DNA of 42,483 nt from an uncultured Bacilli bacterium. Its GTDB lineage: Bacteria > Bacillota_I > Bacilli_A > RF39 > UBA660. The translations under genes were made by a program, and so were the position numbers. The stretch lies in assembly GCA_944355355.1 (NCBI GenBank), contig CALVQE010000006.1, positions 1-42,483 of the forward strand, read 5' to 3'. Below, in pieces: positions 1-42,483 of this stretch. The notes under the pieces were generated by a model, which made no database searches, had not been told where the DNA came from, and saw only the letters and a program-made list of their open reading frames with translations. The first letter of the stretch is position 1; each line of letters starts with the position of its first letter.

Positions 1-1320
1 TTTAATATAATTATCTAAAGAATCATTGCGAGCTCCAGGTCTAGCCGCAGACAAAGTATCCGCAATCTGTACCAAGACAGATATAGCACTTTCCTGTGGA
101 GCATCTCCATGATGAGAAGCAATAGCATTAATTACAACTTCATCTTCATGAAAACGTCTAGCAATATCCATACCAATCTCAACATGACTACCTTCAACCT
201 CAAAATCAATAGCTTTACCAATATCATGTAATAAACCAGCCCGTTTAGCTAAAACAATATTTTCTCCAAGCTCAGCAGCCATTAAACCACATAACTCTCC
301 AACTTCCATAGAATGCTTCAACGCATTTTGGCCATAACTCGTTCGAAAATTAAGTTTACCAATTAAATGAACAAGTTCAGGATCAACCTTTGTAATACCA
401 AGCTTATAACAAGCATCATTACCTAACTCAGTAATCTTATTATTCATATCTTGACAAACACGATCATAAACCTCTTCAATACGTGAAGGATGAATTCTAC
501 CATCCTTAATCAATGTCTCAATTGTTATTCGAGCAATTTCTCTTCGCAAAGGATCAAAAGATGAAATAACAATCGTCTCAGGTGTATCATCAATAATCAA
601 ATCCACCCCAGTAACCGCTTCAATAGTTCGTATATTTCTTCCTTCACGCCCAATCAAACGGCCCTTCATATCATCATTTGGCAAACTAATCGTACTAACA
701 GTCTGTTCCGTTGCCACATCCTCAGAATAACGTTGCATACTCTCAATAATAATGCCCTTTGCTTTTTCAGCAGCATTCAACCTAGCCTCACGTTCTTTTT
801 CTTTAACAAAATCAGCGATTTCTCTAGCCATCTCCTCTTCACAACGTTTCATGATAAGATCATGCGCTTTTTCTTTACTAAACTTAGCAATACTTTCTAA
901 ACGCACCATCTCTTCCTTCAATAACTCATCCATCTTTTCATCTTTAGCTTGTATTTCTTTTTGTTTCACTAATAAATTTTGTTCCTTTTCATCCAAGGAC
1001 AACTCTCTTTTTTGAAGAATCTCATCTCGTTTATCCAAGCTATTTTCTCGTTGTAATAATCGATTTTCATTCGCATTTAACTCTTCTTTTTTCTCTTTGA
1101 TTGCTCTATCCGCTTCTTGTTTTAAACGATATCCTTCCTCCTTAATCTCTAAAAGACGATCCCTTTTCTGCTTTTCAGCTTCCTTTCTCGCGTCTTCAAT
1201 TAATTTACTAGCTTGTTTTGATATACTATTACCTTTAAAATAAAAGAATAGCATCGTAAAACCTATACCAAAAACGATACCAACTAATATGAGTAAGATG
1301 GACCAAAAATTTGGTTCCAT
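1..1320 (-). CDS. rny: Ribonuclease Y, partial (3' end outside the window)
   Basis: Endoribonuclease that starts mRNA decay in Firmicutes, anchored to the inner face of the membrane. The 440 codons present begin with ATG at 1320, preceded by GAGGAG at a 6-nt spacing. Visible in order: an N-terminal membrane segment (about residues 6-28), a long charged coiled coil (about 35-190), a KH RNA-binding domain with GRLIGREGRN (about residue 220), and an HD phosphohydrolase domain with HSMEVGE (about 334) and LLHDIGKA (about 362). Family members are about 520 residues, so roughly 80 C-terminal residues lie beyond position 1. It follows recA and a surface-protein gene, as rny follows recA in Bacillus, and has its own promoter just upstream. 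Identification is secure. Confidence 0.97.
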   Translation of the reverse strand, partial: MEPNFWSILLILVGIVFGIGFTMLFFYFKGNSISKQASKLIEDARKEAEKQKRDRLLEIKEEGYRLKQEADRAIKEKKEELNANENRLLQRENSLDKRDEILQKRELSLDEKEQNLLVKQKEIQAKDEKMDELLKEEMVRLESIAKFSKEKAHDLIMKRCEEEMAREIADFVKEKEREARLNAAEKAKGIIIESMQRYSEDVATEQTVSTISLPNDDMKGRLIGREGRNIRTIEAVTGVDLIIDDTPETIVISSFDPLRREIARITIETLIKDGRIHPSRIEEVYDRVCQDMNNKITELGNDACYKLGITKVDPELVHLIGKLNFRTSYGQNALKHSMEVGELCGLMAAELGENIVLAKRAGLLHDIGKAIDFEVEGSHVEIGMDIARRFHEDEVVINAIASHHGDAPQESAISVLVQIADTLSAARPGARNDSLDNYIK

Positions 1321-1382
1321 AACATTCTCCTCACTATTATTTATAGAAAATTAATAAAAATACTATTAAAATCTATACCCCA

Positions 1383-1411
1383 ATTATATAAGAGATTTCC
1401 CTATTTTACAA
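1383..1411 (-). promoter_or_regulatory. Sigma-A type promoter of rny
   Basis: On the minus strand, -35 TTGTAA (1411-1406) and -10 TATAAT (1388-1383) are separated by exactly 17 bases. The predicted start of transcription is near 1376, giving a leader of about 55 nt to the rny ATG. It lies downstream of two terminators, so rny is probably transcribed independently of the surface-protein gene. Confidence 0.75.
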
Positions 1412-1424
1412 GAGTTAATCACCT

Positions 1425-1457
1425 AAAAGAAAAAGCACGGACATTACCATCCGTACT
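1425..1457 (-). terminator. Intrinsic terminator, second of a tandem pair
   Basis: On the minus strand AGTACGGA (1457-1450) pairs with TCCGTGCT (1441-1434) through 8 bp including one G-U pair, followed by TTTTCTTTT. It lies about 80 nt after the surface-protein stop codon and before the rny promoter. Confidence 0.8.
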
Positions 1458-1490
1458 ACAATTTTATCATATATTATCGGTCGTAAAATC

Positions 1491-1517
1491 AAAAAAAGTC
1501 TAGCAATTAAGCTAAAC
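1491..1517 (-). terminator. Intrinsic terminator after the surface-protein gene
   Basis: On the minus strand GTTTAGC (1517-1511) pairs with GCTAGAC (1504-1498), with one G-U pair and a 6-nt loop, followed by seven T residues. With the second hairpin at 1425-1457 it forms a double terminator that insulates rny from the upstream gene. Confidence 0.8.
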
Positions 1518-1539
1518 TCTTATAATTCGACTGATAATA

Positions 1540-2868
1540 TCAATTCCCCGATAACCGATAAGGATTAGAAGCAGTCCCATCACCACTTGAAAGAGCACCG
1601 CCTTTAATATTAACCACTGGTTTCACACCTCTTGATTGTCCAATTATTCCAATACCCCCTGAGTCTCCTTGGGAATTTATAAGCATCATATATGCAGTCC
1701 CGCTATAACTATTTGGAGTCATAGTAAAATAACTATTACCAGTATACAAATAATAATTTGTATTATCATGTATATTAGCACCAGCAACATAAGATTCATC
1801 TGTTGTAACAAGTCCGATCGGATAACTTAAATCGCCATTGCCTGTGACTTCATCATCTACAGTAAATCGATCATTTTGGTTTGAACATGTAAGATACACA
1901 TCCCTTGAGCTGTACCATCTATAATAGGTCGTATCAGTTCCTATTCCCGTTCCACTAAAAACACTTCGATCATTACAAAATAAGGTATCACTGATATAAC
2001 TTGATAAGCCTTTATCTTCAATATTTGTTTTATACCAATTATCTAAATAGGTTTTAATGGTACTAGCATTCGTATTGGCATGGGTATCTTCATAGGTGCT
2101 AGCACCTAATGTTCCATACATATAACCTACATACGCATTATTATCATAATAAAAATTATAGGCACTTGTTCCAACTTGACGATCTTCACTAGACTCACCA
2201 TTAGCGTGGGCACTTGTTCCATCATAGATGATTCTTATAGAACCATCGCCATTGATACGGATGATTCGCCAATAATAATCACCAAATTTAACATAGTTAT
2301 TAGTAACATTACCACGATAGTAATAACTTGTCCCATAATCGTCTGGGGCACTACATAAGTAGCCATTCTCGCTTTCTTCACCTGTTACTTGAATCATTCC
2401 ATCGTCATTTACAGTTGGACAACCTTCAGTATCTACATCTGCAATAATACTACATTGAATGGAATCAGCACCATACTTACTGACACACTCATCATAAGGT
2501 GTACTCTCTTTAAAATACAAAGTACACTTTGTATGTGTCGTTGTTAAATTCTGAACCTCTAGACTCCAATCATCCATATTTAATAATGGTGTTGCTCCAT
2601 TCGTACAACTAGATTTTTCTGTATCTAATACATAGCCACTATCTTTTGAGGGCATCGTCTTACTTATGACATCATCTACATAAAAGGCAAAATATAAATC
2701 TCCTGGATCTTCAACTGTTCCATTAATAACATTAAAGTTTTGATCTTGTTCATATATAGCAAAACTACTATAAAGATATACTCCTGTAATTAACAGGATA
2801 CAACAAACTGTAAAGATTAGGATTCCAACCTTCTTATTATCTCTTTCTTTAAACTTTTCTAACTTCAT
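1540..2868 (-). CDS. Membrane-anchored surface protein, poly-G promoter
   Basis: Uncharacterised secreted protein of 442 residues. ATG at 2868 is chosen because GGTGA lies 7 nt upstream and AGGAGG slightly further; the longer open frame to 2928 would start with a TTG inside the -35 box. The N-terminus is positively charged (MKLEKFKERDNKK) followed by one hydrophobic segment (about residues 14-36) and a long extracellular part with several cysteines. The C-terminal half contains YYWRIIRINGDGSIRIIYDG (about residues 200-220) and ends with SGDGTASNP. The same features occur in the protein at 16114-17223, so the two are paralogues. The layout resembles DUF6273-type surface domains common in gut Firmicutes, but that assignment is from memory. 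It sits between recA and rny and ends in tandem terminators. Expression is probably switched by the poly-G promoter. Confidence 0.8.
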   Translation of the reverse strand: MKLEKFKERDNKKVGILIFTVCCILLITGVYLYSSFAIYEQDQNFNVINGTVEDPGDLYFAFYVDDVISKTMPSKDSGYVLDTEKSSCTNGATPLLNMDDWSLEVQNLTTTHTKCTLYFKESTPYDECVSKYGADSIQCSIIADVDTEGCPTVNDDGMIQVTGEESENGYLCSAPDDYGTSYYYRGNVTNNYVKFGDYYWRIIRINGDGSIRIIYDGTSAHANGESSEDRQVGTSAYNFYYDNNAYVGYMYGTLGASTYEDTHANTNASTIKTYLDNWYKTNIEDKGLSSYISDTLFCNDRSVFSGTGIGTDTTYYRWYSSRDVYLTCSNQNDRFTVDDEVTGNGDLSYPIGLVTTDESYVAGANIHDNTNYYLYTGNSYFTMTPNSYSGTAYMMLINSQGDSGGIGIIGQSRGVKPVVNIKGGALSSGDGTASNPYRLSGN

Positions 2869-2896
2869 ATAAAAATCACCATAGCCTCCTATGATG

Positions 2897-2928
2897 ATTA
2901 TACATGAATACCCCCCCCCCGTTGTCAA
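2897..2928 (-). promoter_or_regulatory. Candidate phase-variable promoter with poly-G spacer
   Basis: On the minus strand a perfect -35 TTGACA (2928-2923) and a perfect -10 TATAAT (2902-2897) are separated by 20 bases, ten of which are an uninterrupted G run (2920-2911). Optimal spacing is 17, which would need seven G residues. Slipped-strand changes in such tracts are known to tune promoter strength, for example at Neisseria porA. The predicted transcription start is at or next to AGGAGG, giving a leader of about 20 nt. Confidence 0.8.
2911..2920 (-). repeat. Homopolymeric (G)10 tract
   Basis: Ten consecutive C residues on the plus strand, read as G on the transcribed strand, in a genome that is otherwise strongly AT-rich. 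No other G or C run of comparable length was seen in the window. It lies between two consensus promoter boxes. Confidence 0.95.
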
Positions 2929-2968
2929 TTTACATTTTTTTGACAGCTAATGTTTGTAAAGTTAAGCT

Positions 2969-4003
2969 CTATTCATCTTTTACCTTCTCTTCCTCTTCCA
3001 CTTTAAAACCATAATGTTTACGTACTTGATTTTCAATCTCTTTCATCAAAGCTTTATTTTCTCTTAAGGTAGCCTTAACATTTTCCTTACCTTGACCAAT
3101 CTTCTCGCCTTTATAAGCATACCAAGCTCCAGATTTATCTAAAATATTTAAATCAGATGCAATATCAATAACTTCACCTTCTCGAGACACACCTTCGCCA
3201 TACATAATATCAACAGTTGCTGTCTTAAATGGTGGAGCTACCTTATTTTTAACTACTTTAATATTTGTCTTATTTCCTAAAATTTGATCTCCAACTTTAA
3301 TTTGTTCTCCTCTACGAACATCAAGACGAATAGTCGCATAAAATTTTAAAGCCCTTCCTCCCGGAGTCGTCTCAGGATTACCAAACATAACCCCAACCTT
3401 CTCACGCAACTGATTAATAAAAATAGCCGTAGTCTTCGTCTTATTAATAGTACCAGATAACTTTCTTAAAGCTTGACTCATCAATCTTGCTTGTAAGCCA
3501 ACATGAGAATCTCCCATATCCCCTTCAATTTCAGCTCTAGGAACTAAAGCAGCAACAGAGTCAACAACAATAATATTTACAGCCTCACTGCGCACTAAAG
3601 CCTCACAAATTTCCAAAGCTTGTTCTCCAGTATCGGGTTGAGATAACAAAAGTTCATTAATATCAACACCCAAATTTTTTGCATAAACTGGATCTAAAGC
3701 ATGCTCAGCATCAATAAATGCTGCTCTTCCTCCTTCTTTTTGAACTTCAGCAATAGCCTGAAGAGCAAAAGTTGTTTTACCAGAAGATTCAGGACCATAA
3801 ATTTCAATAATTCTTCCTTTAGGATAACCACCAACACCCAAAGCAATATCAAGTGCTAAAGACCCACTAGAAGTAACATCAATCTCCATATGTTCTTTAG
3901 CTCCAAGCTTCATAATAGCTCCTTTACCAAACTGTTTTTCTATATCAGCCAAAACTTGTTCTAAGGCCTTATCTTTATCTTTAACATCTTTTGTTGTTTT
4001 CAT
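2969..4003 (-). CDS. recA: Recombinase RecA
   Basis: ATP-dependent strand-exchange protein for homologous recombination and SOS induction. About 344 residues, the family's usual length. Walker [10 protein letters not shown], Walker [12 protein letters not shown], the L2 region around [20 protein letters not shown], and an acidic C-terminus (EEEEKVKDE) are all present. Three in-frame starts compete: GTG at 4018, ATG at 4009 and ATG at 4003. The last is chosen because GTGAG lies 10 nt before it; 4009 is almost as good. It follows pgsA as in Bacillus, but without the usual cinA. It has its own promoter with a LexA-type box, so SOS control is expected. Confidence 0.97.
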
Positions 4004-4029
4004 AAACATAAATCTCACTTTCTGATTTA

Positions 4030-4058
4030 ATTGTACCCCAATTTAATCATCTTGTCAA
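4030..4058 (-). promoter_or_regulatory. recA promoter
   Basis: Minus-strand -35 TTGACA (4058-4053), 17-base spacer, -10 TACAAT (4035-4030). The predicted start of transcription is near 4023, leaving a short leader before recA. Confidence 0.85.
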
Positions 4059-4066
4059 CAACAAAT

Positions 4067-4080
4067 CGAACATTTGTTTT
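4067..4080 (-). promoter_or_regulatory. LexA/DinR-type SOS box upstream of recA
   Basis: The plus strand reads CGAACATTTGTTTT, matching the Gram-positive SOS box pattern CGAAC-N4-GTTYG at all but the last two bases. It lies 8 bp upstream of the recA -35 box, where LexA could block polymerase. The regulator itself is not in the window. Confidence 0.7.
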
Positions 4081-4165
4081 GGATAGTATTTTCGTGCTAA
4101 TTTTGAAATTTAGCTAAGCCAATTTTGAGAGTTAGCATCAAAAACAACACCAAAATAAAAAAATA

Positions 4166-4765
4166 TCAGAATTTCCAATCCAATATTTTTTCTTTCCATT
4201 CTAAATAATAAATAATAGCCGAAGCCACTGAAAGCACAGTCGCGATATCAATTAATATTTCAGCCATATATATACCCCATATTTCAAAAGGTAAATTATA
4301 GAACAATAATAAAGATACGCCCACAAGCATAAAGATTGTTTTTATTTTACCCCACTTATTTGCTTTAATAATAACTTTCTTACTCGCAGCACCTACTCTT
4401 AAAGCATCAATACAAATATCTCTAGTCACAATAATAACAGGTACAACAATACTAATAAAACCTTGATAGGCTAAAACAATCAAAACACCATTAACTAAAA
4501 TTTTATCCGCAATCGCATCCATAATTGCCCCAAAATCTGAAACCTTTTTTTCCTTACGAGCAATTTGACCATCTAAATAATCTGTAACTGCTGCAATAAC
4601 AAACAAAAAGCCAGCAATCAAATATTTCGTATCCACAACTACTTTACCCATAACCATAAAAGTTGAGAAAGTAATCCCTAAATCTTGCCAAGGAAAAAGT
4701 AATAAAACTAAAATAATCACAGCAAGAACAATTCTGCTCAACGTAAGCTTATTTGCTAAATTCAT
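4166..4765 (-). CDS. pgsA: CDP-diacylglycerol-glycerol-3-phosphate phosphatidyltransferase
   Basis: Membrane enzyme that makes phosphatidylglycerophosphate, the committed step to phosphatidylglycerol. The 199-residue protein has the CDP-alcohol phosphatidyltransferase signature: DYLDGQIARKEKKVSDFGAI and the following MDAIADK fit D-x2-DG-x2-AR-x8-G-x3-D-x3-D. Several hydrophobic segments span the rest. ATG at 4765 is chosen because AGGAG lies 7 nt upstream; the ATG at 4771 would be only about 2 nt from it. It is 15 nt downstream of rodZ, the usual Firmicute order, and the two are probably cotranscribed. Confidence 0.95.
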   Translation of the reverse strand: MNLANKLTLSRIVLAVIILVLLLFPWQDLGITFSTFMVMGKVVVDTKYLIAGFLFVIAAVTDYLDGQIARKEKKVSDFGAIMDAIADKILVNGVLIVLAYQGFISIVVPVIIVTRDICIDALRVGAASKKVIIKANKWGKIKTIFMLVGVSLLLFYNLPFEIWGIYMAEILIDIATVLSVASAIIYYLEWKEKILDWKF

Positions 4766-4780
4766 CAACATACTCCTAAC

Positions 4781-5251
4781 TTAATTCACATGTTCAAAAA
4801 CACTAGTCGTAACACTCGACACTGAAATCTGGCGCACACTCCAAACAACAACTACAATTGCAAGCAAGATAAGAATACTATAGATAAGAACATAATATTT
4901 TGTCGGATACTTGCGCATAGGTCTTGTATATGGAGAAACAACTTTTTCAGTTGTTTTTTCTTTATTTTGCTCTTCAACTTTTTTCTCAATCTCTTTCAAA
5001 GGAATCTTAGAAGTGTATTCAAACAAATACTCATTAAAATCATCAATTAAAGCAGTTACATTAAGTCCTAAATATTTAGCATAACTAGCAATGTAATCCT
5101 TTAATTCATAAATATCCTTAAAGCATCCCATACTACCTTCCTCAATATTCTCTAAAATAACCTCTTTAATATTCAAATCTTTCGAAGCTTCAGCTAAACT
5201 AACCCCCGAAGACACTCTAGCTTCTTTTAACGTTTGACCAATTTCAAACAA
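4781..5251 (-). CDS. rodZ: RodZ-like helix-turn-helix membrane protein
   Basis: Links the MreB cell-shape system to the membrane. The N-terminus (residues about 4-70) is a RodZ-type helix-turn-helix (GQTLKEARVSSGVSLAEAS, then LNIKEVILENIEEG), followed by a charged linker and one transmembrane segment (about 123-143) with a short outer tail. At 156 residues it is shorter than E. coli RodZ, like the short Firmicute forms. The start codon is TTG at 5251, supported by AAAGGAG about 9 nt upstream; there is no nearby ATG. It lies immediately downstream of rnpB and upstream of pgsA, the Firmicute rodZ-pgsA arrangement. Confidence 0.9.
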   Translation of the reverse strand: MFEIGQTLKEARVSSGVSLAEASKDLNIKEVILENIEEGSMGCFKDIYELKDYIASYAKYLGLNVTALIDDFNEYLFEYTSKIPLKEIEKKVEEQNKEKTTEKVVSPYTRPMRKYPTKYYVLIYSILILLAIVVVVWSVRQISVSSVTTSVFEHVN

Positions 5252-5280
5252 AGCTACTCACTCCTTTAAAATAAAAAAAT

Positions 5281-5617
5281 AATAACTTATAAGCCTTGTT
5301 CTGTACGTCTTAGACGCGACAAATATTTATCTACCATCACTGGTCTGCTCTATCATTCATTTCTTAAGAGCAGCTCCCCTACCATAATTTGGGTTTCTCA
5401 CTTGCGGGGTTTACCACGTTCCACTTCCAAGGTTTCCCTTTTCTTCGTCACTTTGGCACTTTTATATCTACTAAAACCATTTAAGGTTTCCTCGAAGCCG
5501 TTAGAGATTTACTCTACCTTAGGTTATTTTTTCCCTAAGCGCAAACACTACAACCATCTCAGGCTGTGTGAGCAAGGACTTTCCTCTACATAGTATATAT
5601 GCAGCATTTGTCTAGTT
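5281..5617 (-). ncRNA. rnpB: RNase P RNA, class B (Firmicute type)
   Basis: Catalytic RNA of RNase P, which matures tRNA 5' ends. The minus strand carries the conserved GAGGAAAGTCC block near the 5' end and ACAGAACAAGGCTTA near the 3' end, with total length and internal landmarks as in class B RNAs. The ends can pair as helix P1 (AATAACT near 5620 with AGTTATT near 5281), followed by a T-rich tail that may terminate transcription. The 5' end falls on the gpsB stop codon. Exact ends are uncertain by about 10 nt. The gpsB-rnpB adjacency is known in Bacillus. Confidence 0.93.
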
Positions 5618-5944
5618 ATTATTATATTTTCCATAAACAAACTTTTCAAGTTGACTAATTCTCCGTAACAAATCAACATTGCTAACTCCAGAATCACTAC
5701 TTGAAGATTCTTGACTCTCAAGCTCAGTTTCCAACTGTCTAATCTGTTGCTTTAGACTAGCATTTTCCTCTCTAAGCTTTTGATATTCCTTTTCATATCC
5801 CCTTACAATTCTTATAAATTCAGAATAATCTTTAATAATAATATCTAAAAAATTATCCACTTCTTGAGGGCGATATCCACGAGCATCAATCTTAAATTCC
5901 TTCTCATAAATTGCTTCTGGACTCAAAACGATTTTATCATTCAT
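5612..5944 (-). CDS. gpsB: Cell-division protein GpsB (DivIVA family)
   Basis: Adaptor that couples penicillin-binding proteins to the division site. The 110-residue protein has the DivIVA/GpsB N-terminal domain (FKIDARGYRPQEVDNFLD, about residues 17-34) followed by a coiled coil (about 55-85) and a Ser-rich linker. ATG at 5944 is chosen because GAGGA lies 10 nt upstream; the GTG at 5953 is too close to it. The last three codons (Asn-Asn-Asn) and the stop overlap the 5' end of rnpB. A good promoter lies just upstream. Confidence 0.93.
   Translation of the reverse strand: MNDKIVLSPEAIYEKEFKIDARGYRPQEVDNFLDIIIKDYSEFIRIVRGYEKEYQKLREENASLKQQIRQLETELESQESSSSDSGVSNVDLLRRISQLEKFVYGKYNNN
5621..5649 (-). 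promoter_or_regulatory. Candidate rnpB promoter inside gpsB
   Basis: Minus-strand -35 TTGAAA (5649-5644) and a perfect -10 TATAAT (5626-5621) with a 17-base spacer, lying within the last codons of gpsB. Transcription would start near 5614, at the 5' end of RNase P RNA. In AT-rich DNA such matches can arise by chance, but the spacing and position fit. Confidence 0.6.
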
Positions 5945-5965
5945 TCTGCTCACTTCCTCACCATA

Positions 5966-5994
5966 ATTTTATCAACAGAATGACCCCTTGTCAA
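5966..5994 (-). promoter_or_regulatory. gpsB promoter
   Basis: Minus-strand -35 TTGACA (5994-5989), 17-base spacer, -10 TAAAAT (5971-5966), about 20 nt before the gpsB start codon. Confidence 0.75.
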
Positions 5995-6035
5995 TTACAT
6001 CAAGTAATTTTAAACTGCCATTTTTTGTCTAAAAG

Positions 6036-6815
6036 CTACTTCTTTATAACATGCAAAGTCCTAGCATATCCTACTTGAGAAGGAGAGTCAGTTGCTTGTG
6101 TCGGATAAAAAGAATCTAATAAAACAGGTTTAGAATGCATCTCACTACCTACACTAAAAGAAATCGAAGAACCCGTATGTTTTTCCACAAAAGAAAGCTC
6201 TTCCAAAATTCTTTTTCCTTTTTCCATTTCAAGTAACTCTCGAAGCATCTTAGCCTTATTTAAAGAATTAAATAAATAAACAGTACAAAGCTGCTTTTCA
6301 AAAGGACAAAAAAGAATACCAGGATACTTTCCAACAATCACTTGACCATCTACCCGCAAACGCATAATCACACTCTCAGGCAAAACAAAATCATGTCCGA
6401 TTTTTTTTCCTATCACTGAATTAACTAATCCACTACCAGCTGAACGATAAAAAAAATCCCGATTGAAACGATAAAAATCCCATTTTTCAGATTCTGACTG
6501 TTTAAGATCACTAACAAAGCTTCTCATATCATCAATACGCGTCTCTGTAACAGTAGGCACATAAAAAACTGGAAGATCCTTACTACCATAGCATACACCC
6601 CTTAACACAGCATCCAAACATTGCCGAGTACCAAAACAAACCAAAAAATCGCTAAAAAACGTAGCTTTATAAGCTCTGGCCTGACACTCCTTTATACTTG
6701 AACATACGAAAATGTCCTCACAAAGATCTTCGGGCCAAAACTTTTGTAATGTATAATACTGTTCTATTTCAGGTTGATTCGACCCACGATGCGCAATAAT
6801 TGTAAAATGTTTCAT
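6036..6815 (-). CDS. Unknown protein resembling a degenerate diacylglycerol-kinase domain
   Basis: Not confidently recognised. The order of segments resembles the diacylglycerol/sphingosine kinase fold: an N-terminal strand TIIAHRGSNQPE, then FLVCFGTRQCLDAVLRGV where that family has GGDGT-x-NEV, then LPVFYVPT where it has a glycine-rich GTxND loop, then FFYRSAGSGLVNSVI resembling its NxAGxG segment. The catalytic GGDGT is missing, so if related it is probably inactive or altered. 259 residues with no signal peptide or membrane segment. ATG at 6815 has GGAGG 7 nt upstream. It follows a 35-residue ORF by 21 nt and precedes gpsB. The family assignment is inference from motif layout only. Confidence 0.6.
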   Translation of the reverse strand: MKHFTIIAHRGSNQPEIEQYYTLQKFWPEDLCEDIFVCSSIKECQARAYKATFFSDFLVCFGTRQCLDAVLRGVCYGSKDLPVFYVPTVTETRIDDMRSFVSDLKQSESEKWDFYRFNRDFFYRSAGSGLVNSVIGKKIGHDFVLPESVIMRLRVDGQVIVGKYPGILFCPFEKQLCTVYLFNSLNKAKMLRELLEMEKGKRILEELSFVEKHTGSSISFSVGSEMHSKPVLLDSFYPTQATDSPSQVGYARTLHVIKK

Positions 6816-6836
6816 AAATTAACCTCCACCTGCGAA

Positions 6837-6944
6837 TTACAGTTTACTACAAAATAAAGACTTTTGTAAAGCCAACATTGCAATTTGAACATCCAAAGTA
6901 TCTAACTCCTCAAGCATTTTATTTAATAAAGTATCACAAGACAT
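6837..6944 (-). CDS. Small ORF, 35 residues, unknown
   Basis: ATG at 6944 is preceded by AAGGAGAGGA about 10 nt upstream. The product is 35 residues, mostly helical and leucine-rich (LLNKMLEELDTLDVQIAMLA), with two cysteines. It ends 21 nt before the next gene on the same strand, suggesting cotranscription. The longer open frame to 7022 starts without a good ribosome site. No family recognised; it could be a leader peptide or spurious. Confidence 0.4.
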   Translation of the reverse strand: MSCDTLLNKMLEELDTLDVQIAMLALQKSLFCSKL

Positions 6945-7037
6945 AATTATAATTTCCTCTCCTTCTAAAAAGATTGTACATTTTTTCAGAAAAAAGAAAA
7001 GAAATTCGACAATATCTGTCAATGATTTTACCGAGTA

Positions 7038-7066
7038 TTTTCAAAAAAAGAAAAATATAGTATAAT
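7038..7066 (+). promoter_or_regulatory. recU-ponA promoter
   Basis: A perfect -10 TATAAT (7061-7066) with a weak -35 TTTTCA (7038-7043) at a 17-base spacing, about 16 nt before the recU start codon. Confidence 0.6.
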
Positions 7067-7082
7067 GAAAGAGGTGTGATTT

Positions 7083-7646
7083 ATGGAATATCCAAACAAA
7101 ATAAAAAAAGCAACAGTAAAAACCATAAACTATAGTAATCGTGGAATGAACTTAGAACATCTAATCAATGAAACCAACGACTACTATGTAGAAAAAGACC
7201 TAGCTTTAATCTATAAAAAGCCAACACCTATTGGTATTAGTGAGGCCGTCTACACCGAACATGGTCGAATCATTAAAAACGGATACTTCAAAGCACCATC
7301 AACCTTAGATTACAATGGACTTTATAAAGGAAAATATATTGAATTTGAAGCAAAAGAAACTCAAAATAAAACAGCATTTCCATTAGCAAATTTTCATGAA
7401 CATCAAATAAAATACATCAAAAAAGTTATCGAACATGGTGGCATTTGTTTTATTCTAATAAAAATGAACAACCTAGTTTACTTATTAAAAGGAACAGACT
7501 TTATAAATTTTATTGAAAACAATACTCGCAAAAGTATACCATATGAATATTTACAAAAATATGGTAAAATGATAAAAGAAAGTTTTAATCCTTCTTTAGA
7601 TTATCTAAAGATTGTCGATGAAATTTATTTAAAAGGAGAAGCGTGA
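7083..7646 (+). CDS. recU: Holliday junction resolvase RecU
   Basis: Structure-specific nuclease that resolves Holliday junctions in Firmicutes. The 187-residue protein has the family's SNRGMNLEHLIN motif near residue 18 and the catalytic core KYIEFEAKETQNKTAF with the conserved NFHEHQIKYI that follows (about residues 82-115). The N-terminal extension is short. AGAGGTG precedes the ATG. The stop is one base before the ponA start, the classic recU-ponA pair. Confidence 0.95.
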   Translation: MEYPNKIKKATVKTINYSNRGMNLEHLINETNDYYVEKDLALIYKKPTPIGISEAVYTEHGRIIKNGYFKAPSTLDYNGLYKGKYIEFEAKETQNKTAFPLANFHEHQIKYIKKVIEHGGICFILIKMNNLVYLLKGTDFINFIENNTRKSIPYEYLQKYGKMIKESFNPSLDYLKIVDEIYLKGEA

Positions 7647-7647
7647 T

Positions 7648-10470
7648 ATGGCAAAGAAAAAATTAAAATTAAAAAGTGTCAAAAAAATTAAAGACAGCAT
7701 AGCTGAAGAAAAAAAGGCAAAGAAAAAGAAGAAAACAAAAGAAAAAAAAGACAGACATATTGGTAGCATTATTCTAATGGTACTTATTACGATTGGAATC
7801 ATGGTAGCGACAGTAGTTATTGCATTTAGCTTATACATTGTTTTCACTGCTCCAGAGTTCACTCAAGAAAATCTGTACTTCAAAGAAGCAACAGTCGTTG
7901 AATGGAGCGATGGAACCGAAATGACCAGACTCGGTAGTGTAAACCGTGTTAACAAAAACTACGAAGATTTTCCTCAAGTACTAGTAGATGCCTTAGTTGC
8001 TACCGAAGACTCAAGATTCTTTCAACATCAAGGTTTTGATGCAGCCCGATTCTTAAAAGCTAGTTTAGGTCAATTTTTAGGTCAATCTGGAGCTGGTGGT
8101 GCCTCAACCATTACCATGCAACTTGCTAAAAACTATTTTACCAGCACTGAATCCAGTGGTATCGAAGGAATCATTCGTAAATTCACCGATATCTACATGG
8201 CCGTTTTCAAAATCGAAAAGAACTATACCAAAGAACAAATTCTCGAAATGTATTTTAATACCGGTTACTTTGGTGGTGGTGGTTCAAACTATGAAACAAT
8301 TGAAGGTGTTGAACAAGCAAGTCAGTACTTCTTTGGTAAATCAGTAAGTGATCTAACCCTACCAGAAGCCGCGATGATTGTAGGTATGTACAACGCGCCA
8401 TATTCTTATAACCCATACAATTTCCCAGAAGCATCTAATGACCGTAAGAATACCGTTTTAAGTCTTATGTACCGTCACGGCTATATCACAGAACAAGAAA
8501 TGCTAGATGCCCAAAGTATTCATGTAAGTACACTTGTCAAAGAACAAGATACATCAACTTCTACTTTTGAATACCAAGTTCTAGTAGACTACGTTAGAGA
8601 CGAAATTGAAAGTCGTTTAGGTATTGATATTTACAGTGGAAGTTACCGTGTTCGAACTACTTTTGATAAAAATATTCAAGATCAAATCAATGCTGTTCAA
8701 AATGGAGCCGCAACAGAATTTAGAGACGAACTTCTCCAAGTTGGAATTGCAATTACATCAATAAGTGATGGTTCTATAAAAGGATTAGGTCCAGGAAGAA
8801 AATACGTAGCACAAGGAGACAATCGTGCTTCTAGTACGGACTTCAGAAGACAACCTGGTTCAACAGCAAAACCACTCGTTGATTATGGTCCACTTATCGA
8901 ATACAACAATGCTTCCACAGGTCAAATGTTTATAGACTTTAAATACGGATATAATAATGGTACCTACATTAACAACTGGGATATGGGCTACTATGGCGTG
9001 ATGACTTTAAAAGATGCTCTATCCTCTTCAAGAAACATCACTGCCTTAGAAGCATTCCATCAAAATTCAAAAGAAAATATTAAAGAATTCTTAGATAACT
9101 TAGGTATAGATAACTCCACTTATGGCGAAGAATTACCATACGAAGCAATGAGTGTTGGTGGATTCACCTACGGATTAACCCCATTGGAAAGTTCAGCTGC
9201 CTACGCTGCCTTTGCCCGTGAAGGATATTACATCGAACCTTATTCATTTACTTCAGTCACAAATATTGAAACAGAAGAAACTCAAGAATACAAATATGAA
9301 AAAACAAGAGCTATGAGTGCCGAAACAGCGTATATGATTACTGATGTATTACTTCAAGCAACCAGCGAAGGTGTTGGTGGTCCAATAAATTACAACCTCA
9401 GAAGAAGCATCGCTTCTAAATCAGGAACATCAAATATTGATGCTGAAGATGCAGCCCAAAAAGGTATTCCAACCTCAGCAACACCAGATCACTGGGTAAA
9501 TACTTACAACACCGATTACTCTATTTCAACTTGGGTCGGATATGACCAAAAAGACATGGATGCAAATCACTACTTAACTTCAAGTACTGGAACAGCGATC
9601 CGTCAAAAAATAAGTGCTTACTTAGCAAATAACTTATTAACCAATACAACAAAATTCAACCAACCAGATACAGTTGTTTCTGTAACCGTAGAAGCTCAAA
9701 CCTTACCAACAAAACGAGCAAGTGAATATACACCAGATAACATGAAATACTCTGCTCTATTCAAATCAGGAACAGAACCTAGCGAAACATCAACCAGATT
9801 TGCTAAACTAGGTGATGCAAGTAATGGTAAGGCAACTGTAAGTGAAAACAAAATTACTCTTACTTGGGATGATGCCGATACACCAGACGCTTTAAATCTA
9901 GATGCCGTTAAAACAGAATTTGCAAATCACTTTAAAACATACAAATCAAATTACAGTTTCAGTTATAACCTATTTGAAACCGAATACATGCGTATCTACG
10001 AAAACTACAATAACTCATACATCGGAAAATTTGGCTATCAAGTATATTTAAAAGATAAAAATGGTAACTTAACAAGCTTAGGATGGACTGAAAATAATAC
10101 CTATACATACACAGCATCAACAAGCGGTGATTATGAATTTGTAATTAAAAGTGCTTATAGTATCTTTAAAACAAACGAATCAAATGGTATATCAATCAAA
10201 GCCAGTGTTGATTCTGGAACTAGTACCTCTAGCCTAAAAGCACAAGCTAAAAAGATCTGTGTTCCTCTAAATGGTACTGTAAATGCTAAAAACGCTGTAA
10301 CAGTTACCCTAGATGGTGAAGATGTTACAGATGAGACCACAATCGTAGCTTCTGCAGTGGACACAAAAACAGCTGGTGAAAAGGATATTACCTACACCAT
10401 TACTTATGAAAATGAAACAATCAAAGTAAATGGCAAAGTTACCGTCAGTGAAACTTGTCCAAATGAGTAA
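7648..10470 (+). CDS. ponA: Bifunctional penicillin-binding protein 1
   Basis: Class A PBP that polymerises glycan strands and cross-links peptides outside the membrane. A lysine-rich cytoplasmic tail (1-37) and one transmembrane segment (about 38-66) precede the GT51 transglycosylase domain with VATEDSRFF (catalytic Glu120) and GASTITMQLAKN. The transpeptidase domain has STAK (Ser405), SRN (461-463) and KSGT (591-594). The C-terminus (about 690-940) is a Thr/Ser-rich region with fibronectin- or Ig-like character ending in TVSETCPNE. 940 residues, large but normal for the class. AAAGGAG precedes ATG at 7648, inside the recU end. A terminator follows at once. Cotranscription with recU and a link to GpsB are expected. 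Confidence 0.95.
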   Translation: MAKKKLKLKSVKKIKDSIAEEKKAKKKKKTKEKKDRHIGSIILMVLITIGIMVATVVIAFSLYIVFTAPEFTQENLYFKEATVVEWSDGTEMTRLGSVNRVNKNYEDFPQVLVDALVATEDSRFFQHQGFDAARFLKASLGQFLGQSGAGGASTITMQLAKNYFTSTESSGIEGIIRKFTDIYMAVFKIEKNYTKEQILEMYFNTGYFGGGGSNYETIEGVEQASQYFFGKSVSDLTLPEAAMIVGMYNAPYSYNPYNFPEASNDRKNTVLSLMYRHGYITEQEMLDAQSIHVSTLVKEQDTSTSTFEYQVLVDYVRDEIESRLGIDIYSGSYRVRTTFDKNIQDQINAVQNGAATEFRDELLQVGIAITSISDGSIKGLGPGRKYVAQGDNRASSTDFRRQPGSTAKPLVDYGPLIEYNNASTGQMFIDFKYGYNNGTYINNWDMGYYGVMTLKDALSSSRNITALEAFHQNSKENIKEFLDNLGIDNSTYGEELPYEAMSVGGFTYGLTPLESSAAYAAFAREGYYIEPYSFTSVTNIETEETQEYKYEKTRAMSAETAYMITDVLLQATSEGVGGPINYNLRRSIASKSGTSNIDAEDAAQKGIPTSATPDHWVNTYNTDYSISTWVGYDQKDMDANHYLTSSTGTAIRQKISAYLANNLLTNTTKFNQPDTVVSVTVEAQTLPTKRASEYTPDNMKYSALFKSGTEPSETSTRFAKLGDASNGKATVSENKITLTWDDADTPDALNLDAVKTEFANHFKTYKSNYSFSYNLFETEYMRIYENYNNSYIGKFGYQVYLKDKNGNLTSLGWTENNTYTYTASTSGDYEFVIKSAYSIFKTNESNGISIKASVDSGTSTSSLKAQAKKICVPLNGTVNAKNAVTVTLDGEDVTDETTIVASAVDTKTAGEKDITYTITYENETIKVNGKVTVSETCPNE

Positions 10471-10493
10471 CCTCAAAAAGGTTACTTTTTTTT
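10466..10493 (+). terminator. Intrinsic terminator of recU-ponA
   Basis: AGTAACCT (10466-10473) and AGGTTACT (10479-10486) form a perfect 8-bp stem with a 5-nt loop, followed by a run of eight T residues. The stem includes the ponA stop codon. Confidence 0.93.
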
Positions 10494-10556
10494 GCAATAA
10501 ATTATGTAGAATTCTACATAAAATAAAAAAAACTGTACCATATTTTCAGTACAATC

Positions 10557-11174
10557 TTATTTATAATACTTACAAAATTCTTTTAACTTACATCCGTCAC
10601 AAGAAGGATTAATGGCCTTACATTGATATCTTCCAAACAAAACTAATTGATGATGTAACTTACTCCACTTTTCTTTAGGAAATTTTTTCATAAGTTTTTT
10701 CTCCACTACCTGAACCGAATCATTTTTAAAAGCCAAAGAAAGACGTTTAGAAACTCGCTCAACATGAGTATCTACTGCAATAGCAGGCACATCAAAAAGA
10801 TTAGATAAAACCACATTACAAGTCTTTCGCCCTACTCCAGGCAAACTTTCTAAGTAGACTCGATCATTAGGTACACACCCATCATAATCTTTCACAAGTC
10901 TTTGGGCAATACACACGATATAATAAGCCTTTTTCGTAAAAGACCCCAAAGGTCTTATAATTTCTTCTACATCACTTATATTTGCTTTAGCAAGTGAAAA
11001 AATATCATACTTTTCCCATAAAATTTTTGTAATCATATTAACACGTTTATCCGTACATTGAGCTGACAAAACCGTTGCAATCAAAAGCTCATAATCTTTA
11101 TGATATAAGAGCTCACAACGAGCATCGGGATAAAGCTCATCTAAATAATCAAGTAAAACATTAATATCCTTCAT
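10557..11174 (-). CDS. nth: Endonuclease III
   Basis: Base-excision repair glycosylase/AP lyase acting on oxidised pyrimidines. The helix-hairpin-helix LPGVGRKTCNVV carries the catalytic Lys, followed by VDTHVERVSKRL with the catalytic Asp. Four cysteines at the C-terminus (C-x6-C-x2-C-x5-C, CKAINPSCDGCKLKEFC) bind a 4Fe-4S cluster. About 205 residues, normal. ATG at 11174 overlaps the end of dnaD by 14 nt. Its ribosome site is weak (GGAAG directly before ATG), so translation is probably coupled to dnaD, as in the Bacillus dnaD-nth pair. Confidence 0.95.
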   Translation of the reverse strand: MKDINVLLDYLDELYPDARCELLYHKDYELLIATVLSAQCTDKRVNMITKILWEKYDIFSLAKANISDVEEIIRPLGSFTKKAYYIVCIAQRLVKDYDGCVPNDRVYLESLPGVGRKTCNVVLSNLFDVPAIAVDTHVERVSKRLSLAFKNDSVQVVEKKLMKKFPKEKWSKLHHQLVLFGRYQCKAINPSCDGCKLKEFCKYYK

Positions 11175-11799
11175 CTTCCAACCAATTATAATCAAAAAGT
11201 TCTAAACTTTTTTGCTTTTCCTTTCGATTTGTTAAGCCATTATTAACCTCAGTTAAATTATGATATCCCTTCTTTTGCCATTCATACAAAATTTTATCAA
11301 TATAACGTAAACTACTTACCCCATTATATACAGCTTCCTTTAAAGCCCCAATTACTAACTCTTCAGAAAATCCTTTTTCTAACCAAGCATTAATAATCTC
11401 ATATTCCATAGGAGAAATACTACGTCCAAGTTCACTTTGAAAAGTATCAAAAATACTTTCCTTCTTTTTTTCCGCGACCTTCTTTACTTCTCTTTCAAAA
11501 ATACTTTGATACATTGGATTTAAACTAATCACCTCACAACACTTATTAGCTTCATCCTTACAAGCCTCAACCTGAATCAAATTCATTGTAAGCAAATGAT
11601 TAAAAGCCTCTAAAACATCCTGTTCATTCAAAGAAAGAACTTTACAAATACGTGTTACATTAAAAGTCTTATCCTCCGTATCCTCAAAATAAACAAGCAA
11701 TAAAAACTCTATTAAAGAAAGATGATTCTTCACAGCCACTTCAATTAAATGCTTAGATAACGTAAAACGCTTCTCAGTTAAAAACTCTATATTTGGCAT
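11161..11799 (-). CDS. dnaD: DNA replication initiation protein DnaD
   Basis: Primosome protein that helps load the replicative helicase in Firmicutes. A winged-helix N-terminal domain (about 1-100) precedes the DnaB2/DnaD C-terminal domain: SELGRSISPMEYEIINAWLE and YNGVSSLRYIDKILYEWQKK (about residues 125-180). 212 residues. AAAGGTG stands before ATG at 11799. It begins 6 nt after cca and overlaps nth, so the three form an operon. Confidence 0.93.
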   Translation of the reverse strand: MPNIEFLTEKRFTLSKHLIEVAVKNHLSLIEFLLLVYFEDTEDKTFNVTRICKVLSLNEQDVLEAFNHLLTMNLIQVEACKDEANKCCEVISLNPMYQSIFEREVKKVAEKKKESIFDTFQSELGRSISPMEYEIINAWLEKGFSEELVIGALKEAVYNGVSSLRYIDKILYEWQKKGYHNLTEVNNGLTNRKEKQKSLELFDYNWLEDEGY

Positions 11800-11805
11800 A
11801 CAACA

Positions 11806-12870
11806 TCACCTTTCCATTATATATTTTTGAATACCCTCTTTTTCATTAGGAAGTTTCTTTAAAAGAATCATCTCTTCAATTTCATCTATTAATAATCCTA
11901 AATCTTTCCCTTTCAAATGACTAACTTCAGCAATTTCTAAAGGTGTCAAAACAATATCCTTTCGACTATGAATCACTAAATTCTTTTCCATTTTTTCTAA
12001 TCGTTTTATTGGAAAATGTAAAATCATTGCTGCAATACGCGTTTCATAAAATCCAAAATGATAAAGATTAAGCATACTAATTGTACCACAATTTAATTGC
12101 TTCTCAATATTTTTTTGACGCATTTTAAGTGTTTTTTCTTGAGGATAATTTTTAGTAGTTTTTATCTGGGCCCATAACCCTGCTAAATCCTCAACATAAA
12201 CAATTTTTTTATTCAAAATACCCAATTCATTTAATAAATTTAATTGCTTCAAAAGATTAAATCCACCTGCAAGTAAAATAGCATCTAACTCTTTTTTTAT
12301 TTTAGGCAAAGGAACTTCATCCAAATGTTTCTTTTCTTTTTTAATCGCATTCATTAAACTCGTATCTAACTTAAACCCATAAGAAGTAGCAAAACGAACT
12401 GCTCTTAAAATCCGAATAGGATCCTCTCTCAAACGTACCGAAGGATTGCCTATCATCACAATCTTCTTTCTTTTTAAATCTTTCATACCATCATATAAAT
12501 CTATAATTTCTTCATTCTTATTCATATACATAGCATTCATAGTAAAATCACGACGTTCAGCATCCATAATCATATTAGAAGAATAAACAATAGATACAGG
12601 CTTACCTTTCTCATACAAAGATTCCTTACGATAAGTGGTAATATCAATCGTATAATTATCAATTTTCAAATGATACGACCCATACTGAACCTCCCGCTTT
12701 GATGGTCCAAATATTTTAATTAAATCCTTAGGTAAAGCATTCGTAGCAATATCAAAATCGTTTGTTCCTCGCTTTAATATAAAATCACGTACAAAACCAC
12801 CTACTAAATAGGCTTCAAAACCATTACTCTCAATTTGAATTAAAACATTTTTCACTTCACTCGGAATCAA
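11806..12870 (-). CDS. cca: CCA-adding tRNA nucleotidyltransferase
   Basis: Adds or repairs the 3' CCA of tRNAs. Class II nucleotidyltransferase motifs are present: LVGGFVRD, the metal-binding DFDIAT, RRDFTMNAM, and the nucleotide-selecting region around EDPIRILRAVRFA. About 355 residues, a little shorter than the Bacillus enzyme. The start is uncertain: GTG at 12882 or 12879, or TTG at 12870. The TTG is preferred because GGTGA precedes it by about 5 nt and because a perfect -10 (TATAAT, 12896-12891) would place the transcript start near 12884. First gene of cca-dnaD-nth. Confidence 0.92.
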   Translation of the reverse strand: MIPSEVKNVLIQIESNGFEAYLVGGFVRDFILKRGTNDFDIATNALPKDLIKIFGPSKREVQYGSYHLKIDNYTIDITTYRKESLYEKGKPVSIVYSSNMIMDAERRDFTMNAMYMNKNEEIIDLYDGMKDLKRKKIVMIGNPSVRLREDPIRILRAVRFATSYGFKLDTSLMNAIKKEKKHLDEVPLPKIKKELDAILLAGGFNLLKQLNLLNELGILNKKIVYVEDLAGLWAQIKTTKNYPQEKTLKMRQKNIEKQLNCGTISMLNLYHFGFYETRIAAMILHFPIKRLEKMEKNLVIHSRKDIVLTPLEIAEVSHLKGKDLGLLIDEIEEMILLKKLPNEKEGIQKYIMER

Positions 12871-13092
12871 AAAAATCACCACTCACCAATATTATAAAAC
12901 AAAACACTCTTTTAAAGTGCACAATCACCCATTTTTGACATCTTTTTGGCGTCTAAATATTTATTCTTACTTTTTGCAATACCAAAAAATTGTTATTTTA
13001 CTACAAAAAAGTATTGATTTTTTTAAAAAAGGGTATAAAATATAACAAAAAAAGAAATTTACACATTAAAAATAGTATTATTTAATTAATTT

Positions 13093-13109
13093 AATGATAT
13101 AATATCATT
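13093..13109 (+). promoter_or_regulatory. Extended -10 promoter inside a 17-bp palindrome
   Basis: AATGATAT-A-ATATCATT is a perfect palindrome about a central A. It contains TGATATAAT, an extended -10 (TATAAT at 13098-13103), so a dimeric repressor bound here would block transcription of the ATPase/TOPRIM pair. No convincing -35 was found. No regulator gene is adjacent. Confidence 0.5.
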
Positions 13110-13124
13110 GAAAGGATGATAATT

Positions 13125-14447
13125 ATGATAAGATATGTAAAACTAGCTAATTATAAGTCACTCGTTAACCTAAATGTTGACTTTATGAAAACAAAAACAA
13201 AACCTAAAAATCTAGTAATTATTTATGGTGAAAATGGAATAGGAAAATCTAATTTTGCAAATTCATTTTACACACTTAACGAAACAATGAGAACCATGTC
13301 TTCCCTTGAAATGCTAAAAAAAATAATTGAAAAAGCTGAAAACAAACCAGATCAATATAAGGATTTCATTGAAAAACATATAAAAGACAGATTTAAAGAC
13401 ATTAAAATGATTATAAATGAATGCAAAACTATTGATTCAAATGATAACATGGTAATGGAATACGGCTTTGTTTACAACAAGAAAAATGGCGTGTATCGTA
13501 TTGAAATGAATAACGAAGAAATTATTTCTGAAAAACTAGAATATGTTATTAATAAAAATCAAACGTATTTTTTCAATATAAATAAAAATAACATTAAAAT
13601 TAACACAAACATTTTTACTGATAAAAATTATTATAACGATTTTCGTGAATTAATCGATAAATATTGGGGAAAGCATTCTTTTCTTTCTATATTGTCATAT
13701 GAAATCGAAGACAAAAAAAGAGGATATATAAATAAAAAAATATCAAAAAATTTGTATGACATATTAATATATTTGAAAATGATGTGCACAAAAATCAAAG
13801 GTGGTAATCACAGTGAATTCGGTATCATAGGCACTCAACACAATTTAATGGATGATTTAGAAGAAGGCAAAATATCCGTAAAATATGAAAAAGAACTTGA
13901 TAAAAATGAATATTTAATCAATGAAATATTTACTACTTTGTATTCTGACATAAAAAATGTTTACTACAAAAGAACCATTGAAGATAATTATATAAAATAT
14001 AAACTTTTTATTAAAAAGATGATATACGATAAAATAATTGATATAAGCTTTTCTATCGAATCCACAGGAACTCAAAATATTTTAGCCCTAGTGCCATACA
14101 TAATATCTGCATGCGAAGGTCAAACAGTAATAATTGATGAGTTGGATACAGGAATACACGATCTATTAGTTAAAAATTTACTAGAATGTATTTCAAGATA
14201 TATTAAAGGACAACTAATTATTACTACACACAATACAACACTAATAGATTCATCAATACCACCTGAAAGCATTTATATTTTCAATGCTAATAGTAAAGCC
14301 GAAAAAGAACTAATTGCAATAACTGACTTTGAAGGAAGAATTCATAAAAATAATAGTCCGAGAAAAAAATATCTTAATGGAGCATACGGTGGAATTCCTA
14401 TGTTTACAGATATAGATTTTGAGGAACTAATCGAAAATCTAAAATAA
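13125..14447 (+). CDS. AAA/ABC-type ATPase of a probable phage-defence pair
   Basis: SMC/ABC-like ATPase of the AAA_15/AAA_21 group used in two-gene defence systems (AbiL-, RloA-, PARIS AriA- or OLD-like). It opens with the typical MIRYVKLANYKSLVNL, Walker A GENGIGKS (about residues 37-44), a helical middle region, then Walker B TVIIDELDTGIHD (about 340) and a switch region IITTHNTTLID. 440 residues. ATG at 13125 is chosen because GAAAGG lies 9 nt upstream; the ATG at 13116 touches it. The base composition is more AT-rich than flanking genes, and the pair interrupts a housekeeping region, both suggesting transfer. The ATPase call is secure; the defence role is inference. Confidence 0.85.
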   Translation: MIRYVKLANYKSLVNLNVDFMKTKTKPKNLVIIYGENGIGKSNFANSFYTLNETMRTMSSLEMLKKIIEKAENKPDQYKDFIEKHIKDRFKDIKMIINECKTIDSNDNMVMEYGFVYNKKNGVYRIEMNNEEIISEKLEYVINKNQTYFFNINKNNIKINTNIFTDKNYYNDFRELIDKYWGKHSFLSILSYEIEDKKRGYINKKISKNLYDILIYLKMMCTKIKGGNHSEFGIIGTQHNLMDDLEEGKISVKYEKELDKNEYLINEIFTTLYSDIKNVYYKRTIEDNYIKYKLFIKKMIYDKIIDISFSIESTGTQNILALVPYIISACEGQTVIIDELDTGIHDLLVKNLLECISRYIKGQLIITTHNTTLIDSSIPPESIYIFNANSKAEKELIAITDFEGRIHKNNSPRKKYLNGAYGGIPMFTDIDFEELIENLK

Positions 14448-14463
14448 AAAGGATAAATAATTA

Positions 14464-15051
14464 ATGAAACAATTAAATTATACAAAAGCTGTTGTAATTG
14501 TTCACGGAAAATCAGAAAAACAAATATGCCAATATATAAAAAATAAACTTAGATTAAAAATGGAAATATATAGCGATAAAAATGGTGAAAAAGCTATTCA
14601 AATAACTAGTTTAAAAATTACACTTAACAATAAAATTTTTAAGTCATTCAAAAATTTTATTAAAACATATGAAGATATAAAATTAATTAATGATGGAAAA
14701 TCTATAGATGAGGATTTCAAAATATTTATAATTATGGATACTGATGATTGCAACGAAAATCAAAAAAGAGATTTTATTAGTAAGAAGATGTTTGAAGATC
14801 ATTGGGCATATAATCATATAGTACCTATATATAATTCTCCAGAACTTGAATCGGTATTAGAAATGGCCAACATCCCATTTAAAAAAAATGGAAATAAAAG
14901 AAAAAAAGAATATATTAAAATATTTCCAACAGATCCAAAATATGAAAAATCTGATGAAATTCAGATTAAAGAACTACTTAATGCTTTAAAAAAGCAAAAA
15001 AACACTAACTTAAATGATTTTTTAGACTTTTGTTTAAAATCATCTGATTAA
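14464..15051 (+). CDS. TOPRIM/RloB-like partner of the ATPase, unusual active site
   Basis: 195-residue protein beginning 16 nt after the ATPase gene. It has a TOPRIM-like plan: a first strand AVVIVHGKSEKQ, a second acidic motif FIIMDTDDCN, and a later NSPELESVLE similar to the conserved segment in RloB-like proteins. Canonical TOPRIM nucleases have Glu where this protein has His (VHGKSE against VEGKSE), while the DxDD motif is intact. The likely role is the effector nuclease or regulator of the pair. Very AT-rich. AAAGGAT lies upstream of ATG at a slightly long spacing. The family assignment is by motif only. Confidence 0.7.
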   Translation: MKQLNYTKAVVIVHGKSEKQICQYIKNKLRLKMEIYSDKNGEKAIQITSLKITLNNKIFKSFKNFIKTYEDIKLINDGKSIDEDFKIFIIMDTDDCNENQKRDFISKKMFEDHWAYNHIVPIYNSPELESVLEMANIPFKKNGNKRKKEYIKIFPTDPKYEKSDEIQIKELLNALKKQKNTNLNDFLDFCLKSSD

Positions 15052-15198
15052 AAATACACTTACATTTATTAAGTTAATAAAACATCTAAAATCATCCATG
15101 CATTCCAGAGTTTAACCTTTAAAAGTCAAAATGCAACTTTATCATAAACCTGCATTTACTTTGAGAATTAAGATTTGTGCTGTAAACACGAGATTTTA

Positions 15199-15227
15199 TT
15201 GACACTACTAGAATAATTTAGTATAAT
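15199..15227 (+). promoter_or_regulatory. rpsD promoter
   Basis: Perfect -35 TTGACA (15199-15204), 17-base spacer, perfect -10 TATAAT (15222-15227), about 150 nt upstream of rpsD. The predicted transcript start is near 15234. The 147 bp between the TOPRIM gene and this promoter hold only AT-rich sequence with a short inverted repeat (AATGCA ... TGCATT, about 15130-15160). Confidence 0.9.
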
Positions 15228-15233
15228 TTAAAT

Positions 15234-15384
15234 CGCTTAGAAGTTGGCAGCGAGTCTAACCTTTTATAATGTGTAGTTAAAGAATATTCACGAGTATAAT
15301 CTGCCATTAGAAAGTGTTTGTAACTACTCCCTATAAAAGATTGCTCAATTAACTTTTAAGAAGAAAAAGAAAGGAGGAAAAAAG
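15234..15384 (+). promoter_or_regulatory. Structured rpsD leader, probable S4 autoregulatory site
   Basis: A 150-nt untranslated leader with consistent pairings. CTTTTATA (15261-15268) pairs with TATAAAAG (15332-15339), and inside it GTAGTTA (15273-15279) pairs with TAACTAC (15321-15327). GGCAG (15246-15250) can pair with CTGCC (15301-15305) in the loop, making a pseudoknot. Firmicute S4 represses its own synthesis by binding such a leader. Membership in the known S4-leader class is inferred from position and topology. Confidence 0.6.
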
Positions 15385-15987
15385 ATGGCAAGATATACAG
15401 GACCTCAATACAAAAAATCACGTCGCCTAAACTTTTCTACTTTAGAAAATGGCCGTGAATTAGCACGTCGTCCTTATGCTCCTGGAGCACATGGAACAGA
15501 CAGACGTAAAAAATTAAGTGAATATGGTATTCAGTTACAAGAAAAACAAAAAGTTCGTATTATGTATGGATTAAATGAAAAACAATTCCACAAAATATTT
15601 GAACGTGCGTCTAAAATGAAAGGCATCACTGGTGAAAACTTATTATTCTTACTAGAAAGCCGTTTAGACAACTTAGTATACCGTATGGGACTTGCAACAA
15701 CTCGTCGTGGTGCTAGACAATTAGTAAACCATGGTCATATTACTGTAAATGGTAAAAAAGTAGATATTCCATCTTACACTTGTAAAGTTGGCGATGTAAT
15801 CGCTGTTAAAGAACAATCTACAAATCATCCAGCTATTTTAGCTAGCTTAGAAACAGTAAACAACACAAAAGCATTTGTAGAATTTGATAAAAACAAACTT
15901 TCAGGAACTTATGTAAGACGTCCAGACAGAAGTGAATTAAATCAAGAAATTAATGAAGCACTTATTGTTGAATACTACAATAGATAA
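15385..15987 (+). CDS. rpsD: 30S ribosomal protein S4
   Basis: Primary 16S rRNA-binding protein that nucleates 30S assembly. 200 residues, full length. The N-terminal region ([18 protein letters not shown]) and the S4 RNA-binding domain ([20 protein letters not shown], then [18 protein letters not shown]) are intact. A strong AAAGGAGG precedes ATG. It is monocistronic with a structured leader and an immediate terminator, matching autogenous control. Confidence 0.98.
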
Positions 15988-15991
15988 AATT

Positions 15992-16018
15992 AGAAAGCCA
16001 TCAGTGCTTTCTTTTTTT
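15992..16018 (+). terminator. Intrinsic terminator of rpsD
   Basis: AGAAAGC (15992-15998) pairs perfectly with GCTTTCT (16006-16012), followed by seven T residues. Confidence 0.92.
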
Positions 16019-16047
16019 GCCTTCTTTACAAGTAAAACGAAAAAATT

Positions 16048-16076
16048 TGGACATATAAAAAATTATGAGATATAAT
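16048..16076 (+). promoter_or_regulatory. Promoter of the second surface-protein gene
   Basis: -35 TGGACA (16048-16053) and perfect -10 TATAAT (16071-16076) with a 17-base spacer. Unlike its paralogue's promoter there is no homopolymer in the spacer, so constitutive expression is expected. Confidence 0.7.
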
Positions 16077-16113
16077 TAAATCAATAATATAAATTCCCTA
16101 AGGAGAATGTGAT

Positions 16114-17223
16114 ATGAGTAAAATAAACGAATTATGGACAAACTATAAAAAACAAATCATAATTGGCTTAGCTGCCTTTTTAGCATTAATAATCATTATT
16201 ATAATTATTATCGTTCTAGTTAATGTCTTCAAAAAATATGACTATACTTCATTAGAACAATTACTTGTTAAAACCACTGAAGAATATATCGATGATCATC
16301 CTGAAATATTGCCAACGATGGCAAATCCCCAAAGCATTGTAGATACATCCTCATTAGTGGAAGGAAAATATCTAAAAGATCTTTCTAAAATAAGTAAAGA
16401 TAACACCTGTTCAGCAGAAATAAAAATAAACTGGAACGAAGACAACTACTATATTATTCCCAAACTATCTTGCAACAGTTACACAACATCAAGCTTAACA
16501 GATCACATCTTAGAAAATGAAACGATCGTAGATAACGAGACAGACAGTGGTTTATATGACATCAATAATCACTACACCTATCGTGGTGAATATGTAAATA
16601 ATTATCTCAACTTTATGGGCTATTCATGGCGCATCATCAAATTTGATACCGAAAAAATATACTTTATTTTAGCCGACACCTTAAACAACAAAATGACCTA
16701 TGTATACGACGATCGTTATAACGAAAGTATTAGTTCTAACCGTGGCTATAACACTTTTGAAACAAGCCGTATCTATTCCTCATTAATGGACATTTATAAT
16801 AATGATCTTAAAAACTATCACAAATATTTACTAACCATGGACGCTTGCACCCATACTAGAAGTGAAGGAGACATTGATAAAAGTGGCGCAATTGAATGCA
16901 CAAGTATCTTACAAACACCTATTTCCTTATTAAGTGTCTATGATTATATGAATGCTTCCATTGATCAAAGATGTATAAACAGTGCATCTAGAAACTGTTC
17001 AAACTACAATTATCTAGCAAGTACAACCAACCGCTGGTGGCTAATGAATGGAACAAACGAAAACACTTATGAAGTCTATGCATCAAACCAAAGCGGTATC
17101 CTAAACTTAGAATCAGCTAATGCGAAAAAAGCGCTAAGAATGGTTCTTGCCATACCAAGTGACTTAATCTATAAAAGTGGCGATGGAACTTCTTCCAACC
17201 CTTATACTTTCTATGAATATTAA
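16114..17223 (+). CDS. Membrane-anchored surface protein, paralogue of 1540-2868
   Basis: 369 residues with a short basic N-terminus, one strongly hydrophobic segment rich in Ile (about residues 15-39) and a long outer region. The module YVNNYLNFMGYSWRIIKFD (about residues 163-182) matches the WRIIRIN region of the protein at 1540-2868, and both end with SGDGT-[SA]-SNP followed by a few residues. Cysteines occur in the outer region. AAGGAG lies 8 nt before ATG. It is a single gene between rpsD and a shared terminator. No enzymatic motif seen; possible DUF6273-like domain (recalled, not searched). Confidence 0.8.
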   Translation: MSKINELWTNYKKQIIIGLAAFLALIIIIIIIIVLVNVFKKYDYTSLEQLLVKTTEEYIDDHPEILPTMANPQSIVDTSSLVEGKYLKDLSKISKDNTCSAEIKINWNEDNYYIIPKLSCNSYTTSSLTDHILENETIVDNETDSGLYDINNHYTYRGEYVNNYLNFMGYSWRIIKFDTEKIYFILADTLNNKMTYVYDDRYNESISSNRGYNTFETSRIYSSLMDIYNNDLKNYHKYLLTMDACTHTRSEGDIDKSGAIECTSILQTPISLLSVYDYMNASIDQRCINSASRNCSNYNYLASTTNRWWLMNGTNENTYEVYASNQSGILNLESANAKKALRMVLAIPSDLIYKSGDGTSSNPYTFYEY

Positions 17224-17254
17224 AAGAACATCTTAAAACTTGATGTTCTTTTTT
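17222..17254. terminator. Bidirectional terminator between convergent genes
   Basis: AAAAGAACATC (17222-17232) and GATGTTCTTTT (17242-17252) form a long stem with a 9-nt loop. The A-rich and T-rich flanks provide T runs in both directions, so it serves both the surface-protein gene (plus) and the HerA gene (minus), whose stop codon abuts it. Confidence 0.88.
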
Positions 17255-19004
17255 AAAACCATTTTTCAGAAATCTGAATATTACTACTAGAAGGCGGAGG
17301 ATTAGGCATTTCTAGTTTAGCTACAATCGGAATATGAAAAGCATTACCAAACACTAAGCACATCCCCTTTCGCAACGTCTTCAAACGTTCCAACTCATCA
17401 GAAGTCACACTTGACGTAATAGACTCAATAATTTGATAATCTGAAGGATGAAAAATTTGAAAAACCAAAAAATTTGAACACTGAGACAAAGACGTTGTCG
17501 ATAACTCCATGGGTCGCTGCGTAATAAATCCCATTAACACACCGTATTTTCTTCCCTCTTTCGTAATTCGATCAAAAATATTGTACCCTAAAACTTCTAA
17601 ATCCCTGTCATTATTAACATAACGATGCGCTTCCTCTAAAATAATATTAATAGGAAAAGAACCTCTTGGTTGTAAAGTCGTCGCATAATTAAAAAACAAT
17701 TTAGAATATAACTTAGTCATAACTTTAGCAAAGCGATCTTCCATATGATTCAAACTAATATCAACAATCTGTACATTTTCTCCATTCACATGCTTAAATA
17801 ATCCTTCAACATACTCCTTTTTACTAATCACTTCATTATAACGAAAATACTTCGCATAAGGACCAGTAATAATCTGATGTAAATGCGTTTTTAAAGACAT
17901 TGCCCTTTCATACATCGATACCGAATTATAAACCCCTTCACTAAGTAAAGCAAACTCCAAAGCGTCATAAACATCTTCCAAAGAATAAACTAAATTAGGC
18001 ACTAACGCATAATCATTCAAATTTAACTTCTTAAATTGACTTAAAAAATCATTAATCTGTGTAATCGCATTAATCTTACCTTGAGCATCAATATTCAAAC
18101 ACTGCCGTACCGTTCTTGTATAACCAGGCTCTTTAATCTCACTATTCACATTAAGCTGAGGCGTATTATATTTATTTAAAATAGAAATAACTTGATCTCT
18201 TATCTGACTAGCCGTCTTCCCACTTGCCAAAACATCAAGTAAAGCCGTCGCGATTATATTATTTTTATACTCTAAAGAAACAGGATCATCACTCTTAAAA
18301 ATACTGACATACTGCAAAGTCTTTTCTAAAACAGGAACCAAAAAAGAATCATCAACATCAAGTAAAATAGCTAGATCATCTGCATCTAAAAAATATGCTG
18401 GAAAAGAAATAGATTGAACCTCAGCATTCGGATCATTTTGGTAATTACGGACATGAATCCCTGGAATACTTTCCAAATTGGAAAAAGCCTGATGATATTC
18501 TCCATATACATCAAATAAAACGATATGAGCATTAATAGGTGAATTCTTTTTATTATAAAAAACATTTTGTAACAACCTAGCTACTCCACAACTCTTTCCT
18601 GAACCACTATTACCAATAATAGCAAAATGATTAGAAAAAAAAGCATTGATATCCGCTGTAACAACAAAATTATTATAGGTTGTAGACGTTCCAATCAACA
18701 ATCGATTTTTATCTTGAATATCTTGAGAACCAATAAAAGTAATAAGTTCATTACCCGTTACAATTCTAGGAACAGCATTCATATCTGGAAATTTAAAAAC
18801 ACCATTAACAAAAACATTATTAATAATCTCCCCAATCAAAAGAATCTCCAACGTTTCCCTCTGAACTTCAATAATCTGTCCAATAATCTTTGTATTTTGA
18901 CTTTCAAAAACAACATGAATTCCCTTCAAATTACTCATAACACTTTTTGCTAAATTCTCAACATACACTGTATTCTTCTTCACATCAACAATCTTGCCAA
19001 ACAT
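17253..19004 (-). CDS. herA: HerA-type DNA translocase ATPase
   Basis: FtsK/HerA-superfamily hexameric ATPase. 583 residues: an N-terminal HAS-barrel-like region (about 1-105), Walker A GNSGSGKS (about 131-138), Walker B with catalytic Glu IILEEAHRYV (about 455), and the downstream FITQRPMELS sensor. HerA normally works with the nuclease NurA in DNA end processing, or with SIR2 or DUF4297 effectors in defence; neither partner is adjacent. AAGGTGA precedes ATG at 19004. Family assignment secure, biological role open. Confidence 0.88.
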   Translation of the reverse strand: MFGKIVDVKKNTVYVENLAKSVMSNLKGIHVVFESQNTKIIGQIIEVQRETLEILLIGEIINNVFVNGVFKFPDMNAVPRIVTGNELITFIGSQDIQDKNRLLIGTSTTYNNFVVTADINAFFSNHFAIIGNSGSGKSCGVARLLQNVFYNKKNSPINAHIVLFDVYGEYHQAFSNLESIPGIHVRNYQNDPNAEVQSISFPAYFLDADDLAILLDVDDSFLVPVLEKTLQYVSIFKSDDPVSLEYKNNIIATALLDVLASGKTASQIRDQVISILNKYNTPQLNVNSEIKEPGYTRTVRQCLNIDAQGKINAITQINDFLSQFKKLNLNDYALVPNLVYSLEDVYDALEFALLSEGVYNSVSMYERAMSLKTHLHQIITGPYAKYFRYNEVISKKEYVEGLFKHVNGENVQIVDISLNHMEDRFAKVMTKLYSKLFFNYATTLQPRGSFPINIILEEAHRYVNNDRDLEVLGYNIFDRITKEGRKYGVLMGFITQRPMELSTTSLSQCSNFLVFQIFHPSDYQIIESITSSVTSDELERLKTLRKGMCLVFGNAFHIPIVAKLEMPNPPPSSSNIQISEKWF

Positions 19005-19075
19005 TCAAATCACCTTTTTATTCTTTTATTCATCTAAAACCATTTTACTATAAAACCAAAAAAAAGAAAAGAAAA

Positions 19076-21658
19076 TCATACCCCCAACTTAATTCCTTTT
19101 CTCTTTAAAATAATCTTTCGCAGAAAATCTACTGGTATAACCGTAAAAGCAAGTAACAAAACAAAAGTAAGTTCAAAAGGAGTTAGCCCAAACGTTCGAA
19201 AAACTACTCCACCCTTATAAATTAAAATCATTTGGACACTAGCAATAAACAAAATCGTAATCACAAACACAATATTCTTTCGTAAATGTGCAAAAATATT
19301 TAAACGATGCGTTCGCGAATTAAAAGCATTACCAATACCGATAAAAATAAACAAAGCAAAATAGGCCGTCATCAAATATTTAAAATCTTCTCCCGTTCGT
19401 ACCAAAGTTCTAACCCAAGGAGACTTCAAGAAAAAAATACACAACAATGCCGAATAAAGGCCAGTCCACAAAATCTCCGAATACATATACTTATTCATAA
19501 TTGGCTCATCCTTGCGTTTAGGCGCTTCCTTCATTGTCTCTTTTAAAGCCGGTTCATAAGAAAAAGCAAGACCAGCAAACGTATCCATAATCATATTAAT
19601 CCATAACATTTGAATAATCGTAATCGGTGTATTCACCCCAATGAAAGGTCCAATAATGGAGAGAAAAAGAGCACAGAAATTACAAGTCAACTGATAAATA
19701 ATAAACTTTCGAATACTCTTAAAAATAGTTCGTCCATATAAAATAGCCTCACTTATCGATAAAATATTATCATCTAAAATAACAATATCACTAGCCTGCT
19801 TTGCCACCTCAGTCCCACTACCCATAGCAAACCCAACATTAGCTTTTTTCAAAGCCGGTGCATCATTAACTCCATCTCCCGTCATCCCTACAACCAAATC
19901 ACGTTCTAAAGCGAGACGAACCAATTTACTCTTATCTTGAGGTAAAGCCCGCGCAATAACCTTAATCCGTGGTAACATCTCTTCAAGCTGATAATCCGAA
20001 TAAGAATTTAATTCTGAACTCGTCAAAACAATATCGGAAGCATCCTTTAAAATCCCTACTTCCTTTGCAATAGCCGTCGCTGTCTCTTTTGCATCTCCCG
20101 TAATCATAACTACTTGTATGCCAGCTCCCTGAATCAACGAAACACCCTCACGTGCTTCAGGTCGCAAATCATCTTTAATCGCGACAATCCCAACAAAAGT
20201 TAAGGAATCTATCTCTTCACCATGACTCATGGCTAAAGTAAGAACCCGACATCCCTGCATAGTAAGTAAATGTATCTCCGTCTCAATCTTCTTGCGCTCT
20301 AAAAACGCTTTTTCCTCTCCATTATGCCTTAAATAACGCGTACACTTAGGAAGCAACTTCTCACTAGCCCCTTTTATAAAAGTTCTTTTGACACCATTTT
20401 CTCTAACCGTAACACTAGAGTACTTCTTAGCACTATCAAACAAACTTCGTCCAACAACTTCAACAGAAAAACTCTGAGGTGAAAAAAAACTGAGTAAAGC
20501 CCGATCCGTTGAATTTCCCCCAATAACTTTTCCATCACTATAAAAACTTTGATTATTTAAGACCATACATTTCAAAATAGAATCACAATATTTCCCATAC
20601 TTTTTTAAATCCTTTTCACTTTTAAAGTGATTACCTTCCCCACTAAGAATTTCCATAACAGAAAGCTTCCCCTTAGTAAGAGTACCCGTCTTATCTGTAA
20701 ACAAAATATTCATCGAACCAGTCGTCTCAATACCAACTAACTTACGAACTAAAACATGACTTTTAAGCATTCTTTTCATATTACTAGACAACACTAAAGT
20801 AATCATCATCGGCAAACCTTCTGGAACCGCGACAACAATAATCGTTACCGATAAAGTAAGAGCATAAATAAAATAATCTGCCATCAAATGAAAATCCGTA
20901 ACCGTTGCCTTAATCGCATCCCACTCAAAATTGTTCTCTAAAATAATAACCGAAAATAAATAAGAACAAGTCACCAAAAAAGCCCCGACATATCCAATAC
21001 GACTAATCGTTTTCGCAAGTCCTCGAAGTCGTAACTTTAAAGGACTAGTTGGTTCCTCTTCCTGAACTTCTTTCGCAAGATTACCATAAACCGTTTGATC
21101 ACCAACCTTGTTGACTTTCATTAAAGCCTCACCATCATACACAACCGCCCCACGTAAAACCTCACTGCCAACACTTTTTTTACACTCTTTCGTCTCCCCA
21201 TTAAGTCTTGACTCATCCACACTCAAATGCCCAAAAACCAAAGTTCCATCCGCGGGAATCGCATCTCCAGAAGAAAGCATGACAATATCTCCCACAACAA
21301 CATCCTCTAACTTAATCTCAATAACCTTACCATCTCTTTTAACCTTAACCTTAATACTTTCTTGTTCCTCCTGTAGCTTCTTAAATGCTTCCTCACTTCC
21401 ATACTCACTAATCGAAGAAATAAAAGAAGCCAAAAAAATTGCAATCAAAATACCCAAAGTTTCAAACCAATCAAAATCACGAAACAAAAACACAACCTTA
21501 ATAGCTAAGGCAACCAATAAAATTTTAATAATGGGATCTCCTAAAGATTCTAATAACAACCGCAAGAAACTCTTTTGCTTCATTTCAGTAATACTATTTG
21601 TACCATACTTCTTTCTTTGCACTTCTACTTCCTGAGACTTTAGTCCATTCATTTCCAT
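19076..21658 (-). CDS. P-type Ca2+-transporting ATPase (PMCA/SERCA-like)
   Basis: Exports Ca2+ with ATP hydrolysis. 861 residues with the P-type order: actuator motif LNGETKE, TM4 with VAVPEGLPMMITLVL, phosphorylation motif DKTGTLTKG (Asp about 322), hinge MTGDGVNDAPALKKA (about 592), and TM6 with NMIMDTFAGLAFSYEP. PEGLP and the TM6 Asn/Asp pattern point to calcium and the plasma-membrane (type IIB-like) group. ATG at 21658 is chosen because AGGTGA lies 7 nt upstream; the open frame to 21697 includes a terminator hairpin. It is separated from the upstream gene by that terminator. Confidence 0.92.
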   Translation of the reverse strand: MEMNGLKSQEVEVQRKKYGTNSITEMKQKSFLRLLLESLGDPIIKILLVALAIKVVFLFRDFDWFETLGILIAIFLASFISSISEYGSEEAFKKLQEEQESIKVKVKRDGKVIEIKLEDVVVGDIVMLSSGDAIPADGTLVFGHLSVDESRLNGETKECKKSVGSEVLRGAVVYDGEALMKVNKVGDQTVYGNLAKEVQEEEPTSPLKLRLRGLAKTISRIGYVGAFLVTCSYLFSVIILENNFEWDAIKATVTDFHLMADYFIYALTLSVTIIVVAVPEGLPMMITLVLSSNMKRMLKSHVLVRKLVGIETTGSMNILFTDKTGTLTKGKLSVMEILSGEGNHFKSEKDLKKYGKYCDSILKCMVLNNQSFYSDGKVIGGNSTDRALLSFFSPQSFSVEVVGRSLFDSAKKYSSVTVRENGVKRTFIKGASEKLLPKCTRYLRHNGEEKAFLERKKIETEIHLLTMQGCRVLTLAMSHGEEIDSLTFVGIVAIKDDLRPEAREGVSLIQGAGIQVVMITGDAKETATAIAKEVGILKDASDIVLTSSELNSYSDYQLEEMLPRIKVIARALPQDKSKLVRLALERDLVVGMTGDGVNDAPALKKANVGFAMGSGTEVAKQASDIVILDDNILSISEAILYGRTIFKSIRKFIIYQLTCNFCALFLSIIGPFIGVNTPITIIQMLWINMIMDTFAGLAFSYEPALKETMKEAPKRKDEPIMNKYMYSEILWTGLYSALLCIFFLKSPWVRTLVRTGEDFKYLMTAYFALFIFIGIGNAFNSRTHRLNIFAHLRKNIVFVITILFIASVQMILIYKGGVVFRTFGLTPFELTFVLLLAFTVIPVDFLRKIILKRKGIKLGV

Positions 21659-21693
21659 GCGTGATTCACCTATGAAACTATATGAACACCACA

Positions 21694-21725
21694 ACAAAAA
21701 AATTCATTCTTTAACAAATGAATTT
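21694..21725 (-). terminator. Intrinsic terminator after the ATP-grasp gene
   Basis: On the minus strand AAATTCATT (21725-21717) pairs perfectly with AATGAATTT (21708-21700), followed by T residues. It immediately follows the stop codon at 21727. Confidence 0.85.
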
Positions 21726-21726
21726 C

Positions 21727-22752
21727 CTATAACTTAATCTTCTTCATCTCACCCTTTAAAACATCACTTACATCCTTTAAATGTCCCGTTCTTTTATCTT
21801 TCAATTTATAAAATTGCAAAATACCATAACCCGGATATTCATTACCTTCCACCATCACCGGTCCTTTATCCGTAAAAGCAATATCCCACCCAATATATCG
21901 AATCTGTGGAATTTTTAAAGCTGCCTCTTGACACATCAAAAAAGCCTCTTTAACTCCTGGAATAATAACCTCATCAAATCGTTTACCACTAAGAGGATGA
22001 CACTCATAAATATGCCCATAATCATCAATAACATGACTATCAATCTTTCCATCCTCATTTAAACTAAAATATAAATCATTTGTACAACCAATCACATCAG
22101 TATCATCCTGATTAATTCGCAAAGCATTGCCAATAATATACACTTTGCCATCCTTATATAAAGTAACAATCCGAAACGAACTCACAACATGCGGATTAAG
22201 TTCATTAATTTCCTTACACTGCTTAATCTCTTCTTCCACCAAAAACTGCTTTTTTTCTTTTAAATCATAAAACAATTCTTTCCAATCCGGATAATCCTTT
22301 ACCCAAATCTTTTTTACACCATGTCCTCCATATCCAGTCGGATCCTTAGCAAAAAAACTTTTCTTGCCTTTAAGAAAACGCTGAAAATCCTCCTCACTAG
22401 CAGTCCGTAAATTCAAATAATCTCGTTTCAAGTACTCCTCAAAAACACGATTAAAAATTAACTTATCATTTAAAACAACCTCATACTTTCCATCATTTAA
22501 ATACGAAAGCAATCGATAAAAACTCTTCGTTGTCACAAACGTATCTTTTTCTCTTTTAGTCAAATTAAAGTAATTTCCCCGAAAATAATCAGTATAACCA
22601 ACCCCACGTGTTAGTATATTTTTATAAAGATCTAACTTTATAACCCATTTTGGCTTCTTATTTTCTAACGCCATAATTTCAATCATTTTCTTTGTTCGAC
22701 TCTTATTTGTCCCTTTAACTTTTCTTAACATCCAGCGATACACTGAAGCCAT
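21727..22752 (-). CDS. ATP-grasp enzyme, sugar-transfer/glutamate-ligase-like
   Basis: About 341 residues. Visible ATP-grasp elements are a glycine-rich loop KDPTGYGGHGVKKIWV (about 136-151), FLVEEEIKQCKEIN (adenine-binding hinge region), VVSSFRIVTLY, IGWDIAFTDKGPVMVEGNEYPG (metal-binding Asp and Glu-x-Asn). This matches the sugar-transfer associated ATP-grasp group (PF14397-like), often near cell-envelope genes; the substrate is unknown. The ATG at 22752 is preferred over the GTG at 22761, which overlaps the racemase stop. It lies in one operon with the racemase, suggesting a cell-wall or surface-polymer role (inference). Confidence 0.8.
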   Translation of the reverse strand: MASVYRWMLRKVKGTNKSRTKKMIEIMALENKKPKWVIKLDLYKNILTRGVGYTDYFRGNYFNLTKREKDTFVTTKSFYRLLSYLNDGKYEVVLNDKLIFNRVFEEYLKRDYLNLRTASEEDFQRFLKGKKSFFAKDPTGYGGHGVKKIWVKDYPDWKELFYDLKEKKQFLVEEEIKQCKEINELNPHVVSSFRIVTLYKDGKVYIIGNALRINQDDTDVIGCTNDLYFSLNEDGKIDSHVIDDYGHIYECHPLSGKRFDEVIIPGVKEAFLMCQEAALKIPQIRYIGWDIAFTDKGPVMVEGNEYPGYGILQFYKLKDKRTGHLKDVSDVLKGEMKKIKL

Positions 22753-22757
22753 TCTAA

Positions 22758-23922
22758 TCACATCCTTTTTTCCTCAACATAAACCCGTTCATTACTATTA
22801 CCAATATCGAGTAAACTCTCAGCTAAACCAGCATTTTTCCATCTACTCATCAATCCTAAAGTAATCTCATCTCCTAAAACTACAACCACATCATCCAAAG
22901 ATACCTCATCATCCACCTCAATCATCATCATATTCATACTAATCTCCCCAACAACATTATATCTTTTTCCATGAATCAAAACATACTTTGAAGCAATACC
23001 ATTTGCATAACCAATCGGTAAAATTGCAATTTTCATCTCTTTCTTTGCTTCATAAGTTGCTCCATAGCCGACAAAAGAACCCTTAGCAATCGTCTTGATT
23101 TGTAAAATATAAGTATACATTCTAAAAGCTGGCGCGACGGCCAAAGAAATATTCGTATACGTATCACTAATCCGATACTTTTTCTGATAAAAGTCATTAC
23201 GAACAACTCTCAATTTATTTTTAACCCCATCTTTAGAAAAATAAGGAGAGACATTATACCCATAAAGCAAAATACCTAAACGAACACCATTAGCAAAAGA
23301 AATCTTTGAATGAGCAAGCATAATTGTACTAGAAGCCAAATGAACAATCGGAATCTCTCCTAAATCTATTAAACTCGTAATCTCTTGAAAAGAGGCCAGT
23401 TGATCATCCCAATGCTTATCAAAAAAGCCAACCGTCGCGAAATGTGTATAAATTCCTTCTAACTCTAAATAAGGACTTTCACTAATTAACTTTTTAGCCG
23501 TAACAACACTTTCCTTATCTTGAAACCCCAAGCGACTCATTCCTGAATCAATTTTCAAATGAATCTTAAAGCTTTCTGTTTAAAGAAACTTGCATCAAAT
23601 CTTTCAAATAATTTAAATCATGCACCGTAAGTGTAATATGTTTTAAAGAAGCCTCTTCTACATTCTGAAGTTCAATAGGTTGCATACATAAAATAGGAAT
23701 GTCTTCATCAAGTTCCCTAACCTTCAAAGCCTCATGAAAATAAGAAACCGCCACATAATTCACACCATTATCCTTCATCGTCTTGACAACTTCTACTCCA
23801 TGACCATAAGCATCAGATTTTAAAACCCCAATCACATACTTATAATTCGGATAACTTTTAATAACCTCTTTTACATTCTTTCCTAATTGTTTTAAATCAA
23901 TTTCTACAAAAGTCTTTCGCAT
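22758..23922 (-). pseudogene. alr: Alanine racemase split by a one-base frameshift
   Basis: PLP enzyme that makes D-alanine for peptidoglycan. The N-terminal part (from ATG at 23922) has the PLP lysine in VLKSDAYGHG and ends at a stop after VSLNRKL. The C-terminal part continues in another frame with IHLKIDSGMSRLGF, VRLGILLYGYN, FVGYGATYEA and VVVLGDEITLG. Removing one A of the AAA run at 23568-23570 (T on the coding strand) rejoins them as NRKL-K-IHLKIDSGM, giving a normal length of about 388 residues. No other defect was seen, so this is either a recent mutation, a reversible slip, or a sequencing or assembly error. As the only racemase gene in view it would matter for viability. It lies between a small unknown gene and the ATP-grasp gene. 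Confidence 0.88.
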
Positions 23923-23936
23923 ACTACCCTGTCCTT

Positions 23937-24173
23937 TCACTTTTGCATCTCCTGGTAATAACTATATGAAGCAATCTCTAAAGCCACCTCATCTAGCTCC
24001 TCATCATCAAAATAATTCAAATAGAAAAGCAAATCTTTTGCACTTTTAAAGTCCCGATAAGGAATTTTAAATTGTTCTAACACTTTTACTTGTTTATGTG
24101 TTAAATAATAACGATCATTTACACTCACCAAAGAATGATCATCTACTATCTTTTGAAAAGAATCTTTATCCAT
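23937..24173 (-). CDS. Small conserved-looking protein, unknown
   Basis: 78 residues, acidic, without signal or membrane segments: MDKDSFQKIVDDHSLVSVND near the start, later YRDFKSAKDLLFYLNYFDDE. ATG at 24173 follows AGGTGAGGAG at 4 nt. It ends a few bases before the alanine racemase gene, so it is the first gene of that operon. No family recognised. Confidence 0.65.
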   Translation of the reverse strand: MDKDSFQKIVDDHSLVSVNDRYYLTHKQVKVLEQFKIPYRDFKSAKDLLFYLNYFDDEELDEVALEIASYSYYQEMQK

Positions 24174-24243
24174 AAAACTCCTCACCTACTACTAGTTTAT
24201 CATATTTTCTTAGTTTTGAGGTATATTAATACTAGTGATTATT

Positions 24244-24744
24244 ATGAAAGACAAAATATTAAATATTTTAAGAATCTTTTTACCCTTAATTTTAGGAGGA
24301 ATCATAGCCTTTATTATAAAAGACGCCATAGACTATACCAGCTTAAACTTGCCACCCTTAGCACCTCCAAAAATCACTTTTCCCATTGTATGGACAATCC
24401 TCTATTTTTTAATTGGCCTATCCTACTATCTATATCGTAAAGAAAATAAAACCAGAGAAACCATCATCTTATATTATGTAGGACTATTTTTAAACCTCAC
24501 TTGGACTATTCTCTTCTTCCTACTAAAACTAAGACTCTTATCTATCTTCTGGATAACACTACTCATCGGCTTTACATGGTTTCTAATAAGCAATTATAAA
24601 GACCAAAACAAAATATCAGCCTACCTTCTTTACCCTTATCTTATTTGGTTAATCTTTGCTACCTTTAAACATCGGTATTTACTTGTTAAATTAAAACGAC
24701 CTTTTACAGTCGCTTTTTTAATCTTTATTTTCATAAGTAAGTAA
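24244..24744 (+). CDS. tspO: TspO/MBR family membrane protein
   Basis: Five-helix membrane protein that binds porphyrins and related ligands. 166 residues with the family landmarks: LPLILGGIIAFI in helix 1, PPLAPPKITFPIVWTILYFL (the conserved PP...P...VW segment), LFLNLTWTILFF, and YPYLIWLIFATF. The C-terminal tail (RPFTVAFLIFIFISK) is encoded by a terminator-like hairpin and overlaps the SNF2 gene end by 27 bp, so the last 15 residues may be a recent extension. ATG at 24244 is favoured over the one at 24235. The ribosome site is weak. Confidence 0.85.
   Translation: MKDKILNILRIFLPLILGGIIAFIIKDAIDYTSLNLPPLAPPKITFPIVWTILYFLIGLSYYLYRKENKTRETIILYYVGLFLNLTWTILFFLLKLRLLSIFWITLLIGFTWFLISNYKDQNKISAYLLYPYLIWLIFATFKHRYLLVKLKRPFTVAFLIFIFISK
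24697..24720. terminator. Weak bidirectional hairpin at the convergent tspO/SNF2 ends
   Basis: CGAC (24697-24700) pairs with GTCG (24709-24712), extended by A/T pairs across one mismatch. T6 follows on the plus strand, and a T-rich stretch on the minus strand. The hairpin lies inside the tspO frame. Confidence 0.5.
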
Positions 24745-27700
24745 ATCACGAATATCTTGTTCAGACAAGCTTTTGAAATAAGCCGTATCGCCTAAATCAT
24801 CATCAATCATCTTATCGGCCAGTAACTTCTTTTTCTGTTGTAAATCCAAAATCTTTTCTTCAATCGTTCCCCGACAAATAAGTTTAATGACCTCAACAGT
24901 TTTTGTCTGCCCAATCCGGTGCGTCCGATCTGTTGCTTGATTTTCAGCCTGTGGATTCCACCATAGATCCAAATGAATAACCACATCCGCACTAGTCAAA
25001 TTAAGCCCAGTACCGCCACTTTTTAACATAATCAAAAAAACACTCGTATCATCTTTATTAAAAGCATCAACTAACATTTGTCTTTGACGACTTGGAACAT
25101 CACCAGCAATAACATAATTAGAAATATTATCCTCATCCAATGCCTTCTTAACAATATTTAAAGCCGTTTTAAAACTCGTAAAGAGCAAAATCTTATGACC
25201 ATTTCCGACAACTTCATGAATGGTACTAATTAACTGTTCAACCTTAGCACTGCCTCCACTATAATCTTCAAACACAATCGCTGGATCAATACAAATCTGA
25301 CGCAAGCGCGTGAGCAAAGCTAAAATAATCATTTTATTTTTAGAAAATCCACCTTGCTCTACCAATTTAGTCATCTCTTCATTCGCATGTTTTACTTCAG
25401 CCGCATAATACTTTTTCTGTTCCTCATTCAAATCAATAAAAATATTATTTTCAATCTTAGGAGGCAAATCTTTAACCACATCTTGCTTGCGTCTTCTCAA
25501 AATAAAAGGCTTTACCTGTACTTTCAAACTGTTTAATAGTTGATTAGTTTGCTCATCAAAATCTTTAACCTTATACTTCTGTTGAAAATGAACCAAAGAA
25601 GATAGAAAACCAGGCATAATAAAATCAAAAATACTCCACAACTCAGTAATCGCATTTTCAATTGGAGTTCCCGTAAGTGCAAGCTTTGTCTCAGCCGTAA
25701 TACTTTTTACGGCTTGGGCAAGACCTGTTTTAGGATTCTTTATATTCTGGGCTTCATCAATTACACAAACTCGGAAATTCATTTTCTGATAGATTTCTAA
25801 ATCTTCTCTCAATAACCCATAAGAAGTAATATAGACATTTCCTTCAAACTTATTCAAAAGATTTCGTCGTTCAATCCGGTTACCAGCAAAAGTCTGAAAA
25901 GTCATATCGGTACCAAATTTACGAAACTCATTTTCCCAGTTGTAAACCAAAGAAGTTGGACAAACAATCAAAAATCGAAAAGATGCATCGTCTGCCAATA
26001 ACTTTCGTAAAAAAACAATTGTCTGCAAAGACTTACCAAGGCCCATTTCATCAGCAAGTATCCCGCCAAAACCACATTTACATATTGTATACAACCATTT
26101 GACGCCTTCAAGTTGATAATCTCTTAACGTTTTAAGCTCTTGATCTGTAAACTGAAGTTCAACAGTCTGATAAGTCTTAAATTGGTCAATAAACTCTTGA
26201 AATAATGAATCGGTTTCAATAATATTATACTTACCTTCCTTTAACATATCTAAATATATAGCTCGATACTTCGGAATAACACCACGTCCATTAGCAAGAT
26301 CAGTAGAAGACAATTCCAAATCTTCCGTAAGCTCTTCCAATTGTTGTAAAGATTCCTGCTCTAAAGACAAAATATCCCCACTTTTTAAACGATAATACTT
26401 CTTTTTCTTTTTTAAAGAAGATAGAATACCATCCAATTCATCGTTTTGAATATCACCTAAATCAAAATCATAATGTAAAATCTGATCTTTACCAATCGTA
26501 AAATGCGTCGCGACAGAACTTTTTTTCAAAATATTCGTATTCTTCAAGTTTTCAGACGTGAAGACAGGATACTTTTCACTAATTTCATCAATACCGCCAT
26601 CCATAAAATCGCACATTACCTCAAAATCATCAAGTAAAAACAAATGATTCATTTTATGAAAGCCATAAGGATATAAAACCGCACAAACCTCGTTCTCATA
26701 ATCCACATCACGCACAATATTTGGATATTCTTCAAAATAAGATATTTCTTGATCTAGATAAATAAATTTAGGAACACAAGTAATGTTATCTTCATTTAAA
26801 TCAAAATAAAATTTAACATCAGGCTTACTCACAATAACAATATCTTTTGTACTTTCATCAAGTTTCAAATTATCTTTAACTACACGAAAAACACTCTTTT
26901 GAAAAAAATTAAAATCACTTTCATCAAATGACAAGGTATCAATACGATGAGTCAAACATTCATCCAAAAGCATTCTTTGCGAAGGATTCAAATGATAAAT
27001 CACCTTATTGTAATAAATATATTCCATACTATCCATTAGAAGTTCAAGGTTATTCATAGAAGACTGAAAAGAAAGTTGATAAGTATGATCATCCTTAGAA
27101 AGCATTAAGGGAATAGGAAAACCATTTCGAATCGGAGTAAGTGATTTATCACCATCAAAATAAATACCATCCTTACAAAGTCGTAATAGCTGCCTTAAAG
27201 ATCTATCATCCACTCGAATTTCACTTCCAGTTACATAAAATTTTTGGAAAAGATAGTCAATAATTTGAAATAACTGTTGTGAACGTTCACTAAAATAATG
27301 CTGGGCAGGATCAAAAGTAAAATTAGTACCAAATCGATAAGTTTCACCATTATCAATTGCCCACTTAAAATTATTATATTTTCCTAGTAAAGAATACATC
27401 TTATCTAAACCGATTTTTACCTTCAAAATAACATTATGATCATAATAACTATCCTCAATACCAATATAGGGAATAACCTGAACTTCTTTTTTTACACCAG
27501 TCTCTTGCACTAATTCCTGATTAATTTTTTGAAAAATATTACGTGTTAATTGTTTCGTATCTTTTGGCTTAGCAACTGGAAAAATCTCATTAGAATAAGA
27601 AATTAAGCTGGCAGCGATATGCTTACAAGAATGAGTAGCCTGGTATTGTGGACATGTACAATAAGTATTTGTAACTTCACCATTATATAATTCTATTTGG

Positions 27701-27870
27701 ACCATATACTTACGATAACTCGTTTCAGACTCCACCAAAAATTGTGTTCTTTTAACTCTATTCATAACAGTTGTTCCAACAAACTGAATATAATCTTCAT
27801 CATAATCCATACCTTTACGGTAATCAGAATCCGAAACTAACTCGCGAATCTTCTCTTCAATTTCATTCAT
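24718..27870 (-). CDS. SWIM zinc-finger SNF2-family helicase
   Basis: Bacterial Swi2/Snf2 ATPase, 1050 residues. The N-terminus has a SWIM zinc finger, CTCPQYQATHSCKH (about 71-84). A bacterial SNF2-associated region follows, then the helicase core: Walker A ADEMGLGKSLQT (about 605), motif II VIDEAQNIKNPKT, motif III LTGTPIEN, and motif VI DRTHRIGQTKTVEV (about 985). Such proteins remodel DNA-protein complexes; the bacterial role is poorly known and some belong to defence loci. ATG at 27870 with GGAGG 9 nt upstream is preferred. It is transcribed divergently from the IS66 remnant. Confidence 0.9.
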   Translation of the reverse strand: MNEIEEKIRELVSDSDYRKGMDYDEDYIQFVGTTVMNRVKRTQFLVESETSYRKYMVQIELYNGEVTNTYCTCPQYQATHSCKHIAASLISYSNEIFPVAKPKDTKQLTRNIFQKINQELVQETGVKKEVQVIPYIGIEDSYYDHNVILKVKIGLDKMYSLLGKYNNFKWAIDNGETYRFGTNFTFDPAQHYFSERSQQLFQIIDYLFQKFYVTGSEIRVDDRSLRQLLRLCKDGIYFDGDKSLTPIRNGFPIPLMLSKDDHTYQLSFQSSMNNLELLMDSMEYIYYNKVIYHLNPSQRMLLDECLTHRIDTLSFDESDFNFFQKSVFRVVKDNLKLDESTKDIVIVSKPDVKFYFDLNEDNITCVPKFIYLDQEISYFEEYPNIVRDVDYENEVCAVLYPYGFHKMNHLFLLDDFEVMCDFMDGGIDEISEKYPVFTSENLKNTNILKKSSVATHFTIGKDQILHYDFDLGDIQNDELDGILSSLKKKKKYYRLKSGDILSLEQESLQQLEELTEDLELSSTDLANGRGVIPKYRAIYLDMLKEGKYNIIETDSLFQEFIDQFKTYQTVELQFTDQELKTLRDYQLEGVKWLYTICKCGFGGILADEMGLGKSLQTIVFLRKLLADDASFRFLIVCPTSLVYNWENEFRKFGTDMTFQTFAGNRIERRNLLNKFEGNVYITSYGLLREDLEIYQKMNFRVCVIDEAQNIKNPKTGLAQAVKSITAETKLALTGTPIENAITELWSIFDFIMPGFLSSLVHFQQKYKVKDFDEQTNQLLNSLKVQVKPFILRRRKQDVVKDLPPKIENNIFIDLNEEQKKYYAAEVKHANEEMTKLVEQGGFSKNKMIILALLTRLRQICIDPAIVFEDYSGGSAKVEQLISTIHEVVGNGHKILLFTSFKTALNIVKKALDEDNISNYVIAGDVPSRQRQMLVDAFNKDDTSVFLIMLKSGGTGLNLTSADVVIHLDLWWNPQAENQATDRTHRIGQTKTVEVIKLICRGTIEEKILDLQQKKKLLADKMIDDDLGDTAYFKSLSEQDIRDLLTYENKD

Positions 27871-27986
27871 ACACAAAAACCTCCAATAAAAAACTCTTAC
27901 CTTTTATTTTATCACAAAATAGAGATATAAAAAGGACAAATCACCAAAATAAGACCAAAAAAGTTACAATTTTGTGATAAAAGATG

Positions 27987-28037
27987 AAAAAAAAATTTTT
28001 TTTTAAAACAATCGTGATAAATGCCGATTGTTTTTTT
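27987..28037 (+). terminator. A9T9 tract and intrinsic terminator-like hairpin
   Basis: A run of nine A then nine T (27987-28004) is followed by AAACAATCG (28006-28014) pairing with CGATTGTTT (28025-28033) and then more T residues. No gene upstream on the plus strand is in place to use it, so it may be a relic associated with the adjacent IS remnant. The rest of 27871-28058 shows nothing else. Confidence 0.5.
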
Positions 28038-28058
28038 GAAAAATATGCGAAACTATAA

Positions 28059-28866
28059 TCACTACATAAAGGCGGTGTATGTAAATTTATTGGAGATATT
28101 ACCAATGGTGGAATTGAGTTATCAAAAAGCACATTAATACGTTGGAATAAAGAATTAGCAGAAAAATTAGAAAAAGAAATTACTGAAATTGAAACACAGT
28201 TATTAAATTCCTACTATATCAATCATGATGAGTCTCAAATTAAAATCAATGGAGATGGATATAATGATTTATGTGCTAGCAATTCAAAATATACCCGGCT
28301 ATGGATTCATAAACATAAGAGTCATGATGCATTAAAAGAAATAGGATTTCTTCCCCAATATCAAGGAATCATCGTAAAAGATGGAACAGAACTCTACAAT
28401 GGATTTGGAGCGATGTTAGCCCAATGCATTTGCCATATTCAAAGATATTTGAAAGGAATCTACACCAAAGTTGATCATCCATCAGCAAAGGAAATGGACG
28501 AGTTTCTAAGTGCATGTATTCATGAGAGAAAAGAAAAAATAAAAGCTGGAATATTAGGATATACGAAAGAAGAGCTCAATGAGAAATATCAAAAATATGA
28601 TGCCATCTTAAAAAAATGGAAAAAGGAATGGATGTATAGTAATGCTGTAGAAAATCCAGTTTATGATGATGAAAGAAAACTTCTTTCTAGAATGGAGGAT
28701 GATGATAAAAAAGAAATTTTATATTTTTTAGAAGATTTTAAGATTCCAGCTACAAACAATCAAGCAGAATCGGATCAAAGAAATATAAAAATCAAACAAA
28801 AAATAGGATATCAATGTATTAAAAGCCATCATCTCTGCTTTTGAAAACAATCCTGTTATTGTCTAA
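28059..28866 (+). pseudogene. IS66-family transposase remnant
   Basis: Open from a stop at 28056 to 28844 with no start codon near its beginning. It starts inside the protein (about GGIELSKSTLIRWN), so the N-terminal DNA-binding half is gone. All three catalytic positions remain: Asp in NHDESQIK, Asp in IVKDGTELYNG, Glu in NNQAESDQRN. After KIKQKIG an internal deletion of roughly 25 codons shifts the frame; the true C-terminus (INVLKAIISAFENNPVIV) continues in another frame to the TAA at 28864-28866. No terminal inverted repeats or companion IS66 genes were found. A dead insertion sequence. Confidence 0.85.
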
Positions 28867-28892
28867 GTGAAACTCTAATTTTCACTCTTTTT
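28866..28892 (+). terminator. Intrinsic terminator after the IS66 remnant
   Basis: AGTGAAA (28866-28872) pairs with TTTCACT (28880-28886), followed by CTTTTT. It isolates the downstream kinase gene from the remnant. Confidence 0.75.
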
Positions 28893-28949
28893 CTGTGTGT
28901 CTCACAAAACTGTAACCCAAAAAATATTTTCCAACTCACCACACATCTA

Positions 28950-28958
28950 TGCTATAAT
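28950..28958 (+). promoter_or_regulatory. Extended -10 promoter of the AarF-like gene
   Basis: TGCTATAAT is a perfect extended -10 (TATAAT at 28953-28958). No good -35 is visible. AGGAGG (28968-28973) and ATG (28978) follow. Confidence 0.65.
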
Positions 28959-28977
28959 AAAAATAATAGGAGGACAT

Positions 28978-30522
28978 ATGGAAAACGAAAAAAACAATTA
29001 CTTAAAAAGATTAAAAGAAATTATCAACGTAATCAAAGAATATAAATTAATCACCAATATGACTCCTGCTACTTTAAGAAAAGCCTTTGAAAGTTTAGGC
29101 CCAACCTTCATCAAAATAGGTCAAATCATGGCCGATCGTGAAGATTTATTAGACAACACCTACTGTGCAGAATTCAGAAAATTACGTAGTCAAGTTACCC
29201 CAATGGATTCCTACACCGTAAAAAGCATTTTAAAACGAGAATTAAAAAACAAATACTACGATTTTACATCAATTAGTCCAAGCCCTATCGGTTCAGCTTC
29301 CATAGCTCAAGTCCATAAAGCCCGTCTAAACAATAAACTAGTTGTCATAAAAATCGAACGTGAAAACATCATGCACTCCATGGAAACCGATATTTATCTT
29401 CTAAAAAAGGTCTTAAAACACCTTCCCATCGAAAAACTTCTCAAAAACACCGTTGATATAAATGCGATGCTCGATGAATTGTTAGAAAGTGCCAAAAAAG
29501 AAATGGACTTTAAAAATGAAGAAAAAAATATGCTTAAGTTCCAACAATACAATCAAGATATTCCCTACATTTCTCTACCCGAAGTCCACCAAGAATACAC
29601 AACAGACAATATTTTAGTCATGGAATACATTGATGCCCCTAAAATAAATGACGTAGCTCAATTAGAATACCTTGGATATAACATGAGTGAAATAGCCTCA
29701 AAATTAGCCCAAAACTATATCAAACAAGCCCTAGATGACGGTTTTTATCATGCAGATCCTCATCCAGATAACATCAAAATAAAAGCTAATCAAATCGTTT
29801 ATTTAGACTTTGGAATGATGGGAACATTAGAAGAAGAAAGTCGTAAAATACTTAAAAAATGTATGGAAAATATCCTTTTTCGTAACACAGAAGATTTAGC
29901 CCATAATCTCCTTCTTTTTGGGTCAAGCAAGGATGTAAACGTCTTTGAATTAGAAAAAGATTTAGAAAAGTTACTAGAGGTTTATCTAACTAAAGGAATT
30001 GGTAACATTGACTTAAAAGATTTCGCTCCAGCCTTAATTTCGATCATCCAAAAACATCAAATAAAAATACCTAAAGATGTTACTTTACTTATGCGTGGCA
30101 TTATTGTTTTAGAAGGAGTCCTAGAAGACATTGCTCCAGAAATAAGTCTTTTAGAAGCCTTAAAATCCCAATATGCAATGACAAGTATTTTAGATAGAGA
30201 AAAACTAGAAATCACTTTACTAACCTTATTAAAAAACAGTAAAGACTTAGCCAAAGTGCCTTCAGAAGCCCTAAAATTTTTCAAAGGATTAAACCAAGGA
30301 AATGTTCCACTTGTTCTAAGTGAATCCAAAGAACAAAGAATACAAAAAGAAAAAGACCACACAATTGAAGTTTTAAAAACTTTAGATATTGCCTTTATCA
30401 TTGGAATGGCTATAACCTCATTAGGCACATCCAACAAAACAAGCATCCTAATTACCATTTTTAGTATCGGTTTTATAATCACAACCATTGGCCTAATCCT
30501 ATTATTAAGAAAGAAAAAATAA
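28978..30522 (+). CDS. AarF/UbiB (ABC1) family atypical kinase
   Basis: Membrane-tethered protein kinase-like ATPase of the UbiB family; in quinone makers it supports ubiquinone synthesis, elsewhere its role is unclear. 514 residues. Family motifs: KxGQ region GPTFIKIGQIMADREDLL (about 44-61), Ala-rich loop PIGSASIAQVHKA, Lys in VVIKIER, HADPHPDNIKI and LDFGMMG metal-binding motifs, and two C-terminal hydrophobic segments (about 465-508). ATG at 28978 with AGGAGG is clear; the frame extends to 28897 without support. The stop codon abuts the first relic repeat. Confidence 0.9.
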   Translation: MENEKNNYLKRLKEIINVIKEYKLITNMTPATLRKAFESLGPTFIKIGQIMADREDLLDNTYCAEFRKLRSQVTPMDSYTVKSILKRELKNKYYDFTSISPSPIGSASIAQVHKARLNNKLVVIKIERENIMHSMETDIYLLKKVLKHLPIEKLLKNTVDINAMLDELLESAKKEMDFKNEEKNMLKFQQYNQDIPYISLPEVHQEYTTDNILVMEYIDAPKINDVAQLEYLGYNMSEIASKLAQNYIKQALDDGFYHADPHPDNIKIKANQIVYLDFGMMGTLEEESRKILKKCMENILFRNTEDLAHNLLLFGSSKDVNVFELEKDLEKLLEVYLTKGIGNIDLKDFAPALISIIQKHQIKIPKDVTLLMRGIIVLEGVLEDIAPEISLLEALKSQYAMTSILDREKLEITLLTLLKNSKDLAKVPSEALKFFKGLNQGNVPLVLSESKEQRIQKEKDHTIEVLKTLDIAFIIGMAITSLGTSNKTSILITIFSIGFIITTIGLILLLRKKK

Positions 30523-30679
30523 CAATATACACTATGTTTATAGCTTAAATTTAAAACACTGAGGGTCAATTTGTGTAATGTATTGAACCATTTAAAATAC
30601 ACTTTGTTAGGCAAACAGTTCTAAGATTAATAATAATTCTGACTGTATAATTTAAATTATATTATATTTAGATTAAAAC
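30520..30679 (-). repeat. Three degenerate CRISPR-type repeats, reverse orientation
   Basis: Read on the minus strand, 30679-30650 matches the repeat at 41675-41704 at 27 of 30 positions, starting GTTTTAATCTAAA and ending TAATTTAAAT. A second copy, 30616-30590, matches 17 of 19 positions of the 3' part, and a third (around 30540-30528) keeps only a 13-base core. The cores are 60 and 70 bp apart, near the 66-bp period of the right-hand array. The first copy next to the upstream side is best preserved. Confidence 0.6.
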
Positions 30680-30737
30680 TTTTTTCCTTTTTGTATGTTT
30701 CCTCTGTAATTGTTATTTCTAGCATTTTTATCTCACT

Positions 30738-30828
30738 AAAATAGCCTTTGTGGAATAACAAATGGCTAGATATGAATTAAAGTTATTCCACAAAGGCTAT
30801 TTTCTAATTTCCTTTTTTCATATCTAGC
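30738..30828. repeat. Interlaced inverted repeats (A-B-A'-B')
   Basis: Arm A (30738-30759, 22 bp) is perfectly complementary to A' (30782-30803). Its 22-nt loop holds B (GCTAGATATGAA, 30765-30776), which is perfectly complementary to B' (TTCATATCTAGC, 30817-30828) outside the hairpin. As RNA this could form a pseudoknot or two exclusive hairpins. No ORF is present. Confidence 0.9.
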
Positions 30829-30953
30829 ACTTAAATTGTATCCCATTTTTAATTTTCAAATAACTCTATTATAAATTTTTGAAGTTTATCAGTTTTGTAT
30901 ACTAATTCCATCCAACCATTTCTTTAATTTAAATTATTTGAATCATATAGCAT
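30829..30953. other. Non-coding gap with no recognised feature
   Basis: AT-rich sequence between the interlaced repeats and the terminator of the SEC-C gene. No supported ORF, promoter or RNA was seen. With the relic repeats and the inverted repeats it completes the 500-bp gap 30523-31024. Confidence 0.6.
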
Positions 30954-30987
30954 AAAATTGCCTACACTTTATTACGTAGACAATTTT
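30954..30987 (-). terminator. Terminator of the SEC-C gene
   Basis: AAAATTG (30954-30960) pairs with CAATTTT (30981-30987), and inside it CTAC (30962-30965) pairs with GTAG (30976-30979) across one mismatch. On the minus strand the stem ends in a T-rich stretch, 38 nt after the stop codon. Confidence 0.7.
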
Positions 30988-31024
30988 ATTATCCATCATT
31001 TTCACATTTAACTTTATAAACCAA

Positions 31025-32965
31025 CTACTTACCGCAACATTTTTTATACTTCTTGCCACTTCCACACGGACACAAATCATTGCGACCAACCTTGACTTTT
31101 TTTGGTTGAATGCTAATTTCCGCTTTCGTAAAACCATTATAAGGCCACAACGGAAAAATATTCTTATACTTATTAATGCATTTTAAAACTGCTCGCAGTG
31201 TTGTTTTATCTAACTTAAAGTGATTCTGTTCCATAAGCTCTTTCATCGTATCATCACGATAAATCCCAAGATGCAAAAGCATAGAAACTGTTCCAAAAAA
31301 TTCTTGTTTACTTATGTCTGATACAGAAAGATTTCTCAAAAGATTTTCCAAATCATCATGAAAATCCTCCAATATATCTAAAACAGAGTCTATATTTTCA
31401 TCAACAATTTTATACTTCCTACCTTTTTTAGGATCATAAATCATCTTAAATTCAAAATCACTCAATTCTTGCATCATAGAATACTTATTCCCTATAATAA
31501 AGTAACCATCATCCAATATCATCTCATCTAACTCCTTAATAGAGTACTCTAGCCCGTGATGCCTTTTTAAAAGATCTTGTAATACTTTTTTATCAATAAC
31601 CCCATTCAAAAGTAGATAAGCACGAATCAAATCAGTTCTAACCGTATCATACTCATCGTCATCAGGTAATTCTTTTAGAGCTTCAATTTCCTCAGGAATC
31701 ATCACTTTTATCCCATCGTCTGTAGTATAAAGAAAAACATGACCCCACACTACATCACTAGCATCAACTATATCACTAGTGTATTCTTTACCTTGTGCCT
31801 CAAAAAAATACACTGAAAACTCATCTTGTTGATCCAAAAAGTGTTTTATAATCGCATGTTCCAACTCCTCAGTCTTCTTAACGGCATATTTTTGATATAA
31901 CACTTCCTTAGCTCGATTACCTAACGTATTCAAACAAGCCTTTAATGTATTGTTAATAGGTTTTTTCGATAAAACAAACAACGGCAACTGTTCTTCATCA
32001 ATCGTTTTTCCGCCTAAAGACCAATAACGAAGCTCCTGTATATCATCAAAAATTTTACGAAGATTATTTGCTTGTCGTAAACTAAAGGCATTTTCTAAGC
32101 AAAACGAATCAATAGCCTTATCAATCTCTATCGGACTTTCAATAAAATTTGCTAAAAAAGCCCTAAGCCATTCCTCGGTCGGTTTTTTTAAAACGTCTTC
32201 TAGTAATGGAAGTAATTGAATAAATTTAGTAAAATACAAAAAAATATCATCAAAAGAAATGTCGGCTGGTTTATGAATAAAATCCCTAGCTTTTTCAATA
32301 ACAGGATAAGTTTTAGGCCAATAATAAATTTGTTCTTCAATAATTATCTGCTCGAAATGTTGTTGTATTTCCAAAGAAAAATCATCTATACAAACATCTG
32401 GATAACGTTCTTTATAAACTTTTACGAAAACATCTTTCGAAACCAAACCATATACATAATGACAGGCCAATAAAAACTGCATGATGTTATTCCGAATAGC
32501 ATCCAAAATGAATTGATCAGTCATTTTATTTTGCAAAAACGCTTTAATATCTGTAGGAAGATAATACATTTCTTGACCATCTACAATTGAAAAATAAACA
32601 ACACCCAACCCCAGCCAAATTTTAGACTGAATAACATAGTTTGGATCATCCACAATGCCTTTTAGATCTCTTAAGGGTCCAGGAGGAAGATCAAATAAAT
32701 TTGTTTCAAGAAATTGAAAAATGTTTTTCTCTAATGCAGTAATTTTCTCACTTTTTTTCTTGATTTTTAATTGTTCAAAATTAATTTCATGTAAAGATGC
32801 AATTAATTTTAACTGGTCATCAGTTATTTTTTTCAAACAATCACGTAACTTTCCATCATGTTTACAAGAACAAACAAAACAAACTGAAAACATAGTATTA
32901 AGATCAAGCTCTAAACCATCTTCCAATATTTTTTTTAACATCTCTTCTATTATTTCATCATTCAT
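31025..32965 (-). CDS. SEC-C motif protein of unknown function
   Basis: 647 residues ending in a SEC-C zinc-binding motif: VGRNDLCPCGSGKKYKKCCG, as at the C-terminus of SecA and many unrelated proteins. The rest is acidic, mostly helical and without recognisable catalytic motifs; the N-terminus has a CFVCSC cysteine group (about 29-34). ATG at 32965 is taken although no clear Shine-Dalgarno site precedes it. It lies after the Wadjet operon on the same strand, separated by a structured RNA and probably transcribed from the promoter at 33122-33130. A defence link is inferred from position only. Confidence 0.75.
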   Translation of the reverse strand: MNDEIIEEMLKKILEDGLELDLNTMFSVCFVCSCKHDGKLRDCLKKITDDQLKLIASLHEINFEQLKIKKKSEKITALEKNIFQFLETNLFDLPPGPLRDLKGIVDDPNYVIQSKIWLGLGVVYFSIVDGQEMYYLPTDIKAFLQNKMTDQFILDAIRNNIMQFLLACHYVYGLVSKDVFVKVYKERYPDVCIDDFSLEIQQHFEQIIIEEQIYYWPKTYPVIEKARDFIHKPADISFDDIFLYFTKFIQLLPLLEDVLKKPTEEWLRAFLANFIESPIEIDKAIDSFCLENAFSLRQANNLRKIFDDIQELRYWSLGGKTIDEEQLPLFVLSKKPINNTLKACLNTLGNRAKEVLYQKYAVKKTEELEHAIIKHFLDQQDEFSVYFFEAQGKEYTSDIVDASDVVWGHVFLYTTDDGIKVMIPEEIEALKELPDDDEYDTVRTDLIRAYLLLNGVIDKKVLQDLLKRHHGLEYSIKELDEMILDDGYFIIGNKYSMMQELSDFEFKMIYDPKKGRKYKIVDENIDSVLDILEDFHDDLENLLRNLSVSDISKQEFFGTVSMLLHLGIYRDDTMKELMEQNHFKLDKTTLRAVLKCINKYKNIFPLWPYNGFTKAEISIQPKKVKVGRNDLCPCGSGKKYKKCCGK

Positions 32966-32974
32966 TGTCAATCA

Positions 32975-33116
32975 AGCCGAGTAGACAAACCTCGACTACA
33001 CCTCTCTTTCCTTTTTTAGTGAGAGGAAGTCTGTCGCCCCTCACGAAACTGCGTGACCTACTAAGGCATATGGCCCTTTGTACAAACGCCTAACTCTAAC
33101 TGCACGCAACTCTTCA
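32975..33116 (-). ncRNA. Structured RNA or 5' leader, class unknown
   Basis: Clearly GC-richer than its surroundings and free of ORFs. Helices (plus-strand positions): 33063-33067 with 33073-33078; 32980-32983 with 33059-33062; 33041-33045 with 33052-33056 (TCACG/CGTGA); 32984-32990 with 33029-33035 (7 bp); 33001-33006 with 33021-33026 (6 bp). They nest into a branched fold. An alternative 7-bp helix, 32975-32981 with 32991-32997, excludes two of them, as in a switch. A promoter lies just upstream and the SEC-C start 10 nt downstream. It matches no RNA class I can recall. Confidence 0.6.
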
Positions 33117-33121
33117 ACAAT

Positions 33122-33130
33122 AGTATATCA
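33122..33130 (-). promoter_or_regulatory. Extended -10 promoter for the structured RNA and SEC-C gene
   Basis: Minus strand reads TGATATACT, an extended -10 (TATACT at 33127-33122). Transcription would start near 33115, at the 5' edge of the structured region. The -35 is weak. Confidence 0.55.
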
Positions 33131-33146
33131 AACAAAAAACAAAATT

Positions 33147-34373
33147 TTAACAATTTAATTTATCTTGAACATAATTTTCAATAAACTCTAACTGATTTTC
33201 TTGATATCCTGCTTTTTTTTGATCCAATAAGCATTGTTTAATCTCTTCTAATTCAAAACTATGAACATGTTCCAGTTTATGAAGTCTTTTTATACTAATC
33301 TCTTGTATGGGCTTAGTCAATATATAGTTATCCTTTGAATACCCAAAAAAGACTACTTTAGGAAATTTATGCTTAATTTTCTCAGCAATCAACAATCCTT
33401 CTGGATCAAAATCTCCATTGTAGTAAAGGATTGTATTCCGATCAATTTTTTCTAATAATTTATAAAAAGCAAGATTAGGAATACCTGAAGTAATAATTAC
33501 TGAAGCATCAACATTTAAACTCTTTAATCGATTTAAAATAGATGGATTTTCAAATATAAAAATCTTGTCCTTTTTTCCTTGAATCTTATCCAAACAAGAA
33601 ATATTTTCAATATTTAAATTCATAGTTTGAAAAGGGATAGAAACAGAATAAACCAAATTATGCACAATTACAAAATTACTTAAAGGATCCGTATAAACAT
33701 TGATACTCTCTAAAAGTTTAGCCTTATCCTCATTTGTTTTAGGTATATTCTCTTCTAAAATATAACTTAATAAACGATAGAACAAAGAGCCAGTTGAGGA
33801 CGAAAAATCTAAATAGTGAGGATTACTAATCAGTGAAGCATAAATAGGAAGATACGTTACCTCAGTAGGTATTTTACTTAACAAAATATCAATATCCAAA
33901 AGTTCCTTACGACACTCTTTTTTACTCTTTGTATACTTACGTCGAATCAAAGTCATAGTTTGATTACTACGATTCATATTATCTTCCAAAAAAGTTTTTA
34001 ACTTTTCACATCTCATTTGAGTTATACTTTCCTCTAGAAAAGAATGAAAAGCCTCAACCTTTTTAATCCGTTTTTCACGGTTTGTCTCAAACGTAAAATC
34101 CTCATAGACTTGGCTAAAATAATAACTAAAATCAAAATCGTCAAATCTTCCCCGTAGTACCTTTTTCATAAACTCATTTATTGAAATATCATAGTTACTC
34201 TGGGCAACAAATTTTCGAGCAAAAAAACTAGTAAATGCTCTAGCCTCCTCATCACTAAGATTATCCATATGAATTTTACCAACAACTTTACCATACTTTT
34301 GATACTTATCACGTGCTTTTACAAAGAAACGAGTAAACCCTTCCTTAGTTTTAAAATATTCAACATAATCCAT
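33147..34373 (-). CDS. jetD: Wadjet JetD (TOPRIM nuclease subunit)
   Basis: Nuclease of the Wadjet anti-plasmid complex; it cleaves DNA trapped by the SMC-like motor. 408 residues. The N-terminal half (YFKTKEGFTRFFVKARDKYQ, LSDEEARAFTSFFARKF) resembles DUF3323. The C-terminal half is a DUF2399-like TOPRIM with FIFENPSILNRL (catalytic Glu), VIITSGIPNLA and YNGDFDPEGLLIAEK (DxD). Its ATG shares one base with the jetC stop (TAATG), so translation is coupled. Last gene of jetABCD. Confidence 0.9.
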   Translation of the reverse strand: MDYVEYFKTKEGFTRFFVKARDKYQKYGKVVGKIHMDNLSDEEARAFTSFFARKFVAQSNYDISINEFMKKVLRGRFDDFDFSYYFSQVYEDFTFETNREKRIKKVEAFHSFLEESITQMRCEKLKTFLEDNMNRSNQTMTLIRRKYTKSKKECRKELLDIDILLSKIPTEVTYLPIYASLISNPHYLDFSSSTGSLFYRLLSYILEENIPKTNEDKAKLLESINVYTDPLSNFVIVHNLVYSVSIPFQTMNLNIENISCLDKIQGKKDKIFIFENPSILNRLKSLNVDASVIITSGIPNLAFYKLLEKIDRNTILYYNGDFDPEGLLIAEKIKHKFPKVVFFGYSKDNYILTKPIQEISIKRLHKLEHVHSFELEEIKQCLLDQKKAGYQENQLEFIENYVQDKLNC

Positions 34374-37300
34374 TAGTTTAAAACCTCTTTAACCTTGCCG
34401 TTCCACCTATAACGACGTATAGCTACCGAAGAAGCGTTCCTAGCTTTAATAAGCTCACAAATAGAAATGTCTCGAATCTCTTTATAATCACACCATAAAG
34501 CCTGACTAGTTAAAATATAATCTAATTGGAAGCTTTCCAAAATAGCAAACATTTCTTCAATATTTTTTTCATCTACCCCAGCAAAAGCCTCATCTAAAGC
34601 AATTAATCTTGGTGCACTTAAAGAAGCACTATCAAGTTTTGCATAAACACTAGCAAATAACGGAACATACATCGTCTTTGCTTTCTCTCCTCCACTAAAC
34701 ACAGAGAATACTTTATCTGTAAGTTCTTTTCTCTCGCTCTGATTCTTACGATAAAACAATTTAAACGTAAACCAATTACGATAATCTAAAATCTGAAAAA
34801 TCATATCAAAATAAGAATCTTTATTCTCATCCATAAATTCTTCAGCTCTTTTAATCTTACTTCGAAAATGCTTAACTAAACGCTCAGTATCCCCAGGTCT
34901 TACTGAACCTTCATCAAGCATAAAAATCTCAACCAGTTCCTTAGTATTCATTTCTTCTAAAGTTTCCTGACTCTTAGGTTTCCAATCCAAATAGAAAGAA
35001 AGGGCACTATTTTTTTGCTTTTCAGCCATAATTTGATTAATTAACTTTACCCAATCTTGAGCATCAATAATTTTCTCTTTAATTTTGCCTCCAATCGTTC
35101 TAAGCAAAATATCTTCAAATAAATGACGATCTTGTTCATCTAAATAAATTTTATCCGCTTCATAGCTTTCTCTCAAAGCTTCTTGTAAAGCATACAAACT
35201 CAACTTTTTGCCTTGATAACTTGTCACAATATCTTGTCGTTTAGCATTATGATAAAGTTCTTTTACCAAAGACTCATCTAATCCCTTTTCACTATAAGTC
35301 TCTACCATAGCAGACCGTTCCTCAAACAATTGGACATCTTGAATAGCGTAATCCAAAAGCTCTTGTCTGTATTCATTAAAAGCTCGGTAGTAATTAGCAT
35401 TCGCAGTCATTAAATCCTTCTCTTGATCTTTATAATCCCGAACAACCTCTCGAGCTACCTCAATACTAGCATCACAATCTTTAAGGACATAGCCCAAGCT
35501 TAACTCCTCCGCAAAAATAGAAGCAACAATTTCTTGATAAAATAAAGCATGTTTAATTTGTTCTTCCTCAATCTTTAAAGTATCTTTCTCCTGTAAAATA
35601 CTTTGTTCTAAAACTCCAATTTTTTTAGAATACTCACTCGTTTTATGAGGATACTCCTCAATAATTTTTAATAAAGCATTCAATTTCAAACTTAACTCTT
35701 TATATTCTGGTGTATTCAAAAGTTTAACAATAGATTCCAACTCCATCTCACATCTATGCTTTTGTTCCAAATAATCAGCTACCAAAGCATACGTATCATC
35801 ATAATTATGAGAAATATCTTCTACTCTTTCTTGCTGCGTTAAAATAATTTCCTTCTTTGTCAAAATTTTATCCTCAATTCGTTCTAAAGAATCCATAACA
35901 TCATTTAAATCCTTGATCGTATTATAAGCATTTTGATAAGCATCTAATCGCAAAGGAATATCTCCACGACTCGTTTCTAAATCCAACATAATAGTCTCAA
36001 TTTGCTTTTGAATTTCCCGAATTTTTGTCTCACTTTGACCAAGTTTTTCATGCCAAAACTTCAATTCCAAATCTGCATTTTGAATCTCTTTACTAATTTG
36101 TTCCAAAACAGTATTCGAAGGAAATTTAACTTTTTCTTCCATAAGACCTTGAATAGTCAATTGAATACCTTGAAGCTCTCTTTCTATCTCACCTAATTGT
36201 TCTTGAATTCCTTGAACTACTAACTCCTGCTGTTTAATTTCTTCTTCATGCCTTTTCTTACGTAGAAGAACACCAATAAATTTACTCTTGTATTTATTAG
36301 CTGTTTGCCCCTTTAAAAAATCAAATTGAAAACTATTTTCATTAATCCATAATAAATCTTGATCGCTAATACTAATCGACTCTAAAATTTCTAAAATATA
36401 AGACTGATCAAATATCGCATTGCTAGCCGGTTTTAAATATTTTGTTAAATTCTGTTTCTTCTTTGTACTAGGAACAATATAAGAAAGATTATATTGACTA
36501 ACTTTAGAAAGATCTCCTTTATTTAAAATCTTAGCATTTAAAATACCAGCTGAATATAAAGCTTCCTCAATCTTATTGCAAACCTCCGAAGATAATCCAT
36601 CCTGAAATTCCACAGCCTGATAAAAAGCCAAATAAGGAATATGCTCTTGATTTAAGTACTCTACGGCCTCTTCTTGTAAATCCATTTCAGTCAAAGAAAT
36701 CTCTTCCTGATTTTTTAAAGCATTAAGTTTTTCTTGTTCTAACTCTAGTTCTTTTAAAACCTTCTCTTGCTTGGAACCCGTTGTTGCCAAATGCATTGTT
36801 GCTTTATTATAAGCGTTTTGATATAACTGATCATACTTCAACAATGCTCGTTGATAATTTTCCGAAGAATACTCTTCTAAATATCCGACCATTTCCCGAT
36901 AATCTTCTTCTAAAACCATTAAATATTGATTATCTTTTGCCAAATTCCGTAAAGTCTGGAAAAAAAGTTCCATTTCATTTTCTAAATCAACTTGCTTATT
37001 TTCTTTTTCCTTCTCGATAAGATCATATTGAGCTTTCAATTGTTCAAAAGCATCAGCTTCTTTATTTTGTTCTTCCAATAACTTTTGTCTTTTTTCTAAT
37101 AAAGCTAGAATATTTTGAATTTCTGTTTCTTTTTCTTTTACCAACTTATTCAAATACTCAAAGTTCTTTTCATTTAACGAAAAAGCAGTTAAAAATTGTT
37201 CAAAAGAAAGTTCACTTCCTAAATCAAGCCCTTGCGTAGTATATTGCTCTCGTTCTTTTTCCAAGTCAGACACTTCCTTCTCACTTGTTTGCACATCGGC

Positions 37301-38404
37301 TTTAATTTGAGCCAACTTTTGTTTCATAACATCAAGATTATTTTCTTCATGTTCAATTTTATCGGCCAATTCCTGAACTTGAGTATCTAAAACCAATTTT
37401 CTTTGACTTTTTTCTTCTAAATCTTGATTTCCTAACTGTTCCTTTTCCATCTTAGCTTTTATATATTCATCTTCTAGATTCTTTTGTTGAACTCTTAGCT
37501 GAGCTAAATCTTGTTCGCTAGCCTGTATGGTTTGCTCTCGCTTGTTTTTTCTATCTTCTAATTCTTCTAACACATTAACTTTCTGTAAATACTGGTTAGC
37601 TTTTTGAACTAAAATAGCTTCATTATAATTTTGAAAAACTTTCACAAAATTACCAATAGTCTTAATTTTAGTCTGCAAATCTTCCATTTTTTCACGAGTT
37701 TGATTTAAACTTTCAATCGTTTCAGAAAGAGGACGTAAATCTTCTTCAGCAAGTGGTGGCAATACCTCATTTAAAACACTCATAAGTTTTGTTGGCTTAA
37801 ACTCTTTAGATAACTTAGGACTTCTTAACTGAATTAAAACTTGAATAAACTCATCATACGAATCCAAACTTGGAAACTGAAACAATAGATCATTTACCAT
37901 TTTTTTATAATCTTTAGCCGTTTCTACAAAACCATTTTGTGTTCCCAAAGCAGCCTTTAACTCTAATTTAGTAAGTGGCGTTTTATGAATACCATCTTGA
38001 CACTTATATAAATAAAAATCATGATTAACCCTCTGACCGTCTTTTAAAGCAAAACCAAAAAAATCAGTATTCTTACCAACACGAGCTCGAAGTCCCATAC
38101 CAATTGTTACATACTTATCCTTTTGTTCATCATAAAACTCCATATAAAGATAACCTGTACTATCTTCTTTTTCATTGTTTTCACCTAACAAATAATACTC
38201 AATATGTTTATCACTTGACCCAAAAGTATCCAATCGTTTAGGTGATTTATTTCCATCTAAAATAAGTGGAATAAAAGACTGCATGGTCACCGATTTTCCC
38301 GAACCGTTTTCTCCTCGCAGTAACAACTTACCATCAAAAAATTGAAATTCTTCATCATCATAAAGCCAAAAATTTAATAAGCCAATCTTCGTTGGTTTAA
38401 ACAT
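34373..38404 (-). CDS. jetC: Wadjet JetC (SMC/MukB-like ATPase)
   Basis: SMC-like motor that extrudes plasmid DNA loops. 1343 residues. N-terminal head: FKPTKIGLLNFWLYDDEEF then Walker A GENGSGKS (31-38) and DTFGSSDKHIEYYLLGE. Long coiled coils (about 230-500 and 700-1000) flank a central hinge-like part. C-terminal head: signature VFSGGEKAKTMYVPLFASVY (about 1230) and Walker B LIALDEAFAGVDE, then ILTSQALW. This pattern matches TIGR02680-like JetC of type III Wadjet. ATG at 38404 has GGAGGGG 6 nt upstream and overlaps jetB by 8 nt. Confidence 0.93.
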   Translation of the reverse strand: MFKPTKIGLLNFWLYDDEEFQFFDGKLLLRGENGSGKSVTMQSFIPLILDGNKSPKRLDTFGSSDKHIEYYLLGENNEKEDSTGYLYMEFYDEQKDKYVTIGMGLRARVGKNTDFFGFALKDGQRVNHDFYLYKCQDGIHKTPLTKLELKAALGTQNGFVETAKDYKKMVNDLLFQFPSLDSYDEFIQVLIQLRSPKLSKEFKPTKLMSVLNEVLPPLAEEDLRPLSETIESLNQTREKMEDLQTKIKTIGNFVKVFQNYNEAILVQKANQYLQKVNVLEELEDRKNKREQTIQASEQDLAQLRVQQKNLEDEYIKAKMEKEQLGNQDLEEKSQRKLVLDTQVQELADKIEHEENNLDVMKQKLAQIKADVQTSEKEVSDLEKEREQYTTQGLDLGSELSFEQFLTAFSLNEKNFEYLNKLVKEKETEIQNILALLEKRQKLLEEQNKEADAFEQLKAQYDLIEKEKENKQVDLENEMELFFQTLRNLAKDNQYLMVLEEDYREMVGYLEEYSSENYQRALLKYDQLYQNAYNKATMHLATTGSKQEKVLKELELEQEKLNALKNQEEISLTEMDLQEEAVEYLNQEHIPYLAFYQAVEFQDGLSSEVCNKIEEALYSAGILNAKILNKGDLSKVSQYNLSYIVPSTKKKQNLTKYLKPASNAIFDQSYILEILESISISDQDLLWINENSFQFDFLKGQTANKYKSKFIGVLLRKKRHEEEIKQQELVVQGIQEQLGEIERELQGIQLTIQGLMEEKVKFPSNTVLEQISKEIQNADLELKFWHEKLGQSETKIREIQKQIETIMLDLETSRGDIPLRLDAYQNAYNTIKDLNDVMDSLERIEDKILTKKEIILTQQERVEDISHNYDDTYALVADYLEQKHRCEMELESIVKLLNTPEYKELSLKLNALLKIIEEYPHKTSEYSKKIGVLEQSILQEKDTLKIEEEQIKHALFYQEIVASIFAEELSLGYVLKDCDASIEVAREVVRDYKDQEKDLMTANANYYRAFNEYRQELLDYAIQDVQLFEERSAMVETYSEKGLDESLVKELYHNAKRQDIVTSYQGKKLSLYALQEALRESYEADKIYLDEQDRHLFEDILLRTIGGKIKEKIIDAQDWVKLINQIMAEKQKNSALSFYLDWKPKSQETLEEMNTKELVEIFMLDEGSVRPGDTERLVKHFRSKIKRAEEFMDENKDSYFDMIFQILDYRNWFTFKLFYRKNQSERKELTDKVFSVFSGGEKAKTMYVPLFASVYAKLDSASLSAPRLIALDEAFAGVDEKNIEEMFAILESFQLDYILTSQALWCDYKEIRDISICELIKARNASSVAIRRYRWNGKVKEVLN

Positions 38405-39572
38405 GTTCATCCCCTCCAAACAAATCTAACTGTGCGTCTCTTTCTTTAATAAGCTTAGCATTAAAACGCGCAATACTAGGCATCACTTCATACCCATCCT
38501 CACATTCTCTTAAAAAGCCATACTCTTTCATATAAGAAACAACCTCGTCTTGAAACTTATATAAAGCAAGCCCTAAAAAAGCCTTACTAAGATAATCACT
38601 ATAATTCATTTTAATATCCTTTAAAATCATTTCTAAACTTTCTTTTGAAATTTTCCCCACTTCAAAATCATCCAAAATAATTTCATCATTGATAATCATC
38701 TGATAAAGTCTTTGATTAACCATCAACACAATATCTGAAATCTTTTTATTATTAGGAAAATTTTCTTTTTGAATACTATTTTCATATTCATATAAAAATG
38801 CCATATTACGAGTAACTTCTAACTCATACCCTAATCCTTCTAGTTCTTCTTTCATATGTCCCCGAAGTCTTTTTACATAATCATAATCAGAAACTTGTGC
38901 TTCCTTCGTAAATAAAACCGGCGTAAACAATAAATTACGATACACCCTGTATCTACGAACGTCACCTTTCTCCTCATCCTGATATACCCACTCATCTTTC
39001 AAAAAATCATCTACATTTGTATATCCAAAAATTTCATTAGCAAACAATCGCATCACATAATTGGCAAGTCCCGTTGCTTCATATAAAACTTGCGCATTTT
39101 GACTATCTTTAAAACTAACTTTTTCCTCATCTTTTACTTTAATAACAGAAATGTCTTTCAAAAAATTCATCACCCGAGTAAAACTTTGCCGATCACGCCT
39201 TAAATTCCAATCAGGAACATGATCAAGTTCCATCGTAACAGCCGTATTTTTAACATATTCTATTAAACTAGATAACACAAAAATATCTCCACGCGTTTTA
39301 TCTTCTAAATACAATAAAACAATACATAATAAAACATAATCTAACACATCTTCAAAACTAGCAATACCAGAACCCTGTGTTTTTATAGCAGGAAACTTTT
39401 CTAATTTAATAAAGCGATCATGAACAATCAAACGACTTCCTAAATTCTTAGTCAAAAAATCTCTAATATATCCTTGCTTACGTTTAATCTCATAATAAAG
39501 GGTTGGATCATCTTCTTTAACAATCCAAAAATGATTCAAAAGCGCTCTTAATTCATTTGTAATATCCACCAT
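38397..39572 (-). CDS. jetB: Wadjet JetB (DUF2398-like)
   Basis: Kleisin-partner (KITE-like) subunit of Wadjet. 391 residues. The N-terminus ELRALLNHFWIVKEDDPTLY and the middle RDRQSFTRVMNFLKDISVIK followed by an acidic segment resemble DUF2398, the JetB of type III systems. ATG at 39572 is chosen because GGGGGA precedes it and it begins one base after the jetA stop; the longer frame to 39668 lies inside jetA. It overlaps jetC. Confidence 0.88.
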   Translation of the reverse strand: MVDITNELRALLNHFWIVKEDDPTLYYEIKRKQGYIRDFLTKNLGSRLIVHDRFIKLEKFPAIKTQGSGIASFEDVLDYVLLCIVLLYLEDKTRGDIFVLSSLIEYVKNTAVTMELDHVPDWNLRRDRQSFTRVMNFLKDISVIKVKDEEKVSFKDSQNAQVLYEATGLANYVMRLFANEIFGYTNVDDFLKDEWVYQDEEKGDVRRYRVYRNLLFTPVLFTKEAQVSDYDYVKRLRGHMKEELEGLGYELEVTRNMAFLYEYENSIQKENFPNNKKISDIVLMVNQRLYQMIINDEIILDDFEVGKISKESLEMILKDIKMNYSDYLSKAFLGLALYKFQDEVVSYMKEYGFLRECEDGYEVMPSIARFNAKLIKERDAQLDLFGGDEHV

Positions 39573-39573
39573 A

Positions 39574-41040
39574 CTATTCCCCCTCAAAAACAAGTTGCAA
39601 ATTATGAAGCATAAAAATTCCATCTTCACTAATAATTTGACAAATGTCATTACTACTTCCAAAAACAATTCTATAATTTAATCCAAATAATGGCTCTTTA
39701 GCATATCCTTTATCACCAGCTCGACTAATAAGATTAAGCAGATACTGACGTTCTTCTTTCTTTAAAAAAACATTGCCTTGTAAAGAAACCGTTTTAGCTT
39801 CCACAAATTTTTGTAATATTTCCTTCTTTCGCTGTTCTTCCTTCTCAAATTCTAATAATGCCTCTTTCTTTTCTAAAGACTTATCTACAATTACACTATG
39901 TCTTCTTTCTTGTTTTATTTTAGTATCATTTGGCAAAACAGAAATCATAGTCGGTAAAACCTCATAAGAATTCACTAAAGAATCCGTATTTAAACTACTA
40001 GAGCCTTTGTAATGCCGAACGGCTTGAACCCCAAATACAGCATTAGATAATTCATGAGCTTGATTAACATTAACCATTTGATCAAATAATCTACAAATAT
40101 GTTTATATTCTTCTTTTCTTTGAACCATATTCCCATGAAGTTCAATTAACGAAGAAGCACACTTTGTAATCTGACTAATAATGGAACTAGTAACATCTAA
40201 AAGACGATCGCCTTCACATTTACCTTTATCATTTAAAAACCACTTATATATACTTCGCCATTTTCCAAGATTTACTTGATTAAATTTAGCATAGTTAAAC
40301 TCAGGATAAATTTTAGGTGTATCTCTTTGATATTGTTCTAATTTTAAAACAAGAACATCTACAAAATCATCAGGTAAACTTTTTAAGAAATGTTTAATTG
40401 AAGCAGCTTGATTCAAATAACCAGAAATAAAATCCCTTAAATATTGAACCATTTTGTTTTTATACTCTAAAAAAATAGTACTTTGTAATAATTCCTCTGT
40501 TTTAGACTCTTGAAACTTCTTTAAAAAATCTTGATAATTCAAATTAATATTTTGAAACTCATTAGAAATTCTTTCCCATAGATCCGTAAGCTCTTCAGGT
40601 GATATAGCTTGAATATCTTTTAGTTCAAAAAGATATCCTTTTAAAACCTCAAATCGCTTAGGCGATAACGAAGCAACCTTAACTTCAAGATCTTCAAGTT
40701 CAATCGTCATCCTCTCAATCACAATCGCATAATCAGTTAACTGATATCTTAACCGTTTTAAATTAAATTCTTCAATGGAATTAGCATTTCTAGAATCCTG
40801 AACAGTTGTCAAACTCATATTGTCCACCAAAAAATCCAAATCCCGTTCTAATTCTTCGATTGTATAATTAGGAATTTTATCTTTTAACTCATCATACACA
40901 TCTTCTTTATACAACCAGTTTTCAGCTTGCTCATACTTATGATAGAAAAACCGCATGATCGGACGATAACGATAAGAATTTTCTTGGGCTAAATATTTAG
41001 CTTCTGTAATGACTTTTTGCAAAACTTCAATATTATCCAT
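39574..41040 (-). CDS. jetA: Wadjet JetA (DUF2397-like)
   Basis: Kleisin-like subunit of the Wadjet complex. 488 residues. The N-terminus AKYLAQENSYRYRPIMRFFY and EELERDLDFLVDNMSLTTVQ followed by IEEFNLKRLRYQLTDYAIVIERM is typical of DUF2397. The C-terminus (VFLKKEERQYLLNLISRAGD) is also as in that family. AGAGG lies 6 nt before ATG at 41040. A weak promoter (TAGAAT, about 41066) and a terminator of the upstream gene precede it, so it heads the jetABCD operon. Confidence 0.88.
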   Translation of the reverse strand: MDNIEVLQKVITEAKYLAQENSYRYRPIMRFFYHKYEQAENWLYKEDVYDELKDKIPNYTIEELERDLDFLVDNMSLTTVQDSRNANSIEEFNLKRLRYQLTDYAIVIERMTIELEDLEVKVASLSPKRFEVLKGYLFELKDIQAISPEELTDLWERISNEFQNINLNYQDFLKKFQESKTEELLQSTIFLEYKNKMVQYLRDFISGYLNQAASIKHFLKSLPDDFVDVLVLKLEQYQRDTPKIYPEFNYAKFNQVNLGKWRSIYKWFLNDKGKCEGDRLLDVTSSIISQITKCASSLIELHGNMVQRKEEYKHICRLFDQMVNVNQAHELSNAVFGVQAVRHYKGSSSLNTDSLVNSYEVLPTMISVLPNDTKIKQERRHSVIVDKSLEKKEALLEFEKEEQRKKEILQKFVEAKTVSLQGNVFLKKEERQYLLNLISRAGDKGYAKEPLFGLNYRIVFGSSNDICQIISEDGIFMLHNLQLVFEGE

Positions 41041-41089
41041 AGGTACCTCTTTTTGCCATATTCTACCATATTATTCACAATAAGCAAAG

Positions 41090-41115
41090 AAAAAAATTGT
41101 TGTTCAAAAACAATT
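41090..41115 (-). terminator. Terminator between the 140-residue gene and jetA
   Basis: On the minus strand AATTGTT (41115-41109) pairs with AACAATT (41101-41095), followed by six T residues. Confidence 0.75.
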
Positions 41116-41126
41116 CTTAATTCAAA

Positions 41127-41549
41127 CTAAAACTCAGTTTTTAAATTTAACATTATAAAGTTGTAATAAAAATCACTAGGCTTTCCTTCGGAATCATCAT
41201 TACTTCTTATAATTTTATAAATTTTAATAATAGGTGATAATTGATTACCATTCACCGCTTCTACAACCGGAAGATCATCTTCATTAATTACCCATTTGTA
41301 ATTTCCTTCATTTATAATCATCTCCCCTAATAGAACACCAAGCTTAATAGCAATCTCCCAAGCAACTTCATCCGACATCATTCCTTTTTGATATAGTCCT
41401 TTTAATATTTCTATCAGTTCATCCAAGTTTTTAATTGAATCTATATCAGTAGATAGTGCAATCTTTTTCACGGGACAATTTGCACCAAAATCTATCGCTT
41501 CTTGTATAAAGTCATCTTTAACAATTAAAAAATCTTGTAATTTCATCAT
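41127..41549 (-). CDS. Unknown protein beside the repeat array
   Basis: 141 residues. ATG at 41549 follows AAAGGA about 9-10 nt upstream. The open frame continues to 41690, but that part is two repeat units and a spacer of the array read in frame, so it is not taken as coding. Visible features: NLDELIEILKGLYQKGMMSD, then WEIAIKLGVLLGEMI and WVINEDDLPVVEAV, a small alpha/beta layout with no catalytic motif I recognise. It ends in a terminator before jetA, and its promoter would lie in or beside the array leader. Confidence 0.6.
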   Translation of the reverse strand: MMKLQDFLIVKDDFIQEAIDFGANCPVKKIALSTDIDSIKNLDELIEILKGLYQKGMMSDEVAWEIAIKLGVLLGEMIINEGNYKWVINEDDLPVVEAVNGNQLSPIIKIYKIIRSNDDSEGKPSDFYYNFIMLNLKTEF

Positions 41550-41607
41550 AAGTTCAATTCCTTTCAAAAAAATTTTTTTTAATCCTGCTTTTAAATCTTC
41601 TTTACAA

Positions 41608-42206
41608 GTTTTAATTTTAACATAATGTAATTTAAAACCAGTAGATGCAACAAGTGAAATATTATGACTTATTCGTTTTAATCTAAACATAGTGTAATTT
41701 AAATGAAAATTTATTTTCTCCAGACTTTTTTAAATTTGCTTGTTTCAATCTTAACATCATGTAATTTAAAGATTAGTGAGCCAACAATTACTTTTTCAGA
41801 AGAGATAGTTTTAATCTTAACATGGTGTAATTTAAATGTTACTAAATCAGTTTTTGTAAATTCAAGCACACCGTTTCAATCTAAACATAATGTAATTTAA
41901 AGAGTGATTCTATGGTAATAGAGCCATCCTCGATTTTATGTTTCAATCTTAATATAGTGTAATTTAAATTCTCGTTCTAGTGATTCTTCATACTTTATTT
42001 TCTTTGTTTTAATCTAAACACAGTGTAATTTGAATTTTATTAAAAGACAAGTACAATTATTTTTGTGATCGTTTCAATCTTAGCATATTGCACAGCCCAG
42101 ATATAAAATAATTTTAATCTAAACATACTGTAATTTAAAGACATCAAGAAAGAATATTAAAAAACTGGATACGAAGGTTTTAATCTTAACATAATGTAAT
42201 AAAAAT
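41608..42206 (+). CRISPR. Orphan, diverged CRISPR-type array, ten repeats
   Basis: Ten 30-nt repeats start at 41608, 41675, 41742, 41808, 41873, 41940, 42006, 42071, 42111 and 42177. Each begins GTTTYAATCTWAAC and the well-kept ones end TGTAATTTAAA plus T or G. The period is 65-67, leaving unrelated spacers of about 35-37 nt. The length pattern suits type I-B or III. Repeats differ from one another at positions 5 and 11 in particular. Unit 8 has lost its 3' part and its spacer is shortened (period 40); units 9 and 10 are also degraded. No cas genes are in the window. Confidence 0.82.
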
Positions 42207-42226
42207 ATTCTTAAGAAATAAAACAC

Positions 42227-42258
42227 AAAAAATAGTGGACTCTGACAGTTCACTATTT
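42227..42258 (-). terminator. Terminator of the binding-protein gene
   Basis: On the minus strand AAATAGTG (42258-42251) pairs with CACTATTT (42237-42230), with a further ACT/AGT pair inside, followed by T residues. It includes the stop codon. Confidence 0.88.
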
Positions 42259-42483
42259 CTCACTAATTAAACTATTTTGAATTAAAAAGTCCCTTGCCAC
42301 ATCTTCCGGTCTTTGTTGTTCTTCATCAACTTTATAATTAAGTTCTCGCATCACATCATCACTTAAATAATTTGAAAGTTCTTCTAGAATTGGAACAACT
42401 TCAGGAAATTCCTCCAAAACTCGATTATTCACTATTGGAATTGCGTGATATGGAAGGAAAAATCCTTTATCGTCTTCCAAAAC
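42253..42483 (-). CDS. Glycine betaine/choline-type ABC binding protein, C-terminus only
   Basis: The 76 codons at the window edge belong to an OpuAC/ProX-like substrate-binding domain: VMEDDKGFFLPYHAIPIVNN, then FPEVVPILEELSNYLSD, LNYKVDEEQQRPEDVARDFL. The start lies to the right of the window. It belongs to a compatible-solute ABC transporter (osmoprotection). A strong terminator covers its end. Confidence 0.85.
   Translation of the reverse strand, partial: VLEDDKGFFLPYHAIPIVNNRVLEEFPEVVPILEELSNYLSDDVMRELNYKVDEEQQRPEDVARDFLIQNSLISEK

Follow-up and report, generated by a model that had tools for sequence, protein, structure and literature searches.

A dispersed poly-G promoter cassette upstream of surface-protein genes in uncultured gut Bacilli, with features of a phase-variable switch

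The promoter considered here lies in a 42,483-nucleotide stretch of DNA from an uncultured Bacilli bacterium (the whole of this stretch is called the window below), between recA and a gene for a membrane-anchored surface protein, with recA ending 40 bp upstream of the promoter and in the same orientation. Read on the minus strand, the promoter has the order TTGACA-AC-G10-TATTCATG-TATAAT, followed by AGGAGG and the ATG of the surface-protein gene. The features are as follows:

2969 to 4018, minus strand: recA (Pfam RecA, E 5.5e-142)
2923 to 2928, minus strand: -35 element TTGACA, read directly; the same in all six G10 copies of the genome and in an interrupted copy
2911 to 2920, minus strand: poly-G tract of 10 G (coding strand) inside the -35/-10 spacer, from direct reading and from shuffle and run counts
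2897 to 2902, minus strand: -10 element TATAAT, read directly; spacer of 20 bp
2885 to 2890, minus strand: Shine-Dalgarno sequence AGGAGG, read directly
2874 to 2899, minus strand: leader hairpin AATCATCATAG-GAGG-CTATGGTGATT, from a terminator-like call and RNA folding
1540 to 2868, minus strand: surface-protein gene, 442 amino acids with an N-terminal membrane anchor, ATG at 2868

The two boxes, the ten G residues and the 20-base spacer named in the original prediction are exact on direct reading, and the membrane-anchored product that it expected downstream is borne out by one N-terminal membrane segment in a frame of 442 codons. Overlapping the -35 element there is an inverted repeat, TGTCAA-11-TTGACA (2923-2945), a possible operator, which is also found in contig C4, shortened in C45 and C24, and absent from C7, C11 and C15. 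Elsewhere in the window, positions 5285-5619 hold a class B RNase P RNA (Rfam RF00011, 267.5 bits).

The same prediction held that such a run is not expected by chance, and the counts agree: shuffled windows contain on average 0.11 matches to G8, and never three overlapping ones as observed. The window's own genome (G000, 1.37 Mb) has one run of G7, none of G8, two of G9 and six of G10, while about 0.1-0.2 runs of at least nine G would be expected from base composition; this gap between background runs and long G runs suggests selection. All six G10 runs sit in near-identical promoter cassettes on six contigs, with the consensus TTGACAAC-G10-TATT(CA/TG)TG-TATAAT, and the DNA upstream is unlike among most copies. 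Five of the six precede paralogous or analogous surface-protein genes, and the sixth reaches a contig end. A seventh copy (contig C24), in which A residues interrupt the tract (AGGGGGGGAGG), precedes a pseudogene that carries a premature stop and has kept just its 3' part; here, in a natural case, tract and gene have decayed together. The tract was thus wrongly taken to be special to one gene, being one of six copies of equal length plus an interrupted one. The gene at 16114, put forward as a paralogue with a tract-free promoter, makes a weak control, its resemblance to the window protein being confined to two patches of about 110 residues in all.

Some further features of this genome should be mentioned. 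The sixth cassette (L012 5242-5370, at the end of contig C11) enters, near the expected start codon, what resembles the 5' end of a group II intron; this fragment, GTGTGCC...GGTGAAAGTCC, is cut off by the contig end, and an Rfam search with it gave no match. One of the two G9 runs (L014 2330-2338, contig C35, minus strand) lies between TTGATA and TATAAT directly 5' of a ybeY-like ATG, where slippage might act on either the ribosome-binding site or the promoter spacing of a core gene. The other (L011 5137-5145, contig C10, minus strand) lies within a short frame, MNFKKILRGGG..., that closely precedes a phage-tail-like gene, and is a possible frameshift switch in a prophage.

The genes following the cassettes are of a distinct kind. 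An N-terminal hydrophobic segment is present in 77 of the 85 proteins encoded after poly-G promoters in the family, compared with 17 of 84 for background open reading frames, and in a mixed set the figures are 54/70 and 95/407; the test is a simple hydropathy test and the paralogues are not independent. No family in Pfam or NCBIfam was found for the window protein, and its AlphaFold2 model is of low confidence (pLDDT 48), with an anchor helix at residues 4-37. Most of the downstream proteins tested are likewise without a Pfam family, and related family members show weak C-terminal similarity to DUF6273. One copy in G235 precedes the gene of UDP-galactopyranose mutase, a surface-glycan gene.

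Poly-G tracts between the -35 and -10 boxes of surface genes, which the original prediction had thought worth looking for in related genomes, are indeed present there, in up to about 45 cassettes per genome. Relatives were searched with the pattern TTGACANN-G6-N(2-26)-TATAAT, the reversed pattern serving as control. Matches occurred in 13 of 291 genomes of the family sample (10 genera) and in 18 of 385 genomes of the order sample, a single genome having as many as 38 perfect copies (38 in G315, 35 in G299, 23 in G355), while the reversed pattern gave no match in any genome of the two samples. With a relaxed -35, G080 has about 45 cassettes, and G341, which belongs to the window's genus and carries another cassette type, has about 40 raw matches; single-copy cassettes occur in many genomes. 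A second arrangement, TTGACAAAAnTATryG(8-11)TATAAT, in which the tract lies against the -10 instead of the -35 box, is found in other families of the class. That all of this might be chance runs or an artefact of assembly is hardly credible: the assemblies are drafts and many cassettes lie near contig ends, but the run counts are far above expectation, the reversed and poly-C controls are zero and the cassette recurs in independent assemblies and taxa.

In a scan of GTDB contigs, the matches listed include Faecalibacterium lipoprotein promoters, Lachnospiraceae, Selenomonadaceae, Coriobacteriales and Helicobacter, and low-copy matches in GC-rich genomes may include chance ones. High-GC Faecalibacterium genomes have a repeated cassette of their own, TTGACACC-G7/8/10-TATGCTATAAT, 5' of lipoprotein genes (stretches L099, L110, L115, L124, L149 and L152), apparently an independent case.

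A hint of slippage comes from tract lengths in these relatives. Thirty-eight copies in G315 are identical outside the tract and differ only in the number of G (6 to 10); over all 40 copies of this genome there are one G6, eight G7, 23 G8, six G9 and two G10. Smaller differences are found in G250 (7 or 9), G442 (8 or 9), G355 (8 or 9) and the main cassette of G235 (9 or 10), and four of the 12 loci that could be paired between G080 and G355 by their upstream flank differ by one G. The window's genus behaves otherwise, as all 13 uninterrupted tracts of the TTGACAAC type in two of its species (G000 and G437) are exactly G10, which under a spread like that of G315 would have a probability of about 0.0008; one G080 cassette type is similarly uniform, with 15 of 15 tracts at G9. 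Both observations speak for a fixed part of the promoter, by which the tract would be of constant length and would serve DNA geometry or contact with a regulator or with RNA polymerase, with no slippage switch involved. We consider this unlikely, since at identical flanks tract length differs by one G or a few in G315, G250, G442, G235, G355 and further genomes, and the second arrangement, with its tract against the -10 box, indicates that no fixed position is required. It should also be noted that assemblers may collapse minority tract lengths, and because a consensus assembly hides these, a tract that is constant in a draft may still be subject to slippage. The tprL tract of Treponema pallidum, for example, has nine G in most molecules, with 7 to 11 coexisting (PMC7864442), and a G10 tract of Bifidobacterium breve recovered from mice has additions and losses of about 10-12% (PMC9187656).

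Spacing offers a separate line of evidence. Perfect TTGACA/TATAAT sites of the ordinary kind in five genomes, some of which are chance sites according to reversed controls, peak at 17 bp (64 of 139; 94 of 139 at 17-18 bp), both in G000 and G437 (25/53) and in G080, G299 and G315 (39/86). Poly-G promoters avoid this value: 17 bp is found in 9 of 151 and 17-18 bp in 13 of 151, a contrast whose P value is nominal, as the copies are related. Their most frequent spacers are 15 bp (G315 and G299), 16 bp (G080 and G355) and 20 bp (G000 and G437), and changes in tract length can reach the 17 bp that the host prefers. Such off-17 spacing fits a default weak or OFF state that slippage would reverse, by a slip of one to four bases for ON; that poly-G promoters would be mostly weak or OFF follows from the dependence on spacing reported for tp0126 and porA. 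Alternatively, the DNA of the G tract may itself shift the spacing optimum. Three G437 copies carry an extended -10 (TGn), which may lessen their dependence on spacing.

More puzzling is the orientation of the tract, as the cassettes always have G on the coding strand. Poly-C at the same promoter position was found in none of 291 family genomes and none of 392 genomes of a phylum sample, compared with 13 and 17 genomes, respectively, for poly-G. IMG/VR contigs, which contained no clear cassette members and serve as background, have no strand bias (47 poly-G and 45 poly-C matches). The ordinary spacers of G000 and G437 are richer in G than in C (158 against 91), and coding-strand G-richness may contribute, but it seems too weak to account for the total absence of poly-C. 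A change of spacing alone predicts no strand preference, and this strictness counts in favour of the tract as a fixed part of the promoter; strandedness is the least explained part of the switch that we propose.

In the window the promoter is joined to a hairpin, formed in RNA by AAUCAUCAUAG-GAGG-CUAUGGUGAUU, which begins inside the -10 box, holds the ribosome-binding site in its loop and is followed by a T run. It folds with -12.2 kcal/mol (z -4.8), and none of 200 shuffles was as good; the stretch between recA and the -35 box, when folded, showed no structure. A transcript begun at the expected site, some 7 bp past the -10 box, lacks most of the 5' arm and cannot form the hairpin. Read-through into the surface gene, with recA as its possible source, is likely, because recA has the same orientation and its end is 40 bp away; the hairpin could end or silence such RNA. 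The hairpins by which transposons block the translation of read-through RNA are a parallel. The same design recurs with unrelated sequence in G315 (z -4.9), where several copies also follow a terminator-like hairpin, but it is absent in G080 and G355 and hence not universal. Covariation of base pairs gives the hairpin no support, which comes from its stability and its recurrence in unrelated sequence.

Conservation of the cassette amid differing upstream DNA might also mean that cassettes serve mainly as recombination homology, through which surface genes are exchanged among expression sites, the tract promoting recombination or being passive. Between G080 and G355, loci with matching upstream flanks can bear different promoter types (L401/L356 and L383/L355), which suggests that whole surface-gene cassettes are exchanged at fixed sites, and a G-rich element is used in the recombination of Neisseria pilE. 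As the main role of the cassette we nevertheless find this improbable, more so than a fixed promoter part: 8-10 G in one run is little to build a stable quadruplex from, a lone cassette, as in many genomes, has no partner there, and recombination leaves unexplained why the run is flanked by a good -35 and a good -10 box.

We therefore interpret the site, with a probability of roughly 0.7, as a dispersed, self-insulated, phase-variable sigma-70-type promoter cassette, in which poly-G slippage switches single surface genes. The slippage-tuned promoter put forward originally remains the best explanation on account of the dispersed cassettes of the relatives, their length variation at constant flanks and their off-optimum spacing; in the genus of the window, no length change was observed for this type of cassette (all 13 intact tracts at G10). 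The coding-strand poly-G would gain or lose G by slipped-strand mispairing and thereby change the -35/-10 spacing. At 20 bp, the assembled state of all uninterrupted G000 copies, the promoter should be weak or OFF; with two to four G fewer, the spacer would measure 16-18 bp and the gene would be turned ON. With one cassette per surface gene, cells of the same clone would differ in the set of surface proteins that they express, and these sets would mostly be small, to the presumed benefit of the cells. In the window's genus, a hairpin that only read-through RNA can form would hide the ribosome-binding site or end transcription and so make the gene depend on its own promoter. A more far-reaching reading is tentative and in our view rather doubtful as a whole: a spacer-length lottery over dozens of surface proteins in uncultured gut Bacilli, with insulated promoters that by default lie off 17 bp, each cell expressing one or a few of the proteins, and with coding-strand G needed for something beyond length.

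A 2025 review counted among the major open questions the seeming confinement to pathogens of genomes rich in phase-variable loci, and suspected database bias (PMC11868660). Uncultured gut Bacilli, in which a genome can have as many as about 45 candidates, with one candidate switch per surface gene, make this question testable with existing metagenome reads. Our literature searches, which covered few subscription journals, yielded no account of promoter families of this kind in the bacteria concerned, in agreement with the original prediction, which knew of no precedent in this group.

The spacer-length mechanism itself is known, most familiarly from pathogens such as the agents of meningococcal disease and syphilis. 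A poly-G tract between the -35 and -10 boxes of Neisseria meningitidis porA sets, by its length, spacing and transcription, and the tract at the same position in T. pallidum tp0126 allows transcription best at a spacing of 17 (PMC7864442). The window promoter shares with both the position of the tract, the surface gene and a 17-bp optimum within reach, and from this likeness it would be expected to work as they do. However, porA is one locus of a pathogen, and tp0126 is a single gene for an outer-membrane protein in another phylum, the other poly-G tracts of T. pallidum lying elsewhere in promoters; here the cassette occupies 6-45 loci in uncultured gut Bacilli and in some genera has a leader hairpin. 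In Mycoplasma systems of the vlp type, multi-copy genes for surface lipoproteins likewise have a homopolymer in their promoter regions, but it is poly-A and the genes are usually clustered, whereas poly-G and loci scattered over the genome are found here. Among gut commensals, slippage of G-runs controls surface structures in B. breve, including its pilus, and as far as the accessible text goes the tracts studied are intragenic frameshift switches, further G-tracts in promoter spacers are mentioned, and a dispersed promoter family is not described (PMC9187656). Apparently new are the host group, the spread of such promoters over dozens of genes of uncultured gut bacteria, the strandedness and the built-in hairpin; the strict strand orientation and a hairpin beginning inside the -10 box are design features that had not been anticipated.
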